Positions 1 through 64,000 of a stretch of DNA of 64,000 bases are shown here, in pieces (position 1 is the stretch's first letter; each line of letters begins with the position of its first letter). Source of the DNA: Halanaerobium kushneri (GTDB lineage: Bacteria > Bacillota > Halanaerobiia > Halanaerobiales > Halanaerobiaceae); assembly GCF_900156285.1 (NCBI RefSeq), contig NZ_FTNC01000008.1:1-64000 (forward strand). Direction: 5' to 3'. Made by a program: the position numbers and the translations under genes. The notes under the pieces are model-generated. The model was not told where the DNA came from. It saw only the letters and a list, made by a program, of their open reading frames with translations, and searched no databases.

Positions 1-232
1 TTCCCAGTATTTTTTGCAGAATAAATGCAGAAAGCATCGATTCTAGATCATATTCTCTTTTTCTACCAAAATATTTGTAGTAAGCAGTGTAGAAACTGAA
101 TGGAATAAATTCAGATAAATCAAGATATTGATCGAGCATTTCAAGGAATTGAGGTTTATCATTTTGAGCCCAATCTTTGGCCTGTTCATAAAGATCACCG
201 AAAGACAATTGCTTTTTAGAATTAAAAGACAT
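1..232 (-). CDS. Transposase, N-terminal part (cut by window edge)
   Basis: The minus-strand frame opens with ATG at 232, eight bases after a strong AAGGAGG site (241-247), and stays open to the window edge, giving 77 codons. The protein begins MSFNSKKQLSFGD and contains IPFSFYTAYYKYFGRKR followed by a leucine-rich LESMLSAFILQKILG stretch. This arrangement is typical of the N-terminal DUF772-like region of IS1182/IS5-type transposases. The catalytic DDE part would lie outside the window, so it cannot be judged whether the element is intact. The element would end between this gene and the permease at 402. Confidence 0.6.
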   Translation of the reverse strand, partial: MSFNSKKQLSFGDLYEQAKDWAQNDKPQFLEMLDQYLDLSEFIPFSFYTAYYKYFGRKREYDLESMLSAFILQKILG

Positions 233-401
233 TATGATTTCCTCCTTTTGGCTTTGTGGTATTTTTAGTATCTCTAACTATATTATACCATATCTTAAGG
301 AGGAAATCACCAAAAATTTATGTCATGAGCCCTGTCATTTAGGACCTTAGACATTATACAAACGACTAATATCTAGAAAAAAATAAGGAGGGTATTTATT
401 A

Positions 402-1718
402 ATGAGTAATAATAATGGAGTATTAGAAGAATTTTTTAGTTTAAAAGAAAATAACACTGATGTGAAGACTGAGGTTATTGCGGGAATTACAACTTTTATG
501 ACTATGGCGTATATTATTTTTGTTAATCCTGCGATATTAAGTGATGCAGGTATGCCTTTTAATGGTGTCTTTATTGCTACCATAATGGGAGCAATTCTGG
601 GTACACTTTCGATGGCTCTTTTAACAAACTATCCCTTTGCCCTTGCTTCTGGAATGGGTTTAAATGCATTTTTTGCCTATTCAGTTGTTATTGGAATGGG
701 TGTTACCTGGCAGGCTGCACTGGGAATTATACTACTGGAAGGTATTATCTTTATTATTTTGAGTGTTACTCCTGTTAGAGAAATGATAGTTAACAGTATT
801 CCAATGGCTTTGAAGACAGGTATCAGTACAGGCATTGGTTTATTTATTGCTTTCATTGGTCTGCAGAATGCAGGTATAGTTGTAGCTGATCAGGCAACTC
901 TAGTTGCAATGGGGAGTGTCTTAACTGGACCCGGACTTGTAGCTTTATTTGGTCTTTTAATTACAGGAATTTTACATGCCAAAGGAATCAAAGGAGCATT
1001 GCTCTGGGGGATCCTGGCTTCTACTGCTTTTGGCTGGATTAATGGTGTTACTCCTGCATTTAATGGAGTAGTTGCGATGCCACAGATGTCACACTGGTCT
1101 GAAGTGTTGTTACAATTAGATATTGGTTCAGCATTAAGTTTTAGTATGATGGGTGTTTTACTCTCATTTCTATTTGTGGATATGTTTGATACTGCTGGAA
1201 CTTTAGTTGGGGTAAGTCAGCAGGCTGGATACTTAGATGAAAATGGCGATTTACCAAAAGCAAGTCGAGCTCTTTTAGCAGATGCAATAGGTACCACTGG
1301 TGGAGCTTTATTTGGAACAAGTACAGTAACAACATATGTAGAATCAGCTTCTGGTGTAGCTGAAGGTGGAAGAACAGGTTTAACTGGGGTAATTGTTTCC
1401 ATACTATTCTTTTTATCTTTATTCTTTAAACCATTAATTGGAATAGTTCCTGCAGCAGCAACAGCGCCTGCTTTAATCATTGTTGGTACAATGATGATGA
1501 CAAATATAACCAAGCTTGACTGGGATGATTTTACAGAAATTCTACCTGCTTTTGTGGCAATGATAGCTATGCCATTAACATATTCAATCTCCAATGGTAT
1601 TGCACTTGGTTTTATAGTTTATCCAATAGTTAAGCTATTTACTGGTAAGGGTAAGGATGTACACTGGTTAGTATATGTACTGGGAGTAGTATTTGTATTC
1701 TACTTTGTAGTTCATTAA
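402..1718 (+). CDS. NCS2-type purine permease (AzgA/PbuG-like)
   Basis: 438-aa integral membrane protein, probably importing adenine, guanine or hypoxanthine with protons. The N-terminus carries the family pattern TEVIAGITTFMTMAYIIFVN, followed by about a dozen hydrophobic segments and the internal region SFLFVDMFDTAGTLVGV seen in AzgA/GhxP-like carriers. Length is normal for the family (about 430-450). The start follows a clear AAGGAGG site. It is a single-gene unit, closed by a long hairpin terminator at 1769. No purine riboswitch could be recognised in the short leader. The exact base specificity cannot be read from the sequence. Confidence 0.88.
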   Translation: MSNNNGVLEEFFSLKENNTDVKTEVIAGITTFMTMAYIIFVNPAILSDAGMPFNGVFIATIMGAILGTLSMALLTNYPFALASGMGLNAFFAYSVVIGMGVTWQAALGIILLEGIIFIILSVTPVREMIVNSIPMALKTGISTGIGLFIAFIGLQNAGIVVADQATLVAMGSVLTGPGLVALFGLLITGILHAKGIKGALLWGILASTAFGWINGVTPAFNGVVAMPQMSHWSEVLLQLDIGSALSFSMMGVLLSFLFVDMFDTAGTLVGVSQQAGYLDENGDLPKASRALLADAIGTTGGALFGTSTVTTYVESASGVAEGGRTGLTGVIVSILFFLSLFFKPLIGIVPAAATAPALIIVGTMMMTNITKLDWDDFTEILPAFVAMIAMPLTYSISNGIALGFIVYPIVKLFTGKGKDVHWLVYVLGVVFVFYFVVH

Positions 1719-1768
1719 AAATATTTTTGGAAACTGAAAATCTATTAAATAAAGTAAAATAAGTTTTT

Positions 1769-1815
1769 AAAGCGGTGAAAGTTCATTTTAAAATGAATTT
1801 TCACCGCTTTTTGTG
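1769..1815 (+). terminator. Rho-independent terminator after the purine permease
   Basis: AAAGCGGTGA at 1769-1778 pairs with TCACCGCTTT at 1801-1810, and the stem continues inward through the ATTTTAAAAT centre. A T-run follows on the plus strand. The stem is long enough to affect the convergent APC permease transcript too, but the T-tract favours the plus strand. Confidence 0.85.
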
Positions 1816-1859
1816 ATAGAAATAAAATATTAAATTTTTAACTGAGTTTAGTCGTAGAG

Positions 1860-3119
1860 TTAGGAGTTAAAGGTGTAAATTAATTTTCTGCCTACAGTTG
1901 CCAGCAGCAATAAAATAGTAAGAGTTATAATAATTTTGATGTCTCTCTGAAAAAAACGAATAAATAATGAAATTGAAGCGATGGCTGCTCCTGCTCCTCC
2001 TAAGAAAGAAATTAATTTAGTTTTAGCAATCTCCTTGAAGGCAATAAAATTAACAGTAGAAAATGTAATCAGAAAAATAAAGCTTGCAGCTTCAACCAGA
2101 GAGGATAAATTACCAAAGGCAGCCAGTAGGGCTCCAACACCGCCTATTATATAAATTGATCTATCAGGAATACCGGCATTATTTTTATGGATCAAAAATG
2201 AAGGCAGTTCTCCATCATTGGCCACTTTAATTGCCAGACGTGCAGTTGCAAAAATAGTTGAATTTATAGCAGAACCTGTAGAAAATAAGGCAGCTATTGA
2301 AGCAATTATTAGACCAGCGGTACCTAAGATGTTCTGGCCTGCTATTGCAAGAACAACTTCTTTTTCTTCGATGATTGTCTGGTGGCTGACCAGATTTATA
2401 GTTCCCAGAGTAACTATAATATAAATAACAATTACAGAAACAATTGCCAGAATTTCTGCTCTGTGAATTGTTCTGTCAGCATCTTCAATTTCATTATAAT
2501 CATACGTTATTAGCTGAAAACCTTCATAAGCCATAAAAATAGTTGAGGCTCCAATAATAGCATTGACAAAAGTACCCGCTGATCGCATGGGTTCACTATT
2601 AAACATATCTGGATTAAAATTTGATATTCCTACAGCAGCAATAGCCAGTAGAATAGCTAATTTTGCCCAAACTATAAATACCTCCAGATGTGAAGCTTCA
2701 CTTACATCTCTAAGATTAAAGTACATAAAAATCAGAATTATAGATATGGAAACGAGCCGGGGAAACCAGGGCCCATAATTTAAGATTTGTTCTAAGTACT
2801 GCCCAAAAGTAAATGCATAAACTGAAAGAGTGAGAATATATCCTATCATTAATAGCCAGGAAAGGCCCCCTGCTAATCCCTGGTGATTAATATCTTTAAT
2901 ATAAGTAAAAGCGCCTCCACCCTCTTCAAACTTATTTGTTAGTTTAGAATAGCTAATTCCAGTGGCGAGAGCAATTAAGCCGGCAATTAAAAAACTCAAC
3001 CAGGCCATGTTACCAGCAGTTGCAATTATTACTCCCAGAACAGAAAAAATACCGCCACCTATCATACCACCAACAGCCATGCTCCAAGTTTCGTTTAGAC
3101 CCATCTTTTTTTTATCCAT
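1860..3119 (-). CDS. APC-family amino acid permease
   Basis: 419-aa membrane transporter with about 12 hydrophobic segments. The first helix has the glycine-rich APC signature GGMIGGGIFSVLG, and later EGFQLITYDYNEI marks the typical region after helix 5. This is the core fold of amino acid/polyamine/organocation carriers (COG0531-like). The substrate is not predictable. The start has a GGAGG site (AGGAGGTAAAAATATG). It lies 34 bp downstream of the thioredoxin gene on the same strand, so the two may be co-transcribed. Confidence 0.85.
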   Translation of the reverse strand: MDKKKMGLNETWSMAVGGMIGGGIFSVLGVIIATAGNMAWLSFLIAGLIALATGISYSKLTNKFEEGGGAFTYIKDINHQGLAGGLSWLLMIGYILTLSVYAFTFGQYLEQILNYGPWFPRLVSISIILIFMYFNLRDVSEASHLEVFIVWAKLAILLAIAAVGISNFNPDMFNSEPMRSAGTFVNAIIGASTIFMAYEGFQLITYDYNEIEDADRTIHRAEILAIVSVIVIYIIVTLGTINLVSHQTIIEEKEVVLAIAGQNILGTAGLIIASIAALFSTGSAINSTIFATARLAIKVANDGELPSFLIHKNNAGIPDRSIYIIGGVGALLAAFGNLSSLVEAASFIFLITFSTVNFIAFKEIAKTKLISFLGGAGAAIASISLFIRFFQRDIKIIITLTILLLLATVGRKLIYTFNS

Positions 3120-3153
3120 ATTTTTACCTCCTGCTTAAACAAAATTATTTATT

Positions 3154-3675
3154 TTATTCTTTAATTCCAGATAGTTCAAGCATTTTCTCATAACTCACTG
3201 CACCAACAACCTTATTTTTAATGATTCCATCTTCATTTAAAAAGTAGCTTGTAGGGATTCCTCGGACCAGATAGTTCTGGGCTGTACTCTTATCAGTATC
3301 CAGGAGAACAGAAAATGAAAGACCATTTTTCATCATGAAATTAGCAGCTGTAGATTTATTTTCTCCAACATTTACTGCCAGTATGATTACTTCTTCTCCG
3401 TAGTTCTCGTGTAATTTTTGTATATCGGGCATTTCTTCTCTACAGGGGGGACACCAGCTGGCCCAAAAATTAAGAAAAACTTTTTGCCCGCGGAAATCAC
3501 TTAAACTTACTTTTTTATCATTTATATTTTTTAATTCAAAATCTGGAGCCTGCATATCAATTTCAGTACCAACTTCAGCCTGAACTACTTCAGACTTAGG
3601 ACTCTGCAGATAAAAGAAAGATAAACCACCAATTATCAGAGCTACAATTAAAAATATTGCTATTTTTTTATTCAT
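3154..3675 (-). CDS. Membrane-anchored thioredoxin-like protein (TlpA/ResA family)
   Basis: 173-aa extracytoplasmic thiol-disulfide oxidoreductase. One N-terminal hydrophobic helix (about residues 4-24) anchors it or acts as an uncleaved signal. The thioredoxin fold follows, with the active site WASWCPPCREEMP, the CPPC pair characteristic of ResA/TlpA. A cis-proline loop, GIPTSYF, is also visible. The open frame extends five codons upstream (MEGSL), but those bases contain the GGAGGG ribosome site, so the start at 3675 is preferred. Family members reduce exported proteins or help cytochrome maturation; no cytochrome gene is nearby, so the partner is unknown. Confidence 0.85.
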   Translation of the reverse strand: MNKKIAIFLIVALIIGGLSFFYLQSPKSEVVQAEVGTEIDMQAPDFELKNINDKKVSLSDFRGQKVFLNFWASWCPPCREEMPDIQKLHENYGEEVIILAVNVGENKSTAANFMMKNGLSFSVLLDTDKSTAQNYLVRGIPTSYFLNEDGIIKNKVVGAVSYEKMLELSGIKE

Positions 3676-3835
3676 TAATGATCCCTCCATTTGGATTCAA
3701 TTGATCTTAATTATAATTATACAAGTAAAATACACAGATTTCCAGTTTATTGAATACAAATATCGCGAAAAAAGGTTATTAATTTAAAATAGAATGCAGC
3801 TGGTTTATTAAAAAAGCAGGGTTTGAGTTTGTATT

Positions 3836-4786
3836 CTATAAATTTTTTTCAATGATTTCTTTACTTTTTTCTGCAATAAACTCTGGCTGTTCAAGGTGAA
3901 TGTAGTGGTCAGCATCTAAAATAAAAGCTTCACCATCAGCTTCTTTTGTATAAGAAACTATACTGTCCTGCCAGCTCTTTTCTTCATTTCTACTGGAGAT
4001 AAAAGCATAAAAAGGGACTTTATATTTATTCTCTTTCTTAGCTAATTTAGAGTTACTTTCGACCATATCAACTTCTTCCCACATGTTTTTGGTCTGGACC
4101 CGTCGGTAAAATATTGTTCTGGCAATTTTGGCTTCTTTTTCTGTTAAAAGACCTTTTTTAGCAGCATGAAAATTATTAGAAAAAACTTCAGGCTGATTTC
4201 GGACTAGCCCGGTTCGAGTCAGGATTGATATAAGTGGAGATAAAACAGGTCCTTCTTCAGATTCTTCAATAAAGCCGGGCATAAGTGGATCCAGACCGAT
4301 AACTGCCTTAACTTCTTCTGGATAAAGATTGGACCAATAGACAGCTTCAAGTCCAGCTAGAGAGTGTGGAAATAAAACATAAGGTGCTTTTCCCCCTGCC
4401 AGTTTTAAAGCGGTCCGAGTTTCGTTAAGAACAGTTTTTAAATCTCTAGCTTCAGAACTAATTTCACTCCAGCCATACCCGGCCCTTTCGACAACTGCAA
4501 TACGGTAATCATCTGATAACTTTTCAAAAAGGACTTTAAAATCATAGTAGGGTGAAACTGTTCCCAGTCCGGACATAAAGACCAGAGTCTGCTTTCCCTG
4601 CCCTTCAGCATAAACATGAATATTTGTTTCATCAACACTGACTAATTTACCAGGAGCAGGATATTTTGCCTTTTCTTCAGCGATTAATTCCCGGTGTTCC
4701 AAATAACTGCTTAAAACTATAAATGAGACTAAAGCGATTAAAATTATAGGCACAATAATTATAATTTTTTTTAAAATATTTTTCAA
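3836..4786 (-). CDS. Alpha/beta hydrolase, membrane-anchored
   Basis: 316-aa protein with an N-terminal transmembrane helix (about residues 7-27) and an alpha/beta hydrolase fold. The oxyanion-loop region is MSGLGTVSPYYDF. The nucleophile elbow reads PHSLAG (Ser in the usual G-x-S-x-G place, though the first Gly is replaced by Pro). LDADHYIHLEQP near the C-terminus supplies the catalytic His. The family includes esterases, lipases and haloperoxidase-like enzymes; no substrate can be assigned. It is the last gene of a LytTR-DUF3021-hydrolase operon, with only 1 bp between it and the DUF3021 gene. Confidence 0.82.
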   Translation of the reverse strand: MKNILKKIIIIVPIILIALVSFIVLSSYLEHRELIAEEKAKYPAPGKLVSVDETNIHVYAEGQGKQTLVFMSGLGTVSPYYDFKVLFEKLSDDYRIAVVERAGYGWSEISSEARDLKTVLNETRTALKLAGGKAPYVLFPHSLAGLEAVYWSNLYPEEVKAVIGLDPLMPGFIEESEEGPVLSPLISILTRTGLVRNQPEVFSNNFHAAKKGLLTEKEAKIARTIFYRRVQTKNMWEEVDMVESNSKLAKKENKYKVPFYAFISSRNEEKSWQDSIVSYTKEADGEAFILDADHYIHLEQPEFIAEKSKEIIEKNL

Positions 4787-4787
4787 T

Positions 4788-5210
4788 TTACTCTCTTCCT
4801 TTTAAGTTATCTTTTATTGACTCTAAACTCTGATTAAAATTTTGATATTCTTGATTGCTAAAATAGGCAATAACAAAGGCCAGTATCTCAGTGATTAAAA
4901 TAATATTTAAAACTGCCTGCCAGCCGTAAGCCTGATGAGTTCCCAAAAGCATTAATAGTAAAAAGACAGATAGGCCATCAGCAAGCAATACAGCTAGATA
5001 TGATAATAGTTTAGAAGAGGTCTTATAAATTGTCCATGATACAGCAAGCTCGCTTACGGTTCCAATTAAAGCTCCAAAGATAAAATAAATTAAAATTGAT
5101 TCAGAGAGATCGCTGTTTGGATTTAAGAATAGATTTTCAAAAATTGCGATCACAACTCCAACCATTCCTGAAGGCAGTAGATTAATTATATAGTCTTTAA
5201 TTTTTTCCAT
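4788..5210 (-). CDS. DUF3021 membrane protein
   Basis: 140-aa protein with four predicted transmembrane segments (roughly residues 12-30, 40-58, 68-90 and 100-118) and a short charged C-terminus. DUF3021 proteins are typically encoded directly beside a LytTR-domain DNA-binding protein, as here (10-bp gap), and are thought to act as a membrane antagonist or sensor for that regulator. That pairing, rather than any catalytic motif, is the basis for the call. Confidence 0.78.
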   Translation of the reverse strand: MEKIKDYIINLLPSGMVGVVIAIFENLFLNPNSDLSESILIYFIFGALIGTVSELAVSWTIYKTSSKLLSYLAVLLADGLSVFLLLMLLGTHQAYGWQAVLNIILITEILAFVIAYFSNQEYQNFNQSLESIKDNLKGRE

Positions 5211-5220
5211 TACTATCTCC

Positions 5221-5778
5221 TCACAATCCTAAATATTTTTTGAAGTCACCAGCATAACTGCGTGAAACCTCAATTTCTTTTTTTATATCCAGTTTTAAAA
5301 GTAGTCTTCCATTAAACCAGGGAACAATCTCTTTGATATGTATTATGTTAACTATCTCTGACTTATTAATTCTGATAAAGCCTTCCGCTGCCAGTTCATC
5401 TTCGAGCTGATATAATTTTTCTTTAAGGCGATATTTTTTAGCTTTTGTTCTGGCATAAATTATGCTGTTCTGGGCTTCAAAAAGTATAATATCCTGATAA
5501 TTAATAATTTCATAGTTTTCATCCAGCTGCCCTATCAGGTGATCCTGCAGATTTTTTTCTTTCTGCTCAGCCCCATTTCCGAGCTGATTTTCTAAAAAAG
5601 AAATCAATTGATCAATTTGCTGGGGGTTGAATACAAGGCTGATTACGTCTTCTGGAATTTTTTGGCCGTTTTCAACCAGTGCCAGTTCTGCCTGTTCAGA
5701 AATTTGAAAATTTCTGGCTTCCAAAAACTCCTTTAATAAAAGCTGATAGGAATTAGAACAGATTAATTTTAGCTTCAT
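5221..5778 (-). CDS. LytTR-domain transcriptional regulator
   Basis: 185-aa protein. Residues about 85-185 form a LytTR DNA-binding domain: IILFEAQNSIIYARTKAKKY, the GFIRINKSEIVNIIHIKEI segment, and LLLKLDIKKEIEVSRSY near the end. The N-terminal about 80 residues are not a response-regulator receiver domain (no phospho-acceptor Asp pattern), so this is a LytTR protein without a classical histidine kinase. It is the promoter-proximal gene of the operon and is likely to control the operon itself through the intergenic region beyond 5778. The start follows a GGAGG-type site. Confidence 0.85.
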   Translation of the reverse strand: MKLKLICSNSYQLLLKEFLEARNFQISEQAELALVENGQKIPEDVISLVFNPQQIDQLISFLENQLGNGAEQKEKNLQDHLIGQLDENYEIINYQDIILFEAQNSIIYARTKAKKYRLKEKLYQLEDELAAEGFIRINKSEIVNIIHIKEIVPWFNGRLLLKLDIKKEIEVSRSYAGDFKKYLGL

Positions 5779-6217
5779 ATTAGTTTGCCTCCAGATTTTC
5801 TGTTTACTTTAGAATTATTTTCAAAAAATTACACATTATCTTAATTATATTAATAAAGCTTATCTAAAGTAAAGCGATTGACTAAATTAATTTTTGGCCG
5901 GACTGGAAGTTGCATAAACCTGTTGCAATTGGTTGTTTTATCATTCATTCTCCCTCCTTTTCCGCTGTTAAAAATAGAATAGCATACTTTGTGATTTCAG
6001 AGAGTAGATTTTAGCTAAGCCGCAGTTCTGACAGTTTAAGTCGTATCTTTTGAGTGGCAAAATGAATTAAGACAACTTATTCTACTCTAAGTGCAAGTTG
6101 GTCTTTGATATCAACCTTTTAGCTAAAAACTTTATACATTCATTTAAGATCTTATATAATAAAAGAAGAATTGACTTAACATATTTAACTTAATTTAAAT
6201 AAAGGGGAGAGATTTGA
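5779..6217. other. 439-bp intergenic region, divergent promoters
   Basis: The region separates the minus-strand LytTR operon from the plus-strand DUF3267 gene, so it must hold both promoters and probably LytTR binding sites. One very short reading frame with a strong ribosome site (5882-5944) is listed separately. A TATAAT-like box occurs near 6153 and TTGACT near 6171, but no complete promoter pair could be assigned with confidence. No RNA gene or repeat was recognised. Confidence 0.5.
5882..5944 (-). CDS. Possible small protein, 20 aa
   Basis: A short minus-strand frame (MIKQPIATGLCNFQSGQKLI) starts at 5944, seven bases after an excellent AAAAGGAGGG site. An overlapping ATG at 5948 opens a different 32-codon frame ending at 5850, but its spacing to the ribosome site is only about 3 bases. 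The peptide has no recognised family. The strong ribosome site is the only evidence for translation. Confidence 0.2.
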   Translation of the reverse strand: MIKQPIATGLCNFQSGQKLI

Positions 6218-6793
6218 ATGAAATTTAAGCTGGGTTCACCAACAGATTTAGAAAAATTATCTCAGAATAAAGACTGGAAGGAACTAAAAAACATCTCGAG
6301 TTTTTTTATTTTTAAATTACTAATATTAGTTTTTGGAATTTTAATTAGTACATTTTTCTATCAATTTATTAAAGAGATTATATCAATTAGGGAAATTTAC
6401 AGTACATATATGGAAAACTGGTATTTAGTCTTTTTATTAATTCCCTTACATGAAGCTTCCCATGCGATCATGTATCCCAATTTTGGCTTTTCTGATAAAA
6501 TCATTTTTGGTTTCTGGCCGAAAAAATTTGTGTTCTACTCTTATTATGATTTACCTCTAAAAAAAAATAGACTTATAATTGCTATGCTGGCCCCTCTGTT
6601 CATACTAACTGTATTTCCAGTTTTATTAATTTCTATTTTAGAATTAAATTATATATATTTAGCTATTATTGCAATTTTAAATTCCATTGGAGGAGCAGGA
6701 GATATATTTTACTCTATTTTAGTGATCAGTCAGGTTCCAAAAAACTCAGTTGTTAAAACTGATACTGCCAGAGTATTCTGGAAGGAAGTATAA
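6218..6793 (+). CDS. DUF3267 putative zincin metalloprotease, membrane-embedded
   Basis: 191-aa membrane protein with about four hydrophobic segments. LHEASHAIMY near residue 79 contains the HExxH zinc-binding motif, and the region around it matches DUF3267-type proteins, which are predicted membrane zinc peptidases. A third ligand cannot be pinned down by eye; GGAGD around residue 165 may be part of the distal active-site region. The gene appears to be monocistronic. The GGGGAG ribosome site sits 6-7 bases before the ATG. Confidence 0.7.
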   Translation: MKFKLGSPTDLEKLSQNKDWKELKNISSFFIFKLLILVFGILISTFFYQFIKEIISIREIYSTYMENWYLVFLLIPLHEASHAIMYPNFGFSDKIIFGFWPKKFVFYSYYDLPLKKNRLIIAMLAPLFILTVFPVLLISILELNYIYLAIIAILNSIGGAGDIFYSILVISQVPKNSVVKTDTARVFWKEV

Positions 6794-6866
6794 AAAATAT
6801 ATAGTTTTAACTGATTTTTCTTTTCATTACAATAATCTATGATAAAATATAAATAAGAGGAAAATT

Positions 6867-6908
6867 CGGATAATTTATTAGAATAGAATTTAACATTTAA
6901 ATTATCCG
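6867..6908. repeat. Inverted repeat upstream of adenosylhomocysteinase
   Basis: CGGATAATTTA at 6867-6877 is repeated in inverse as TAAATTATCCG at 6898-6908, with a 20-base spacer. The repeat lies about 60 bp before the next start codon and is not followed by a T-run, so it is more likely an operator or leader structure than a terminator. Confidence 0.45.
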
Positions 6909-6968
6909 TTATTAATTTATAAAAAGAAACAAAGATAATTACAATAAAATTTACTGAGGAGGAAAATT

Positions 6969-8219
6969 ATGATTACTAAATCAACACTTAGAAATCCTGA
7001 ATTAGCTGAAGAGGGCTGGCGCAAAATTCAGTGGGTGGCAGACAAGATGGATATTTTAAATGAAATTTTAAAAGATCATAAAGAAGCACAGCCGCTGACA
7101 GGGAAAAAAGTGGCGATCTGCCTGCATTTAGAGGCGAAGACAGCCTATATGGCTTATGTGATTAGTCAGTTAGGAGCAGAGGTAGCTATTGCGGGCAGTA
7201 ATCCACTTTCCACCCAGGATGATGTAGCAGCAGGTCTGGCTGCTCATGGAGTAATGGTCCACAGCTGGTATGGCTCAACTCCAGAGGAGTATAAGGAGCA
7301 TTTAAATAAGGTTTTAAATATTGAACCTGATTTAATTATTGATGATGGTGGGGATATGGTTGAGACTCTACATAAAGATAGAAGAGAGCTGCTGGAAAAC
7401 ATTATCGGTGGAGCAGAGGAAACCACTACTGGAATTCACCGCCTGGAAGCGATGGAAGGAGACGGAACCCTGGCTTTTCCAATGATGGCAGTTAATGATG
7501 CTAAATGTAAATCTCTTTTTGATAACCGTTATGGAACCGGCCAATCTGTCTGGGATGGAATTATGAGGACAACTAACCTGGTTGTTGCAGGTAAAACTGC
7601 TGTAGTAGCAGGTTATGGCTGGTGTGGAAAAGGTGTGGCAATGAGGGCTAAGGGTCTTGGTGCCAGAGTAATTGTTACAGAAATTGATCCGATTAAGGCC
7701 AGTGAAGCCTGGATGGATGGGTTTGAGGTTATGCCGATGCAGGAAGCAGCCAAAAAAGGAGATTTCTTTATTACCGTAACCGGATGTAAAAATGTAATTG
7801 ATAAAGAAGATTTAAAGGTAATGAAAGATGGAGCTATTTTATCAAATGCGGGACATTTTGATGTTGAAGTTTCCAAACCGGCACTTAATGATCTGGCTAT
7901 AGAAGTTAGTGAAGCTCGAGAAAATATCAGGAAGTTTGAACTTATGGATGGTCGTAAACTCTATCTTTTGGCAGATGGTAGACTGGTTAATCTAGCAGCA
8001 GGAGATGGACATCCAGCCGAAATTATGGATATGACATTTGCCCTACAGCTTTTATCTTTATTACATTTAAATCATAATCAAAATTTGGATGCCCAAGTTT
8101 ATAATATACCTGATGATATTGACAATATGGTAGCAGAATATAAATTGAAGTCATTAGGAATCGAGATTGATCAGTTGACAGAGGAACAGGAGGATTATAT
8201 TAACAGCTGGGAAAATTAA
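6969..8219 (+). CDS. ahcY: Adenosylhomocysteinase
   Basis: 416-aa cytoplasmic NAD-dependent enzyme that splits S-adenosylhomocysteine into adenosine and homocysteine, clearing the by-product of methylation. The cofactor loop GYGWCGKGVAM begins near residue 214. The substrate-domain segments GAEETTTGIHRL and VNDAKCKSLFDNRYGTGQS carry the conserved Glu, Asp, Lys and Asn residues, and GHFDVEVS and LADGRLVNLAAGDGHP are hallmark C-terminal elements. It is the short form found in archaea, Thermotoga and some anaerobes, lacking the C-terminal Lys-Tyr tail of longer forms. Short-form enzymes in some anaerobes prefer S-inosylhomocysteine, so that substrate is possible. The start has GAGGAGG. Confidence 0.95.
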   Translation: MITKSTLRNPELAEEGWRKIQWVADKMDILNEILKDHKEAQPLTGKKVAICLHLEAKTAYMAYVISQLGAEVAIAGSNPLSTQDDVAAGLAAHGVMVHSWYGSTPEEYKEHLNKVLNIEPDLIIDDGGDMVETLHKDRRELLENIIGGAEETTTGIHRLEAMEGDGTLAFPMMAVNDAKCKSLFDNRYGTGQSVWDGIMRTTNLVVAGKTAVVAGYGWCGKGVAMRAKGLGARVIVTEIDPIKASEAWMDGFEVMPMQEAAKKGDFFITVTGCKNVIDKEDLKVMKDGAILSNAGHFDVEVSKPALNDLAIEVSEARENIRKFELMDGRKLYLLADGRLVNLAAGDGHPAEIMDMTFALQLLSLLHLNHNQNLDAQVYNIPDDIDNMVAEYKLKSLGIEIDQLTEEQEDYINSWEN

Positions 8220-8286
8220 TGACATCAGGCATCTGAAAATAAACCCGGCTACCGGTCATCAAATAAGAAGGAGTAGTATAGTAGAA

Positions 8287-9537
8287 ATGAAATTAAAATA
8301 TGGAAGAAAAAAATTAGAATTTAAAATTGAGAGTAGTAAAGTATTAGATATCCTAAAAGCAAAAGAAAAAGAGGGGCTGGCTGCTCCCCAGGCAGCAGTA
8401 GAGAGGGCACTTGCAGATCCTACGGGCAGCGCACCACTGGCAGAACTTCTAACAGCTAAAAAAATAGATGATCTGGTAATTATAGTTAATGATGTAACCC
8501 GCTATACACCATATCACCACATGCTGCCACCACTGTTGAGTATTATTTCGGAAGCGGGGATTAAAAAAGAACAGGTAACCTTTATTGTAGCCACCGGTGT
8601 TCACAGTCCTCATTCGCCAGAGCAAAATAAAGAAATTTTTGGTAAAAAAATTGACGGCAATTATAATTTTATTTATCACAACTGTGATCATAACTTAGCA
8701 GATCTAGGCAAGCTTAGCACTGGTAATAGGCTAAAAATTAATAAAAAGGTGGCTGAAGCTGATTTTGTAATCACCACTGGGGTGATTTTACCTCATTATA
8801 TGGCAGGTTTTTCTGGTGGAAGAAAATCAATTTTGCCAGGAGTAGCCGGTAGGGAAAGCATCGAAAATAATCATGCTCTAATGATAGATGTTATAGCAGA
8901 TCCGCCTGAAATAAGTGAAAACCCAATCAGCCAGGAAATGTTTGAAGCAGCAGCAAAGGTTGGGGTGGATTTTATTCTGAATGTTGTTACCAACAGCAGT
9001 CGTGAGATTGTTCAGGTTACTGCTGGAAATTATCGTCAGGCCTGGGAAGATGGGATTAATACTTCAGCTGAGATGTATCATCTTCATTTAGCAAAAAAAG
9101 CAGATGCAGCTATTGTAAGTTCGGGCGGTTTTCCAAGAGATATTAATATTTATCAGGCCCAGAAAGCTCTGGATCATGCAGAGCATGCTGTCAAAAAGGG
9201 AGGAACAATAATCTGGGTGGCTGAGTGTTCAGAAGGTTATGGGGAAGAGCGTTTTGAAAAATGGATGAATGAGGCTCAAAAACCTGAAGATAATGTTAAA
9301 CGGATAAAAGAAAAATTCTTACTTGGAGGTCACAAAGCCTTTGCGATCTCTAAGGTGGCAGTTGAAAAAGAAATAATTCTGATTTCCGATTTAACTGTAG
9401 AACAAACTGATAATATTTTTGCTAAAAAGATGACATCTATTCAGCAGGCAGTTGATTATCTGGAAGAAAAATATAAGGGAGATTATTCTGTTTATATTCT
9501 CCCCCAGGGAAGTTTGACTGTGCCAGTGGTTAAATAA
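8287..9537 (+). CDS. larA: LarA-family nickel-pincer racemase (DUF2088)
   Basis: 416-aa protein of the lactate racemase LarA family, whose members interconvert stereoisomers of 2-hydroxyacids using a nickel pincer nucleotide tethered to a lysine. Visible family segments are NDVTRYTPYHHMLP, FIVATGVHSPHSPEQ, HNCDHN, and PHYMAGFSGGRKSILPG, the last including the likely cofactor-binding Lys and nearby His residues. No cofactor-synthesis genes (larB, larC, larE) occur in the window. Many LarA homologues act on hydroxyacids other than lactate, so the substrate is open. The gene is 67 bp after ahcY on the same strand and may share its transcript. Confidence 0.8.
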   Translation: MKLKYGRKKLEFKIESSKVLDILKAKEKEGLAAPQAAVERALADPTGSAPLAELLTAKKIDDLVIIVNDVTRYTPYHHMLPPLLSIISEAGIKKEQVTFIVATGVHSPHSPEQNKEIFGKKIDGNYNFIYHNCDHNLADLGKLSTGNRLKINKKVAEADFVITTGVILPHYMAGFSGGRKSILPGVAGRESIENNHALMIDVIADPPEISENPISQEMFEAAAKVGVDFILNVVTNSSREIVQVTAGNYRQAWEDGINTSAEMYHLHLAKKADAAIVSSGGFPRDINIYQAQKALDHAEHAVKKGGTIIWVAECSEGYGEERFEKWMNEAQKPEDNVKRIKEKFLLGGHKAFAISKVAVEKEIILISDLTVEQTDNIFAKKMTSIQQAVDYLEEKYKGDYSVYILPQGSLTVPVVK

Positions 9538-9608
9538 TAGAGAAAATTTTTATCCAGCTACAAAATCTAAAGCTTGTATCTGGTCCCCAATAATAAGAGG
9601 TGGAATAA

Positions 9609-10547
9609 TTGCAGAATATAGAAAAAGTACAGAAAATTATTGACAATGTGGAAGAAGTGATCCTGGGCAAGAATCGTGTAATAAAACTAGCTCTGGCAGC
9701 TATGATGGCTGAGGGACATATTTTATTTGAAGATGTACCTGGAGTCGGGAAAACTATCCTGGTTCGATCACTGGCCCGCTCTGTTGGCTGTTCATTTAAG
9801 CGAATTCAGTTTACCCCTGATCTTTTACCATCTGATATTACTGGTGTTTCTATCTACAATCAAAAAACAAATGAATTTGAATTTAGAGAAGGACCAATTC
9901 TCTCACAGGTAGTTTTAGCTGATGAGATAAACCGTGCAACTCCAAGGACTCAATCAGCACTTTTAGAAAGTATGGCTGAAAAACAAATCACTGTTGAAGG
10001 AATAAGCCGCAAATTATCGGATCCGTTTATCGTCATGGCAACTCAGAATCCAATTGAATATGACGGTACTTTTCCACTACCTGAAGCGCAGCTTGATAGA
10101 TTTTTAATTAGACTGGAGATTGGTTATCCCGCTGAGAACGAAGAACAGATAATTTTAAAAAACCTGCAGCTGGAGCATCCGGTGGAAAAATTAGAGGCTG
10201 TAATGACTGATCAGCAGTTTATTGAATTACAGAACGAGGTAAAAAAAGTTCATGTTGATCAGAAACTGAGAAAATACATAGTAGAACTGGTAAATCAGAG
10301 CCGGAATCATAGTGATCTGGAGCTGGGAGCCAGTCCCCGGGGCAGTATTGCTTTAATGAAAATGGCTCAGGCATGGGCGGTAATTAAGGAAAGAGACTAT
10401 ATCATTCCGGATGATATAAAAGAAATTGCCTCTGCAGTTCTTGCTCATCGCTTAATTGTTAAATCAAAAAGCCGGCTCAGAGGTGCAGATAAGAAAAAGA
10501 TTATAAAAGAGATTATTAGAAGAACCGAGGTGCCAGTAATTGATTAA
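9609..10547 (+). CDS. MoxR-family AAA+ ATPase
   Basis: 312-aa AAA+ chaperone-like ATPase. Walker A is DVPGVGKT (around residues 43-50) and Walker B is VVLADEINRATPRTQSALLE. MATQNPIEYDGTFPLPEAQLDRF is present as the sensor/MoxR signature region (quoted here only in part as TQNPIEYDGTFPLPEAQ). MoxR proteins help assemble or activate partner proteins carrying von Willebrand or DUF58 domains. The start is TTG with an AGAGGTGG site. It overlaps the DUF58 gene by 8 bp, the standard MoxR-DUF58 operon arrangement. Confidence 0.92.
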   Translation: MQNIEKVQKIIDNVEEVILGKNRVIKLALAAMMAEGHILFEDVPGVGKTILVRSLARSVGCSFKRIQFTPDLLPSDITGVSIYNQKTNEFEFREGPILSQVVLADEINRATPRTQSALLESMAEKQITVEGISRKLSDPFIVMATQNPIEYDGTFPLPEAQLDRFLIRLEIGYPAENEEQIILKNLQLEHPVEKLEAVMTDQQFIELQNEVKKVHVDQKLRKYIVELVNQSRNHSDLELGASPRGSIALMKMAQAWAVIKERDYIIPDDIKEIASAVLAHRLIVKSKSRLRGADKKKIIKEIIRRTEVPVID

Positions 10548-11874
10548 TTTCTTTGCTCTGGGTTTAGTAACCTATCTGGGAGGAGCGGTTATGCAGCGGA
10601 CAATCTTATTTAAGCTTGCTTATTTTTTCCTCCTTTTTCATTTTATAATCAAATATTATCATTATAATATTGGCAAAAATTTAAAAATATCTCATTACTT
10701 AAAAAATGACCATTTATTTTATAATGAAAAGATTGAAGTAATAATCAAGATAGAAAATAATAGTTTTTTGCCAATTTTATGGCTGAAATTTAAAGAATTT
10801 TTACCCAATAAATTGACTATTTTGGAGGAGCAGCACTTAAGCTATTTTAAAGCCGGGGAGAAAAAGGAATGGCAATTCAATTTAAAGGCTAAAAAAAGAG
10901 GGTTTTATAAAATTGGACCTCTGAAATGGGAGATAGGAGATTTTTTAGGCTATGAGCTAACCAGAGGGGAACTCAAAGAGCTCGAAGTTTATATATATCC
11001 TAAAATTCTAAATTTAGAAGAGTTAGGACTGGCTTCCCGATTACCTTTTGGTAATTCTAAATGGCCTCAGCCTATTTATAAGGATCCCTATAAAACAGCA
11101 GGTATTAGAGAATATCAGCCTGCAGATAGATTAAACCAGATCCACTGGAAGGCATCTGCTAAAACTGGGGAATTAAAATCTCGCCAAAATGAATCTACAG
11201 TTTCGATTGATACAGCTCTGGTTTTAAATATGTCTCAGGAAGATTATGGGCTTAAATTTTTAGAAAGAAAAACAGAGCTTGCAGTAACAGCAGCAGCTTC
11301 AATGGCTTATTATTTAAATCGGGTTGGCCACAGCTTTAAATTTTTAAGTAATGCTGTTATTGAAGGTACAGACTGGGAGGAATTTAATGCCTATCAGCAA
11401 AAGATAAATACAAAAAATGAGTCGGGAGAGAGATCAGGTTTGGAAGTTGAAAAATCAGTTAATACTTTAGAAGCTGAAGCTGATAATGTTAATAAGTCGA
11501 ATGAGATTGAATCTGATTCAGCGGCAGCTGCTAATTTCAATAGTTATTTAAAACTGCCCTCCGGTAGCGGAGATGCTCATCTACAGGAATTGTTGGAGTT
11601 ACTGGCAAGAGTTGAAATATCAAAGGCTGATAACTTTCTTAATCTATTAACAGATGAGCTGGATCTAGCCTGGGGAGGAACTCTAATTATTTTTACCGAT
11701 AAAGATGATAGCGAACTAATACAGGTGGTAGAAAACCTTTTGAGAAGAGGTTATAATATTAAAATTATGATTCTGGGGGATGAAGTTGTACATCGGGAAT
11801 ACAGCTATCTACCTTTTACAGCGCCCCTTTCAATTCATCATTTGCGGCGGGAGCGTGATTTACATGAAGGCTAA
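10540..11874 (+). CDS. DUF58 domain protein
   Basis: 444-aa protein with two short hydrophobic segments at the N-terminus and a DUF58 core recognisable at GIREYQPADRLNQIHWKASAKTG (given here to locate it near residue 190; key motif REYQPGD-like REYQPAD). The C-terminal half includes a low-complexity, Glu/Asn/Ser-rich insertion around residues 285-335 between core elements. The TTG start at 10540 overlaps the moxR stop codon. An ATG at 10591 preceded by GGGAGGAG is an equally good alternative and would shorten the protein by 17 residues. The protein is thought to work with the MoxR ATPase in envelope-related assembly. Confidence 0.85.
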   Translation: MINFFALGLVTYLGGAVMQRTILFKLAYFFLLFHFIIKYYHYNIGKNLKISHYLKNDHLFYNEKIEVIIKIENNSFLPILWLKFKEFLPNKLTILEEQHLSYFKAGEKKEWQFNLKAKKRGFYKIGPLKWEIGDFLGYELTRGELKELEVYIYPKILNLEELGLASRLPFGNSKWPQPIYKDPYKTAGIREYQPADRLNQIHWKASAKTGELKSRQNESTVSIDTALVLNMSQEDYGLKFLERKTELAVTAAASMAYYLNRVGHSFKFLSNAVIEGTDWEEFNAYQQKINTKNESGERSGLEVEKSVNTLEAEADNVNKSNEIESDSAAAANFNSYLKLPSGSGDAHLQELLELLARVEISKADNFLNLLTDELDLAWGGTLIIFTDKDDSELIQVVENLLRRGYNIKIMILGDEVVHREYSYLPFTAPLSIHHLRRERDLHEG

Positions 11875-13312
11875 AGAATATAATTTTAAATATAGTTATC
11901 TTTATCCCTTTATGGGAGTTATGTTGTATTTTATCCTTGCCATTATGTTTTTTTATTTAATTGAAATTAATTCAAATTTTATGAACTTAAATAATTTTTC
12001 CTATTTAATCTTATTTTTATTTTTAGTAGAGGCAATCCTGCATTTTAATGCTTCTCTGGAAATAAAAATACCGATGCTGACTTTTGTTGTAGAATTTTTT
12101 GTCTATCTGCTGCTTTTAGTTGTTTTAAGTGGTCGTTATCAGAGTCTGGCTACAATATTTAGCCTTGACAAGCTGGACTTATTTATATTTTGGCTGGTCA
12201 GTATTTTTTTCTGGTATCAGGTTTATGAATTCTGCGGGATTTTTGAATATTTTCGTAAGGATTTTGATAAAATTTATGAAAGTAAGGGAGAGGACTGGAA
12301 TTTAGATGAATTTAGGAGATTGCTTGATTATCCTCTGATCTGGCCCAGGATGACTCGAAAAGTAAGCTGGCTTAACCTGCCTTTGCTCATTCTCTGGGCG
12401 TTTATAGGTGAAGTCAATATGCTATTTTTGATTTTAACGATTATATTTTTAGTTACAGAGGTATTTCTACTGGCATTGACTTATCTTGACAAAAAAACAG
12501 TTGACTGGAATGTTAATCGAATAAAGGAAACTCAATCAATAAAAAAGGGCTGGCGAAAATTTCTATTAATTTTTATAATTTTAGCTCTGCTGCTTGCTTT
12601 CTTACTTCCTTCAAATTATCAACCGTTGCCAATGGATAGAATCAACAGCTGGATAGGACAACAGCTGGCTTTGTTGGGAGTAGTTGAGATGGAACAGCAG
12701 GATAATATAAGAGAGAGATTTGATGCTGGACAGCTGCCTGATGAGGCCGAGGAAGAAGAACCCAGATGGATTGAGATATTATTTGTTATTATCCAGATAT
12801 TTTTGACTGTTATTTTTGCGCTTTTCTTTCTGGCTCTTGTAATCTTTTTTATAACCTCAGAGATAGGCAAGTTAAAAAACATGCCCCAGTTTTTTAAAGC
12901 TTTTTATCAATTTATTATTAAAGCGCTTAAAGATATTTTTACCGTCATTAAAGAAATTAATTTTACCTCCGGCTGGCGAAAAAGAAATGAGAGGCTAAAA
13001 AATAAGAAATCTGCTAAAGAAGAAGCAAAGAACATTAAAAATATTGAGCTGACAGGTCAATCTAATTCCATAATAATTAGAATTTATAACTCTCTGCTCA
13101 GACTTTTATCTTTAAAAGGGATGGGTAAAGATCCAGCTGCTACTCCATATGAATACCGGAGTTATTTAGTCGAAAAGTTTCAGGACTTAAAAGAAGAAAT
13201 TAATAATTTAACGGAAATATTTGTAGAAACTGCCTATAGTGATCATCCATTAGGTGAAAATGCTGTTAAAACAGCCAGAACAATCTGGAAAATATTAAAA
13301 AAGAAAATTTAA
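11864..13312 (+). CDS. Membrane protein with C-terminal DUF4129 domain
   Basis: 482-aa protein starting at the ATG at 11864, which follows GCGGGAGCG and overlaps the DUF58 stop by 11 bp; a longer open frame back to 11780 would overlap DUF58 by 95 bp and is less likely. About five to six transmembrane segments occupy residues 5-235. Another helix lies near 310-335, and the last 70 residues (ATPYEYRSYL ... DHPLGENAVKTARTIWK) match DUF4129. In related operons this position is usually filled by a transglutaminase plus DUF4129 protein; no Cys-His-Asp transglutaminase core can be seen here, so it is a shortened relative. Confidence 0.72.
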   Translation: MKAKEYNFKYSYLYPFMGVMLYFILAIMFFYLIEINSNFMNLNNFSYLILFLFLVEAILHFNASLEIKIPMLTFVVEFFVYLLLLVVLSGRYQSLATIFSLDKLDLFIFWLVSIFFWYQVYEFCGIFEYFRKDFDKIYESKGEDWNLDEFRRLLDYPLIWPRMTRKVSWLNLPLLILWAFIGEVNMLFLILTIIFLVTEVFLLALTYLDKKTVDWNVNRIKETQSIKKGWRKFLLIFIILALLLAFLLPSNYQPLPMDRINSWIGQQLALLGVVEMEQQDNIRERFDAGQLPDEAEEEEPRWIEILFVIIQIFLTVIFALFFLALVIFFITSEIGKLKNMPQFFKAFYQFIIKALKDIFTVIKEINFTSGWRKRNERLKNKKSAKEEAKNIKNIELTGQSNSIIIRIYNSLLRLLSLKGMGKDPAATPYEYRSYLVEKFQDLKEEINNLTEIFVETAYSDHPLGENAVKTARTIWKILKKKI

Positions 13313-13442
13313 ATCAGTTTAAACCAGGCCAGAGGTAAAAGGTTATAAGATTAGGATTTTATCAAGTAGCTTAAGTGAAAAAAATCAAATTATAATAATA
13401 AATAGCAGTCTTTAATATTACTGATCTAAGGGGAGAAAATTA

Positions 13443-14501
13443 ATGCGAAAAAAATTAAAAGCCGGAATAATTGGTTGTGGAGAAATAGCTTTCAGTAAAC
13501 ATATGCCAGGTCTGGCTAAATTGAGAGATGTAGAAATGACAGCTTTTTGTAATCGAAGTCTGGAAAAAGCAGAAAGAGCAGCAGCAGAATTTGGAGCTGA
13601 AGTTTCCAGAGTCTATACAGATTATAATAAACTTTTGCAGGATAATGAGCTTGATCTTGTCCATATCTGTACCCCGAATAATTCTCATGCAGAAATTTCA
13701 GTTGCTGCATTGAGGGCTGGCAAAGATGTGATGTGCGAAAAACCGATGGCTTTAAATGCTGAGCAGGCAGAAGCAATGTATAAGATGGCTCAAAAGACAG
13801 GTCAAAAATTATCAGTTAGTTACCAGAATCGTTTTAAAACAGAAAACATTTTATTTAAAGAGCTGGTCGATAGTGGCAGACTGGGAAAAATTTATTTTGC
13901 TCGTTCCCTGGCCTTAAGGAGGCGAGGTGTACCAACCTGGGGGTATTTTCTGGATAAAGAAATTCAGGGTGGTGGGCCTTTAATTGATATAGGAACTCAC
14001 TCGCTGGATTTAACTCTCTGGTTGCTTGATAATTATCAGCCTAAAATTGTGCTGGCAAATGTTTTTAATGAGATGGCTGCAGAAAGCAGTAAGGCCAATT
14101 ATTTTGGACCCTGGGAAAAAGAAAAATTTGAGGTTGAAGATGCAGCAGTTGCCCATATTATAATGGAAAATGGCTGTTCAATATTTTTAGAAAGCAGCTG
14201 GGCTTTAAATACTCCAGAAGAATATGATATTAAAAGTATTTTGAGTGGAACAAAGGCAGGAGCTGACAATATTAATGGTCTCCGAATCAATGGCGAAAAA
14301 GAGGGTCGGCTTTATAAAGAAGAAATTTCTACAGCCAGTTCAACAAACGAAGACCCTGGTGATCGAGAAATAAGGCTCTGGATTGAAGCTATAAAAGCTG
14401 ATAAAGAGCCACCTGTAAAAGCCAAAGAGGCTCTGGTGATAGCTCAAATTCTGGATGCAATTTATCAATCAGCTGAAACTGGGGAAGCGGTTGAGTTCTA
14501 A
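13443..14501 (+). CDS. Gfo/Idh/MocA-family oxidoreductase
   Basis: 352-aa NAD(P)-dependent sugar or inositol dehydrogenase. The N-terminal Rossmann fold shows GIIGCGEIAFSKHMPG. The catalytic-region motif is MCEKPMA, which retains the EKP lysine, and a later GGGPLIDIGTHSLDL holds the conserved Asp and His. The C-terminal beta-sheet domain is complete and length is normal. It stands directly upstream of the ArsR-type regulator and sugar import operon, so it probably processes the imported sugar; the substrate is unknown. The start follows GGGGAG. Confidence 0.88.
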   Translation: MRKKLKAGIIGCGEIAFSKHMPGLAKLRDVEMTAFCNRSLEKAERAAAEFGAEVSRVYTDYNKLLQDNELDLVHICTPNNSHAEISVAALRAGKDVMCEKPMALNAEQAEAMYKMAQKTGQKLSVSYQNRFKTENILFKELVDSGRLGKIYFARSLALRRRGVPTWGYFLDKEIQGGGPLIDIGTHSLDLTLWLLDNYQPKIVLANVFNEMAAESSKANYFGPWEKEKFEVEDAAVAHIIMENGCSIFLESSWALNTPEEYDIKSILSGTKAGADNINGLRINGEKEGRLYKEEISTASSTNEDPGDREIRLWIEAIKADKEPPVKAKEALVIAQILDAIYQSAETGEAVEF

Positions 14502-14527
14502 TAGGAATTTAATTTTTATAATTGCTT

Positions 14528-14548
14528 TTTAATTCAATAATTGTTAAA
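14528..14548. promoter_or_regulatory. Putative operator of the ArsR-type regulator (site 1)
   Basis: A 21-bp element, TTTAATTCAATAATT followed by GTTAAA, lies 34 bp before the regulator's start. An almost identical copy (one difference) is at 15614, ahead of the binding-protein gene. The ends TTTAAT/ATTAAA are inverted. Its position suggests autoregulation. Confidence 0.55.
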
Positions 14549-14581
14549 ATAAAATTATAAAAAGTAATTGGAGTGATTAAA

Positions 14582-15514
14582 ATGAAGGGTAATATAATGG
14601 AATTAAAGGATGAAGAACAGATTATAGAGGTTTTAAAAGCCCTTGGTTCTGAGTCCAGAATGAGAATATTAGAAGTCTTACAGAATGAAGATATGAACTT
14701 AAATCAAATTTCTGAATATATAGATATGCCTGCTTCGTCTGTGACAGTTAATATTAAAAAGCTGGAAGAAGCTGGTCTAATCGAAACTGAATATAAACCT
14801 GGTAATCACGGTTCTCAAAAAATATGTCGATTGAATTATGACAAAATTTTGGTTAATTTGCCAGGAAATAGAGAATTAAAGGATAAAAATTTAATTGAAA
14901 CATCAATGCCGATTGGAAACTATAAAGATTTTGAAGTGAGTCCAACCTGTGGTCTGGCTTCAGAAAAGGCAGTAATTGGTGAACTTGATGATGTTAAATC
15001 ATTTCTGCATCCTGAACATATTCATGCTCAGATTCTCTGGTTCGGCAAAGGGTATGTAAAATATGTTTTCCCCAATAATCTACCTAATAATTCTCAAGCT
15101 ACAAAATTAGAGCTGAGTATGGAGATCTGCTCAGAAACTTCAGATTACAATGAAGACTGGCCCTCTGATATTTCAATCTGGATTAATGGAGTTGAAATTG
15201 GTGTCTGGACCTCCCCCGGTGATTTTGGTGAAAACAGAGGTATTTTGAACCCTGATTGGTGGTATTTTGATCAGACTCAGCACGGGCTTTTAAAAATCTG
15301 GAAGGTAACAGAAGATGGAACATATATTGACGGCAATAAAATTTCAAATATAACTTTATCTGATATTAAGATTGAGAATGAAGATTTTATTGATGTCAAA
15401 ATTGGAGTTAAAGAAGATGCCCGTAATGTAGGTGGGGTTAATCTTTTTGGCAAAAAATTTGGTAATTACAGACAGGATATTATGCTCAGATATAGATATA
15501 AATTCAATGATTAA
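14582..15514 (+). CDS. ArsR/winged-helix transcriptional regulator with C-terminal sensor domain
   Basis: 310-aa regulator. Residues about 15-80 form a winged-helix domain of ArsR type (IIEVLKALGSESRMRILEVL, then MNLNQISEYIDMPASSVTV). The remaining about 200 residues form a beta-rich domain of unknown family with repeated Trp residues (IWINGVEIGVWTSPGDFG, LNPDWWYFDQTQHG). This may bind a carbohydrate; that is inference. The start is placed at ATG 14582, eight bases after GGAG, rather than the GTG at 14573. Two matching 21-bp elements, before this gene and before the sugar importer at 15754, suggest it controls both. Confidence 0.78.
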   Translation: MKGNIMELKDEEQIIEVLKALGSESRMRILEVLQNEDMNLNQISEYIDMPASSVTVNIKKLEEAGLIETEYKPGNHGSQKICRLNYDKILVNLPGNRELKDKNLIETSMPIGNYKDFEVSPTCGLASEKAVIGELDDVKSFLHPEHIHAQILWFGKGYVKYVFPNNLPNNSQATKLELSMEICSETSDYNEDWPSDISIWINGVEIGVWTSPGDFGENRGILNPDWWYFDQTQHGLLKIWKVTEDGTYIDGNKISNITLSDIKIENEDFIDVKIGVKEDARNVGGVNLFGKKFGNYRQDIMLRYRYKFND

Positions 15515-15613
15515 TAAATTAAATTAAGAAAAATTAAAATAAAAGCAGGAATTTTTAACTTTGTCTTGAATAGTAATAATAGAGCTAAATACCAGTTCAA
15601 ATTTTTTAGGCGC

Positions 15614-15634
15614 TTTAATTCAATAATTATTAAA
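15614..15634. promoter_or_regulatory. Putative operator of the ArsR-type regulator (site 2)
   Basis: TTTAATTCAATAATT followed by ATTAAA matches the element at 14528 at 20 of 21 positions. It stands 120 bp before the start of the sugar-binding protein gene, which suggests that the regulator encoded just upstream controls this import operon. Confidence 0.55.
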
Positions 15635-15660
15635 TTAAAGCAATAATACATAAAACAAAA

Positions 15661-15671
15661 GGAGGGGGATA
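15661..15671 (+). promoter_or_regulatory. Upstream GGAGG element in sugar-importer leader (1 of 4)
   Basis: GGAGGGGGATA lies 83 bp before the real ribosome site of the binding-protein gene, with no start codon at usable spacing. The three other CUT1 operons have a similar element at a similar place. Confidence 0.4.
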
Positions 15672-15753
15672 TTCCAAAAAAATATTCACAATATTATTAA
15701 TTAAAGTAGCAATTGGGCAAATTCTAACAACAAATTCTTAAGGGGGATTTATA

Positions 15754-16995
15754 ATGAAGAAAAGCTTATTCTTTTTAGTTTTAGTAACTTTATTGATCGG
15801 ATTTACTACATCTGCATTTGCTGAGGCTGTGACTGTTGAATACTGGAATCTTTTTGGTGGTGGAGATGCTGAGTTTATGGATGCAATTGTAGAAGAATTT
15901 AATGCTACTCATGACGACATCAATGTAGATGTAACAAGATTAGAATGGGAGGAGTATTATACAAAGTTAAAAACAGCTACCGCCAGTGGTAATGGACCTG
16001 ATATTGCAATCAGTCATGTTACCAGAGTAAAAGAACTGGCAGATGAGGGTTTAATTGTTCCTTTAGCTGAACTTGGAGAAAGTGTAGGAATTAAATGGTC
16101 TGAATATAATACAAATATTTTAAATGGAGCAGAAATAGACGGCGAAATTTATGCGGTTCCTTTAGATACTCATCCTCTTGTTTATTATTACAATAAAGAT
16201 TTACTTTCTGAAGCAGGACTGCTTAACGAAGATGGTACTCCTAAGATAGAAGGATCATTTAAAGATTACTTAGCAAAATTAAAGGCTGACTCTTCTGCTA
16301 AATATCCGATGACTAACTGGACTAAATTAACTGCAGAAGGACATTACAGAGTCTGGTGGAGTCTTTATAATCAGCTTGATGGCTCACCAGTTATAACCGG
16401 GAAGGAAGTTACTTTAGATAAAGAAAAGGCAGTAGAAGCCATTGATTGGATGAAAGATCTATATGATAAAGAATATTCTCCTCTGCATTCAGAGTATATG
16501 GAAAATGTAAATTTATTTAGGAATGGTGAGGCGGCTTCCTTATTAACTGGTGTCTGGATTACTGGTACTTTAGAAGAAACTGAAGGCTTAAACTTTGGTG
16601 TAATTCCTATGCCAGAGATCTTTAATAATAGATCAGTCTGGGGAGATTCTCACACTCTTGTTATCCCTTATGCTAGAGATATCGATGAAGAAAAACAAAA
16701 AGCAGCTCTGACCTTTGCTAAGTGGGCTACAGATCACGGTGAGCTCTGGGCTAAAGCAGGACATATTCCAAGTAAAAATACTGTAATTGAAAAAGAAGCA
16801 TTTAGAAATATGCCTTATAGATTAGATTATGTCAAGGCGGCAGATTATGTTAAATTTGATAGTGCTGGCGCTTATACCTGGGGAATCAGAACAGAAATTA
16901 CTACAGCTTTAAGTAAGGTATGGAATGATCAGATTACTGCAGGTGAAGCGGTAGATGAGGCTGTAACAGCAATTGAAAGATTAATAAGCAGATAG
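15754..16995 (+). CDS. Extracellular sugar-binding protein, CUT1 ABC importer
   Basis: 413-aa solute-binding protein (SBP family 1). A signal peptide occupies about residues 1-23 (Lys-rich start, hydrophobic core, cleavage near AFAEA). The mature part begins VTVEYWNLFGGGD, and GNGPDIAISHVTRVKEL and YYNKDLLSEAG are typical sugar-binding elements. No lipobox cysteine was seen, so membrane attachment is unclear. It is the first gene of an operon with two permeases and a GH2 glycosidase, and it is separated from the permeases by a hairpin. The ligand is probably an oligosaccharide or glycoside cleaved by that GH2 enzyme. Confidence 0.88.
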   Translation: MKKSLFFLVLVTLLIGFTTSAFAEAVTVEYWNLFGGGDAEFMDAIVEEFNATHDDINVDVTRLEWEEYYTKLKTATASGNGPDIAISHVTRVKELADEGLIVPLAELGESVGIKWSEYNTNILNGAEIDGEIYAVPLDTHPLVYYYNKDLLSEAGLLNEDGTPKIEGSFKDYLAKLKADSSAKYPMTNWTKLTAEGHYRVWWSLYNQLDGSPVITGKEVTLDKEKAVEAIDWMKDLYDKEYSPLHSEYMENVNLFRNGEAASLLTGVWITGTLEETEGLNFGVIPMPEIFNNRSVWGDSHTLVIPYARDIDEEKQKAALTFAKWATDHGELWAKAGHIPSKNTVIEKEAFRNMPYRLDYVKAADYVKFDSAGAYTWGIRTEITTALSKVWNDQITAGEAVDEAVTAIERLISR

Positions 16996-17006
16996 AATAA
17001 TTAAAA

Positions 17007-17042
17007 TTCTACACAGGCACATTAAGCTGTGTCTGTGTAGAA
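17007..17042 (+). terminator. Intercistronic hairpin between binding protein and permease (operon 1)
   Basis: TTCTACACAGGCACA (17007-17021) pairs with TGTGTCTGTGTAGAA (17028-17042), 15 bp with one G-U, loop of six. No T-run follows directly, so it is more likely an mRNA 3'-end stabiliser or partial terminator than a full stop. Confidence 0.7.
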
Positions 17043-17067
17043 ATCAAATTTTTAAGGAGGTCTCAAT

Positions 17068-17958
17068 TTGAATTTATATAACGAGCTGTCTAAAAAATAT
17101 CCTTTCTTAAAGGCACTGCCGTTTCTTTTGCCTTTCGCTTTAGTTTATGTAATATTTTTAATTTTTCCGATTTTTAGAGGTTTTTGGATGAGTCTTCACC
17201 GCTGGACTATGATTCGCAATATGGGATTTGTTGGGCTGGATAATTACCTTTATATGATAAAAGATCCAGCTTTCTGGGAGTCCTTAGGTAATACACTAAT
17301 GTTTGTAATTCTTTCCACTCCAACAATTGTTATTGGTGGTTTAGTTTTAGCGTTATTAGCAAATCAAAAAATTAAAGGGCAGTTATTTTTGAAAATAGCT
17401 TTTTTCTTACCCTATGTATTATCAGTCGCCGTTATTTCTTCAATTATGGTCTATTTTTTTCAACCACACAGTGGACTTTTAAATGGGATTTTACAGAGTT
17501 ATTTTGGAGTAGAAGAAACAATATTTTGGTTAGGAGAAGCCAATCTTGCCTGGTTTGTAATTGTTTTTGCAACCCTATGGTGGACAGTCGGATTTAATAT
17601 GGTTTTATATTTAGCAGCATTACAGGATATACCGGAATCTTTTTATGAAGCAGCAGAAGTAGATGGGGCAACTAAGCTGCAGCAGCTCTTATACATTACA
17701 CTACCATCCTTAAAACCGATTACCTGGGTAATAACTTTACTGCAGATCATATTTTCATTTAAGATTTTCTCACAAGTCTGGTTAATCACCGGTGGTGGAC
17801 CCGGAACAGAAACCCGGCCAATAGTACAGTATATTTACGAAACTAGTTTTAAACAAAACAGCATGGGATATGGTGCAGCAATGGCTTTTGCCTTTTTTAT
17901 AATTCTGGTAATTGTCTCTATGGTTCAAATATATTTACGGAATAGAAAGGAAGTGTAA
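17068..17958 (+). CDS. CUT1 sugar ABC permease, MalF-like
   Basis: 296-aa inner-membrane subunit with six transmembrane segments. The cytoplasmic coupling loop reads EAAEVDGATKLQQ, the EAA motif that docks on the ATPase. The start is TTG at 17068 after AAGGAGGT. It pairs with the next permease to form the translocation channel for the sugar bound by the 15754 product. No ATPase gene is in the operon. Confidence 0.9.
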   Translation: MNLYNELSKKYPFLKALPFLLPFALVYVIFLIFPIFRGFWMSLHRWTMIRNMGFVGLDNYLYMIKDPAFWESLGNTLMFVILSTPTIVIGGLVLALLANQKIKGQLFLKIAFFLPYVLSVAVISSIMVYFFQPHSGLLNGILQSYFGVEETIFWLGEANLAWFVIVFATLWWTVGFNMVLYLAALQDIPESFYEAAEVDGATKLQQLLYITLPSLKPITWVITLLQIIFSFKIFSQVWLITGGGPGTETRPIVQYIYETSFKQNSMGYGAAMAFAFFIILVIVSMVQIYLRNRKEV

Positions 17959-17960
17959 TA

Positions 17961-18791
17961 ATGGAGAATAAGACTTCACCAACTACAAAAGTGCTAAAGT
18001 ATTCTTTTTCTTATCTGCTGGCAGTACTCTTTATTTTTCCAATTTTATGGATGCTTTTTGCTTCTCTTAAACCTTCAGGCTATCATGTTTCAAAAATTAT
18101 AGAATGGTTTTTGCCTCCATATTCTTTTGTAAATTACTCTGATGTTATCGCCCAGGCACCTGTTCTAAAATGGATGCTAAACAGTTTGATAGTATCAGCA
18201 AGTGTTACTTTGATAGTTATTATCTTTGATTCACTGGCTGCTTTTGCCCTTTCGGTAATTGATTTTAAATATAAAAATTTGGTTTTTGTTCTATTTACAA
18301 TTGGTTTAATGGTGCCAACTGAAGCAAATGTTGTAGCTTTATTTGATATTGTGCAAAAATTAGGTTTGATCAATACTTATCCTGGACTGATCTTACCCAG
18401 AATTGCAATTCCTTTAGGGATCATAATTTTAAAAGAATTTTTTGATGCCATTCCGAGAGATTTAATTGACAGTGCTCGCATTGACGGCTGCGGCTTATTT
18501 AGAATTTATTATTCAATATTTATGCCGCTTTCTAAGGCAGCTATAGCCTCAATTGGAATTTTTACCTTTATTCAGGCCTGGAACGCATTCCTCTGGCCGT
18601 TTATAGCAATTATGACTAAAGAAATGTTTACTTTACCAGTTGGAGTTCCAACATTTACTGATGCTTATACACCAGATTATTCAATACCGATGACTGTTAA
18701 TATGATTGCTTCTCTACCTGCAATTGCAGCTTTCTTATTATTCCAGAAGCAGATTATTCAGGGTATCAAATTTACAGGTATTAAAGGTTAA
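17961..18791 (+). CDS. CUT1 sugar ABC permease, MalG-like
   Basis: 276-aa second permease, six transmembrane helices, starting 2 bp after the preceding gene. Its EAA loop is slightly divergent (DSARIDGCGLFR, with Asp-Ser in place of Glu-Ala). The C-terminus ends in the family-typical GIKFTGIKG. It forms the heterodimeric channel with the 17068 product. Confidence 0.9.
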   Translation: MENKTSPTTKVLKYSFSYLLAVLFIFPILWMLFASLKPSGYHVSKIIEWFLPPYSFVNYSDVIAQAPVLKWMLNSLIVSASVTLIVIIFDSLAAFALSVIDFKYKNLVFVLFTIGLMVPTEANVVALFDIVQKLGLINTYPGLILPRIAIPLGIIILKEFFDAIPRDLIDSARIDGCGLFRIYYSIFMPLSKAAIASIGIFTFIQAWNAFLWPFIAIMTKEMFTLPVGVPTFTDAYTPDYSIPMTVNMIASLPAIAAFLLFQKQIIQGIKFTGIKG

Positions 18792-18814
18792 ATATATAAG
18801 ACAGGAGGAAAAAG

Positions 18815-20596
18815 ATGGAGTCAAAAATACCAAGACCAGAACATCCCCGACCACAGTTTAAAAGAGAAACCTGGCAAAATTTAAATGGAGAATGGAATTT
18901 TGCTTTTGATGGGCAAAATGAGGGTGAAAAAAATAGATGGTTTAAAGCTGAAGAATTCGAAACTAAAATAATGGTTCCCTTTACTTTTGAAACTAAAGCC
19001 AGTGGAATTGCTGATCGCAGTGAACATAATTATATCTGGTATCAGAGAAAATTTAGAGTTAATGTTGAGTCTAATAAAAATGTGATTTTAAATTTTGGTG
19101 CTGTAGATTATCTAACAAAAGTCTGGATTAATGGATATTTTGTTGGAAGTCATAGTGGTGGTTATGATTCATTTGCTTTTGATATCAGTAATTTTGTTGA
19201 TTATCAGGCAGAAAATAATATTGTGATAAAGGTCGAAGATTCACGTTCGAAAACTCAACCGCGCGGTAAACAAACTTATAAAGAAGAAAATTTTCTCTGC
19301 TGGTATACCCGGACAACTGGGATCTGGCAGACTGTATGGTTAGAGTATGTTGAGCAGGATTTATATTTAGAAAATATTAAGATTACTCCTGATCTTGACC
19401 AGAGAGAAGTGGAATTAGAATATAATTTTAAGGCGAGTAATTTTGCTGGTGATTATGAATTGATAACAGAAATAAAATTTGAGGGGGAACTGATTCAAAA
19501 GTTAGCCTTTAATGTTGATAGAAGAGATTATAAGTTTAAAATTTCTTTAGATGATAAAAATTCGCAAATTAAACTCTGGTCACCATCCAGACCTGATTTA
19601 TATGATCTTGAGATCAAGCTTCTAAAAGATGAAAAAATATTAGATCAAGTGAGTTCTTATTTTGGAATGAGAAAGATTTCTATTGAAGATGATAAAATCT
19701 TTTTAAATAATCAGCCTCTTTATCAGAAGTTAATTCTGGACCAGGGTTACTGGCCTGATACCTTATTAACTCCACCTTCTGATCAGGCTATTAAAAGAGA
19801 TATTGAGTTAACAAAAAAGATGGGCTTTAATGGGGCCCGAAAACATCAAAAAATAGAAGACGATCGCTTTTATTACTGGGCAGATAAACTCGGCCTTTTA
19901 GTCTGGGCAGAAATTGGTTCAACCTATAAATATAATGATCAGGCAGTGGAAAATTTCAGCAGTCAGTGGCTGCGGGTAGTGAAGGAATTATATAATCACC
20001 CCTCTATTATAACCTGGGTTCCTTTTAATGAGTCCTGGGGAATTGAAGCTGTTAAAACCAGTCGGAAACAGCAGAGTTTTACTGAGAGTATTTACTATCT
20101 TACCAAAAGTATTGATAACCAGCGACCTGTAATTGCCAATGATGGTTGGGAACATACAGTTTCGGATATAATTACCTTCCATGATTATGTTGAGAGCAAA
20201 GATGAATTAAAGGAGACATATCTTAAAAACTGGGAGAAGCTGCTTCAAAATAAGGAGATTTTTAATGATCAGCTTTATATTGAAGGCGGAAAGTTCATTA
20301 TGGCGGATAATTATCAATATCGAGGTCAGCCGTTAATTTTTAGTGAATTTGGTGGTATAGCTTTTCAGGACGAAGAAGGCTGGGGATATGGTGAACAGGT
20401 ACAGAGTCAGAGTGAGTTGATTGAGAGAATGAAAAAAATCATGGAGATAATTAGAGCAGCTGACTATTTTGAAGGCTACTGTTATACACAGCTAACTGAT
20501 GTGGAGCAGGAAAAAAACGGTCTTCTGGATGAAAATAGAGTTCCCAAAATACCAGTTGAAGAAATTGTTGAATTTAACCAAATGACTGTTGAATAA
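18815..20596 (+). CDS. Glycoside hydrolase family 2 (beta-glucuronidase/galactosidase type)
   Basis: 593-aa GH2 enzyme: an N-terminal jelly-roll sugar-binding domain (PRPEHPRPQFKRETWQNLNG), an Ig-like middle domain, and a TIM barrel. The acid/base Glu is E406 in PFNESWG and the nucleophile is E511 in FSEFGG. No secretion signal is seen, so it acts in the cytoplasm on the imported glycoside. The size and the FSEFGG motif are closer to beta-glucuronidase-like or short GH2 enzymes than to LacZ, but the sugar specificity cannot be read. It is the last gene of the operon, followed by a terminator. Confidence 0.87.
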   Translation: MESKIPRPEHPRPQFKRETWQNLNGEWNFAFDGQNEGEKNRWFKAEEFETKIMVPFTFETKASGIADRSEHNYIWYQRKFRVNVESNKNVILNFGAVDYLTKVWINGYFVGSHSGGYDSFAFDISNFVDYQAENNIVIKVEDSRSKTQPRGKQTYKEENFLCWYTRTTGIWQTVWLEYVEQDLYLENIKITPDLDQREVELEYNFKASNFAGDYELITEIKFEGELIQKLAFNVDRRDYKFKISLDDKNSQIKLWSPSRPDLYDLEIKLLKDEKILDQVSSYFGMRKISIEDDKIFLNNQPLYQKLILDQGYWPDTLLTPPSDQAIKRDIELTKKMGFNGARKHQKIEDDRFYYWADKLGLLVWAEIGSTYKYNDQAVENFSSQWLRVVKELYNHPSIITWVPFNESWGIEAVKTSRKQQSFTESIYYLTKSIDNQRPVIANDGWEHTVSDIITFHDYVESKDELKETYLKNWEKLLQNKEIFNDQLYIEGGKFIMADNYQYRGQPLIFSEFGGIAFQDEEGWGYGEQVQSQSELIERMKKIMEIIRAADYFEGYCYTQLTDVEQEKNGLLDENRVPKIPVEEIVEFNQMTVE

Positions 20597-20610
20597 AAAT
20601 TTTCTCCCTT

Positions 20611-20661
20611 AACCTCCTGAATAAGTCGGGATGATCCCCCACAATTTTCAGGAGGTTTTGA
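20611..20661 (+). terminator. Terminator after GH2 operon
   Basis: AACCTCCTGAA (20611-20621) pairs with TTCAGGAGGTT (20647-20657), followed by TTTTG. The 25-base loop contains a further small inverted element (GGG/CCC). Confidence 0.7.
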
Positions 20662-20690
20662 ATTTATAAAACAAAATTTTGAGAATATTA

Positions 20691-20719
20691 TTGAAAAGTC
20701 TAATAATATATGCTAAACT
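20691..20719 (+). promoter_or_regulatory. Candidate sigma-A promoter for the second sugar import operon
   Basis: TTGAAA (20691-20696) and TAAACT (20714-20719) are spaced by 17 bp, with TGC just before the -10 box (extended -10). The transcript would carry a 165-nt leader that includes the palindrome at 20748 and the LacI operator at 20796. Confidence 0.5.
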
Positions 20720-20747
20720 ACAATTGAAGTTAAAATATTTTTTTAAA

Positions 20748-20781
20748 CTTATTTAAAACCTTTTAAGAGGCTTTAAATAAG
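20748..20781. repeat. 34-bp near-perfect palindrome in operon-2 leader
   Basis: CTTATTTAAA at 20748-20757 is mirrored by TTTAAATAAG at 20772-20781, and the centre CCTTTTAAGAGG continues the symmetry with few mismatches. It lies just before the LacI-type operator. It could be a second regulator's site or a leader hairpin. Confidence 0.55.
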
Positions 20782-20795
20782 AAAAAGAAATAACT

Positions 20796-20809
20796 TTAAA
20801 ACGTTTTAA
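20796..20809. promoter_or_regulatory. LacI-type operator, TTTAAAACG family (site 1 of 3)
   Basis: TTAAAACGTTTTAA is a perfect palindrome with the central CG typical of LacI-family operators. Closely related sites occur at 27332 (before the LacI gene) and 28459 (before the third binding-protein gene). Confidence 0.65.
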
Positions 20810-20824
20810 CGAAAAGCTTTTAGC

Positions 20825-20836
20825 GGGGAGGTGAAC
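20825..20836 (+). promoter_or_regulatory. Upstream GGAGG element in sugar-importer leader (2 of 4)
   Basis: GGGGAGGTGAAC lies about 58 bp before the true TTG start's ribosome site. A GTG overlaps the element but is too close for efficient initiation. Confidence 0.35.
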
Positions 20837-20893
20837 TTAAGCTCTACTGAATCTGTTTATTTAGAAAAATAAAAATATCAGGAGGGAATTATT

Positions 20894-22156
20894 TTGAAAA
20901 AAACATTAATTATTACTTTAACTTTGATTTTTGCTCTTTCATTAACTCTTTCTGCAGCTGCGGAAGAAATTACCGTCTGGGGCTGGGGAGTTTATCCTGA
21001 CACTTTAGAAGTGCTGGCAGATCGTTATGAAGAAGATCATCCGGATGCTACAATTAATGTAGAATTAATTGGTTGGGGAGACATGGTTCCTAGATTGCAG
21101 GCTGCAATGTCAGCTGGTACAGGTGGACCTGATCTGGCAACAGTAAACTTGGGTACTCATATTGCCAGTTTTGCTGAACTAGGTGGTTTAACAGATCTAT
21201 CCGAATATGTTGATCCAATTTCTGATCAGTTTACAGCAGCAGCTTATGCAGGTTCAAGATATAAAGATACAACATATGGTATTCCTGCAGATATTGGTCC
21301 TTACACAATGTTCTATCGTGCAGATATCTTTAAAGAAGCAGGAGTAGATCCTGAAAGTATTAAAACCTGGGATGATTATATTGAAGCTGGTAAAAAAATT
21401 GAAGCAGAAACAGGAAGTAAAATGTTACCCTGGCCTACAACTCACTATGAACTGGGTAACTGGAATTTCGAACCTGCTTTAAGAGCTGCAGGAGGAAATT
21501 TCTTTGACAAACAGGGTAATCCAATTGTAGATAAGCTTTCTATTAATTATAAAGTAATAGAAGTTATGCAGGAAATCACAGATTCTGGTATTGGTTTAGA
21601 AGCAATTCCCTGGTCAACTCCCTGGAATGCAGCAATCCAGAATGGTGAAGTAGCAACTATCTTAGCTGGTGGCTGGTTCATTGGTAATATTACGGAAATT
21701 GCACCTGAAACATCCGGTAAGTGGAGAGTTATGCAGGCACCTAACTTTACTTCCAAGGCAGCAGGTTCAATGGGTGGTACTGCAATGGTTGTTCCTTCAA
21801 ATTCTGAAAACGTAGAGCTTGCAGTTAACTTTGCTAAGTATGTCCTGGCTTCAAAAGAAGGTACAGAATTCTTATTCCAGGATGCTGGAGTAATGCCTGC
21901 TTATAGACCAATATTTGAATCAGAAGCATTCAACAAGGAAATAGAATTCTTTGGTGGTCAGAAAGTATGGCAGAAACTTGCAGAAATAAGTGAAAAAGAA
22001 TTAGCTACCTGGAATGCAACACCTTATTCTACTCAGGCTTTTGGTGCAGAAGGGGCTCCAGTTAACTTACAGCTTACTAGAATTTTAACTGACAGAGTTG
22101 ATCTGGACAAAGGTTTAGAAGAAGCTCAAAAAGCAATTGAAGATTTTATGGAGTAA
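20894..22156 (+). CDS. Extracellular sugar-binding protein, CUT1 ABC importer (beta-galactoside operon)
   Basis: 420-aa SBP family 1 protein. A signal peptide covers about residues 1-23 (cleavage near SAAAEE), and the mature part begins EITVWGWGVYPDT. GTGGPDLATVNLGTHIASF and MFYRADIFKEAGV are ligand-domain elements. The start is TTG at 20894 after AGGAGGG. With the two permeases and LacZ it forms an operon likely to import lactose or another beta-galactoside; the LacZ partner supports this but does not prove it. Confidence 0.88.
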   Translation: MKKTLIITLTLIFALSLTLSAAAEEITVWGWGVYPDTLEVLADRYEEDHPDATINVELIGWGDMVPRLQAAMSAGTGGPDLATVNLGTHIASFAELGGLTDLSEYVDPISDQFTAAAYAGSRYKDTTYGIPADIGPYTMFYRADIFKEAGVDPESIKTWDDYIEAGKKIEAETGSKMLPWPTTHYELGNWNFEPALRAAGGNFFDKQGNPIVDKLSINYKVIEVMQEITDSGIGLEAIPWSTPWNAAIQNGEVATILAGGWFIGNITEIAPETSGKWRVMQAPNFTSKAAGSMGGTAMVVPSNSENVELAVNFAKYVLASKEGTEFLFQDAGVMPAYRPIFESEAFNKEIEFFGGQKVWQKLAEISEKELATWNATPYSTQAFGAEGAPVNLQLTRILTDRVDLDKGLEEAQKAIEDFME

Positions 22157-22174
22157 AATAAATTAATCATTATT

Positions 22175-22199
22175 AAGCAGGGTCAGAATGACCCTGCTT
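22175..22199 (+). terminator. Intercistronic hairpin between binding protein and permease (operon 2)
   Basis: AAGCAGGGTCA (22175-22185) pairs perfectly with TGACCCTGCTT (22189-22199), loop GAA, followed by a short T-rich stretch (TTCTT). It is strong enough to act as a partial terminator that leaves excess binding-protein mRNA. Confidence 0.75.
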
Positions 22200-22223
22200 T
22201 CTTAAAAGGATGGTGAATAATCA

Positions 22224-23114
22224 TTGGAAGATAAAACTACCCTGCAAAAAATTAAAGAAAACCGTCATTTTTATTATTTTTTAGTTCCTTTTTTATTGTT
22301 TTTTTCTGTATTTATGTTATTTCCAATTATTTTCTCTTTTTATATGAGTCTACATGACTGGGGAGGGCTTGGTCAGGCAACTTTTATCGGAATCAGAAAC
22401 TATGCACGAATTTTTACTGATTCAACTTTTCATACAGCGTTATTCAATACAATATTTATGTGGCTGACAAGTACACCTCTAATCTTAGGTTTTGCTCTGA
22501 TTCTGGCAGTTATGCTGAATAAAAAAGAAGTTAAATTTTTAAAATATTTTAGAGTTGGTTATTTTATGCCTTTTGTTACCTCAACAGTTGTTGTTGGAGT
22601 TATATTTACTATTTTATTAGATAGTTCTTTTGGTCTTGTTAATTTCTTTGTTGAAAGTATTGGTTTCCAAAAGATTCCCTTTTTAACAAGTACAGCCTGG
22701 TCTAAAATTTCAATTGTGATAGTTCTTACCTGGCGCTGGGTTGGTTATAATACTATTATTATGCTGGCAGGACTGCAGAATATCCCGGAAGATTTATACG
22801 AGGCAGCAGATATAGATGGAGGAACTACCTTTCAGAAATTTTTCTATATTACCGTTCCAATGATGCGGCCTATTATCTTATTTACTTTTATTCTTTCTAC
22901 TATTGGATCTTTTCAAATTTTTACCGAGCCTTATATTATGACAGGTGGAGGACCAATGCAGTCTTCTTTATCTGTGGTTCAGTATTTATATAATTCTGGT
23001 TTCCAGCAGTTTAGAATGGGTTATGCATCAGCATTATCGTATGTGTTATTTGCTATTATTTTTGTAGCCTCTTATTTTCAGATTAAAATTGGTTCTGGCG
23101 AGGAGGGAATTTAA
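22224..23114 (+). CDS. CUT1 sugar ABC permease, MalF-like (operon 2)
   Basis: 296-aa membrane subunit, six transmembrane helices, with the EAA loop EAADIDGGTTFQ. It starts with TTG at 22224 after AAAGGATGG, just past the intercistronic hairpin. It forms the channel with the 23118 product. Confidence 0.9.
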   Translation: MEDKTTLQKIKENRHFYYFLVPFLLFFSVFMLFPIIFSFYMSLHDWGGLGQATFIGIRNYARIFTDSTFHTALFNTIFMWLTSTPLILGFALILAVMLNKKEVKFLKYFRVGYFMPFVTSTVVVGVIFTILLDSSFGLVNFFVESIGFQKIPFLTSTAWSKISIVIVLTWRWVGYNTIIMLAGLQNIPEDLYEAADIDGGTTFQKFFYITVPMMRPIILFTFILSTIGSFQIFTEPYIMTGGGPMQSSLSVVQYLYNSGFQQFRMGYASALSYVLFAIIFVASYFQIKIGSGEEGI

Positions 23115-23117
23115 GCA

Positions 23118-23951
23118 ATGTTTAAAAAAGAAAATATTACTACTTATGTGTTTTATATATTATTGATCACCGGAGTACTTATTTCTTTACTCCCATTTGT
23201 CTGGATGATCACATCATCCTTTAAGACACTGGCCGAAATTTCAGAATATCCTCCCAGTTTACTGCCAGATAAAATTATGTGGAATAATTATATTGATGTA
23301 TTTGACACTGTTCCTTATGGTAGAAACTTATTTAATTCTTTCTTTGTTGCTATCATGTACACTTTTTTTGGTGTTTTTATTTCGGCAACTGGTGGATATG
23401 CGCTTTCCAAATATAGAGAAGCACCTGGTAGGAAATTATTTTTTGCTGTAATTTTATCAACCATGATGATTCCGATGCAGGTTCTGGCAATACCTCTCTA
23501 TATTTTAATGGCTCAGGTTGGCTGGATTAACTCCTACCCGGCCCTTATTTTACCTTTTGCAGCACAGGGATTTGGACTTTTTATGCTCAAACAGTATATT
23601 GATGGAATTCCCGATGATTTAATCGAAGCAGCAAGGATTGACGGCTGTGGAGAGTTTAGGATTTTCTTTCAAATAATTTTACCGGTTATCAAACCGGCTG
23701 TAGCTGCTCTAGGAACAATCTATTTTATGAATAATTACAACTTGTTTTTCTGGCCGTTAATTGTAACCAATAAATCAATCATGTACACAGTTCCAGTAGC
23801 TATTGCACAGCTGCAGGGTCAGCAGTTTGGAATACCACTGCATCATATTATGGCAGCGGCAACAATGTCAACTGCACCTTTAATAATTATTTTCTTATAT
23901 TTCCAGAAGTATATTATTTCGGGAATTACAATGGGAGCTTTAAAAGGGTAG
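23118..23951 (+). CDS. CUT1 sugar ABC permease, MalG-like (operon 2)
   Basis: 277-aa second permease, six transmembrane helices, with the EAA loop EAARIDGCGEFR and the typical C-terminal ISGITMGALKG. It begins 3 bp after the previous gene (start after GAGGAGGG), so the pair is translationally coupled. Confidence 0.9.
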   Translation: MFKKENITTYVFYILLITGVLISLLPFVWMITSSFKTLAEISEYPPSLLPDKIMWNNYIDVFDTVPYGRNLFNSFFVAIMYTFFGVFISATGGYALSKYREAPGRKLFFAVILSTMMIPMQVLAIPLYILMAQVGWINSYPALILPFAAQGFGLFMLKQYIDGIPDDLIEAARIDGCGEFRIFFQIILPVIKPAVAALGTIYFMNNYNLFFWPLIVTNKSIMYTVPVAIAQLQGQQFGIPLHHIMAAATMSTAPLIIIFLYFQKYIISGITMGALKG

Positions 23952-23961
23952 CTTTAGTGTG

Positions 23962-23987
23962 GCTTCAGCTGAATATTTGGCTGAAGC
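23962..23987 (+). terminator. Hairpin between permease and lacZ
   Basis: GCTTCAGC (23962-23969) pairs with GCTGAAGC (23980-23987), loop of ten, without an adjacent T-run. It may attenuate or stabilise the transcript upstream of lacZ rather than end it. Confidence 0.45.
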
Positions 23988-24101
23988 TGTATCTTTATTA
24001 GCAAATTTAATAAAAAGTTTTTTTAAGGATGAAAAAAGTTCGTCGAGAATATTAATAACTTCTGGTCTTTATTCTTTAAAAATTTAAATGAGGTGAGTTA
24101 A

Positions 24102-27176
<3,075 letters not shown>

Positions 27177-27192
27177 AAATATATTTTTCTGT

Positions 27193-27222
27193 ACCCGGTA
27201 CAAATTGCAATTTGTACCGGGT
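27193..27222. terminator. Long perfect hairpin after lacZ
   Basis: ACCCGGTACAAATT (27193-27206) and AATTTGTACCGGGT (27209-27222) form a 14-bp perfect stem with GC at the centre. No T-run follows on the plus strand, so it is either a non-canonical terminator or an mRNA 3'-end stabiliser. Confidence 0.6.
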
Positions 27223-27289
27223 TAAACATATAAATCACACAAATGACATTAGTAACAGATACTCAAATGATAAAATTTTGAATTTAATC

Positions 27290-27318
27290 TTGCAAATTGT
27301 ATGAAAATTTGTTATTAT
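27290..27318 (+). promoter_or_regulatory. Promoter of the LacI gene
   Basis: TTGCAA (27290-27295) and TATTAT (27313-27318) with a 17-bp spacer. The box lies inside the longest open frame, so the gene must start downstream, at the ATG at 27360. Confidence 0.65.
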
Positions 27319-27331
27319 GTAAATATGTTAA

Positions 27332-27346
27332 TTTAAACGTTTTAAA
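27332..27346. promoter_or_regulatory. LacI-type operator, TTTAAAACG family (site 2 of 3)
   Basis: TTTAAACGTTTTAAA lies 14 bp after the -10 box and 14 bp before the LacI start codon, a position that would block its own transcription. Confidence 0.65.
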
Positions 27347-27359
27347 AGAGGGAGATTAT

Positions 27360-28364
27360 ATGGCTGTAACTTTAAATGATATTGCTAGAAAAGCAGGTGT
27401 TTCGCTGGCAACTGTTTCACTTGCACTTAACGGCAGTGATAAGGTTAATAAAGATACTAAAATAAGGATCAAAGAAATAGCAGATCAACTTAATTACGTG
27501 CCCAATGCCAGAGCTCGAGCTCTGGTCAAGAAGTCAACTAAAACTATTGGACTGGTAATTCCCGAAGTTGTTAACCCGTTTTTTGCAGAACTGGCACAAT
27601 CAATTAAAGATTATGTGCGCAGCCAGAATTTTAATGTAATCTTATGCAGTACTGATTATGAAAGTGAAGAAGAGCTGCGTTACATTAATATGTTTCGTTC
27701 TGGCCAGGTTGATGGAGCAATTTTTGCCTGTGTGGGTGATATGATGGCTCAGCACAATGATCTGATTATTAAACTGGTAGAAGAGAATATACCTGTTGTT
27801 TATGTAGATCGCGATGGTGTTGACCATGATTTAATTCCAGTTGTTAAAAGTGATGTTTATCATGCGGCTTATCAAGCTGCAGATTATTTAATTTCACTGG
27901 GGCATCAAGAGCTTGCTTTTGCCGGTCAGAGTGTAGAAAGATTAAATGGGTTTAAAAGTGCATTAATGAAACATGGTCTAAACTTAAAAGAAGAAAATAT
28001 TTATTATGATTATTTGAAAATGGAAGGTGGCTATACTGTTGGTGAGAAAATAGCTGCTCGAGAAAATAAACCAGAAGCTGTGGTCTGTCTAAATGATGAG
28101 ATGGCAATTGGTGTTATTCAGGCATTAATTGCTGAAAAAGTTAAAGTTCCGGCCGAGATATCGGTTATTGGGATTGATAATATTAAAATGGCTAATTTTT
28201 ATAATCCTTCTCTAACTACAGTTAATATACCTGTTAGTCAGATGGGAGAAAAGGCAGCTGAAATTTTGTTAAAAAGAATTTCTGGTCAATCTTTAAGTCC
28301 CAGAGAAAAGTTTTTTATCTTTCCTACAGAATTAGTGATAAGAGATTCTAGTCGGAAAGCTTAA
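27360..28364 (+). CDS. LacI-family transcriptional regulator
   Basis: 334-aa repressor. The HTH at the extreme N-terminus reads LNDIARKAGVSLATVS, followed by the hinge helix region and a periplasmic-binding-like effector domain (TIGLVIPEVVNPFFAELA; VVCLNDEMAIGVIQAL). The true start is the ATG at 27360 after GAGGGAG, because the promoter covers the upstream extension. Matching operators occur before this gene, before the lacZ transport operon and before the 28508 operon, so it probably controls both; its inducer is likely the sugar handled there. Confidence 0.88.
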   Translation: MAVTLNDIARKAGVSLATVSLALNGSDKVNKDTKIRIKEIADQLNYVPNARARALVKKSTKTIGLVIPEVVNPFFAELAQSIKDYVRSQNFNVILCSTDYESEEELRYINMFRSGQVDGAIFACVGDMMAQHNDLIIKLVEENIPVVYVDRDGVDHDLIPVVKSDVYHAAYQAADYLISLGHQELAFAGQSVERLNGFKSALMKHGLNLKEENIYYDYLKMEGGYTVGEKIAARENKPEAVVCLNDEMAIGVIQALIAEKVKVPAEISVIGIDNIKMANFYNPSLTTVNIPVSQMGEKAAEILLKRISGQSLSPREKFFIFPTELVIRDSSRKA

Positions 28365-28376
28365 AATAAATCTAAC

Positions 28377-28434
28377 TTTCGACAAAAAACTCAAAAAGGT
28401 GCAAGTACCTGGTACCTGTAGTTTTTTGTCGAAA
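28377..28434. repeat. 58-bp structured inverted repeat with Spo0A-box-like ends
   Basis: TTTCGACAAAAAACT (28377-28391) is perfectly inverted as AGTTTTTTGTCGAAA (28420-28434). The loop holds a second fold, AGGTGCAAGTACCT followed by GGTACCT. The T-run in the right arm would let it terminate the LacI transcript. The ends contain TGTCGAA, the core of a Spo0A box. The inner sequence resembles the GGTGCC-type repeats of other Firmicutes. Confidence 0.6.
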
Positions 28435-28437
28435 AAA

Positions 28438-28447
28438 GGAGGGGATA
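28438..28447 (+). promoter_or_regulatory. Upstream GGAGG element in sugar-importer leader (3 of 4)
   Basis: GGAGGGGATA lies 61 bp upstream of the start-proximal region of the third binding-protein gene and has no start codon at usable spacing. Confidence 0.4.
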
Positions 28448-28458
28448 TTTAAATTTAA

Positions 28459-28473
28459 TTTAAAACGTTTAAA
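28459..28473. promoter_or_regulatory. LacI-type operator, TTTAAAACG family (site 3 of 3)
   Basis: TTTAAAACGTTTAAA sits 35 bp before the start of the third binding-protein gene. It matches the sites at 20796 and 27332. Confidence 0.65.
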
Positions 28474-28507
28474 TTGGTTTTAAAAATCAAAAGGGGGTTA
28501 TTTTTTA

Positions 28508-29755
28508 ATGAATTTTAAGAATCTTTCACTTATTGTAATTACTCTGTTAATGGTTATGGTACTGTCTTTTTCTGCAGCAGCTCAGGACACTCTTGTAGTT
28601 AATACTTATACCAGTGATCCGGCACCGAGAAAAGCAATGAAAGAGCTCGTTGCTCAGTATGAAGAAATGAATCCTGATGTTGATGTAGAACTTAACATAA
28701 CAGCTCACGAAGATTTTAAACAGGCAATTAGAGTCTGGTTAACTTCGGACAATCCACCTGATGTATTTAGCTGGTTTGCAGGTAATAGAGCCGGTTATTT
28801 TGTTGATAGAGGTCTGGTTATGGATATTACCGATGTCTGGGAAGAAGAAAACTTTTATGAGAAATTCCCAAAGGCATTTCAGAGTATCAGCGTTTATGAT
28901 GGCAAAGCTTACTTTTTACCTCATAACTACTACTGGTGGTCTGTATTTTACAGAGAATCGATTTTTGAAGAGTATGGTTTAGAAGAGCCACAAACCTGGG
29001 ATGAATTCCTGGAAGTTGGAGAAACATTAAAGGAAAATGGCATTACTCCATTTGCTATTGGAACTAAGTTTCGCTGGACTGCAGCCGCTTTTTTTGACTA
29101 TTTTGATATGCGCATCAATGGTGCGAAATTCCATAAAGACTTAATGGCGGGAAAAATTCCATTTACTGATGATAGAGTTGCTGATGTTTTCGAAAAGTGG
29201 AAATATTTAATTGAAAATGACTATTTTATTGAAAATGCTGCTGCTTATTCCTGGCAGGAAGCTCTACAATTTCTAAATAGTGGTGATGCAGCAATGTATC
29301 TAATGGGACAGTTTATTTTAGATGCAACTTCTGAAGAAGTAAGTAAAGATCTTGATTTCTTCCGTTTTCCAATTATAGATAAAGAAGTCCCTGTTGCTGA
29401 AGATCTACCTACAGATGGTTTTATGATTCCTAAAAAAGCTCCTCATCCAGAACTGGCAAAAGACTTTATTGCCTTCCTGGGATCAGTAGAAGGGCAGCGT
29501 TTATTTGCTGAAGACTTAGGTAGACTGGTAACAAATAAAAATATGGATGCTGAGGTATATGATGGTTTAACTCTTAAGGGTAGAGAAATGATTGATAATA
29601 CTGATGAACTAGCTCAGTTTTATGATCGTGATATGGATCCTGAATTAGCTGATAAGACAATGGATTCCTTAATGGCTTTCTGGTATGCACCTGAAAATTA
29701 CAGAAATATTATGGAAGAAATGGAAGCACATCGTCAGAATTTTATTAATGACTAA
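28508..29755 (+). CDS. Extracellular sugar-binding protein, CUT1 ABC importer (operon 3)
   Basis: 415-aa SBP family 1 protein. The signal peptide is about 26 residues (cleavage near SAAAQD). The mature part begins TLVVNTYTSDPAPRKAMKEL; TSDNPPDVFSWFAGN and YYWWSVFYRESIFEEYG are binding-fold elements. The ATG at 28508 follows AAGGGGG. It leads an operon with two permeases and no glycosidase. A matching LacI operator lies upstream. The ligand cannot be deduced. Confidence 0.87.
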   Translation: MNFKNLSLIVITLLMVMVLSFSAAAQDTLVVNTYTSDPAPRKAMKELVAQYEEMNPDVDVELNITAHEDFKQAIRVWLTSDNPPDVFSWFAGNRAGYFVDRGLVMDITDVWEEENFYEKFPKAFQSISVYDGKAYFLPHNYYWWSVFYRESIFEEYGLEEPQTWDEFLEVGETLKENGITPFAIGTKFRWTAAAFFDYFDMRINGAKFHKDLMAGKIPFTDDRVADVFEKWKYLIENDYFIENAAAYSWQEALQFLNSGDAAMYLMGQFILDATSEEVSKDLDFFRFPIIDKEVPVAEDLPTDGFMIPKKAPHPELAKDFIAFLGSVEGQRLFAEDLGRLVTNKNMDAEVYDGLTLKGREMIDNTDELAQFYDRDMDPELADKTMDSLMAFWYAPENYRNIMEEMEAHRQNFIND

Positions 29756-29790
29756 TTATCAGTAATTAAAGGATTTATTTATTGAGATCT

Positions 29791-29820
29791 CACCTGTGGG
29801 GTCATTAAACCTCACAGGTG
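29791..29820 (+). terminator. Intercistronic hairpin between binding protein and permease (operon 3)
   Basis: CACCTGTGGGGT (29791-29802) pairs with ACCTCACAGGTG (29809-29820), 12 bp with one G-U and a six-base loop, followed by ATAATTTTTG. It matches the arrangement in the other three operons. Confidence 0.7.
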
Positions 29821-29841
29821 ATAATTTTTGGAGGTGTTAAT

Positions 29842-30708
29842 TTGAAAAGAAAATATATACCCTGGGCTTTTTTATCTATACCTTTAACATTTTATTCTAT
29901 CTGGGTTATTGGACCGACAATTTATACAATGTATTTGAGTTTAACTGAGTGGGATGGAATGACCGCTCCTGAGTTTCAGGGGATAGATAATTATCTTAAG
30001 TTATTCAATGATCCTATTTTTTATACTTCTTTAGTAAATAATATTAAATGGCTGGTCATATTTATGGCGATACCAGTTGTAGTAGGACTCTTTTTAGCAA
30101 TTTTATTAAGCAAAGAAATTAAATGGGCAAGAGGGTATAAGGCAGCAATTTATTCGCCAATGATTTTGGCTCCGGTTGTTATCGGGTTAATCTGGTCCTG
30201 GATTTACCAACCTCAGGGTGGACTTTTAAATAATACTCTTACTTATATAGGACTGGAAGGATTAACCAGAGGCTGGCTGAGTAATCCCAATACTGCTCTA
30301 TATGCAGTTATTGGAGCTGCAGTCTGGCGGCATACAGGTTATGTAATGCTGCTTTTTTTATCAGGGCTTACAGCTATTTCACCTACAGTTATTGAAGCAT
30401 CAAGAATTGACGGAGCTTCAGCCTGGCAGAGATTTAGATATATAATTTTACCGCTTTTAAAACCGACAACGGTAATCGTAATTGTAATTACAATGATACA
30501 GTCACTGAGAGCTTTTGATTTTGTCAGCATGATGACTAGAGGTGGACCATTTAATTCCACTAATGTTTTGGCACATTATATGTACACTGAAGCCTTTAAA
30601 AATTATAATATGGGATATGGAGCTTCGATTGCAGTAGTATTATTTGCAATTATGTTTATTTTTATTGTTATGTATTTACGTCAGATTAGGAAGGGAGAGC
30701 TGGAATAA
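29842..30708 (+). CDS. CUT1 sugar ABC permease, MalF-like (operon 3)
   Basis: 288-aa permease, six transmembrane helices, with the EAA loop EASRIDGASAWQ (Ser replaces the third residue). The open frame begins at 29818, inside the hairpin, but the GGAGGTG site at 29830-29836 points to TTG 29842 as the start. It overlaps the next gene's ATG by one base. Confidence 0.88.
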   Translation: MKRKYIPWAFLSIPLTFYSIWVIGPTIYTMYLSLTEWDGMTAPEFQGIDNYLKLFNDPIFYTSLVNNIKWLVIFMAIPVVVGLFLAILLSKEIKWARGYKAAIYSPMILAPVVIGLIWSWIYQPQGGLLNNTLTYIGLEGLTRGWLSNPNTALYAVIGAAVWRHTGYVMLLFLSGLTAISPTVIEASRIDGASAWQRFRYIILPLLKPTTVIVIVITMIQSLRAFDFVSMMTRGGPFNSTNVLAHYMYTEAFKNYNMGYGASIAVVLFAIMFIFIVMYLRQIRKGELE

Positions 30709-31550
30709 TGGAATTAAGTTTACATCAGAAAAAAAGAATAAGGCAGGGAATAATCTTTATGGCGCTGCTAATTTTTACGATAGTCTGGCTCTTACCTGTA
30801 TTTGGAGCAGTTTTAACTTCAATTAGAACAATGGATGATATAATGGACAATGGGTTCTGGAGTCTGCCGGAAGCGGTGACTTTTAAAAACTTTGCTACTG
30901 CCTGGTCAGAGGGCAATCTAAATACATACTTAAAAAACAGTTTCATTATTACTATTCCGTCTCTAATTGGTACTCTTGCTCTATCTTCTCTGGTTGGTTT
31001 TGCTCTGGCTAAATATAAATTTAAAGGTAATATGTTTATCTATTTGATGTTTGTTGCAGGAATGCTGATTCCTTTTCAGATACTTTTAATACCAGTTTTT
31101 AGACTAAGTAATTATCTTGGTATTTATAATAATTATTGGGGACTGATAATGATTCATACAGTTTTTCAAATGGGATTTTGTTCTTTCTTCTTGAGAAATT
31201 ATATGATAACTATTCCGGAGGAATTATCTGAGGCAGCCAGAATAGATGGGGCTTCTGAGTTTAAAATATTTTATAAAATATATCTTCCCCTCTCTCTACC
31301 TGCTATAGCAGCTCTGGCAACTCTGGAGTTTACCTGGATTTTTAATGACTATATCTGGGCTCTAGTATTATTGAGAGATGACAGATTAAAACCTGTAACA
31401 GCTGGTCTGGCAACTCTTCAGGGTAATTTTATTACCTCCTGGAGTGTGTTAGTGGCAGGAGCAATTCTGGCAACTATTCCAACTGTGGTAGTTTTTGTTT
31501 TCCTACAGAAATACTTTATCCGTGGCCTGACAATGGGTTCTGGGAAGTAA
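30708..31550 (+). CDS. CUT1 sugar ABC permease, MalG-like (operon 3)
   Basis: 280-aa partner permease with six transmembrane helices, the EAA loop EAARIDGASEFK and the C-terminus FIRGLTMGSGK. It starts at ATG 30708, overlapping the previous stop. The transcript ends at a terminator near 31634. Confidence 0.9.
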   Translation: MELSLHQKKRIRQGIIFMALLIFTIVWLLPVFGAVLTSIRTMDDIMDNGFWSLPEAVTFKNFATAWSEGNLNTYLKNSFIITIPSLIGTLALSSLVGFALAKYKFKGNMFIYLMFVAGMLIPFQILLIPVFRLSNYLGIYNNYWGLIMIHTVFQMGFCSFFLRNYMITIPEELSEAARIDGASEFKIFYKIYLPLSLPAIAALATLEFTWIFNDYIWALVLLRDDRLKPVTAGLATLQGNFITSWSVLVAGAILATIPTVVVFVFLQKYFIRGLTMGSGK

Positions 31551-31633
31551 TTTCTGGTTACAGCTATCTGGAAGTAAAGTGAGTTTAACAAAATTAATAT
31601 GGTAAATAATTTTTTTACCTCCCTTATAAGCGA

Positions 31634-31672
31634 AAAGCTCTACTGGATTTAATTCAGTGGAGTTTTTCTTTT
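31634..31672 (+). terminator. Terminator of sugar import operon 3
   Basis: AAGCTCTACTGGA pairs with TTCAGTGGAGTTTTT across a TTTAA loop (two G-U pairs), followed by TTTTTCTTTTTT. Confidence 0.75.
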
Positions 31673-31770
31673 TTATCTGTTAAAATAAATGTTATAGATT
31701 GGTATCAGGCAAAAGATGGCTGTTTTGCAGCAGAGATATAGAAAATAATTCATAAAACGGAGGGGAGAAA

Positions 31771-32886
31771 ATGAAAATAGCGCCATTTAAAGTAGAAGAG
31801 TGGATGAACGAGTATGAGATGGATGCTAAATATAATATCGCAGAAACCTGTGTTGAATCAATGACAGTTGAGGAATTGCTTAGTTTTAGTGATAATCCTG
31901 AGGCAAAGCTTACCGAGATTAGAAAAATGCAGCTCACATATGGAGATATTAAGGGCTCAGAGGCTTTCAAAAAAGGCGTGAGTAGTCTTTATCAGAGTAT
32001 TGAAGTAGAAAATATTTTACCTTCACATGGAGCCATTGGAGCCAATTTTTTATTATTATATTCTTTGGTTGAGGCTGGAGATGAGGTTGTTTCGGTATTT
32101 CCTACCTATCAGCAGCTTTATTCTATTCCAGAATCTTTTGGGGCAGAAGTAAAGAAATTAGAACTTAAATATGAGGCTGGTTTTTTACCTGACTTAGAAG
32201 AATTAGCATCAATGGTTAGTAAGAAAACTAAGCTGATTGCAATTAATAACCCCAATAATCCTTCGGGAGTGGCCATGGAAAAGGAAATCTTGAATAAAAT
32301 TGTAGAGATTGCCCGTTCCGCTGATGCCTACATATTAGCAGATGAGGTTTATCGAGGCTTTGATCTGGGCGAGAAAATCCCATCAGTTGCTGATCTTTAT
32401 GAAAAAGGAATCAGTGTTGGCAGTATGTCAAAAGTTTTTTCTCTAGCTGGATTAAGAATGGGATGGGTTGCTGGTCCTAAAGAAGTAGTTGAACTCTGCC
32501 AGCTGCACAGAGATTATACCACAATTTCGAATGGAATGATTGCTGATTATCTGTCTGTAATTGCTCTCGAAAATAAGAAGGAAATTTTACAGAGAAATCT
32601 CTTAAAGGTGAAAAAACAGCTGCAGATTCTGGATGACTGGGTGCACAAAGAAGAATTAATTGATTATATTAAACCAAATGGAGGAACCACAGCCTTTTTA
32701 AAGTTCAAGTTAGATATTGGATCTGAAGAATTGGCAAAAAGATTGTTTAAAGAAAAAGGAGTACTTGTTGTTCCAGGAACCGCCTTTGGTAGAGAAAATT
32801 TTTTGAGAATTGGTTTTGCGGGCAATGAACAGGAGCTAAAAGAAGGATTAGCTTTATTAAAAGATTTTCTTTCAGAAAATAGATAG
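31771..32886 (+). CDS. PLP-dependent aminotransferase, class I/II
   Basis: 371-aa fold-type I aminotransferase. The PLP lysine is K221 in SMSKVFSLAGLRMGW. NNPNNPSG and LADEVYRGF supply the cofactor-contacting Asn, Asp and Tyr. The N-terminus (KIAPFKVEEWMNEYE) and overall form resemble aminotransferases annotated as capreomycidine-synthase-like, which in many bacteria have an unknown amino acid substrate. It is a single gene with a GGAGGGGAG ribosome site. The following Gfo/Idh-like gene is 74 bp away and may share the transcript. Confidence 0.85.
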   Translation: MKIAPFKVEEWMNEYEMDAKYNIAETCVESMTVEELLSFSDNPEAKLTEIRKMQLTYGDIKGSEAFKKGVSSLYQSIEVENILPSHGAIGANFLLLYSLVEAGDEVVSVFPTYQQLYSIPESFGAEVKKLELKYEAGFLPDLEELASMVSKKTKLIAINNPNNPSGVAMEKEILNKIVEIARSADAYILADEVYRGFDLGEKIPSVADLYEKGISVGSMSKVFSLAGLRMGWVAGPKEVVELCQLHRDYTTISNGMIADYLSVIALENKKEILQRNLLKVKKQLQILDDWVHKEELIDYIKPNGGTTAFLKFKLDIGSEELAKRLFKEKGVLVVPGTAFGRENFLRIGFAGNEQELKEGLALLKDFLSENR

Positions 32887-32960
32887 TTTGAAATGATATT
32901 TCATTTACAAATTTCTTTTAAAAGCAGTACTTATAATTTTTAATTAAAACTTTAGAGAAG

Positions 32961-34046
32961 GTGAAAAATTTGAATTCAAAAATTAGCTTTGCAGTAATAG
33001 GAATTGGCTGGCGAGCAGAATTTTACTTAAGAATTGCTAGAGCATTACCAGATCAATTTGAGCTAGTTGGAGTAGTTAGCAGTAGAAGAAATAAAAGAAA
33101 AGAGATTGAAGATAAGTGGAATTTTAAGGCCTATTCCTCAATAGAAAATTTACTTGCTGCTGAAAGACCGGATTTTGTTGTGCTTTCGATCAGTAAAAAC
33201 GCTGCAGCTGAGGTGATTTTAAAATTGTCAGATTATGAAATACCTATTTTAGCTGAAACTCCTCCTGCAGATAACCTAAAAGATTTAATTAAATTAAATA
33301 AAGTTTTAGCTTCTAATTATCCTATTCAGATTGCTGAACAATATCATCTCCAGCCACTTAACCAGGCGATTCTAAAACTTGTGGATTCTGGTAAACTGGG
33401 TAAAATTAATTATGCTAAAATTTCTATCAGCCACGGTTATCATGCAGTTAGTCTGATGAGAAAGGCTCTGGGGATTAAATTTGAAACCGCTGAAATTGAG
33501 GCCAGATTTTTTGAAAATCAAATTGTTAAAGGTCCGGGACGTTCAGGTTATCCGTCAAAAAAGGAAATTGTCAATAGACAGCATGAGTTTGCTTTTTTAA
33601 ATTTTGGCGACAGGTTGGGAGTCTATGATTTTGAACGTAATCAGCATCGGTCCTGGATTAGATCAAATGAAATTTTGATTAGAGGAACTGAAGGTGAAAT
33701 TAGGAATTCAACTTTAAGTTATTTAAAAGATTTTAAAACCCCTGTTGAGTTAGAATTAAAGCGGCAGGATGCCGGAATTAATCAAAATCTGGAAGGGTTT
33801 CATCTTAAAGGTATTACCTGTGGAGGTGAATGGCTTTATCAAAATCCTTTTCTTCCCGCTCGCTTTTCAGATGATGAGATAGCAGTTGCTACAACTTTGA
33901 TCAGAATGAAAGATTATCTAGATAATGACAGGGAATTTTACTCTCTGGCAGAGGCATCTCAGGATCAATATCTTGCTTTGAAAATAATTGATTCTGCAGC
34001 AGAGGATAAGAAAATTTTTGCAGAAAGCCAGCCCTGGGCCAATTAA
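32961..34046 (+). CDS. Divergent Gfo/Idh/MocA-like oxidoreductase
   Basis: 361-aa protein with an N-terminal Rossmann fold (FAVIGIGWRAEFYLRIA) and a Gfo/Idh-type C-terminal part. At the place of the usual EKP motif it has AETPPAD, so the canonical catalytic-region lysine is missing. The later AEQYHLQP replaces the usual sequence after it. The function may therefore differ from dehydrogenation, or the residue may be supplied elsewhere. Start is GTG 32961 or, with better spacing to GAGAAGGTG, TTG 32970. It is followed by a terminator. Confidence 0.75.
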   Translation: MKNLNSKISFAVIGIGWRAEFYLRIARALPDQFELVGVVSSRRNKRKEIEDKWNFKAYSSIENLLAAERPDFVVLSISKNAAAEVILKLSDYEIPILAETPPADNLKDLIKLNKVLASNYPIQIAEQYHLQPLNQAILKLVDSGKLGKINYAKISISHGYHAVSLMRKALGIKFETAEIEARFFENQIVKGPGRSGYPSKKEIVNRQHEFAFLNFGDRLGVYDFERNQHRSWIRSNEILIRGTEGEIRNSTLSYLKDFKTPVELELKRQDAGINQNLEGFHLKGITCGGEWLYQNPFLPARFSDDEIAVATTLIRMKDYLDNDREFYSLAEASQDQYLALKIIDSAAEDKKIFAESQPWAN

Positions 34047-34080
34047 AATTAATTTTAATTAAATATTTTGCAAATAATTT

Positions 34081-34118
34081 AACTCCTGCTAAAATTTCAA
34101 GCAGGAGTTCTTTGTTTT
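34081..34118 (+). terminator. Terminator after the divergent oxidoreductase
   Basis: AACTCCTGCT (34081-34090) pairs with AGCAGGAGTT (34100-34109), followed by CTTTGTTTT. Confidence 0.8.
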
Positions 34119-34224
34119 GTGTAGAATATATTAAATAATAGAAGAAATAGCAAAATTTAACGCTTTAACTCACAAAAGTGAGAATATTGCTATTTTTAAC
34201 AAAACTAAAGGGGAGGAATTTATA

Positions 34225-37200
34225 TTGTTTATTAAGAAGAAAAAGTTAATGCTGACAGTAATTTTGGCTTTGAGTTTTGTTATGCTCATTGGAGGAATTA
34301 TTTCGGCAAAAGAATTAACGGTTATTGCTACCAGTGATATTCATGGTGCGATTTATCCCTGGTCCTATAAAATTGGCGAACCTGATGATATAGGAATTGC
34401 CAAAGTTGCTTCGATGGTCAAAGAAGCAAAAGCTGAAAATCCCAATGTTATTTTATTGGATGCAGGGGATACTATTCAGGGTAATACTCTAACTTCACTT
34501 TTTAAAGATCGTAGAGATGTAGTTCATCCAATGATGAAAGTAATGAATCATATGGGTTACAGTGCTATGACTCTGGGTAATCATGAGTTTAACTTTGGAC
34601 TCGAAACTCAGCAGGAAATTTTAGCTGATGCTGAATTCCCAATTTTATCTGCTAATACAATAGTTAAGGAAACCGGAGAGACTTTCGCAAAACCTTATAC
34701 TATTAAAGAGATTGACGGGATAAAGGTAGGTATTCTGGGTTTAACTACCCCCAATATTCCTATTTGGGATGGTGACAAAGTAGAATCTTTAGAATTTAAA
34801 GATATGGATCAAGTTGCTGCAGAGTATATTCCAGAATTAGAAGAAAAAGCTGATGTAATTATTGCCTTAGTCCATGCTGGTCTGGAAGGACGCCATGATA
34901 AAAGCGGTGGCGACAAAGCCAGTAAAATTGCAGAAAACAATCCGGAAATTGATTTAATGATTACCGCTCATGACCATGAAACTGTTAATGAAGTTATAAA
35001 TGGTGTTTTAGTAATGGCCTCATCCGATGCTGCTGAACAGGCTTCTAAAATTAAAATGACTCTATCCCAGCAGAACGGTAAATGGGTTGTTGACAGTAAG
35101 GAAGGTACTCACTTAGAGGCCGAAGATTATGAAGCTGATCCAGAAACTTTAGCAGTTGCTGAACCATACCATAATGAAGTTGTAGAATATGTAAATACAC
35201 CTATTGGTTATGCAACTGGAGATTTTACTCCAGAAGATCCAGTAGAAGGTATTCCTGCAGCTCAGGTTCAGGATACTGCAGTTCTTGATTTAATTAACAG
35301 AGTTCAGCTAGAAAATACAGGTGCTGATATTTCTTCCGCAGCTTTATTTGTTGCTGATTCTACTATCGATCAGGGACCTGTTTCAATTAAAGATGCAGCC
35401 CGAATCTATAAATACAGCAATACTCTGTATGCTGTTGAAATTACAGGTGAAGAATTGAAAAACTATTTAGAGTCAACAGCTGCATATTATAATACCTATC
35501 AACCTGGAGATATAACAATTAGTTTTGATCCGGAAATTAGGGGCTACAGTTATGATATGTTCCAGGGAATTGACTACAAAATAGATATTTCTGAGCCGGT
35601 AGGAAATAGAATAAAAGATTTAATGTATCAAGGTGAGCCGGTAAGAGATGATCAGACCTTTAAACTGGCTTTAAATAATTATCGTTACAGTGGTTTAAGT
35701 TCTGATGGTATTATTTCTAATGACCCTTACTATAAATCAGAAGAGGGAATTAGAGAAATGATAATTGAATATATCGACCAAAAAGAAGAAATTAAGCCAT
35801 TAGTTGATCATAACTGGGAGATCATTGGTGCTGATTTAGATCATCCAAATAAGGAAGAGGCTATTTCTTTAATTAATAATGATGTTTTAGAAATACCTTC
35901 TGTTAATCGTTCCTGGAATGCTAAAAGTATTAATTTAGAAGACAAACTGACCAAAATGGATTTAGCCAAAGCTTTAGTTCGAATGTTTAATTATGACATT
36001 CCAGCAAAAGTTGAAGAGCCAACCTTTAAAGGACTTGAAGGTGAGGATTTAGCTTATGCAGAAGCAGCCCTAATGGCAGGTTTTGTAGAAGAGAATAATG
36101 GTGATTTTGAGGCAGATAAAGTTCTGAGTCGTCAGGAAGCTGCAATTATGTTGATTGAAGCAATGAGAGTTGCAGATGAAGCTAACCCTGCTGTTTTAGA
36201 TAAATTTACAGACAAAGCAAAATTAACTAGAAAACTTGGAGATAAAGATAAGGTTGCTTTAGCTGTTGAGATGGGCCTTTTAGTTGGAAGAGGAGATAAT
36301 ACTCTAGCTCCACAGGAAGCGATGGATTTTGGAGAAATGGCTGCAATGTTAACAAGAGTTCAGCAGAAATACAAACAGATAGATGTATTATCAACAAATG
36401 ATTTCCATGGGAAAGTTGAGGCTGGCTATGAAGCTGGCGCAGCTAAGTTGATGGGTGCAATTGAACATTATCGCGGTGCTAACCGTAAAGGTACTATTTT
36501 AGTTGATGCTGGAGACGCCTATCAGGGTACTCCAATTTCTAGCTTAAATGATGCTCAACCAGTAATTGAATTTATGAATGAAGCTCGCTATGTAGCTCAG
36601 GCAGTTGGTAATCACGAATTCGACTGGGGAATTGATGAATTAAAGAGAATTAACAAGGAAACTTATTTTCCAATGCTGGCAGCTAATATAGTCAATAAAG
36701 ATACAGGTGAATTAGTTGACTGGGCTCAGCCAACCCGAATGATACCTGCTAATGGGGTTAAAATTGGTTTGATTGGAATTTCAACTCCAGATACTAAAGG
36801 TACAACAATGCCGTCCAATATTGCTAATCTAGAATTTACTGATCCAGCAGCTGCTATTGAAAAATATAGTGCTCGTTTACGAGAAAAAGGAGCTGAATTA
36901 ATAATTGTTGTTGGTCATCTGCCAGGAACAACTGATTATGATAGTGGTCAGGTAAGTGGAGAATTAGTTGAGACAGCTAAAAAAGTCGATGTTGCCGGCA
37001 TAGTTGGTGGTCATAGTCATCACACCGTAACAGCTGTTGTAAATGGTAATCCTATAGTTGAAGCTTATAAACATGGACGTGAACTTGGAAACTTAAGATT
37101 CTTTATTAATAAGGATAGCGGCAGGGTTTATAAGGCAGTGCCAATGAGTCATCCTGTGCGTAAAAGTGTTATGAAAATCGAAGAAAATGAAGAAATAGCT

Positions 37201-37836
37201 CAAATGGTAAGAAAATATCAAAAAGAACTTGAGCCAATTATGTCAGAAGTTTTAATTGAAACTGATCAGAAATTAGTTAGCAGCTATGACACTATTTCTA
37301 AGGTTGGTGCTCTGGCTACAGATGCAATGGCTAAAGAAGTAGAAGCAGATATTGCCTTCCAGAATCCTGGTGGATTAAGAATAGATCTACCGAAAGGTGC
37401 GGTTAATGTCGGTCATATCTACGAACTTCTGCCATTTGGAAATACAATTGTAACTGGAGAAATGACCGGTGAGCAGATTATTTCAATTCTGGAGCAGAGC
37501 CTTACTTTAGATAAGGGTATGATGCAGCATTCTGGCTTAAAGGTTGAATATGATGCCGACCAACCTAAATATGAAAGAGTAGTTTCTGTAACTCTTTCTG
37601 ATGGAACTCCTTTAAAGATGGATCAGAAATATACAGTAGCTACTAATAACTTCTTAGCTGAGGGTGGGGATGGATTTGCTACCTTTAAGGAAGTTGATTT
37701 TACAGAAAGCTACATTAAAGTAAGAGATGCTCTAATCGATCACCTACGTCAGCTGGAGGAAATTAAAGTTGATCCAGCTTCAAGAGTAACTGAGGTTGAT
37801 CAGTCTGCAGTATTACAAATTAGATATGCAGCTTAA
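34225..37836 (+). CDS. Secreted double 5'-nucleotidase with central SLH region
   Basis: 1203-aa exported protein built as phosphoesterase - nucleotidase C-domain - SLH-like region - phosphoesterase - nucleotidase C-domain. A signal peptide covers about residues 1-28. Copy 1 has TSDIHGAIYPW, LDAGDTIQGN, LGNHEFNFG and TAHDHE. Copy 2 (from about residue 715) has STNDFHGKVEAG, VDAGDAYQGTP, VGNHEFDWG and GGHSHH, then FQNPGGLRIDLPKGAV and LAEGGDGFATF. Residues about 545-710 resemble S-layer homology repeats (KMDLAKALVRMFN, SRQEAAIMLIEAM), likely anchoring it to the cell envelope. It would hydrolyse extracellular nucleotides or cyclic nucleotides, feeding purine uptake. The start is TTG 34225 after GGGGAGGA. 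Confidence 0.87.
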   Translation: MFIKKKKLMLTVILALSFVMLIGGIISAKELTVIATSDIHGAIYPWSYKIGEPDDIGIAKVASMVKEAKAENPNVILLDAGDTIQGNTLTSLFKDRRDVVHPMMKVMNHMGYSAMTLGNHEFNFGLETQQEILADAEFPILSANTIVKETGETFAKPYTIKEIDGIKVGILGLTTPNIPIWDGDKVESLEFKDMDQVAAEYIPELEEKADVIIALVHAGLEGRHDKSGGDKASKIAENNPEIDLMITAHDHETVNEVINGVLVMASSDAAEQASKIKMTLSQQNGKWVVDSKEGTHLEAEDYEADPETLAVAEPYHNEVVEYVNTPIGYATGDFTPEDPVEGIPAAQVQDTAVLDLINRVQLENTGADISSAALFVADSTIDQGPVSIKDAARIYKYSNTLYAVEITGEELKNYLESTAAYYNTYQPGDITISFDPEIRGYSYDMFQGIDYKIDISEPVGNRIKDLMYQGEPVRDDQTFKLALNNYRYSGLSSDGIISNDPYYKSEEGIREMIIEYIDQKEEIKPLVDHNWEIIGADLDHPNKEEAISLINNDVLEIPSVNRSWNAKSINLEDKLTKMDLAKALVRMFNYDIPAKVEEPTFKGLEGEDLAYAEAALMAGFVEENNGDFEADKVLSRQEAAIMLIEAMRVADEANPAVLDKFTDKAKLTRKLGDKDKVALAVEMGLLVGRGDNTLAPQEAMDFGEMAAMLTRVQQKYKQIDVLSTNDFHGKVEAGYEAGAAKLMGAIEHYRGANRKGTILVDAGDAYQGTPISSLNDAQPVIEFMNEARYVAQAVGNHEFDWGIDELKRINKETYFPMLAANIVNKDTGELVDWAQPTRMIPANGVKIGLIGISTPDTKGTTMPSNIANLEFTDPAAAIEKYSARLREKGAELIIVVGHLPGTTDYDSGQVSGELVETAKKVDVAGIVGGHSHHTVTAVVNGNPIVEAYKHGRELGNLRFFINKDSGRVYKAVPMSHPVRKSVMKIEENEEIAQMVRKYQKELEPIMSEVLIETDQKLVSSYDTISKVGALATDAMAKEVEADIAFQNPGGLRIDLPKGAVNVGHIYELLPFGNTIVTGEMTGEQIISILEQSLTLDKGMMQHSGLKVEYDADQPKYERVVSVTLSDGTPLKMDQKYTVATNNFLAEGGDGFATFKEVDFTESYIKVRDALIDHLRQLEEIKVDPASRVTEVDQSAVLQIRYAA

Positions 37837-37916
37837 ACAAGCTCAGAGTAAAAAGGAGAACTTAAGATTAAGCTGAGAAAATTAAAATAATTTAATAATT
37901 AACTCAGTTTATTGGG

Positions 37917-37954
37917 AGGGCAGTGTTCCGATTAAAGGAATGCTGTCCTTTTTT
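37917..37954 (+). terminator. Terminator of the double 5'-nucleotidase gene
   Basis: AGGGCAGTGTTCC (37917-37929) pairs with GGAATGCTGTCCT (37937-37949), 13 bp with three G-U pairs, followed by TTTTTT. Confidence 0.82.
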
Positions 37955-37994
37955 AGCTTAGATATTTTTATTTTTTTGTAATGAAATTTATCAC

Positions 37995-38022
37995 TTGAAT
38001 ATGACTTAAAAAGTAATATAAT
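37995..38022 (+). promoter_or_regulatory. Promoter of the DUF362 gene
   Basis: TTGAAT (37995-38000) and a perfect TATAAT (38017-38022), spaced by 16 bp, end 24 bp before the start codon. Confidence 0.6.
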
Positions 38023-38046
38023 AGACTTATAAGTGGGGTGGAGTTA

Positions 38047-39147
38047 ATGCAAAAAAATCAGATCATGATTAGTTATGGTGATCAGTCTAAAAAAATGGTA
38101 AAGGAATTGCTCAAAGAAATAAAAGTAGAAACCGGGCTTAGACAGAATGATTTAATTGCTCTTAAACCAAATTTAATTAATCCAACAAAATCAAGTCAGG
38201 GAGCAACAACTGATCCAGAAATTGTAGCTGGATGTATTGAATATTTTAGAGAACGAGGCTTTAATAATTTAATGATTATCGAGGGGTCCTGGGTAGGAGC
38301 TGATACAGAGAGGGCTTTTGAAGTTTGCGGTTATAAAGAGCTGTCTCAAAAATATGATATACCTTTATATAATTTAAAAAAAGATAATTTTATCAAAAAA
38401 AGTTATCAGCAGCTGGAAATTGAAATAGCTGAAAAAGCACTTGAAGCCGACTATTTGATAAATTTCCCTGTGCTGAAGGGCCACTGTCAGACCAGGATTA
38501 CCTGTGCCTTAAAAAATCTAAAGGGATGTATTTCTGATTCTGAAAAAAGAAAATTTCACCGTCATGGTCTACATAGACCGATTGCTTATTTAAACAAACT
38601 ATTGAAACAGGATTTAATAATAGTCGATGGTATCTATGGTGATCTTGATTTTGAAGAGGGGGGTAACCCAGTTAAAATGAATAGAATCATTGCTGCTCAG
38701 GATCCGGTTTTAGTAGATGCCTATGCAGCTAATTTAATGGGCTATTCCATTCGGGATATTGAATATATTGAAATTGCAGATCAAATTGGGGTGGGGAGTA
38801 AAGATTTATCAAGTTCAGAAATAATTGAGCTCAACCAGGATCGGGAAACAGATATAACTTATTCTTCTGGTAAAATAAAAAAACTGACAGCTAAGGTAAA
38901 AGCTAAAAAAGCCTGCTCAGCCTGTTATGGGAATTTAATCCATGCTTTAAAGAGAATAGAAGAAACAGGTCAATTAGACAAAATAGCAGGATTTATTAAA
39001 ATAGGCCAGGGTTATCAGGGAGAAAAATTATTCGGAATAGGAATTGGTAGCTGCTGCAGTGGAGCAGATGGCTTTGTTAAAGGCTGTCCACCATCTGCCA
39101 GAGATACTCTTGATTTTTTAGCAGAAAATTATAATATTAGAGTCTAA
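38047..39147 (+). CDS. DUF362 domain protein with Cys-rich C-terminus
   Basis: 366-aa protein of the DUF362 family, recognisable from LKPNLINPTKSSQGATTDP and the ADYLINFPVLKGHCQTRITCALKNLKG stretch (cited by its key part, NFPVLKGH). DUF362 proteins often carry ferredoxin-like iron-sulfur clusters. Here there is no 4Fe-4S ferredoxin motif, but C290 and C293 (CSAC), C336-C337 and C347 (GCPPS) could bind a metal or cluster. The function is unknown. The start is placed at ATG 38047 after GGGG; a GTG at 38038 is possible. Confidence 0.7.
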   Translation: MQKNQIMISYGDQSKKMVKELLKEIKVETGLRQNDLIALKPNLINPTKSSQGATTDPEIVAGCIEYFRERGFNNLMIIEGSWVGADTERAFEVCGYKELSQKYDIPLYNLKKDNFIKKSYQQLEIEIAEKALEADYLINFPVLKGHCQTRITCALKNLKGCISDSEKRKFHRHGLHRPIAYLNKLLKQDLIIVDGIYGDLDFEEGGNPVKMNRIIAAQDPVLVDAYAANLMGYSIRDIEYIEIADQIGVGSKDLSSSEIIELNQDRETDITYSSGKIKKLTAKVKAKKACSACYGNLIHALKRIEETGQLDKIAGFIKIGQGYQGEKLFGIGIGSCCSGADGFVKGCPPSARDTLDFLAENYNIRV

Positions 39148-39162
39148 ATTTCTGCGGGTGAT

Positions 39163-40062
39163 TTAAGTTAAAAATAGGGCCAGCAGCTGAATCAGGCCAA
39201 AACTGAGATGAAGCTGATTGGTTATAGGTACACCTTTTTTTTCAGCTTTTGCAACATTTTGATAGGCTTTTAATGCCAGTGGAATTGTTAGCAGAGAAAA
39301 AAGTGCTGTTACAGGATAAAAACCAAATATTACAAAAAGAATAGTTAAAAGATAGGAGCTGCTGAGAAGAATTATATAAATAATTTTAGCTTTTTTAAAT
39401 CCAATTCGAACAGTTAAAGTCTTGATTCCCAATAAACTATCACGCTCAAAATCTCTAAGTTCATTACTCAGCATCAAAACAGGAATCAAAAGACTGATTG
39501 GCAGACCAAGCAATATCGGTCTCCAGGAATAGTGATGAGTAAAAGCAATGTGGGTTCCCATGACCATCAGAGGCCCCATCAGGACAAAAGATAGTGGTGT
39601 GCCCAGACCTCTCTTTTTATAAACAATTGGTTCTCCTGTATAAGCATAGCCGCCAATAATACCTAAAACACCAATTAAAATTAACTTCTGGGTAGTAATC
39701 GAAATAATATAAAGTCCCAGCAGGGCGGTAATTAGAAAAGATAAAATTCCCAGCAGAAAAATTAGAATAGAAAAAGAGCTTCTTTTTTTACCAAGGAAAT
39801 TATATTTTTTCCCCTCAATAAAGTGGATATTTTTATATTCACATTCAAAATAATCATTGATAAAATTAGTTCCGGTCTGAACAAAAAGTCCGGCAGTAGT
39901 TACTAAAAATATCAGTTTGAGGTCATAATTTATGTTGCCACTGAATAATTTCCCTTCAAGGTGAGCTACAGCCATTCCAAGAGTTGTCGAGTAGAAAGCA
40001 AGGGTTAAAGAAAGGGGACGGGAAGCTTTCCAGATTTCTTTGATAAATTTAATTTTATTCAA
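39163..40062 (-). CDS. UbiA-family prenyltransferase (MenA-like)
   Basis: 299-aa membrane protein with about eight hydrophobic segments. The first prenyl-diphosphate-binding site reads NFINDYFECEYK (canonical NDxxD is NDYFE here), and the second is NELRDFERDSLLGIKTL, the two Asp-rich sites of UbiA enzymes. MenA-like members attach a prenyl chain to dihydroxynaphthoate. No menaquinone gene is near, so it could instead prenylate another acceptor. The ribosome site AAGGAAG lies about 13 bases before the ATG, longer than usual. It ends 15 bp from the convergent DUF362 gene. Confidence 0.8.
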   Translation of the reverse strand: MNKIKFIKEIWKASRPLSLTLAFYSTTLGMAVAHLEGKLFSGNINYDLKLIFLVTTAGLFVQTGTNFINDYFECEYKNIHFIEGKKYNFLGKKRSSFSILIFLLGILSFLITALLGLYIISITTQKLILIGVLGIIGGYAYTGEPIVYKKRGLGTPLSFVLMGPLMVMGTHIAFTHHYSWRPILLGLPISLLIPVLMLSNELRDFERDSLLGIKTLTVRIGFKKAKIIYIILLSSSYLLTILFVIFGFYPVTALFSLLTIPLALKAYQNVAKAEKKGVPITNQLHLSFGLIQLLALFLT

Positions 40063-40220
40063 GTTAAAACTTCCTTTCGTTATTTTTTGAACATATATAT
40101 TATTACATAATAATGGCTGAGATGCAAAAAGAATGGAATAAAGCTTTAAAATTTGAACAAAAAATTATATAATAGACTACAAAGATAGAAAAAATTTAAT
40201 TTTTAGGAGGAATAATACAT

Positions 40221-41126
40221 ATGAGAAAGAAAAATATTTTTTTATTACTATTAATGTTAATATTTTCACTTAGCTTTTTATCAGGTGCTGCAATGGCCGA
40301 AGATATGAAGCTAGAAATTGGGATTATGCCTGCAGTTGATTCAGCACCAATTTTGCTGGCAAAAGAAAAAGGATATTTTGCTGAAGAAGGCCTTGATATT
40401 AAAATAGATGTCTATACAAATGCAGTTAACAGACAGACTGCACTGCAGACCAATGAACTGGACGGAGCCATGACAGATTTAATTGCCTTTGTAAATAATG
40501 TTAATAATGGATTCCCTGTCAAAATAACTACCAGTACAGACGGAAGCTTTCCAATTTTAGTTACTAAAGGTTTTGAAGAAAAAGAAGAAGTAAATATTGG
40601 GATGATGGAAGTAAGTGTTTCTAACTTTTTATCAGAACAATTTTTAGGGGATAAATATAAATTAAATAAAACCTTTATCCCTGCTATTCCTGCCCGCTTA
40701 GAAATGGTAAAATCGGGACAACTAGAAATGGCAGTTATTCCTGAGCCTCTAGCTTCAACAGCAGAGCTTCAGGGATTAGAAAAAAGGGTTTATAAAAATG
40801 AATATGATTTTATGCCCGAAGCAATGATCTTTACTGAAAAAGCTTTAAAAGAAAAAGATGCAGCAATCCAGGCTTTCCATAATGCTTACAATAAAGCAGT
40901 TAAAGAAATCCAGCAGGATGATAGTCAGGCAAGGGAGGTTTTGATTAAGAGTCTTGATCTACCAGCTAAAATTAAGAATTTAATTGCTATGCCCCAATAC
41001 CATCTGACTAGAGTTCCAAGCGAAGATTATTTAAACAGAGTAATTAGCTGGATAGAAAAAACTGATGATAGCGAAATTGAGATTAACTATAATCAGGTAA
41101 TAGAAGGGAAGTACAGCATTCAATGA
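40221..41126 (+). CDS. ABC substrate-binding protein, NMT1/SsuA-like
   Basis: 301-aa periplasmic-type binding protein of the nitrate/sulfonate/thiamine-precursor group. The signal peptide is about 26 residues, ending near AMAED. The binding fold begins LEIGIMPAVDSAPILLAKE, and GYFAEEGLDIKI is diagnostic of the NMT1/SsuA group. It overlaps the ATPase gene by four bases (ATGA). The ligand cannot be called among sulfonate, pyrimidine precursor and other small molecules. Confidence 0.85.
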   Translation: MRKKNIFLLLLMLIFSLSFLSGAAMAEDMKLEIGIMPAVDSAPILLAKEKGYFAEEGLDIKIDVYTNAVNRQTALQTNELDGAMTDLIAFVNNVNNGFPVKITTSTDGSFPILVTKGFEEKEEVNIGMMEVSVSNFLSEQFLGDKYKLNKTFIPAIPARLEMVKSGQLEMAVIPEPLASTAELQGLEKRVYKNEYDFMPEAMIFTEKALKEKDAAIQAFHNAYNKAVKEIQQDDSQAREVLIKSLDLPAKIKNLIAMPQYHLTRVPSEDYLNRVISWIEKTDDSEIEINYNQVIEGKYSIQ

Positions 41127-41884
41127 TTGAGGTAAAAAATTTGAATTTTGCTTACCAGAAAGAAAGAGTGCTTAATAATATTAATTTTCAGCTTGAAGAA
41201 GGAAAAAGTCTTGCCATAATCGGTCCTTCCGGTTGTGGTAAGACAACTCTTCTTTATCTTCTCGCCGGGTTGGAACAGGCTGATCAGGGAGAGATTAAAA
41301 TTAAATCAAAATTGATTAGTGGTATTAGAGAAAATACCGGAGTAATTTTACAGGATTACGGTCTCTTTCCCTGGAAAACAGTTTACCATAATCTGGCTTT
41401 AGGTCTTAAAATAAGAGGCTGTGCTAAAAAACAAATAGAGAAGAAAGTTAATCTGGCTCTAAAAAGGTTAAAAATATCTGAATTCAAGAATAAATATCCG
41501 GCTGAATTAAGTGGAGGTCAAAAACAGCGGGTTGCTGTTGGGAGATCCTTAGTTCTGGCTCCTGATTTATTATTAATGGATGAACCATTTTCAGCTTTAG
41601 ATGCTTTAACCAGAGAAGAAATGCAGAATTTAATTTTAGAAATTCACAGCAGAGATAATTTTTCTTTTGTACTGGTTACTCATGATATTGCGGAAGCGGC
41701 TTTTTTAGGCCACAAAATTGCAGTAATCCGGGAAGGACAAATAGTTAATATTTTATCAAATCCACACTTTGGCCAGAAAAATTTACGGGAAAAAGAAGAA
41801 TTCTTTGAACTGCAAAAAAAACTAAGAAAACAAATGACTTTAGAATATGGAGGAGAGAATCAGCATGAAAAAAGAGAAGTATAA
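41123..41884 (+). CDS. ABC importer ATPase, SsuB/TauB-like
   Basis: 253-aa ATP-binding subunit. Walker A is GPSGCGKTT, the Q-loop is VILQDYGLFPWKT, the signature is ELSGGQKQRVAVGRS, and Walker B is LLLMDEPFSALDA, followed by the H-loop LVTHDIAEA. It powers the importer with the neighbouring binding protein and permease. It is the only ABC ATPase in the window and belongs to this system, not to the CUT1 operons. Confidence 0.93.
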   Translation: MIEVKNLNFAYQKERVLNNINFQLEEGKSLAIIGPSGCGKTTLLYLLAGLEQADQGEIKIKSKLISGIRENTGVILQDYGLFPWKTVYHNLALGLKIRGCAKKQIEKKVNLALKRLKISEFKNKYPAELSGGQKQRVAVGRSLVLAPDLLLMDEPFSALDALTREEMQNLILEIHSRDNFSFVLVTHDIAEAAFLGHKIAVIREGQIVNILSNPHFGQKNLREKEEFFELQKKLRKQMTLEYGGENQHEKREV

Positions 41885-42617
41885 TAGTTTTTATGCCCTA
41901 CTTTTAATTATTGGGATCTGGTATATATTATATTTCACGGTTGATTCCTCAATTATTACTTCTCCAGGGGCAGTAATTAGAGTGTTTTTGATGAATTTCA
42001 GCAGCGAAATTCTTCCCCACCTTTTAATGAGTTTTTATCGGATTTTTGTTGCAGTAGCTATTTCTCTTTTTTTAGGGGTCGGTATCGGACTTTTAACAGG
42101 AATGCATAAAAAAATAGATAAATTTCTATCCCCTTTGATTTATTTGCTCTATCCAATTCCTAAAATTGCTTTTTTGCCAGTTTTTATGCTTTTATTTGGT
42201 CTTGGTGATCGTTCAAAAATAATACTGCTGATTGTAATAGTGATTTTTCAGATTATAGTAACTACCAGAGACGGAGTAAGAGGTATTGATAGTAATTATT
42301 TTGCATCTGCTCGTTCACTGGGAATGGATAGAATTGATATCTATCGTCATTTAGTTTTCCCTGCTGTTTTACCGGGGATATTAACTGCCTTAAGAATTAC
42401 TATTGGAACCAGTATTGCTGTTTTATTTTTTGCAGAAAATTTTGCTGTTAAATATGGAATAGGCTATTATATAATGAACAGCTGGTCTATGGTTAACTAT
42501 TTAAAGATGTATAGTGGAATTATTGCAGTCAGTTTGCTCGGCTATTTTTTATTTAAGGGAATTGACTGGCTGGAGAATAAGTACTGCAGTTGGCAGAAGA
42601 TTTCAGATAAATTTTAA
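41865..42617 (+). CDS. ABC importer permease, SsuC/TauC-like
   Basis: 250-aa membrane subunit with about six transmembrane helices; the coupling loop is SARSLGMDRIDIYRHL. The longer open frame begins at 41847, but those first bases contain GGAGGAG, the ribosome site, so ATG 41865 is preferred (20-bp overlap with the ATPase gene). It completes the three-gene NMT1-type importer. Confidence 0.9.
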   Translation: MKKEKYNSFYALLLIIGIWYILYFTVDSSIITSPGAVIRVFLMNFSSEILPHLLMSFYRIFVAVAISLFLGVGIGLLTGMHKKIDKFLSPLIYLLYPIPKIAFLPVFMLLFGLGDRSKIILLIVIVIFQIIVTTRDGVRGIDSNYFASARSLGMDRIDIYRHLVFPAVLPGILTALRITIGTSIAVLFFAENFAVKYGIGYYIMNSWSMVNYLKMYSGIIAVSLLGYFLFKGIDWLENKYCSWQKISDKF

Positions 42618-42775
42618 GCCGGTGAAATTTTAAAATAAAAAAATTATTATTTTAAACAATTCGATTGAGTTCAATTAATTACAAAATTGTAAGCAATAAT
42701 ACAGAAATATAGCTGGTAAGATGTTAATTTATAATTAGTAAATAAAAATCAATATCAAAAAAGGGGGAAATATTT

Positions 42776-42967
42776 ATGAAAAATGTAGGTCAGACTGATA
42801 AATGGATTAGAATTATTGTTGGAATTTTGCTCTTGGCAATGTTTTTCGTTGTAGAAGGTAATGTTCGTTATTTTGGACTTTTGGGCTTTATCCCTCTCTT
42901 TACAGGGCTTTCAGGAAAATGTTTATTGTATAAACTTTTTGGTATCAATACCAGAGAGAATAAATAG
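42776..42967 (+). CDS. DUF2892 small membrane protein
   Basis: 63-aa protein with two hydrophobic segments. It matches DUF2892 (YgaP C-terminal/rhodanese-associated type): NVGQTDKWIRIIVGILLL, a short linker, and FTGLSGKCLLYKLFGINT, where the family usually has a Cys before Pro-Leu. The start follows AAAGGGGG. It is short, but the family match and ribosome site support a real gene. The function is not known. Confidence 0.8.
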   Translation: MKNVGQTDKWIRIIVGILLLAMFFVVEGNVRYFGLLGFIPLFTGLSGKCLLYKLFGINTRENK

Positions 42968-42972
42968 TTATC

Positions 42973-43016
42973 AATTATCCCTTTTAGTAAAAGGGATAAT
43001 TTATATAAATTTTTTT
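42973..43016 (+). terminator. Terminator after DUF2892
   Basis: AATTATCCCTTTT (42973-42985) pairs with AAAAGGGATAATT (42989-43001), 13 bp with a three-base loop. A T-run follows about ten bases later. Confidence 0.7.
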
Positions 43017-43098
43017 AAGAATAATTCAGAGTAAATAACTCGGATATATAAATCTATAAATTCAATAGAATTGATAGTTTAAACAGGAGGTTTTATTA

Positions 43099-43725
43099 AT
43101 GACTAAATTATTAATCACATATTACAGTTCTTATGGTCACATGTTTGAAATGGCTAAAGCAGCCAGAAATGCTGCAGAAGAGAATGAAGATTATGAAGTT
43201 AAATTGAGAAAAATCCCTGAACTGGAAGCTGCCAGAGAGGCAATGTCTGGTCAGGATGCTTACCAGGTTGCTCAGGAAGCTCAGTCAGATGTAGAGGAAG
43301 TAACTTTAGCTGACCTTGATTGGGCTGATGGGATTGTCTGGGGTATTCCAACTCGTTTTGGTAATATGCCAGCCCAGGTAAAACAGTTTATTGATACAGC
43401 TGGTGGTTTATGGGCTGAAGGAAAACTTGAAGACAAAGCTACAGGTATCATGAGTAGTTCTAACACACTCCATGGTGGACAGGAAAGCACTATTTTATCT
43501 TCAATGCTGCCATTGCTCCACTTTGGTATGATTTTTGTGGGCTCTACTTACGGGCAGAATCCAGAATTAAGTAAAGATAATATGCATGGAGGTTCTCCCT
43601 ATGGTCCATCTACAGTAGCAGGTAGTGATGGTAGTAAAGTGCCAACAGAAGATGATCTAAATGTTGCAGGCAGACTGGCTAAGAGAGTAGCTAGAGTTGC
43701 TGCAGGAATTAAATCGACTCAATAA
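43099..43725 (+). CDS. wrbA: NAD(P)H:quinone oxidoreductase, WrbA family
   Basis: 208-aa flavodoxin-like protein. The FMN phosphate loop is TYYSSYGHMFEMA, followed by WADGIVWGIPTRFGNMP and TYGQNPELSKDNMHGGSPYGP, both hallmark WrbA segments. WrbA enzymes reduce quinones by two electrons, limiting oxidative stress; in an anaerobe it may protect from oxygen. It is a single gene with a GGAGG site and a terminator; the nitroreductase follows. Confidence 0.93.
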   Translation: MTKLLITYYSSYGHMFEMAKAARNAAEENEDYEVKLRKIPELEAAREAMSGQDAYQVAQEAQSDVEEVTLADLDWADGIVWGIPTRFGNMPAQVKQFIDTAGGLWAEGKLEDKATGIMSSSNTLHGGQESTILSSMLPLLHFGMIFVGSTYGQNPELSKDNMHGGSPYGPSTVAGSDGSKVPTEDDLNVAGRLAKRVARVAAGIKSTQ

Positions 43726-43801
43726 TTAGTTTGGCGGCTGTAAAATTAATTTTAACTGGTTAATTTAAGTTAATGAAATAGATTTCCAATATATATTCTC
43801 A

Positions 43802-43832
43802 AAAAGTCCTGGCTCTAAAAGCCAGGCTTTTT
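43802..43832 (+). terminator. Terminator after wrbA
   Basis: CCTGGCT (43808-43814) pairs with AGCCAGG (43820-43826), extended by an A-run/T-run pair (AAAAAG and CTTTTT). Confidence 0.85.
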
Positions 43833-43868
43833 ACATAAAAATCACAAAATTAAATGGAGGTTTTATAG

Positions 43869-44468
43869 ATGGCAAAAGATATTTATCAGGCAGTAAAAGA
43901 AAGAAGAAGTTACTATAATATAGATGATCAAAAGATAGTCTCAGAGGAAAAGATAGAAGAAGTAGTTAAACATGCAGTAAAATATACTCCTACCTCTTTT
44001 AATTCTCAGACAGGTCGAGTGATTCTTCTTTTTAATGATCAGCATAATAAATTCTGGAATATAGTAGAATCAAATTTGAGACCTGTGGTACCAGAGTCAG
44101 AATTTGATTCAACAAAAGATAAAATAGATGGTTTTCGAAGCGGTTTTGGCACAGTTTTATTTTATGAAGATATGGAAATAGTAGAGGATTTACAGCAGCG
44201 TTTTCCTCTCTACAGTGATAATTTTCCCCGGTGGTCTGAGCATTCAACAGGAATGCTTCAGTATAATATTTGGACTATGCTGGAAGCTGAAGGACTGGGA
44301 GCTTCTCTACAGCATTATACTGAGTTGATAGAAGAGGATGTTAAGGCTGAATGGGATGTAGCAGAAGAATGGCGATTTGTAGCTCAGATGCCATTTGGAA
44401 ATCCAGTCGAAGAGCCGGATGAAAAAGATTATGAACCTTTAGCAGAAAGAATAGAAGTTTATAAATAG
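43869..44468 (+). CDS. Nitroreductase-family protein (Frm2-like)
   Basis: 199-aa FMN-dependent oxidoreductase of the Frm2/HBN1 branch of nitroreductases. AVKERRSYYNID is at the N-terminus. The segment YTPTSFNSQTGRVILLF marks the FMN-binding region of this branch, and EAEGLGASLQHY marks the dimer/flavin region. It may detoxify nitro or lipid-derived compounds. The start follows GGAGG. A terminator follows. Confidence 0.88.
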   Translation: MAKDIYQAVKERRSYYNIDDQKIVSEEKIEEVVKHAVKYTPTSFNSQTGRVILLFNDQHNKFWNIVESNLRPVVPESEFDSTKDKIDGFRSGFGTVLFYEDMEIVEDLQQRFPLYSDNFPRWSEHSTGMLQYNIWTMLEAEGLGASLQHYTELIEEDVKAEWDVAEEWRFVAQMPFGNPVEEPDEKDYEPLAERIEVYK

Positions 44469-44506
44469 AAGACTTTAATTAAAATGAATAGGATAGGATT
44501 ATTTAT

Positions 44507-44557
44507 ATCGGCAGCAGAACGGGCAAATTTGTTACCCGGCTGCAGCCGATTTTTTTC
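44507..44557 (+). terminator. Terminator after the nitroreductase
   Basis: ATCGGCAGCAG (44507-44517) pairs with CTGCAGCCGAT (44540-44550) with one mismatch; an inner CGGG/CCCG extends it, followed by seven Ts. Confidence 0.8.
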
Positions 44558-44699
44558 TTATAACGAAATCAATTTCGGATAATCTTCGACAAAATATCAA
44601 AAACTCTTTAAAAGGCTGTAATTTTAAGCAAATTAATGATAAAATAAAAAGTAGAGAAAATAGGGGAAATATAGTAATCAAAATAAAGGATTGATTTGA

Positions 44700-45719
44700 A
44701 TGCTGACAATTAAAGATATTGCCAAAAAAGCAGGGGTTTCAGTTGCTACTGTTTCTAAGGTTATGAATGGTTACGATGATATTGGGGAAGTAACCAAGGC
44801 AAAGGTTTTACGAATAATTAAGGAAAATAATTATCGTCCAAATGCAAATGCCCAATCTTTAAGAACAAATAAGTCGTTTTTAGTTGGACTTTTTTTTAAA
44901 GATCATCAGGACAGTGGTGTAAAACATCCTTTCTTTAGAGGTATTATCTCAGGACTTGAAGAAAGACTGCTGGAAAATAATTATGATATGATTCTCTTTT
45001 CTGCTAACTGGGAAGACCAGTTTAGTTATTTAGAAAAGTGTGAGTTTCGCAATGTTGATGGTGCTATTCTAATGGGGATGCCTAAAGATGATCCAAAACT
45101 GTCTGAATTATTAAATGCTAAAATACCTTCAGTATTTATTGACCTTGATATTTCGGATGAAAAAGCTTCTTATATAATTTCTGATAATGAAGAGGGAGCC
45201 CGGAAAGCAGTAAGACATCTGGCAGAGCTTGGACATACTAAAATAGCTGTTATTGAAGGTGAGGAAATAACAGTACCAACTCAAAAACGTTTAATAGGTT
45301 ATAAAGCTGAAATGAAAGCTCAAAATCTAGAAGTTAAAGATAACTGGATAATTCAGGGTAAGTTTAGTGTTGATGGTGGTTATCAGGCAATGGAAGAAGT
45401 TTTAAAGCTGAATAACCGTCCTACTGCTATTTTTTGTATGGGTGATGAAATTGCAGTGGGAGCTATGAAAGCCATTGAGGAAGCAGGACTTAATGTTCCC
45501 GATGATTTTTCCATTGTCGGTTTTGATGATATTGAAATCAGCCAGTATTTAAATCCAGCTCTAACCACAGTCAGACAGAAAAAAGAGGAAATGGGAATTG
45601 AGGCTGCTGATATGGTATTAGAGCTAATTAATAACCAGCAAGAAAAGATAGAGGCTGAAATTATTGATACTGAGTTGATAGTGAGGGATTCAACCAAAAA
45701 GTTGGAAAAGCAAGAATAA
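44700..45719 (+). CDS. LacI-family transcriptional regulator
   Basis: 339-aa repressor with an N-terminal HTH (IKDIAKKAGVSVATVSKVMN) and periplasmic-binding-like effector domain (FCMGDEIAVGAMKAIEEAG; VGFDDIEISQYLNPALTTV). It stands alone before a two-gene carbon-catabolic unit (DapA-like aldolase, DlgD-like dehydrogenase), so it likely controls those, but no palindromic operator comparable to the other regulators' sites was seen nearby. The start has no strong ribosome site (AGGATTG only). Confidence 0.85.
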   Translation: MLTIKDIAKKAGVSVATVSKVMNGYDDIGEVTKAKVLRIIKENNYRPNANAQSLRTNKSFLVGLFFKDHQDSGVKHPFFRGIISGLEERLLENNYDMILFSANWEDQFSYLEKCEFRNVDGAILMGMPKDDPKLSELLNAKIPSVFIDLDISDEKASYIISDNEEGARKAVRHLAELGHTKIAVIEGEEITVPTQKRLIGYKAEMKAQNLEVKDNWIIQGKFSVDGGYQAMEEVLKLNNRPTAIFCMGDEIAVGAMKAIEEAGLNVPDDFSIVGFDDIEISQYLNPALTTVRQKKEEMGIEAADMVLELINNQQEKIEAEIIDTELIVRDSTKKLEKQE

Positions 45720-45782
45720 ATCTTTAGTATCAAAAGACTTTAATTCGTAAGATTTTATTGTTTATTAAGAGTATAATTATTT

Positions 45783-45820
45783 AACAGCCTTCTTTAGTTG
45801 AAGGCTGTTTTTCTTTTTAA
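45783..45820 (+). terminator. Terminator after LacI gene
   Basis: AACAGCCTTC (45783-45792) pairs with GAAGGCTGTT (45800-45809), followed by TTTTCTTTTT. Confidence 0.85.
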
Positions 45821-45947
45821 ATTGTTAAAAGTAGTATATAATTTAATTAATAAGATTTAAAGTAATTGTTTATAAAAGTATATTTAGGCTAATGTTAACT
45901 TAAATAAGGAAATCAAAATTTTATTTCAATCAACGAGGAGATGGAAA

Positions 45948-46841
45948 ATGAACAGACTAAAAGGAATTTCACCTGCTTTAATGACACCATTTAAGGAAAA
46001 TGGAGAAATTGATTTTGAATTTTTAATTGATCACCTTGATTTTTTAATCAAAAGTGGAGTTGATTCTCTCTATATCTTAGGAACAGCAGCAGAAGTGTTC
46101 TTAATGGATCTGGGTGAGAGAAAAGCTGTGGCTGAAGCTGTTGTTAAAAATGTTTCTGATAAGATTCCAGTTTTTATGCATGTAGGGGATCTAAAAATGG
46201 AAAATGCCTATCAGATGATTGACTTCGCTAAAAATTTAAATATTGCTGGATTGGGGGCAGTAACACCTTATTATTATCATTTTTCGCAGCAGCAGATGAT
46301 TAAATATTATCAGAAGCTGGCCCAGAAGGCAGCACCAGAACTAAATCTTTACTTATATAATCTTCCGTCTTATACTACTAATGATCTGCTGCCGGCAGCA
46401 GTCGCTGAGCTCTCAGAGATAAAAAATATTATTGGAATCAAAAATAGTATGGGAGATATAGAAAGACTTTATCAGCTGATTGATCAAAGCAGTGAAGATT
46501 TTGAGATTGTGATGGGTAACGATTTGCTTGCTTATCCAGCTTTTCTCTACGGAGCAAAGGCAGTAGTTTCTGGTCATTCTAATGTTTTTCCAGAAATTTT
46601 TGTAAAGCTTTATCAATCTCTACAGCAGGGAGATTTAGAGACAGCAAGAAAGATGCAGGAGGCTACTACAGTAATTGGAAGTGTTTTAAAAGGAGGTAGT
46701 AATTTAGCCTATTATAAAAAGGCGCTTGAGTTTAGAGGGTTTAAAGCAACTTACAGTAGAGAACCTATTGGAAAAATTGGCTCTTCTGAAGTGAAAAAAT
46801 TAAAAACCAGTATAGAGGAAATAGAAGAAAAATATTTATAA
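45948..46841 (+). CDS. DapA/NanA-family Schiff-base aldolase
   Basis: 297-aa lyase of the dihydrodipicolinate synthase/N-acetylneuraminate lyase family. The Schiff-base lysine is K165 in IGIKNSMGD, and the catalytic Tyr is near residue 137 in YLYNLPSYTTNDL. The usual GTTGE carboxylate loop is replaced by GTAAEVFLMD, which argues against DapA itself and for a 2-keto-3-deoxy-sugar-acid-like aldolase. The next gene encodes a DlgD-like dehydrogenase. Both may degrade a keto-sugar acid under control of the upstream LacI regulator. The start follows GAGGAG. Confidence 0.83.
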   Translation: MNRLKGISPALMTPFKENGEIDFEFLIDHLDFLIKSGVDSLYILGTAAEVFLMDLGERKAVAEAVVKNVSDKIPVFMHVGDLKMENAYQMIDFAKNLNIAGLGAVTPYYYHFSQQQMIKYYQKLAQKAAPELNLYLYNLPSYTTNDLLPAAVAELSEIKNIIGIKNSMGDIERLYQLIDQSSEDFEIVMGNDLLAYPAFLYGAKAVVSGHSNVFPEIFVKLYQSLQQGDLETARKMQEATTVIGSVLKGGSNLAYYKKALEFRGFKATYSREPIGKIGSSEVKKLKTSIEEIEEKYL

Positions 46842-46867
46842 TTAATAAAATCCAGAGGAGGATTCAG

Positions 46868-47854
46868 ATGAGACTTGAGTACTCAAAACTATATGATAAA
46901 TTTTTAGAGATTCTTTTAAACAGAGGTTTTGCTGAAGTAAAGGCTAAAAAAGCAGCTAAAAACTTTGCTGACAGCAGTCTTGATGGTTTTCAATCACATG
47001 GAGTAAATAGATTTCCTAGATTTATAGAGATGATAGATCAGGGTTATATAGATATTGAAGCCGAAGCAGAATTAGTTGATCGAAATGGTAATATAGAAAT
47101 TTACGATGGTCATCTCGGCCCTGGTAATTTAAATGCTCAACTGGTGATGGAAAAGGCAATAAAAAAAGCCAAAAAAGAAGGGATTGCTGTGATGGCTTTG
47201 AGAAACACAAATCACTGGATGCGTGGGGGTGCTTTTGGCTGGCAGGCGGCGGAAGCCGGTTGTGCTGCAATTTGCTTTACCAATACTCTTCCTAATTTAC
47301 CACCCTGGGGAGCAAAAGAATGTAAAATTGGAAATAATCCACTGGTAATGGCAATTCCTCGTCAGGAAAAGCACATAGTTCTGGATATGGCGGTTTCTCA
47401 GTATGCATACGGAAAATTAGAACAGTATGCAATGGATGACAGAGAACTTCCCTATCCGGGAGGCTATAATAAAAATGGTGAGTTAACTACTAATCCCAAA
47501 GAAATACTGGAGGCAGTAAGGCCGATTCCTACAGGTTACTGGAAGGGATCCGGACTTTCAATAATGCTTGATTTATTTGCTTCTTTATTATCAAATGGTT
47601 TAGATACATTTTTGATTGGGCAAAAGGAAAGAGAATATGCACTTTCTCAGCTCTTTTTGGTCTTTGATATGGAAGGGAAAATTGAAGAAGAAAGAATCGA
47701 AGAAACAATAGATTCTATTCATTCAGCCGAAAGAGTTGATCCTGAAGCAAGACCGACCTATCCTGGGGAAAGAACATATTTGAGAAGACAGGAGAACAGA
47801 GAAAAAGGAATTCCAGTTAATGAGGAAGTCTGGGAAAAAATTAAGAGTTTATAA
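46868..47854 (+). CDS. Malate/L-lactate dehydrogenase-family oxidoreductase (DlgD/YiaK-like)
   Basis: 328-aa NAD(P)-dependent reductase of the MDH/LDH-2 fold (not the Rossmann type). SLDGFQSHGVNRFPRF near residue 40 has the active-site His region. NTNHWMRGGAFGWQAAEAG and TGYWKGSGLSIMLD are family cofactor elements; the first is closest to 2,3-diketo-L-gulonate reductase. It lies 26 bp after the aldolase gene with a good GAGGAGG site. It would reduce a keto acid made or used by that aldolase. A terminator follows. Confidence 0.87.
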   Translation: MRLEYSKLYDKFLEILLNRGFAEVKAKKAAKNFADSSLDGFQSHGVNRFPRFIEMIDQGYIDIEAEAELVDRNGNIEIYDGHLGPGNLNAQLVMEKAIKKAKKEGIAVMALRNTNHWMRGGAFGWQAAEAGCAAICFTNTLPNLPPWGAKECKIGNNPLVMAIPRQEKHIVLDMAVSQYAYGKLEQYAMDDRELPYPGGYNKNGELTTNPKEILEAVRPIPTGYWKGSGLSIMLDLFASLLSNGLDTFLIGQKEREYALSQLFLVFDMEGKIEEERIEETIDSIHSAERVDPEARPTYPGERTYLRRQENREKGIPVNEEVWEKIKSL

Positions 47855-47861
47855 TTAAAAT

Positions 47862-47907
47862 AAAAAAGCTCAGAAACCTAAAGTAAAAGTTGACTGAGCT
47901 TTTTTTA
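47862..47907 (+). terminator. Terminator after the aldolase/dehydrogenase pair
   Basis: AAAAAAGCTCAG (47862-47873) pairs with CTGAGCTTTTTT (47894-47905) across a 20-base loop, followed by more Ts. Confidence 0.85.
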
Positions 47908-48255
47908 ATTCTTGTATCCAGCAATATAAGGCTAAAAATCATTGAAATATTACTCTGCTTTCAATATGATTAGAACAACAATAAAAAAACGGCTAGATGA
48001 GTAAAGTTAAGCTGAGATGAGAGGAGCTAAAAAAATGCTGGATCAAATGGTAGAAAAGTATGAGGATTTAATCTTAAATAAAATATTTAAAGGTGAAGTT
48101 GATGAACTGAAGTGAATTTTGCTCTAAAAGCAGGAAGACCCTCTCCTAAATAGAATAATAATTAATGTAAGTTAATTTTAAAAAATAAGTAAACTAGAAA
48201 TGGATAAACTCATTACTAAGTGAGAAAGAAGCTATTTAAATTGGAGAGGGTTTTT
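47908..48255. other. 348-bp intergenic region before the Wadjet-like operon
   Basis: The region holds one 26-codon frame with a ribosome site (48035-48115, listed separately). No promoter box was clear, and no transposon end or direct repeat marking an island boundary was recognised. The AGAGGAG at 48020-48026 belongs to that small frame. Confidence 0.5.
48035..48115 (+). CDS. Possible small protein, 26 aa, upstream of the Wadjet-like operon
   Basis: MLDQMVEKYEDLILNKIF followed by eight more residues, starting at ATG 48035 after AGAGGAG with about 8-base spacing. It is charged and likely helical. It has no family match. It could be a leader peptide, a gene remnant or a chance frame. Confidence 0.25.
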   Translation: MLDQMVEKYEDLILNKIFKGEVDELK

Positions 48256-49746
48256 ATGGATAGAGCTAATACTGGTTTACATGAACGTTTAAAAAAGACT
48301 AAAGCAATAGCAGAACTGGGTCAGGGAATGGATACAGGGACACTAAACGAATATTCACACCAAATTGCCCTTTACCTGCTGCTTAAGGTTTTTAAACGCG
48401 AGATAAATAACAATGATCAGCGAAGCCGCAGTGATTTGATCCAGCTGACCGCTGACATTTTAAAGGAAATGCAGCTTAGAATAAATATGGAAGAAGTCGA
48501 AAGACTGGTGGATGGGGTTCTTTACTCAGGGGATCCCAAACAGCAGTCATATTTTCATGTCAAAATTTACGATGAAACTTCAGCTGAGTTTAAAGATTTT
48601 AAATACCGCTATTTAATTCCTGACCGGGAAGCTTCAAACTGGCAGGAAGGTGGTAGTACTGTCTACAGGCTCTCAGAAATTTCACAGGAGATTATTTTTA
48701 TCACTCGAGAGATCTTGCAGGAATTTGGTTTTGATTTAGAACAGTTCTATACCCTGCAGTTAATCAAAAACGGCAACTTTAAGGAGGCAAAGGGCAGTGT
48801 CAGCAATTTAATTGCCAGGGTTCGCAATCTGATTAAAAAGGAAAAGGACTGGCGGGAAGATATTTTGCGCAATCCTGGATTGATTTTTTCTGCCTATAAG
48901 GAGAGGCGGCGAAGAACTGAGGCTGAAGTTAGAGAACAGTTTAAAGAAGAGAAAAAAGTTTTCAGTGACATCTTTGTCTGGCGAGATAGACTGGATACTT
49001 TTGAAGATGCTAATCAAAAAGAAGGAGAACTCTTATTTGAAGAACTTGAGCGGGCCCGAGCTCTTCATGACTATCTGGCAGAACTGACAGTTTCTAATTT
49101 ATCCTTAGAACTGCAGCTGAGACGGGAAAATCCTGATATTTTCTGGCAGACCTCACGTTTGAGTTTTAAGAAGGATTTTTGGCAGAATACAGTGCTTAAA
49201 TCAGGGCTGCCAAAGATTGAAGACCTGGAAACAATGCTTAATCCCATATTTTCACCGGAGCAGGACTTCATTTTTCCTCTGGATTGGGCCTGGTCAGAAC
49301 AGCAGCTCTATAGTTATCTTGAAGAAAGTGAAGGAGAGGTTGAGGTAATGGAGATTGAATCAGCTCCAGAACGGGAAATTGACTGGGAACTGGCTGTTGA
49401 ACTCTGGCGGGATATTTTTCTTGAACTAAAAGAAAAGGGAGAATTTGAACTTACAGAACTTAATCAGCTTAGTATATCTCAAAAAGAAAAATGGCTCAGC
49501 CAGCAGCTTAATTTGGAGCTGTTTATGATGTTTATTATTACCGATATTAGATTAAAAAATGTAGAAGAATATCCGGGGCTGGATGAACGGCTGCTTTTAT
49601 TCAATAAGCTGCTTAAAGCTGAACCGGAACTGGCTGACCTGGAAGCTAGAAAAGTTTCGGCAAGGCTTACAGGCAGCAGCCAAAAAGTAAACCTGCTCGA
49701 TCAATTTATTATTTCACCCTATAAAATTTATCTGGAGGAAGATTAA
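48256..49746 (+). CDS. jetA: Wadjet-like JetA (kleisin/MukF-like subunit)
   Basis: 496-aa protein. The open frame starts at GTG 48220, but GGAGAGGG at 48243-48250 points to ATG 48256. It is mostly helical with a winged-helix-like N-terminus (TGTLNEYSHQIALYLLLKVF, RSRSDLIQLTADILKE) and long charged helices in the middle. Sequence similarity to the standard JetA families was not recognised; the call rests on position (first of four genes before an SMC ATPase and a JetD) and size. The role would be a kleisin that bridges the SMC heads, as in MukF/MksF. It is 1 bp from jetB. Confidence 0.65.
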   Translation: MDRANTGLHERLKKTKAIAELGQGMDTGTLNEYSHQIALYLLLKVFKREINNNDQRSRSDLIQLTADILKEMQLRINMEEVERLVDGVLYSGDPKQQSYFHVKIYDETSAEFKDFKYRYLIPDREASNWQEGGSTVYRLSEISQEIIFITREILQEFGFDLEQFYTLQLIKNGNFKEAKGSVSNLIARVRNLIKKEKDWREDILRNPGLIFSAYKERRRRTEAEVREQFKEEKKVFSDIFVWRDRLDTFEDANQKEGELLFEELERARALHDYLAELTVSNLSLELQLRRENPDIFWQTSRLSFKKDFWQNTVLKSGLPKIEDLETMLNPIFSPEQDFIFPLDWAWSEQQLYSYLEESEGEVEVMEIESAPEREIDWELAVELWRDIFLELKEKGEFELTELNQLSISQKEKWLSQQLNLELFMMFIITDIRLKNVEEYPGLDERLLLFNKLLKAEPELADLEARKVSARLTGSSQKVNLLDQFIISPYKIYLEED

Positions 49747-49747
49747 A

Positions 49748-50533
49748 ATGGCCTTTAATCAGGAAGAACTAGAAAATGGTTCAGCATTATTTTTCAAACT
49801 TTTAGAAGAACAGATTATTTCAGTTTCTGATCCCCTGGCAGAAAAGTACAGGACAAACAGTGAGGTACATAATATAGTTAATACAATGGCAGCAGAAGCC
49901 GGACTGAGAGTTTTTTCCACAGCTAAAAATGTGCATCTGGTTTCAAAGGCCAGAGGTTCGAGTTTTGCCAACTCCTATACCCAGATGAAGCAGAAAAAGG
50001 AGTATTCGGGTTTGAAACGTAAGCGCTACTTTTATCTGGCCAATATAATTATTTCAATTTTTTTAGCAGAGGTTGATAAGGAAAGTCATGTCCGGATTCG
50101 CTGGGAAGAAGAAGGGATTTCCTATCATCGACTTTCTGATCTGGTGACCTCAACTTTAGAGAGCTGGCTGGAACGCAAAAAGGAAGAGGATAGTTTTACT
50201 CAGAACTGGTCAATTGCAGTAGAGGAGGTAGCTGAGCTCTGGCTGACAGAATTTAGTGAATACAGACTTAATAAAGAGGAAAAAGTAGATGTGACAAGGA
50301 CTAAAGGTAATCGACTTTCCTTTATTAACACAGCACTTAAACCATTGACTGAACAGGGTCTGATTATTGATCAGAGTGATGAATTAAAGCTGATTCCTAA
50401 AGCCGAGTTATATGAACGTTTAGATGAGCTTTACCACAGCCAGAAACGTTACAATAAGTTTATGGATTTAATTTTAGAAAGCAGAAACGAGCTAGAGGAG
50501 GAAGATGAGCATGCCCAGACTGAACAAAATTAG
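49748..50533 (+). CDS. jetB: Wadjet-like JetB (KITE/MukE-like subunit)
   Basis: 261-aa protein starting at ATG 49748 after GGAGGAAG. It has winged-helix character in the N-terminal half (TNSEVHNIVNTMAAEAGLRV; LKRKRYFYLANIIISIFLAE), similar in kind to DUF6063-type JetB proteins of type II Wadjet, and a Glu-rich C-terminal tail. KITE proteins bind the kleisin and regulate the SMC ring. It overlaps jetC by 29 bp. Assignment is from context, size and secondary-structure character. Confidence 0.65.
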   Translation: MAFNQEELENGSALFFKLLEEQIISVSDPLAEKYRTNSEVHNIVNTMAAEAGLRVFSTAKNVHLVSKARGSSFANSYTQMKQKKEYSGLKRKRYFYLANIIISIFLAEVDKESHVRIRWEEEGISYHRLSDLVTSTLESWLERKKEEDSFTQNWSIAVEEVAELWLTEFSEYRLNKEEKVDVTRTKGNRLSFINTALKPLTEQGLIIDQSDELKLIPKAELYERLDELYHSQKRYNKFMDLILESRNELEEEDEHAQTEQN

Positions 50534-53500
50534 AATTACAGGAAATAAATATGATGGTTTTCAGAAACAGCACCGCAACTCAATCTTTGACCTGGAATCT
50601 GATCACAGCCTCTTTACTCTGCAAAATGGGAGTGGTAAAGGAGTAATGCTGCAGCTGATTTTTCAGCTGTTGATTCCTGGAACAGCCTGGGGAAAACGGA
50701 ATGGGAATAAGCTTGAGGGAATGTTTTATGATCGTTATCAATCATTTCAGCCCTATACCTTCCATGTTGGATTGGAATGGAGCCTTGATGGAGCTGATGA
50801 TAAAAAACTTTTGACTGGAATCTGTGTATCTGCACACAAGCAGCAGAGCACTAATGATGAGGAGGGAAAGGTAGGGCTAAAATACTTTCTCTATACCCAT
50901 CAGTATCAGGGTATGAGCCGTTTTAGTTTAACAAATCTTCCCCTTTATACTAAAAGCAGTGATCAGGTGCTGGAATATGAGCGGATGGAGGAATTTATCG
51001 ATCAAAATAGGGCTGATTTTATTAAGTATTCAAAAACTGCAGTTGAGCCGCTTAATTCCGAATATTATCAGTATTTAAGCAGCCACGGTATTTACCGCTC
51101 TGAGTGGGATATTATGAAAAACATCAACCGCAGTGAGGGAGGCCTGGAAAAATATTTTTCGCAGGCTAAGGATAATAAGGCACTTTTTGATCAGCTAATT
51201 ATTCCTGCAGTCAGCGAGAGTATTAGTTACTATAATGAACGGGAGAAAAATTCGCTGCTTAATATTTTTGTAGATAATGTAAAGATTGCCCATAATCTAC
51301 CTGAGCTATTATCCCGGCGTGAAGATCTAAAAACTCTCTCTCAGATGGTTGATCCTCTTTTAAATAATGCTGAACAGGGTCTCAGGCTTAAAGAAACTAA
51401 AGCTATGATTAGAGAGCGGGGAAATAATTATCTGCGCGGAATTGCAGATAGAAAAACTTTTTTAGAAAATGAGTTTCGTCGCAGTCAGCGTGATAAAGAG
51501 AAGACTGAGAATAGGATCAGAGAGCTTAATTTTGAGGCGGAAAATTTAAAATATGTTAAAAAATTGCGGTCTTTTGATCAACTTAAGGCAGAACAGGAAA
51601 AGGATGAGAAAAAACATCAGCAGTTAAAAGAGCAGCTTGAACAGTTGAAAGCAGAAAAACTACAGCTTCAGCTGAATAAAAAGTATTTAGAACTGAAAGA
51701 TCTGGAAGCAGCAGCTGCTGCCAGCAGAGAAAAAATTAATTCGCTAAAAGAAAGATCGGACTTTAAAGATCTGGAAGCAGAGATTAAAAAAATAAAGGAG
51801 CAGACAGCAGCAGAGATAGAAAATTTAAATGCTAAAATCAAGCAGTCAGCTGCTGGTTATTATTCTTATCAGAAATATCTAAAACAGGAACTTAAAAAAC
51901 TAGAAAATAAAGAAAAAAATATGGAGCAGAAAATTAGAGATGAGCAGCAGATAAAGCTTCAATATGAACATCAAGCGAAAAATTTAGAAGCGGAAAAAGA
52001 GAAGTTGGCTCAGTTTTTTAATCCGCTTGAGCTGGAAACTCCAGAGTATCTTTTGCAGAATCTGAAAAAAAATATAGAAAAATTAAATTCTAAATTGGAA
52101 AGTCTAGAAGAAGATTTAAAGCTGCAGCAGCTAAAGAAAGAGAATCTGCAGGAAGAAAAGCAGCAGACTGCAGTTGAGGCTGCCTCAAAAAAGATTGTAA
52201 CTGATAATTTAAGTAAAAAATTAAAAAAGCAGCAGCAGGCAGAGGAACAGCTTTTTGCTCAGCTGTTAAAAAGTCTAAATCTTGATAAATTTGAAGAATT
52301 CTACAGCAAACAGTGGCTGCAGCAGCAGAAAAATGAACTATTGAAATTAATTAGTGAGAAAAAGGAAAGCCTGCAGGAACTGAATGCAGATAAGTTTGAG
52401 CTTCAGCTTGATTTAAACTTAAATGACAGAGAATACTGGGTGGCCAGTTTGGAGCAGAAAAGGCTCTATCAGCAGATTAAAGAGCTGGATATTAGAGTCT
52501 ATTACGGCAGTCAATTTTTATTTGAACTGGTTGATGATCGCGAAAAATATTTAAAGGACTATCCTCAGCTCCCTTATGGACTGGTGGTAGTATATGAGTC
52601 AGATTGGGAAAAGATTAAAGCAAATATTACTCTAAACGAAATTTCTCACTATGCAGTTCCGATCTTTATTAATCATCAGCTGGATGGCGGAGATTCTGAG
52701 CTGCCCTTTAAACTGCTGACTGGCAAAGAAAAGAATTTTACTGAAGATAAAAATAATTTTGAACGCTGGTTCAGCGGCCTTAAAAATAAAGAAGCTGAGA
52801 TCAGAGAAACTATTTCTATTTTGGAGAGAAAACTTAAAAATCTAAATCAGCTTAATTATCAGGCAGAAACTATGCTGACAGAAGATTCAGCAGCTGAAAT
52901 AAAAACTGAGCTTGAAAAAGAAGAATCGGAACTGCAAAGCCTGCAGACAGAAATTAAAAAGTATGAGCAGAAAATTATAAATTCTGAAGAAAAAATTAGC
53001 CGCTTAAATAAGAAATATCAGAATCAAGAAAAAGAGCTTAAAAAAATAAATGAAAATCAGGAAAAGGTTGAGGCTTATCTGGAGGCCAGAAGAGATTTAG
53101 AAAACAAAGAAAATCGTTACCAGGAGGCTTTGAATGAAATTGCTCGTCTGGAGGGGCTGCTCCAAGAAAACAAAGCTGCACAGAAAAGAAATCAGAAAGA
53201 GGAAATGCAGCTGGAAAATGATTTTCAGAACTGGTTTCAGGATTATCAGATCTTTGCTGCTAAATTAAATGAAATATTGAGTGAGCAGGAGGCTGAACTT
53301 GAGAGTGAGTTTAATCAGGAAGAATTAAATATTTCCCCTCTAAAACAGTATCCTGAATTGTATAAATTTAGTCAGCATAGGTGTTATCAAAATCACGAAA
53401 AAATAATTTCACTCCAGAAAAAAGAAGAAGAAAAGGCAGCTGAGCTCAAATATCTGGAAGAAGGGCTGCAGAAACTTTTAACTGATATTAATAGTTCTAA

Positions 53501-54995
53501 AACAGAATTAAATCAGCTGGCAGCTGACTGGGAAGAGCGTGACTATGATTTCAAAAATCAAAGCCAGCTTAAGACTGCTCTGGAAGAAATTAAAGAACAG
53601 CTTAATAAACAGACTCAGCAAGCTCAAACTTTAAAAGAAGTGATCTTAGTTCGCAGGGGCCAGCTGGAGACAAAAGAAAATGAACTGAAAGAAAAGGCTG
53701 CTGAGATAAAAGAGCGTTTTCAGCGCTCGGTTCAGAACTGGGAGGAAGTAGAACTAAATATAAAAGAACTGGAAATTAAAAAAGAACTGAGTGAAAATAA
53801 GGACTATCTCTCCAAACTGGAAGAAATGATTTTAAATTATCAGGAAAAACTGCAGACCTATAATAATCTCAGCAATAAACTGGAATATTATCAGCTTGAA
53901 TCAGCAAAGGGGGAACTTAATGCCGGGATTAAAGAAGAACTCAAAGATTCTCCAGCAGCAGTAATTGAAAGCTGGGAAAATGACTATCGAAACATTGAAA
54001 ATAAGCTTAAAAGTCTGCGCGAAAAGACTGAAGATAATTTTTATAAATTTAAAAACGATGTTAAAGATGTAGTTGAAAATAATACATTAAAAAACAGCAT
54101 TAATGAAAAACTGCTGCATAATTTTAGGGCCAGTGATTATCAGTACAACTTTGAGATGCTCAATTCATTTAAAGAATATATTAATAATGAATTGAATACA
54201 ATTGATCGCAATAAGACGGAAGCAGAGGAGGCCAGACAGCAGTGGGCTGAGCGCTCTGCCATTCATGTAATGAGGTTAATAACTTCGATGAAGGAAATGA
54301 TTAGCAACATGGTCTATCACAATCAGCGGGGTTTTGCCTTTCCTTTAGTCAGACTGCGTCGTGATGATCTGCTGCCTGATGATGAGGAAGAGGTAATTTC
54401 AGAACTTAAGGAATATTTTTTAGAGTTGATCAATAAATTTAACAAAGAGGAGATTGATGTTGAGCAGCTCCCTGATTATAAACTTAAAGAATTCTGTGGA
54501 GATGCAGCACTTTTCTCCCGAGCTCTGCGCGGCCGCTACCCGGTACTTCAAGTTTATAAAATGACCGAAAAAAATGAGTTTTTACATGCCAGACCCCAGG
54601 ATTATTTCTATTCTGACTGGGAATCGGTGATTCAGGGTAAAGGTAATGGACCTGAAGGAAGTGGTGGTCAGTCACTTTCTATCAATGCTTTTATGATGAT
54701 GATGCTTCTAAATTATAAAAAACAGCGCTTTGACAAATCTAATCCCTGGACAGTGCTTTTTCTGGATAATCCTTTTGGTAAAGCGTCAGCAGCCCATGTA
54801 CTGGATCCGATCTTTAAAATTGCTGACAAACTTAATTTTCAGCTGGTCGCTTTTGCTGCGCCAGAGATTATTAAGACAGAAATAAGTGAGCGCTTCCCGG
54901 TCTTCTGGGCCTTAGAGATTGGTGATACTGAGCGCAACCGGGGAGTAGTACAGGGGCAGGTGATCTATGGTGAAAGACGAGCAAAAGTGGATTAA
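50505..54995 (+). CDS. jetC: Wadjet-like JetC (SMC/MukB-like ATPase)
   Basis: 1496-aa SMC-like motor. The N-terminal head has FTLQNGSGKGVMLQL (Walker A, K45). Long coiled coils cover about residues 300-640 and 755-1290, with a compact hinge in between (about 665-750). The C-terminal head has the ABC signature SGGQSLSINAF (S1386-Q1389) and Walker B LFLDNPFGKAS (D1421, N1422). Unusually, the residue after the Walker A lysine is Gly, not Ser/Thr. The family extrudes DNA loops and, with JetD, recognises and destroys small circular plasmids. ATG 50511 is an alternative start. It overlaps jetD by 29 bp. Confidence 0.85.
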   Translation: MSMPRLNKIRITGNKYDGFQKQHRNSIFDLESDHSLFTLQNGSGKGVMLQLIFQLLIPGTAWGKRNGNKLEGMFYDRYQSFQPYTFHVGLEWSLDGADDKKLLTGICVSAHKQQSTNDEEGKVGLKYFLYTHQYQGMSRFSLTNLPLYTKSSDQVLEYERMEEFIDQNRADFIKYSKTAVEPLNSEYYQYLSSHGIYRSEWDIMKNINRSEGGLEKYFSQAKDNKALFDQLIIPAVSESISYYNEREKNSLLNIFVDNVKIAHNLPELLSRREDLKTLSQMVDPLLNNAEQGLRLKETKAMIRERGNNYLRGIADRKTFLENEFRRSQRDKEKTENRIRELNFEAENLKYVKKLRSFDQLKAEQEKDEKKHQQLKEQLEQLKAEKLQLQLNKKYLELKDLEAAAAASREKINSLKERSDFKDLEAEIKKIKEQTAAEIENLNAKIKQSAAGYYSYQKYLKQELKKLENKEKNMEQKIRDEQQIKLQYEHQAKNLEAEKEKLAQFFNPLELETPEYLLQNLKKNIEKLNSKLESLEEDLKLQQLKKENLQEEKQQTAVEAASKKIVTDNLSKKLKKQQQAEEQLFAQLLKSLNLDKFEEFYSKQWLQQQKNELLKLISEKKESLQELNADKFELQLDLNLNDREYWVASLEQKRLYQQIKELDIRVYYGSQFLFELVDDREKYLKDYPQLPYGLVVVYESDWEKIKANITLNEISHYAVPIFINHQLDGGDSELPFKLLTGKEKNFTEDKNNFERWFSGLKNKEAEIRETISILERKLKNLNQLNYQAETMLTEDSAAEIKTELEKEESELQSLQTEIKKYEQKIINSEEKISRLNKKYQNQEKELKKINENQEKVEAYLEARRDLENKENRYQEALNEIARLEGLLQENKAAQKRNQKEEMQLENDFQNWFQDYQIFAAKLNEILSEQEAELESEFNQEELNISPLKQYPELYKFSQHRCYQNHEKIISLQKKEEEKAAELKYLEEGLQKLLTDINSSKTELNQLAADWEERDYDFKNQSQLKTALEEIKEQLNKQTQQAQTLKEVILVRRGQLETKENELKEKAAEIKERFQRSVQNWEEVELNIKELEIKKELSENKDYLSKLEEMILNYQEKLQTYNNLSNKLEYYQLESAKGELNAGIKEELKDSPAAVIESWENDYRNIENKLKSLREKTEDNFYKFKNDVKDVVENNTLKNSINEKLLHNFRASDYQYNFEMLNSFKEYINNELNTIDRNKTEAEEARQQWAERSAIHVMRLITSMKEMISNMVYHNQRGFAFPLVRLRRDDLLPDDEEEVISELKEYFLELINKFNKEEIDVEQLPDYKLKEFCGDAALFSRALRGRYPVLQVYKMTEKNEFLHARPQDYFYSDWESVIQGKGNGPEGSGGQSLSINAFMMMMLLNYKKQRFDKSNPWTVLFLDNPFGKASAAHVLDPIFKIADKLNFQLVAFAAPEIIKTEISERFPVFWALEIGDTERNRGVVQGQVIYGERRAKVD

Positions 54996-56112
54996 ACTTT
55001 TTGATAAATTTAAAAAAGATGAGCTTGGAGGCAGGATTCGCTTTTGCTTGATAGATTTAGAAAATTATATTAAATCCAGATTGGGAGGTGTTTCTGCTTA
55101 TCAGGCAGTTGGTGGTTATAAGAATCTCTATCAGTTTTTAAAAAAGTTGGAAGCTGATCAGAAAATTAGAGTAATAAAAAGTTCAGATTTCAACCAGCGG
55201 CAGCCCCGGCTTAAAAAACGGTGGCAGCTCATCAGAGTGCAGAGTTCAGGTTGGACTGATAAGGAGATTTTAAAACTATCCCGCCAGCTTGACCTCAGCT
55301 ATTATTTAAAAAGATCTGATCAGCAGACAGAAGAGTTAAAGCAAAAGCTTTTTAAGCTGACCAATTTTTTAGCCGGTAAAAATGAGCGGGAATGGGTCAG
55401 TAGAGAGGAGCGTTCCCTGGAATTATTTGCTGATGAGAAGTTTTTGAGCCAAGCTGCAGGGAAGAAACTTTTAAGCAACTTGAAATTGAGTCTGGATGAC
55501 TTAAAGGCACAGCAGTACAATCACCTTTTTGTTTACTGGACATTAGAACCCAATCAGATCAATAATATTTTGATTATGGAAAACCATTCAGCCTTTATTG
55601 GCGCCAAAAAAGCTCTGGCTGCAGGATTGAATATTTTTAACCTTGATTTTGATACTGTAATCTATGGTCAGGGTAAGAAAATTATCAGGAGTTTTAGCTT
55701 TCTGGAGGAGCTGATTGGTGTAGAAGTGGGTAAAAAGGGAAGAGAACTTGAAAATTCTAAAAAAGTTTTACGTCAGCGTCAGCAGAAAATTGAGGAATTG
55801 AATATTTACTATGCCGGTGATCTGGATCCCGAAGGACTGGCAATTTATAAGAGTTTAAATAATAACTATCCTGATTTTGAAATCAAATTACTGGGAGAAT
55901 ATTACCGGCTGCTTTTAGAAAAGAGTGAAAGATTTTATCCTTTTCAGAAGCAGCAGAATAAAAATCAGCAGGTTTTAGTGGAGGTGCTGACTGAACTTGA
56001 AGCTGAAGGATATGCTGAGCTTGGATCCGAGCTAAAACGTGCCTGGGAAAATGATCTTCGGCTGCCGCAAGAATTGGTGACAGTAGAAGTTTATAAAAAA
56101 TATTTTACTTAA
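54967..56112 (+). CDS. jetD: Wadjet JetD (TOPRIM-like nuclease)
   Basis: 381-aa protein. The N-terminal two-thirds is a JetD-type region (winged-helix/arm). The C-terminal TOPRIM-like domain (DUF2220-type) has the metal-binding acidic residues E205 in ILIMENHSAF and D285/D287 in YYAGDLDPEGLAIY. JetD is the nuclease that cleaves the plasmid DNA trapped by the SMC complex. It starts at ATG 54967 inside the jetC end, with AGGTG upstream. It is the last gene of the four-gene operon. Confidence 0.85.
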   Translation: MVKDEQKWIKLFDKFKKDELGGRIRFCLIDLENYIKSRLGGVSAYQAVGGYKNLYQFLKKLEADQKIRVIKSSDFNQRQPRLKKRWQLIRVQSSGWTDKEILKLSRQLDLSYYLKRSDQQTEELKQKLFKLTNFLAGKNEREWVSREERSLELFADEKFLSQAAGKKLLSNLKLSLDDLKAQQYNHLFVYWTLEPNQINNILIMENHSAFIGAKKALAAGLNIFNLDFDTVIYGQGKKIIRSFSFLEELIGVEVGKKGRELENSKKVLRQRQQKIEELNIYYAGDLDPEGLAIYKSLNNNYPDFEIKLLGEYYRLLLEKSERFYPFQKQQNKNQQVLVEVLTELEAEGYAELGSELKRAWENDLRLPQELVTVEVYKKYFT

Positions 56113-56197
56113 ACTAACTCTAAATTTATCTGCGGGAGTAGTAGTACGGAGCAGCAAAGAATAAAAAGGATATATATTAAAAAAATTCTGGTCAATT

Positions 56198-56217
56198 TTA
56201 GTCAAACGCTTGACTAA
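56198..56217. promoter_or_regulatory. LacI-type operator, GTCAAACG family (site 1 of 2)
   Basis: TTAGTCAAACGCTTGACTAA has 8-bp inverted arms around ACGC. Its right arm overlaps the -35 box of the LacI gene promoter, so it is likely autoregulatory. Confidence 0.7.
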
Positions 56218-56238
56218 TTAAAAATTTAGTATTATAAT
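56210..56238 (+). promoter_or_regulatory. Promoter of the LacI gene at 56338
   Basis: TTGACT (56210-56215) and a perfect TATAAT (56233-56238) with a 17-bp spacer. The -35 box is inside the operator palindrome. The leader is about 95 nt. Confidence 0.8.
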
Positions 56239-56337
56239 ATAGACAAATCGAAATAGTAAGACAATTAAAATAATACTGAGAAACTATTGGAAAAATAATT
56301 TTTTGTAATTATTAAATTTTTAAATGGGGTTTTAAAG

Positions 56338-57339
56338 ATGGCTGTTACATTAAAAGATATTGCGGAAAAAGTAGGAGTAACTGAATCAACAGTATCTAGA
56401 GTTTTAAATGGAATACCTAAGGCCAGCAAAGAGACAAGAGAAGAGATTTTTAGAGTTGCAGCAGAACTTGGATATAAACCAAATCAGATTGCCCGCAGTC
56501 TGGTGACTAAAAAAACACATACCATTGGTTTGATTATCAGTGATCTCTCTAACACCTATTTCGCTAGGGTTGCCAGCGGCATCGAAAAAATTGCCAGCAA
56601 ATATGATTACAGCCTGATTATTTCGACAACCGGGGGAGATGAGAAAGAAGAATTAAAGTACATAAATTTATTGAAAGAAAAACAGGTTGATGGAATTTTA
56701 TTTGCCAGCGGGCGGATGCCGGCAAGCTGTAAAAATCTTTTAAAAGAAACTGAAATACCAACAGTAGTTGTAGCTCGTGAAGTAGAAGAAGATTTACCTT
56801 CTGTTCATATTGATAATATTAAAGAATCTTATAATGCTGTAAAATATTTAATTAATTCTGGTCATCATAATATAGCAATGATCAGTGGTAATAAAGATGA
56901 TAAAGAATCAGGATTTTATCGAATTCAGGGATATAAACAGGCTTTAAAAGATAATGGTTTAAAAATAAGAGATGATCTAATAGTAGAAGGAGATTTTAAG
57001 CTTCAGAGTGGTATTGAGGCGATGGAAGAAATTTTAAAAAGCGACTATTCAATAACGGCTGTTTTTGCAGCCAGTGATCAGATGGGAGTTGGCGCAATTA
57101 AGGCCATCAAAAAAGCCGGTCTAAAAGTTCCAGATGATATTTCTGTTATTGGCTTTGATAATAATATTATTTCTCTTGCCAGTGACCCAGAATTAACTAC
57201 TGTTTCTCAGCCGGAAGAAGAACTGGGCTGGCATTCGATGGAAATGTTATATCAGGTTATGGAAGGAAGAGATTTAAAAGAGAGAAAGATTTATTTACCA
57301 TGTGAAATAATAGAAAGAGAGTCCGTGAGAAATATTTGA
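56338..57339 (+). CDS. LacI-family transcriptional regulator
   Basis: 333-aa repressor with HTH TLKDIAEKVGVTESTVSRVL, then the effector domain (TIGLIISDLSNTYFARVA; FAASDQMGVGAIKAIKKAG). The start is ATG 56338, preceded by only a weak site (TGGGG). Matching palindromes lie at its own promoter and before the binding-protein gene at 57545, so it probably regulates that import operon and the linked sugar genes. Confidence 0.9.
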   Translation: MAVTLKDIAEKVGVTESTVSRVLNGIPKASKETREEIFRVAAELGYKPNQIARSLVTKKTHTIGLIISDLSNTYFARVASGIEKIASKYDYSLIISTTGGDEKEELKYINLLKEKQVDGILFASGRMPASCKNLLKETEIPTVVVAREVEEDLPSVHIDNIKESYNAVKYLINSGHHNIAMISGNKDDKESGFYRIQGYKQALKDNGLKIRDDLIVEGDFKLQSGIEAMEEILKSDYSITAVFAASDQMGVGAIKAIKKAGLKVPDDISVIGFDNNIISLASDPELTTVSQPEEELGWHSMEMLYQVMEGRDLKERKIYLPCEIIERESVRNI

Positions 57340-57417
57340 TTTCTTAAATAATTAAAGCTTTTTAATTAAGGCTTTAAATTATAGTTCAGCATAAAAAAAG
57401 AGTTTTTTTACTCAATT

Positions 57418-57433
57418 GGTCAAACGATTGACC
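57418..57433. promoter_or_regulatory. LacI-type operator, GTCAAACG family (site 2 of 2)
   Basis: GGTCAAACGATTGACC is a palindrome with six-base perfect arms, matching the core of the site at 56198 (GTCAAACG, TTGAC). It includes TTGACC as a possible -35 box and lies 112 bp before the binding-protein start. Confidence 0.7.
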
Positions 57434-57455
57434 GACATATTGTGACAATTATTTT

Positions 57456-57466
57456 GGAGGTGATAA
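57456..57466 (+). promoter_or_regulatory. Upstream GGAGG element in sugar-importer leader (4 of 4)
   Basis: GGAGGTGATAA lies 79 bp before the binding-protein start. The nearest ATG (57476) is 15 bases away and opens only eight codons. The GATAAT part could instead be a -10 box paired with TTGTGA at 57440. Confidence 0.4.
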
Positions 57467-57544
57467 TTTAGAATTATGGTAAGTTTTATTTTAAGGGGAT
57501 GAAGTTTAAATTAAATTATTTAAAAATTCTTAGGAGGGCTAAAA

Positions 57545-58864
57545 TTGCAAAAAAAGACTATTGTTAAAATTTCACTGATGGTGGTATTATTACTTGTGTT
57601 TACAGGAAACACTTTTGCTCAGACAACTTTTGAGTACTGGACAACTCAAACAGAGGAAAATAGAGTTGAAGTAATTAATCAGTTAATCGACCGTTTTGAA
57701 GCCCAGCAGGATGAATATAAGGTTGAGCTGGTAACAGTTCAGGAAAATGATATACCAACTAAACTGGCTGCTGGAATGGCAGCAGGTCGACTACCTCAGA
57801 TGATTGAGGTGGGAGCTGAGAATATTCTTAAACTTGGTGCGGAAGGTATGCTTGATACTGAAGCGGTTAACGATGTTGTTAGCGATATTGGTGAAGATGA
57901 TATTTACGATGGCGCTCTGAAAATGCTGGCAAGTCCTGAAGGCGGTTATTTTGGTGTTCCTCTCCATGGCTGGGTTCAGGGAATCTGGTATCGTGAAGAT
58001 CTATTTGAAGAAAAGGGTCTGGAAGCACCAACAACCTGGGATAATATTATCAAGGCAGCAAAAGCGTTTCATAATCCAGAAGAACAAAAGTATGGAATTG
58101 TAATTGGTACAGATAAAGATTCCTATGCTAGACAGACCTTTACTCAGTATGCACTATCAAATAATGCGCGTATCTTTGATAAAGATGGTAATATAATTTT
58201 TAATTCTCCAGAAATGGTAGAGACTCTTGATTATTATAAACGTTTAGCAGAATTCACACCTCCAGGACCTAATGGCTGGCGTGACGCGCGTGACCTTTAC
58301 TTAGCTGGTAGAGTTCCAATGATGATGTATTCAACCTACATTATGGATGATATTGGTCTGGGAGCGACCGGCTACGAAGGTGAACAGGGAGAAATGCTTA
58401 AAAATTTAGTAGATAAAACTAACTTTGCTAACACAATGAAGCATAAGTCTGATGCAGTATTTGGTCAGATTGCAGGCTTTACCTTTATTAAATCTGAAGA
58501 TCAGAAAAAAGTTGAAGGAGCTAAAGCCTTTGCAGAATTCGTATTATCAGGTGAAAATTATATTGATTTTCTCCATATGGCTCCAGGTGGTATGAATGCA
58601 GTCCGTCCTTCTATCGCTAACGATCCAAAGTATTTAGATCATGAACTTTTAAAGGTATGGGGAGATAAGTCTGCTCGTATAGCCAGTGGTTTAAACAGTA
58701 TAGGTAAATTTGGTTATGTAGGTGGAAAGGTGTTCCCTGAAATTGGGAATATTACAAGTCAGTTTATTGTAGGTCAGACAATTATGAAGATGACAGAAAG
58801 TGGCTGGACAGCAGAAGAAGCAGCTGAATGGGGTCAAAAAGAGATGGAAGATGCCCTAGAATAA
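57545..58864 (+). CDS. Extracellular sugar-binding protein, CUT1 ABC importer (operon 4)
   Basis: 439-aa SBP family 1 protein. The signal peptide is about 25 residues (cleavage near TFAQT). The mature part starts TFEYWTTQTEENRVEVINQL. AGRLPQMIEVGAENI and GIWYREDLFEEKGLEAPTTW are typical. The start is TTG 57545 after TAGGAGGG. It is followed by a hairpin, two permeases, a 605-aa unknown protein and a glycosyltransferase, so the ligand may be a glycoside that these proteins also handle. Confidence 0.87.
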   Translation: MQKKTIVKISLMVVLLLVFTGNTFAQTTFEYWTTQTEENRVEVINQLIDRFEAQQDEYKVELVTVQENDIPTKLAAGMAAGRLPQMIEVGAENILKLGAEGMLDTEAVNDVVSDIGEDDIYDGALKMLASPEGGYFGVPLHGWVQGIWYREDLFEEKGLEAPTTWDNIIKAAKAFHNPEEQKYGIVIGTDKDSYARQTFTQYALSNNARIFDKDGNIIFNSPEMVETLDYYKRLAEFTPPGPNGWRDARDLYLAGRVPMMMYSTYIMDDIGLGATGYEGEQGEMLKNLVDKTNFANTMKHKSDAVFGQIAGFTFIKSEDQKKVEGAKAFAEFVLSGENYIDFLHMAPGGMNAVRPSIANDPKYLDHELLKVWGDKSARIASGLNSIGKFGYVGGKVFPEIGNITSQFIVGQTIMKMTESGWTAEEAAEWGQKEMEDALE

Positions 58865-58903
58865 CTTCTGTCAAAAAAATAATTGATTTTAGCTTAAACT
58901 TAA

Positions 58904-58936
58904 TCAACCCTGCTGGTTTCAAACCAGCAGGGTTGA
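58904..58936 (+). terminator. Intercistronic hairpin between binding protein and permease (operon 4)
   Basis: TCAACCCTGCTGGTTT (58904-58919) and AAACCAGCAGGGTTGA (58921-58936) are perfectly complementary, 16 bp around a single C. In RNA the loop opens to about seven bases. It is followed by AAAATTAAAGG, without a T-run. Confidence 0.75.
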
Positions 58937-58954
58937 AAATTAAAGGAGGCAGTT

Positions 58955-59821
58955 ATGGAGATTAAAACAGATCAGGAAGCAAAACTTGGCTACTGGCTGA
59001 TCCTGCCAACAGTATTAGCAATTGGTGGATTAATACTTTATCCGGTAATCTATAATCTTTGGTTGAGTTTACATAAAGTTAATATGAATCCAACTCAACC
59101 AAATACATTTATAGGGATAAAACACTTTATTGAAATTTTAACTGATGTTGATTTCTGGACAGCTTTTAGAACTTCTATACTTTTTACTTCTACTACTGTT
59201 GTGGGTACAACCTTACTTGGTTTAGGAGTAGCAATTTTATTAAATAGAAAATTTCCGGGGAGATCTCTAATTAGAGGAATAATTTTACTACCATATGTAA
59301 CTCCCGTAATCTCAGCAGCATTTGGCTGGAAGTATTTATTTAATCCTGTTTTTGGAATGTTTAATTATATTATGGTTGATGTTTTAAGTTTGATGCCCCA
59401 GCATATTAACTGGATTGAATCACCGCGCTATGCAATCTTTGCAGTAATAATTTTTAATATCTGGCGCAACTTTCCTTTTGCCTTTTTGATGATTTTAGCA
59501 GAATTGCAGTCAATTTCAGGAACTTTATATGAGGCAGCTGAAGTTGATGGAGCAACAGGCTGGCAGAAATTTAAACATATCACTCTACCAGAACTTAAAT
59601 TTGTCATTGGAGCTTTAGTAATCTTACGTACTATCTGGAATTTTTATAAGTTTTCAGAGATTTATCTCTTATCATCTTCAGTAGAGGTTTTACCAGTTTA
59701 TATTTACGAAAAGGCTTTTGCTACCTATAGTTTTGGTGAAGCAGCAGCTATTTCCGCAATCTTATTTGTCTTTGTTTTTGGTTTCATCCTCTTTTATGTA
59801 AGGAAGGTGTTAGAATGGTAG
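58955..59821 (+). CDS. CUT1 sugar ABC permease, MalF-like (operon 4)
   Basis: 288-aa permease, six transmembrane helices, EAA loop EAAEVDGATGWQ. The start follows AAGGAGGC. It overlaps the next gene by 7 bp. Confidence 0.9.
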   Translation: MEIKTDQEAKLGYWLILPTVLAIGGLILYPVIYNLWLSLHKVNMNPTQPNTFIGIKHFIEILTDVDFWTAFRTSILFTSTTVVGTTLLGLGVAILLNRKFPGRSLIRGIILLPYVTPVISAAFGWKYLFNPVFGMFNYIMVDVLSLMPQHINWIESPRYAIFAVIIFNIWRNFPFAFLMILAELQSISGTLYEAAEVDGATGWQKFKHITLPELKFVIGALVILRTIWNFYKFSEIYLLSSSVEVLPVYIYEKAFATYSFGEAAAISAILFVFVFGFILFYVRKVLEW

Positions 59822-60657
59822 GAAAAGATAGCTTGAGAAGTAAGATAATATTTGTCGTATTACTGATGCTAGTACTGGCTTTTGTTTTAATACCTTTTGT
59901 AACAATGATCAGTTCATCCTTTAAGCCAAATCAGGAGCAGACCCAGTTACCACCTAAAATTATTCCTGATAATCCGACGCTGGAACACTATCAGGGTGTC
60001 TTAAATCCAGATATTTTTCCATTTTTGAATTACTTTAAAAATAGTTTAATTGTTGCCTTCTTTTCAGCTGGAATCGGGGTAGTGATTTCAATTTTTGGTT
60101 CATACAGTTTTGCCAGACTTGAATATACAGGCCGCTCAGTTATTCAACGCGGTGTTTTAATGGTCTACATGTTTGGTGGAGTTCTACTGGTTATTCCTTT
60201 ATTTCAGATGATCAGTAAACTAGGGCTTTTTGATACCAGAACTTCGCTGGTCATTACCTACGTTGTTCAGACTCTGCCTGTTTCCTTATATATGCTGGGA
60301 AATTATTTTAGAACAGTACCTGAAAGTATAGAAGAAGCAGCAATTATTGACGGCTGCAGCAGACTGGAGGTAATATTTAGGATAGTTTTACCACTTTCAG
60401 CTCCAGCTATAGTTTCAGTCTTTATTTACGCCTTTATGATTGCCTGGAATGAGTATCTATTTGCTTCAGTCTTTATCAACTCCAGCAGCTTAAGAACACT
60501 GCCGCTCGGTTTAAATCAGCTCTTCTATACACAGCATTATGTCTGGGGTAGAATGATGGCTGCATCTGTGCTGACAGCTATTCCGGTAATTATTTTATTC
60601 CTCTCAGTTGAGAGATTTATTACAGGTGGCTTAACCTTTGGTGGAGTTAAAGAGTAA
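59815..60657 (+). CDS. CUT1 sugar ABC permease, MalG-like (operon 4)
   Basis: 280-aa partner permease, six transmembrane helices, EAA loop EAAIIDGCSRLE (divergent fourth residue), C-terminus ITGGLTFGGVKE. AAGGAAGGTG precedes the ATG at 59815. Confidence 0.9.
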   Translation: MVGKDSLRSKIIFVVLLMLVLAFVLIPFVTMISSSFKPNQEQTQLPPKIIPDNPTLEHYQGVLNPDIFPFLNYFKNSLIVAFFSAGIGVVISIFGSYSFARLEYTGRSVIQRGVLMVYMFGGVLLVIPLFQMISKLGLFDTRTSLVITYVVQTLPVSLYMLGNYFRTVPESIEEAAIIDGCSRLEVIFRIVLPLSAPAIVSVFIYAFMIAWNEYLFASVFINSSSLRTLPLGLNQLFYTQHYVWGRMMAASVLTAIPVIILFLSVERFITGGLTFGGVKE

Positions 60658-60690
60658 ATTATAATTTTTAAAGCAGGGAGGACTGAGGTT

Positions 60691-62508
60691 TTGTTTAAAA
60701 AATTAAATCAAAAAATCATTGATCATTACCTTGAATCTGTTCCCCAAAATGATTTGCAGCAGCTGTTGAGCAGTATTTTAAAAGATAAAGTTGAGAACAG
60801 TGATTTAACTGAGGATTATAAAAAAATAGCTGACTTTTATCAAAAAAGCAGAAAGAGGGCTGGAGCAGAAAAAGAGAAATTTCTCGAAAGGCTGGATTCT
60901 GAAAATCTTAAACTCGATGAAATCAGTTCTTTAGAGCTGGCTGAGGCCTTTTTTCCTGAACACAAACTCAATTATTCTCAAAAAACAATTGAAAATCTCA
61001 GGGAGCAGAGGAAGTTAAAAATAAATAAATTAAATGATAATCAGATTGAAGATCCTTTTGCTGAAATTTTATTTGCTTCCAATATTCTCTTAACAATGCC
61101 TGCTGATTTTAATAAAGTTAATCCGACTTTAAGAGAAAAATTGAATGAGTCTGAAAAACAGCAATATTTTTATGACCATCCGATACCTCTGGATATTGAT
61201 GATCAAAAAAATGAAATTATCTATGGACTTAAACATTTAAATCAGGCAGTTAAAGCTGAGACAGATCAAAGGCTTGACCTTCTTTTATCTATTTCTGTTA
61301 CCCATCCTTCAATTAATAAGATTGCAAGGGAATATATTGAGTCCAAGTTAGAAAATATTGAGCTTGAGCACTTAAATATCTATCTCTTTACTGAAAATGA
61401 AAGTGAAAAGCTGCTGGAAGAGTTTATACTTCCTTTTATAAGTGATGGAATAAAGGCTTCAGATCTTAAAAGTACAGTGGGAGCTGCCGGCAGCTACGGA
61501 CGCCATTATTCATTTTTAAAGGCGGTGGCCCTCTGGTGGCAGAAATATATTAATTCCGATTTAAAAGCTACTTTTAAAATTGATCTGGACCAGGTTTTTG
61601 ACCAGCAGAAGCTGAAAGAAGAAACAGGCCATTATGCCTTTGAAAATTTCAAATCTCCTCTCTGGGGAGCCCGGGCAGTTGACAGTCAGGGAAGAAGAGT
61701 TGAGCTTGGAATGATTGCCGGTCAGCTCGTCAATGACAGTGATATTGAAAAATCAATTTATGAGCTGGATATCAAAAGACCGAAAGCTGAGCTTAAATAT
61801 GATCAGTATATTTTCTTTAAAGCAAAGCCCCAGTATATTTCTACTGCAGCTGAAATGGGGTATAGAGCAGATTCTAAAATTGATACAATTTTACGCTACC
61901 ATGTCACCGGTGGTACTAATGGTATTTTGATTAAAGCTCTAAAAAAATATAAGCCCTTCTGTCCGACTTTTATCGGCAGAGCTGAGGACCAGGCCTATCT
62001 GCTTTCAGTTTTGTTTGAAGAGCATGATTCATCCTATTTGAGGTATTATCATCAGGATGGTCTGATTATGAGGCACGATAAAAAGAGTTTTATCGGAACA
62101 GAGATTAAAAACTCTAAAATTTCAAAGCTGATAGGTGATTATGAGCGGATTATAATTTTTTCTCATTATGTTAGGAATATTTTAAATGATTATCAGCGGC
62201 TGAGGGAAGAATTATTTCCCTTTACAGCAGCTTTTATCAGTCAGATTCCGGTTTTATTAATTTATTACCGCTCAATTTTAAAAGCTTATCAGCTGGCTGA
62301 GAGTGATGAAAATCAGGCTCTTGATTTTTTAACTGAGCTGACAGAGAGACTTGAGGATATTTATAATAAAGTTGACCAAAATTATTATCAGCAGAGATTT
62401 TTGCTGGAGAAAAAAGTCTGGAATGAATATTATCAGATTTTAGATGATGAAAAAGTTGAAGATCAAAAATTATTGGATGGTTTTACAACTAGAATAAAAA
62501 TTAAGTAA
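60691..62508 (+). CDS. 605-aa protein of unknown function in a sugar operon
   Basis: No family was recognised. The start is TTG 60691 after GCAGGGAGG. The N-terminal part is charged and helical. Residues about 265-460 have more conserved-looking motifs (GAAGSYGRHYSFLKAVALWW, SPLWGARAVDSQGRRVELG, and YHVTGGTNGILIKALKKY before FIGRAEDQAYLL), and the GRAEDQ may act like the ED motif of GT-A glycosyltransferases, an unproven idea. No signal peptide or transmembrane helix is seen. It lies between the importer and a GT4-like glycosyltransferase, 7 bp from the latter, so it probably works on the same sugar or glycoside. Confidence 0.6.
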   Translation: MFKKLNQKIIDHYLESVPQNDLQQLLSSILKDKVENSDLTEDYKKIADFYQKSRKRAGAEKEKFLERLDSENLKLDEISSLELAEAFFPEHKLNYSQKTIENLREQRKLKINKLNDNQIEDPFAEILFASNILLTMPADFNKVNPTLREKLNESEKQQYFYDHPIPLDIDDQKNEIIYGLKHLNQAVKAETDQRLDLLLSISVTHPSINKIAREYIESKLENIELEHLNIYLFTENESEKLLEEFILPFISDGIKASDLKSTVGAAGSYGRHYSFLKAVALWWQKYINSDLKATFKIDLDQVFDQQKLKEETGHYAFENFKSPLWGARAVDSQGRRVELGMIAGQLVNDSDIEKSIYELDIKRPKAELKYDQYIFFKAKPQYISTAAEMGYRADSKIDTILRYHVTGGTNGILIKALKKYKPFCPTFIGRAEDQAYLLSVLFEEHDSSYLRYYHQDGLIMRHDKKSFIGTEIKNSKISKLIGDYERIIIFSHYVRNILNDYQRLREELFPFTAAFISQIPVLLIYYRSILKAYQLAESDENQALDFLTELTERLEDIYNKVDQNYYQQRFLLEKKVWNEYYQILDDEKVEDQKLLDGFTTRIKIK

Positions 62509-62515
62509 TGGAGGT

Positions 62516-63868
62516 TTGATAATGAAAATAGCTCTGGCACATTTTCGCACAGGTCAGACTGATGGAGTGTCTCTGGAGATGGATAAGTGGCGCCATGTTT
62601 TAGAAAAAAATGGCCACGAGGTAGTTTATATCTCTGGTACTCCAGAAGCTGAAATATATATTGAAGAATTATTTTATAAAGATAAAAAAAATCTAAAATT
62701 TGTAGATAATGCCTATCGTAAATTAGAGGATTATAATAATGAGAGAGAATTTAAAGCTGCAGTAAAAAAAGAGGCAGCAGTGATTGAAAAAAAACTGCAA
62801 AAAGAGATAAAAGAGGCAGGAATAGAGCTTTTAATTCCCAATAACATTTTTTCTCTGGGCTGGAACCTTCCGGCTGCAATTGCCTTTAAAAATGTAATTG
62901 AAAATCTCGGTTTAAATACAATCGCCCACCACCACGATTTTTACTGGGAGCGAGAACTTTATTCCAATCCTGTCTGCAGTTTTGTAGATGATTTATTGGA
63001 AGAGTATTTTCCTCCCCGGATTGAAGAGATAGAGCATGTGGTGATTAATAAAATTGCTCAGAGAGAGCTGGAAAAAAGAAAAGGACTTAATTCTAAAGTT
63101 GTGCCCAATGTTTTTGACTTTAGCGGGCCTCTCTGGCAGGAAGATCAATACAATAGTGATTTAAGAGCAGAACTTGGAATTAAGGAAGATGACATAGTAG
63201 TTCTCCACGCTACAAGAATTGCTGAGCGGAAGGCAATTGAGCTCGCGATAGAGTTTACTGCCAAACTACAGAATGAAGAACTAGCAGGTACCTTATATGA
63301 TGGGCGCAGCTTTTCTGATGAAAATAGAGTTGTTTTTTTACTGCCGGGATTAACAGAAGGTAATGAAGAGTATGTAGATTTTTTAGATGAATATGCTGCA
63401 AAAGATAATGTTGAGTTGATATGGGCGGGCGAATTATTTGCTCACCAGCGACAAAAAGAAAATGGTAAAAAGATTTATTCTCTCTGGGACAGTTACGTAA
63501 TCTCAGATTTAATTACTTATACCAGCATTAAGGAAGGCTGGGGTAATCAGCTTTTAGAAGCATTATTTGCCAAAAAGCCGGTAGTTATTTTAGAATATCC
63601 GGTCTTTAAAAGCGATATTAAAGAACATAATTTAAAGCTGGCTTCACTCGGTGGAGATTATCAGCGCCGAGAAGACGGCTATATTAAAATTGAAACAGAG
63701 AATTATGAGCCTGCACTTAAAGAGGTATTAAAATATTTAAAATCCGGTGATTACAGAAAAAAGGCAGTTGACGAGAACTTTGAAACTGCAGCTAAAAACT
63801 TTTCTTACCAGAGATTAGAAGAATTATTAAAAGAACTGCTTGAGCAGCTCAATATAGATAAGAGTTAA
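62516..63868 (+). CDS. GT4-like glycosyltransferase
   Basis: 450-aa GT-B fold glycosyltransferase. The N-terminal domain begins KIALAHFRTGQTDGVSLEM. The nucleotide-sugar domain includes VVLHATRIAERKAIELAIEF. The C-terminal YTSIKEGWGNQLLEALFAKKP has the E-x7-E-type motif (EGWGNQLLE) of GT4. It starts at ATG 62522 or an upstream codon; TTGATAATG near 62516 makes the exact start uncertain (ATG 62522 has GGAGG at 62511-62515). The acceptor is unknown; the neighbouring importer and probable GH13 gene suggest a small glycoside. Confidence 0.8.
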   Translation: MIMKIALAHFRTGQTDGVSLEMDKWRHVLEKNGHEVVYISGTPEAEIYIEELFYKDKKNLKFVDNAYRKLEDYNNEREFKAAVKKEAAVIEKKLQKEIKEAGIELLIPNNIFSLGWNLPAAIAFKNVIENLGLNTIAHHHDFYWERELYSNPVCSFVDDLLEEYFPPRIEEIEHVVINKIAQRELEKRKGLNSKVVPNVFDFSGPLWQEDQYNSDLRAELGIKEDDIVVLHATRIAERKAIELAIEFTAKLQNEELAGTLYDGRSFSDENRVVFLLPGLTEGNEEYVDFLDEYAAKDNVELIWAGELFAHQRQKENGKKIYSLWDSYVISDLITYTSIKEGWGNQLLEALFAKKPVVILEYPVFKSDIKEHNLKLASLGGDYQRREDGYIKIETENYEPALKEVLKYLKSGDYRKKAVDENFETAAKNFSYQRLEELLKELLEQLNIDKS

Positions 63869-63891
63869 AAAATGAAATTGGAGTGATATTG

Positions 63892-64000
63892 ATGGTTTTT
63901 GAAATTCCAAAATCAAAAAAGGAAATATTGAAAAAGAAATTAAAATTTATTTATGATCAGGAGACAGCAGAAGAATTTTACCCTGAATTAGAATCATTTA
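63892..64000 (+). CDS. Probable GH13 glycoside phosphorylase, N-terminal part (cut by window edge)
   Basis: ATG at 63892, eight bases after GGAG, opens a frame to the window edge (36 codons). LKKKLKFIYDQETAEEFYPEL resembles the N-terminus of GH13 sucrose-phosphorylase or glucosylglycerate-phosphorylase-like enzymes (key part: KLKFIYDQETAEEFYPEL). Too little is present for certainty. It is 23 bp after the glycosyltransferase and likely in the same operon. Confidence 0.4.
   Translation, partial: MVFEIPKSKKEILKKKLKFIYDQETAEEFYPELESF

What the first reader, a model, noticed from the sequence alone, without database searches (positions are those of the whole stretch)
48256..56112. Complete Wadjet/MksBEFG-like plasmid defence operon with atypical JetA and JetB
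Four tightly packed genes (gap of 1 bp, then two 29-bp overlaps) encode 496-, 261-, 1496- and 381-aa proteins. The third is an SMC ATPase with head, coiled coil, hinge, coiled coil, head. The fourth has JetD's E...DxD TOPRIM-like residues (E205, D285, D287). This is the JetABCD layout, which is known to cleave small circular plasmids. JetA and JetB did not look like the standard type I or type II families by eye; JetB has DUF6063-like character. It could be a divergent subtype, in an organism group where such systems are little studied.
Basis: partly seen in the sequence, partly recalled or inferred. Interest (0 to 1): 0.75.

Follow-up and report, generated by a model that had tools for sequence, protein, structure and literature searches.

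The report
Type III Wadjet plasmid-defence operon
This is a complete, apparently functional copy of a catalogued bacterial plasmid-defence system (Wadjet type III) in Halanaerobium; the one surprise is that its DNA motor protein, like every type III relative checked, lacks the glutamate that such motors normally use to burn ATP.

Summary
In detail: jetA, jetB, jetC and jetD lie tightly packed at 48256-56112. It is Wadjet, but JetA and JetB are not atypical. All four proteins match PADLOC type III models end to end or nearly so (JetA3 624 bits, JetB3 309, JetC3 627, JetD3 291); JetB is also Pfam DUF6063. The operon is present in 8 of 12 Halanaerobium genomes, syntenic in several, and under purifying selection.

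Two things go beyond "another type III Wadjet". (1) JetC has Asn (D-N-P-F) where SMC ATPases have the Walker B catalytic Glu. This holds in 38/38 full-length type III JetCs aligned here (Bacillota), plus two more read directly, against Glu in 12/12 type II, 10/10 type I and the genome's own SMC. The window's clade also lacks the Walker A Ser/Thr (GKG). Type III may therefore hydrolyse ATP slowly, unconventionally or not at all, so loop extrusion cannot simply be assumed. No paper held here mentions this. (2) The usual type III gene order is D-A-B-C; A-B-C-D is confined to one clade, consistent with a single rearrangement.

Verdict: a new member of a known kind, carrying a testable family-wide oddity.

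The parts
48256..49746 (+). jetA, type III kleisin-like subunit, 496 aa
   Evidence: PADLOC JetA3 PDLC00565, E 3.2e-188, residues 1-496 on profile 1-497 of 498; Shine-Dalgarno upstream
49748..50533 (+). jetB, type III KITE-like subunit, 261 aa, DUF6063
   Evidence: PADLOC JetB3 PDLC00573, E 5.4e-93; Pfam PF19539 71.4 bits against a cut-off of 27
50511..54995 (+). jetC, type III SMC-like ATPase, 1494 aa (the ORF opens at 50505; 50511 is the likelier start)
   Evidence: PADLOC JetC3 PDLC00586, E 1.8e-188; conservation pattern; Shine-Dalgarno spacing
50625..50642 (+). Walker A of JetC, N-G-S-G-K-G (residues 39-44 counted from 50511): Gly in place of the usual Ser/Thr after the Lys
54657..54674 (+). 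ABC signature of JetC, G-S-G-G-Q-S (residues 1383-1388)
54765..54779 (+). Walker B end of JetC, D-N-P-F-G (residues 1419-1423): Asn1420 in place of the catalytic Glu
   Evidence: 38/38 type III JetC have Asn here; type I 10/10, type II 12/12 and own SMC have Glu; the same columns pair in profile-profile alignment
54967..56112 (+). jetD, type III Toprim-type nuclease, 381 aa
   Evidence: PADLOC JetD3 PDLC00591, E 4.3e-87; Pfam JetD_C PF09983 32.7 bits against a cut-off of 22
55579..55581 (+). JetD Glu205, presumed metal ligand
   Evidence: invariant in 16 JetD; end of a predicted strand 200-205 (low-confidence model)
55819..55827 (+). JetD Asp285-Leu-Asp287, presumed metal ligands
   Evidence: both Asp invariant in 16 JetD; just after a predicted strand 279-283

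Best explanation
It is a complete, functional chromosomal Wadjet type III operon of Halanaerobium. JetA (kleisin-like), JetB (KITE-like) and the dimeric SMC-like JetC form a DNA-entrapping complex. It recognises invading DNA, most likely small circular plasmids, and licenses the JetD Toprim nuclease to cut it. Shown here: identity as type III, intact reading frames, conserved JetD acidic triad, purifying selection, persistence in the genus. Inferred from type I Wadjet: subunit roles, the plasmid target and cleavage. Also shown: JetC lacks the canonical Walker B glutamate. Inferred: its ATP cycle is not the standard SMC one; I favour ATP-binding-driven head engagement with slow or non-canonical hydrolysis.
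For: All four proteins match type III PADLOC models. JetB is DUF6063 and JetD carries JetD_C. E205, D285 and D287 are invariant. No type I or type II JetC is found in the genome: PDLC00516 finds none at E <= 1e-50 and PDLC00551 gives only coiled-coil-level matches. The housekeeping SMC is a separate gene, L125. The operon is in 8 of 12 genus genomes with conserved neighbours and dN/dS of 0.01-0.06 for JetA/B, 0.08-0.11 for JetC and 0.19-0.26 for JetD. Wadjet protects against plasmids and JetD/MksG is a nuclease in types studied by others (PMC10586767, PMC10123090, PMC12287153).
Against: No activity was tested. Predicted models of JetD and JetA were low confidence (pLDDT 57 and 45). The JetD fold search gave no significant match, although several Toprim proteins were among the top hits. 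No solved Wadjet relative was found by sequence for any subunit. The target (plasmid or phage) is extrapolated from type I. The missing Walker B Glu argues against simply copying the type I motor mechanism.
Confidence: 0.88

Rival explanations
1. Type III Wadjet is a catalytically dead or near-dead SMC ATPase: ATP binding locks JetC heads once around DNA, and defence is triggered by this one-shot clamp rather than by loop extrusion. (A rival about mechanism within the same identification.)
For: Asn replaces the catalytic Glu in 38/38 type III JetC and the D-loop Asp is mostly Ser; the window's clade also lacks the Walker A Ser/Thr. The equivalent Glu-to-Gln change in type I MksB (E1042Q) impairs ATPase (PMC10123090). 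A natural Glu-to-Gln change in Lamassu LmuB was taken to suggest little or no hydrolysis (PMC10586767).
Against: Walker A Lys, Walker B Asp and the signature Ser are 38/38 conserved. Invariant Glu89 and Glu209 in the N-terminal head region could act instead; no structure is available. Asn is not Gln, and its effect has not been measured.
Confidence: 0.4
2. Type III JetC hydrolyses ATP normally through a different general base, so it is a loop extruder like type I. (A rival about mechanism within the same identification.)
For: Strong purifying selection on JetC, conserved Lys, Asp, signature and Gln1444, and invariant Glu89 and Glu209 leave room for another catalytic residue.
Against: No known compensating residue; the D-loop is changed too.
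Confidence: 0.4
3. A divergent or new Wadjet subtype with novel JetA and JetB.
For: JetA has no Pfam or NCBIfam match; the A-B-C-D order differs from most type III; distant type III JetA score only 16-59 bits against this clade's JetA profile.
Against: Nearly full-length matches to existing PADLOC type III models for all four proteins.
Confidence: 0.06
4. A chromosome-organising MukBEF/condensin-like complex, not defence.
For: SMC plus kleisin plus KITE anatomy; stable location and strong constraint in the genus.
Against: Carries JetD with an intact Toprim triad; patchy presence, 8 of 12 genus genomes; the housekeeping SMC is present separately.
Confidence: 0.05

Closest known systems
Wadjet type III (PADLOC JetA3/JetB3/JetC3/JetD3; JetB = Pfam DUF6063)
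   Same: All four proteins match its models over full or most length; JetC has D-N-P-F at Walker B, as in nearly every other type III checked (one reads D-N-L-F)
   Different: Gene order A-B-C-D instead of the commoner D-A-B-C; Walker A GKG as in its own clade, where most other type III have GKS/GKT
Wadjet type I (JetABCD / MksBEFG, e.g. Corynebacterium glutamicum MksBEFG)
   Same: Four-subunit plan and JetD-type Toprim nuclease
   Different: Different families; JetC is about 1100 aa with canonical Walker A GKS and Walker B DEAF; type I JetD models match only weakly and partially
Wadjet type II (e.g. Neobacillus vireti nvJET)
   Same: Four-subunit plan; long JetC
   Different: JetC has GKS and DEAF; only JetC (E 0.043) and JetD (E 1.9e-6) give faint matches to type II models
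Lamassu LmuB (as described in PMC10586767)
   Same: SMC/Rad50-like defence ATPase in which the Walker B Glu is naturally replaced
   Different: Glu to Gln rather than Asn; different partners and effector; much shorter protein

Membership tests
Wadjet type III | JetA3, JetB3, JetC3 and JetD3 profile matches in one operon | tested here: met
   E 3e-188, 5e-93, 2e-188 and 4e-87 in adjacent genes
Wadjet type III | DUF6063 JetB | tested here: met
   PF19539 71.4 bits, cut-off 27
Wadjet type III | JetD with JetD_C/Toprim acidic residues | tested here: met
   PF09983 over cut-off; E205, D285, D287 invariant in 16
Wadjet type III | Toprim and CAP fold of JetD | tested here: inconclusive
   Model pLDDT 57; no significant PDB fold match, Toprim proteins among the weak top hits
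Wadjet type III | D-A-B-C order usual for the type in this sample (a common trait, not a defining rule) | tested here: not met
   window clade is A-B-C-D, nearly all others D-A-B-C; one change on the JetA tree
Wadjet type III | Anti-plasmid activity | not testable with these tools
   Needs a transformation assay
Wadjet type I | Best match to JetA1-D1 models, JetC about 1100 aa with DEAF | tested here: not met
Wadjet type II | Best match to JetA2-D2 models, JetC with DEAF | tested here: not met
Canonical SMC ATPase site | Walker B catalytic glutamate | tested here: not met
   Asn in 38/38 type III; aligned with Glu of types I and II
Canonical SMC ATPase site | Walker A Lys, ABC signature Ser, Walker B Asp | tested here: met
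   Lys43, Ser1384, Asp1419 38/38
Canonical SMC ATPase site | Ser/Thr after the Walker A Lys | tested here: not met
   GKG in the window and its clade; GKS/GKT in 22 of 38 type III

The most novel reading that the evidence does not exclude
All Wadjet type III systems work with an SMC ATPase that has lost the canonical hydrolysis machinery: both identical active sites of the JetC dimer carry Asn for the catalytic Glu and, in the window's clade, also lack the Mg-coordinating Ser/Thr. They would sense and cut circular DNA without classic ATP-driven loop extrusion, by a one-shot ATP-binding clamp or by an unrecognised catalytic residue.
Probability: 0.4. Interest if true: 0.75.

Novelty: new member of a known kind. 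Interest (0 to 1): 0.42.

Why it matters
As an operon it adds another type III Wadjet, in a halophilic anaerobe whose genetic tractability such systems may limit. The JetC active-site change matters more: current accounts of Wadjet rest on ATP-hydrolysing loop extrusion studied in types I and II. If a whole type naturally lacks the hydrolysis glutamate, one can ask directly whether hydrolysis and loop extrusion are needed for plasmid recognition and cleavage at all, with a natural parallel in Lamassu LmuB.

Tried and rejected
A new Wadjet subtype: rejected by type III models. Housekeeping SMC or MukB: rejected, the genome's SMC is elsewhere. Motif decay as the reason for Asn: rejected, since Asn is 38/38 conserved and JetC dN/dS is about 0.1. 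Misalignment of Walker B: checked by MAFFT on 58 C-termini and by profile-profile alignment, where D-N-P-F pairs with D-E-A-F in both types I and II. An exact empty site could not be defined: G011 has the LacI-transporter block without Wadjet, but its upstream flank differs. The genome-contig scan returned only close relatives. Type III outside Bacillota was not reached; plasmids gave two Bacillota hits and phages none. The promoter scan was at chance level and was not used.

Full report
Observation. Two refinements: jetA has a good Shine-Dalgarno before 48256, and jetC more likely starts at 50511, about 9 nt after AGGAGG, giving 1494 aa. JetC numbering below counts from 50511.

Identity. PADLOC places all four in Wadjet type III: JetA3 PDLC00565 624 bits over residues 1-496 of 496, JetB3 PDLC00573 309 bits, JetC3 PDLC00586 627 bits, JetD3 PDLC00591 291 bits. 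Matches to type I or II models are weak and partial and concern only JetC and JetD. Pfam finds DUF6063 in JetB and JetD_C in JetD; JetA and JetC have no Pfam match, which explains why JetA looked unfamiliar. NCBIfam adds nothing useful. JetD E205, D285 and D287 are invariant in 16 relatives.

Host and context. The nearest named relatives are Halanaerobium species, so the host is a Halanaerobium. The operon lies between a sugar-acid gene, a 3-dehydro-L-gulonate 2-dehydrogenase relative, and a LacI regulator with a sugar transporter. A JetD relative is found in 8 of 12 genus genomes. The LacI gene lies downstream in G001, G003, G004 and G005, and the dehydrogenase upstream in G001, G003, G004 and G009. 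Pairwise dN/dS is 0.01-0.06 for JetA and JetB, 0.08-0.11 for JetC and 0.19-0.26 for JetD (some dS values are near saturation). The operon is maintained, not decaying. The genome has its own SMC on another contig and no other JetD relative.

The ATPase site. JetC has Walker A N-G-S-G-K-G, signature G-S-G-G-Q-S and Walker B L-F-L-D-N-P-F. In an alignment of C-terminal regions, the residue after the Walker B Asp is Asn in 35/35 type III JetC, and Glu in 12/12 type II, 10/10 type I and the genome's own SMC. A wider type III set gives 38/38 Asn, with Asp1419, Lys43 and Ser1384 also 38/38. Two further type III JetCs outside that set, an intron-split copy in L040 and one on a Pontibacillus megaplasmid, also read D-N-P-F. 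Independent profile-profile alignment pairs D-N-P-F with D-E-A-F in both type I (E 2.9e-5) and type II (E 1.1e-4). The D-loop Asp of types I and II is mostly Ser in type III. The Ser/Thr after the Walker A Lys is Gly in 16 of 38: the window's clade (L031-L042, L139-L141, L152) and the distant L072, two changes on the JetA tree. All sampled genomes are Bacillota, many sequences are related, and near-identical Halanaerobium copies are counted separately.

What this implies. In type I MksB the Glu-to-Gln mutant E1042Q is described as hydrolysis-deficient, with impaired ATPase (PMC10123090). A review notes a natural Glu-to-Gln change in Lamassu LmuB and infers low or no hydrolysis (PMC10586767). 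I found no statement about type III Walker B in the papers held; the library leaves out most subscription papers, including the original 2018 Wadjet paper that I tried, so this may be known elsewhere. One paper notes that Wadjet-III lacks a hinge channel (PMC12647877). Whether Asn abolishes hydrolysis is inference; invariant Glu89 and Glu209 could compensate.

Gene order. Nearly all type III operons examined with all four genes visible are D-A-B-C; A-B-C-D occurs only in L031-L042 (L043 shows C-D). On a JetA tree the A-B-C-D group is one side of a branch (SH-aLRT 93), one change. The tree is a quick search with long branches elsewhere.

Structure. AlphaFold models of JetD (pLDDT 57) and JetA (45) are weak. 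In the JetD model E205 ends a strand and D285/D287 follow another, as in Toprim domains, but the PDB fold search was not significant. I treat the fold as supported by sequence families, not by these models.

Conclusion. The finding is a genuine but catalogued Wadjet type III operon. Its main value is that it led to a family-wide departure from the canonical SMC ATPase site that is simple to test.

Noticed in passing
L040:8022-9872 (genome G025): jetC is interrupted right after the ABC signature (SGGQS) by an insert of about 1.85 kb encoding a 431-aa protein that looks like a group II intron reverse transcriptase (by eye); the reading frame resumes at MMMMLLNYKKQ and still carries DNPFG.
   Followed up: partly
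L140, L141 (genomes G271, G080, one genus): Type III jetA-jetB-jetC with no recognised jetD beside it; in L140 the flanking genes are a threonyl-tRNA synthetase-like gene, an acetyltransferase, a TPM-domain protein and a NAGPA protein. A JetABC complex without its nuclease, or with JetD elsewhere.
   Followed up: partly
L039 and L045 (genome G022): One genome carries two type III Wadjets, one in A-B-C-D and one in D-A-B-C order.
   Followed up: no
L153:1644-10077 (Pontibacillus sp. ALD_SL1, 898-kb plasmid NZ_CP062975.1): A type III Wadjet in D-A-B-C order with an unusually long JetC (about 1705 aa), carried on a megaplasmid.
   Followed up: partly
L037:2250-7250: Between jetD and the LacI gene this Halanaerobium relative has broken TnpB-like transposon ORFs and a 650-aa protein with a SEC-C-like zinc motif (by eye).
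   Followed up: no
L068:2742-7112 (genome G056): Type III jetC split into two ORFs (about 996 and 440 aa): a broken gene, an insertion or a sequencing error.
   Followed up: no
window 60691-62508: A 605-aa ORF (TTG start) beside a glycosyltransferase, with no Pfam match at E 1e-5.
   Followed up: no
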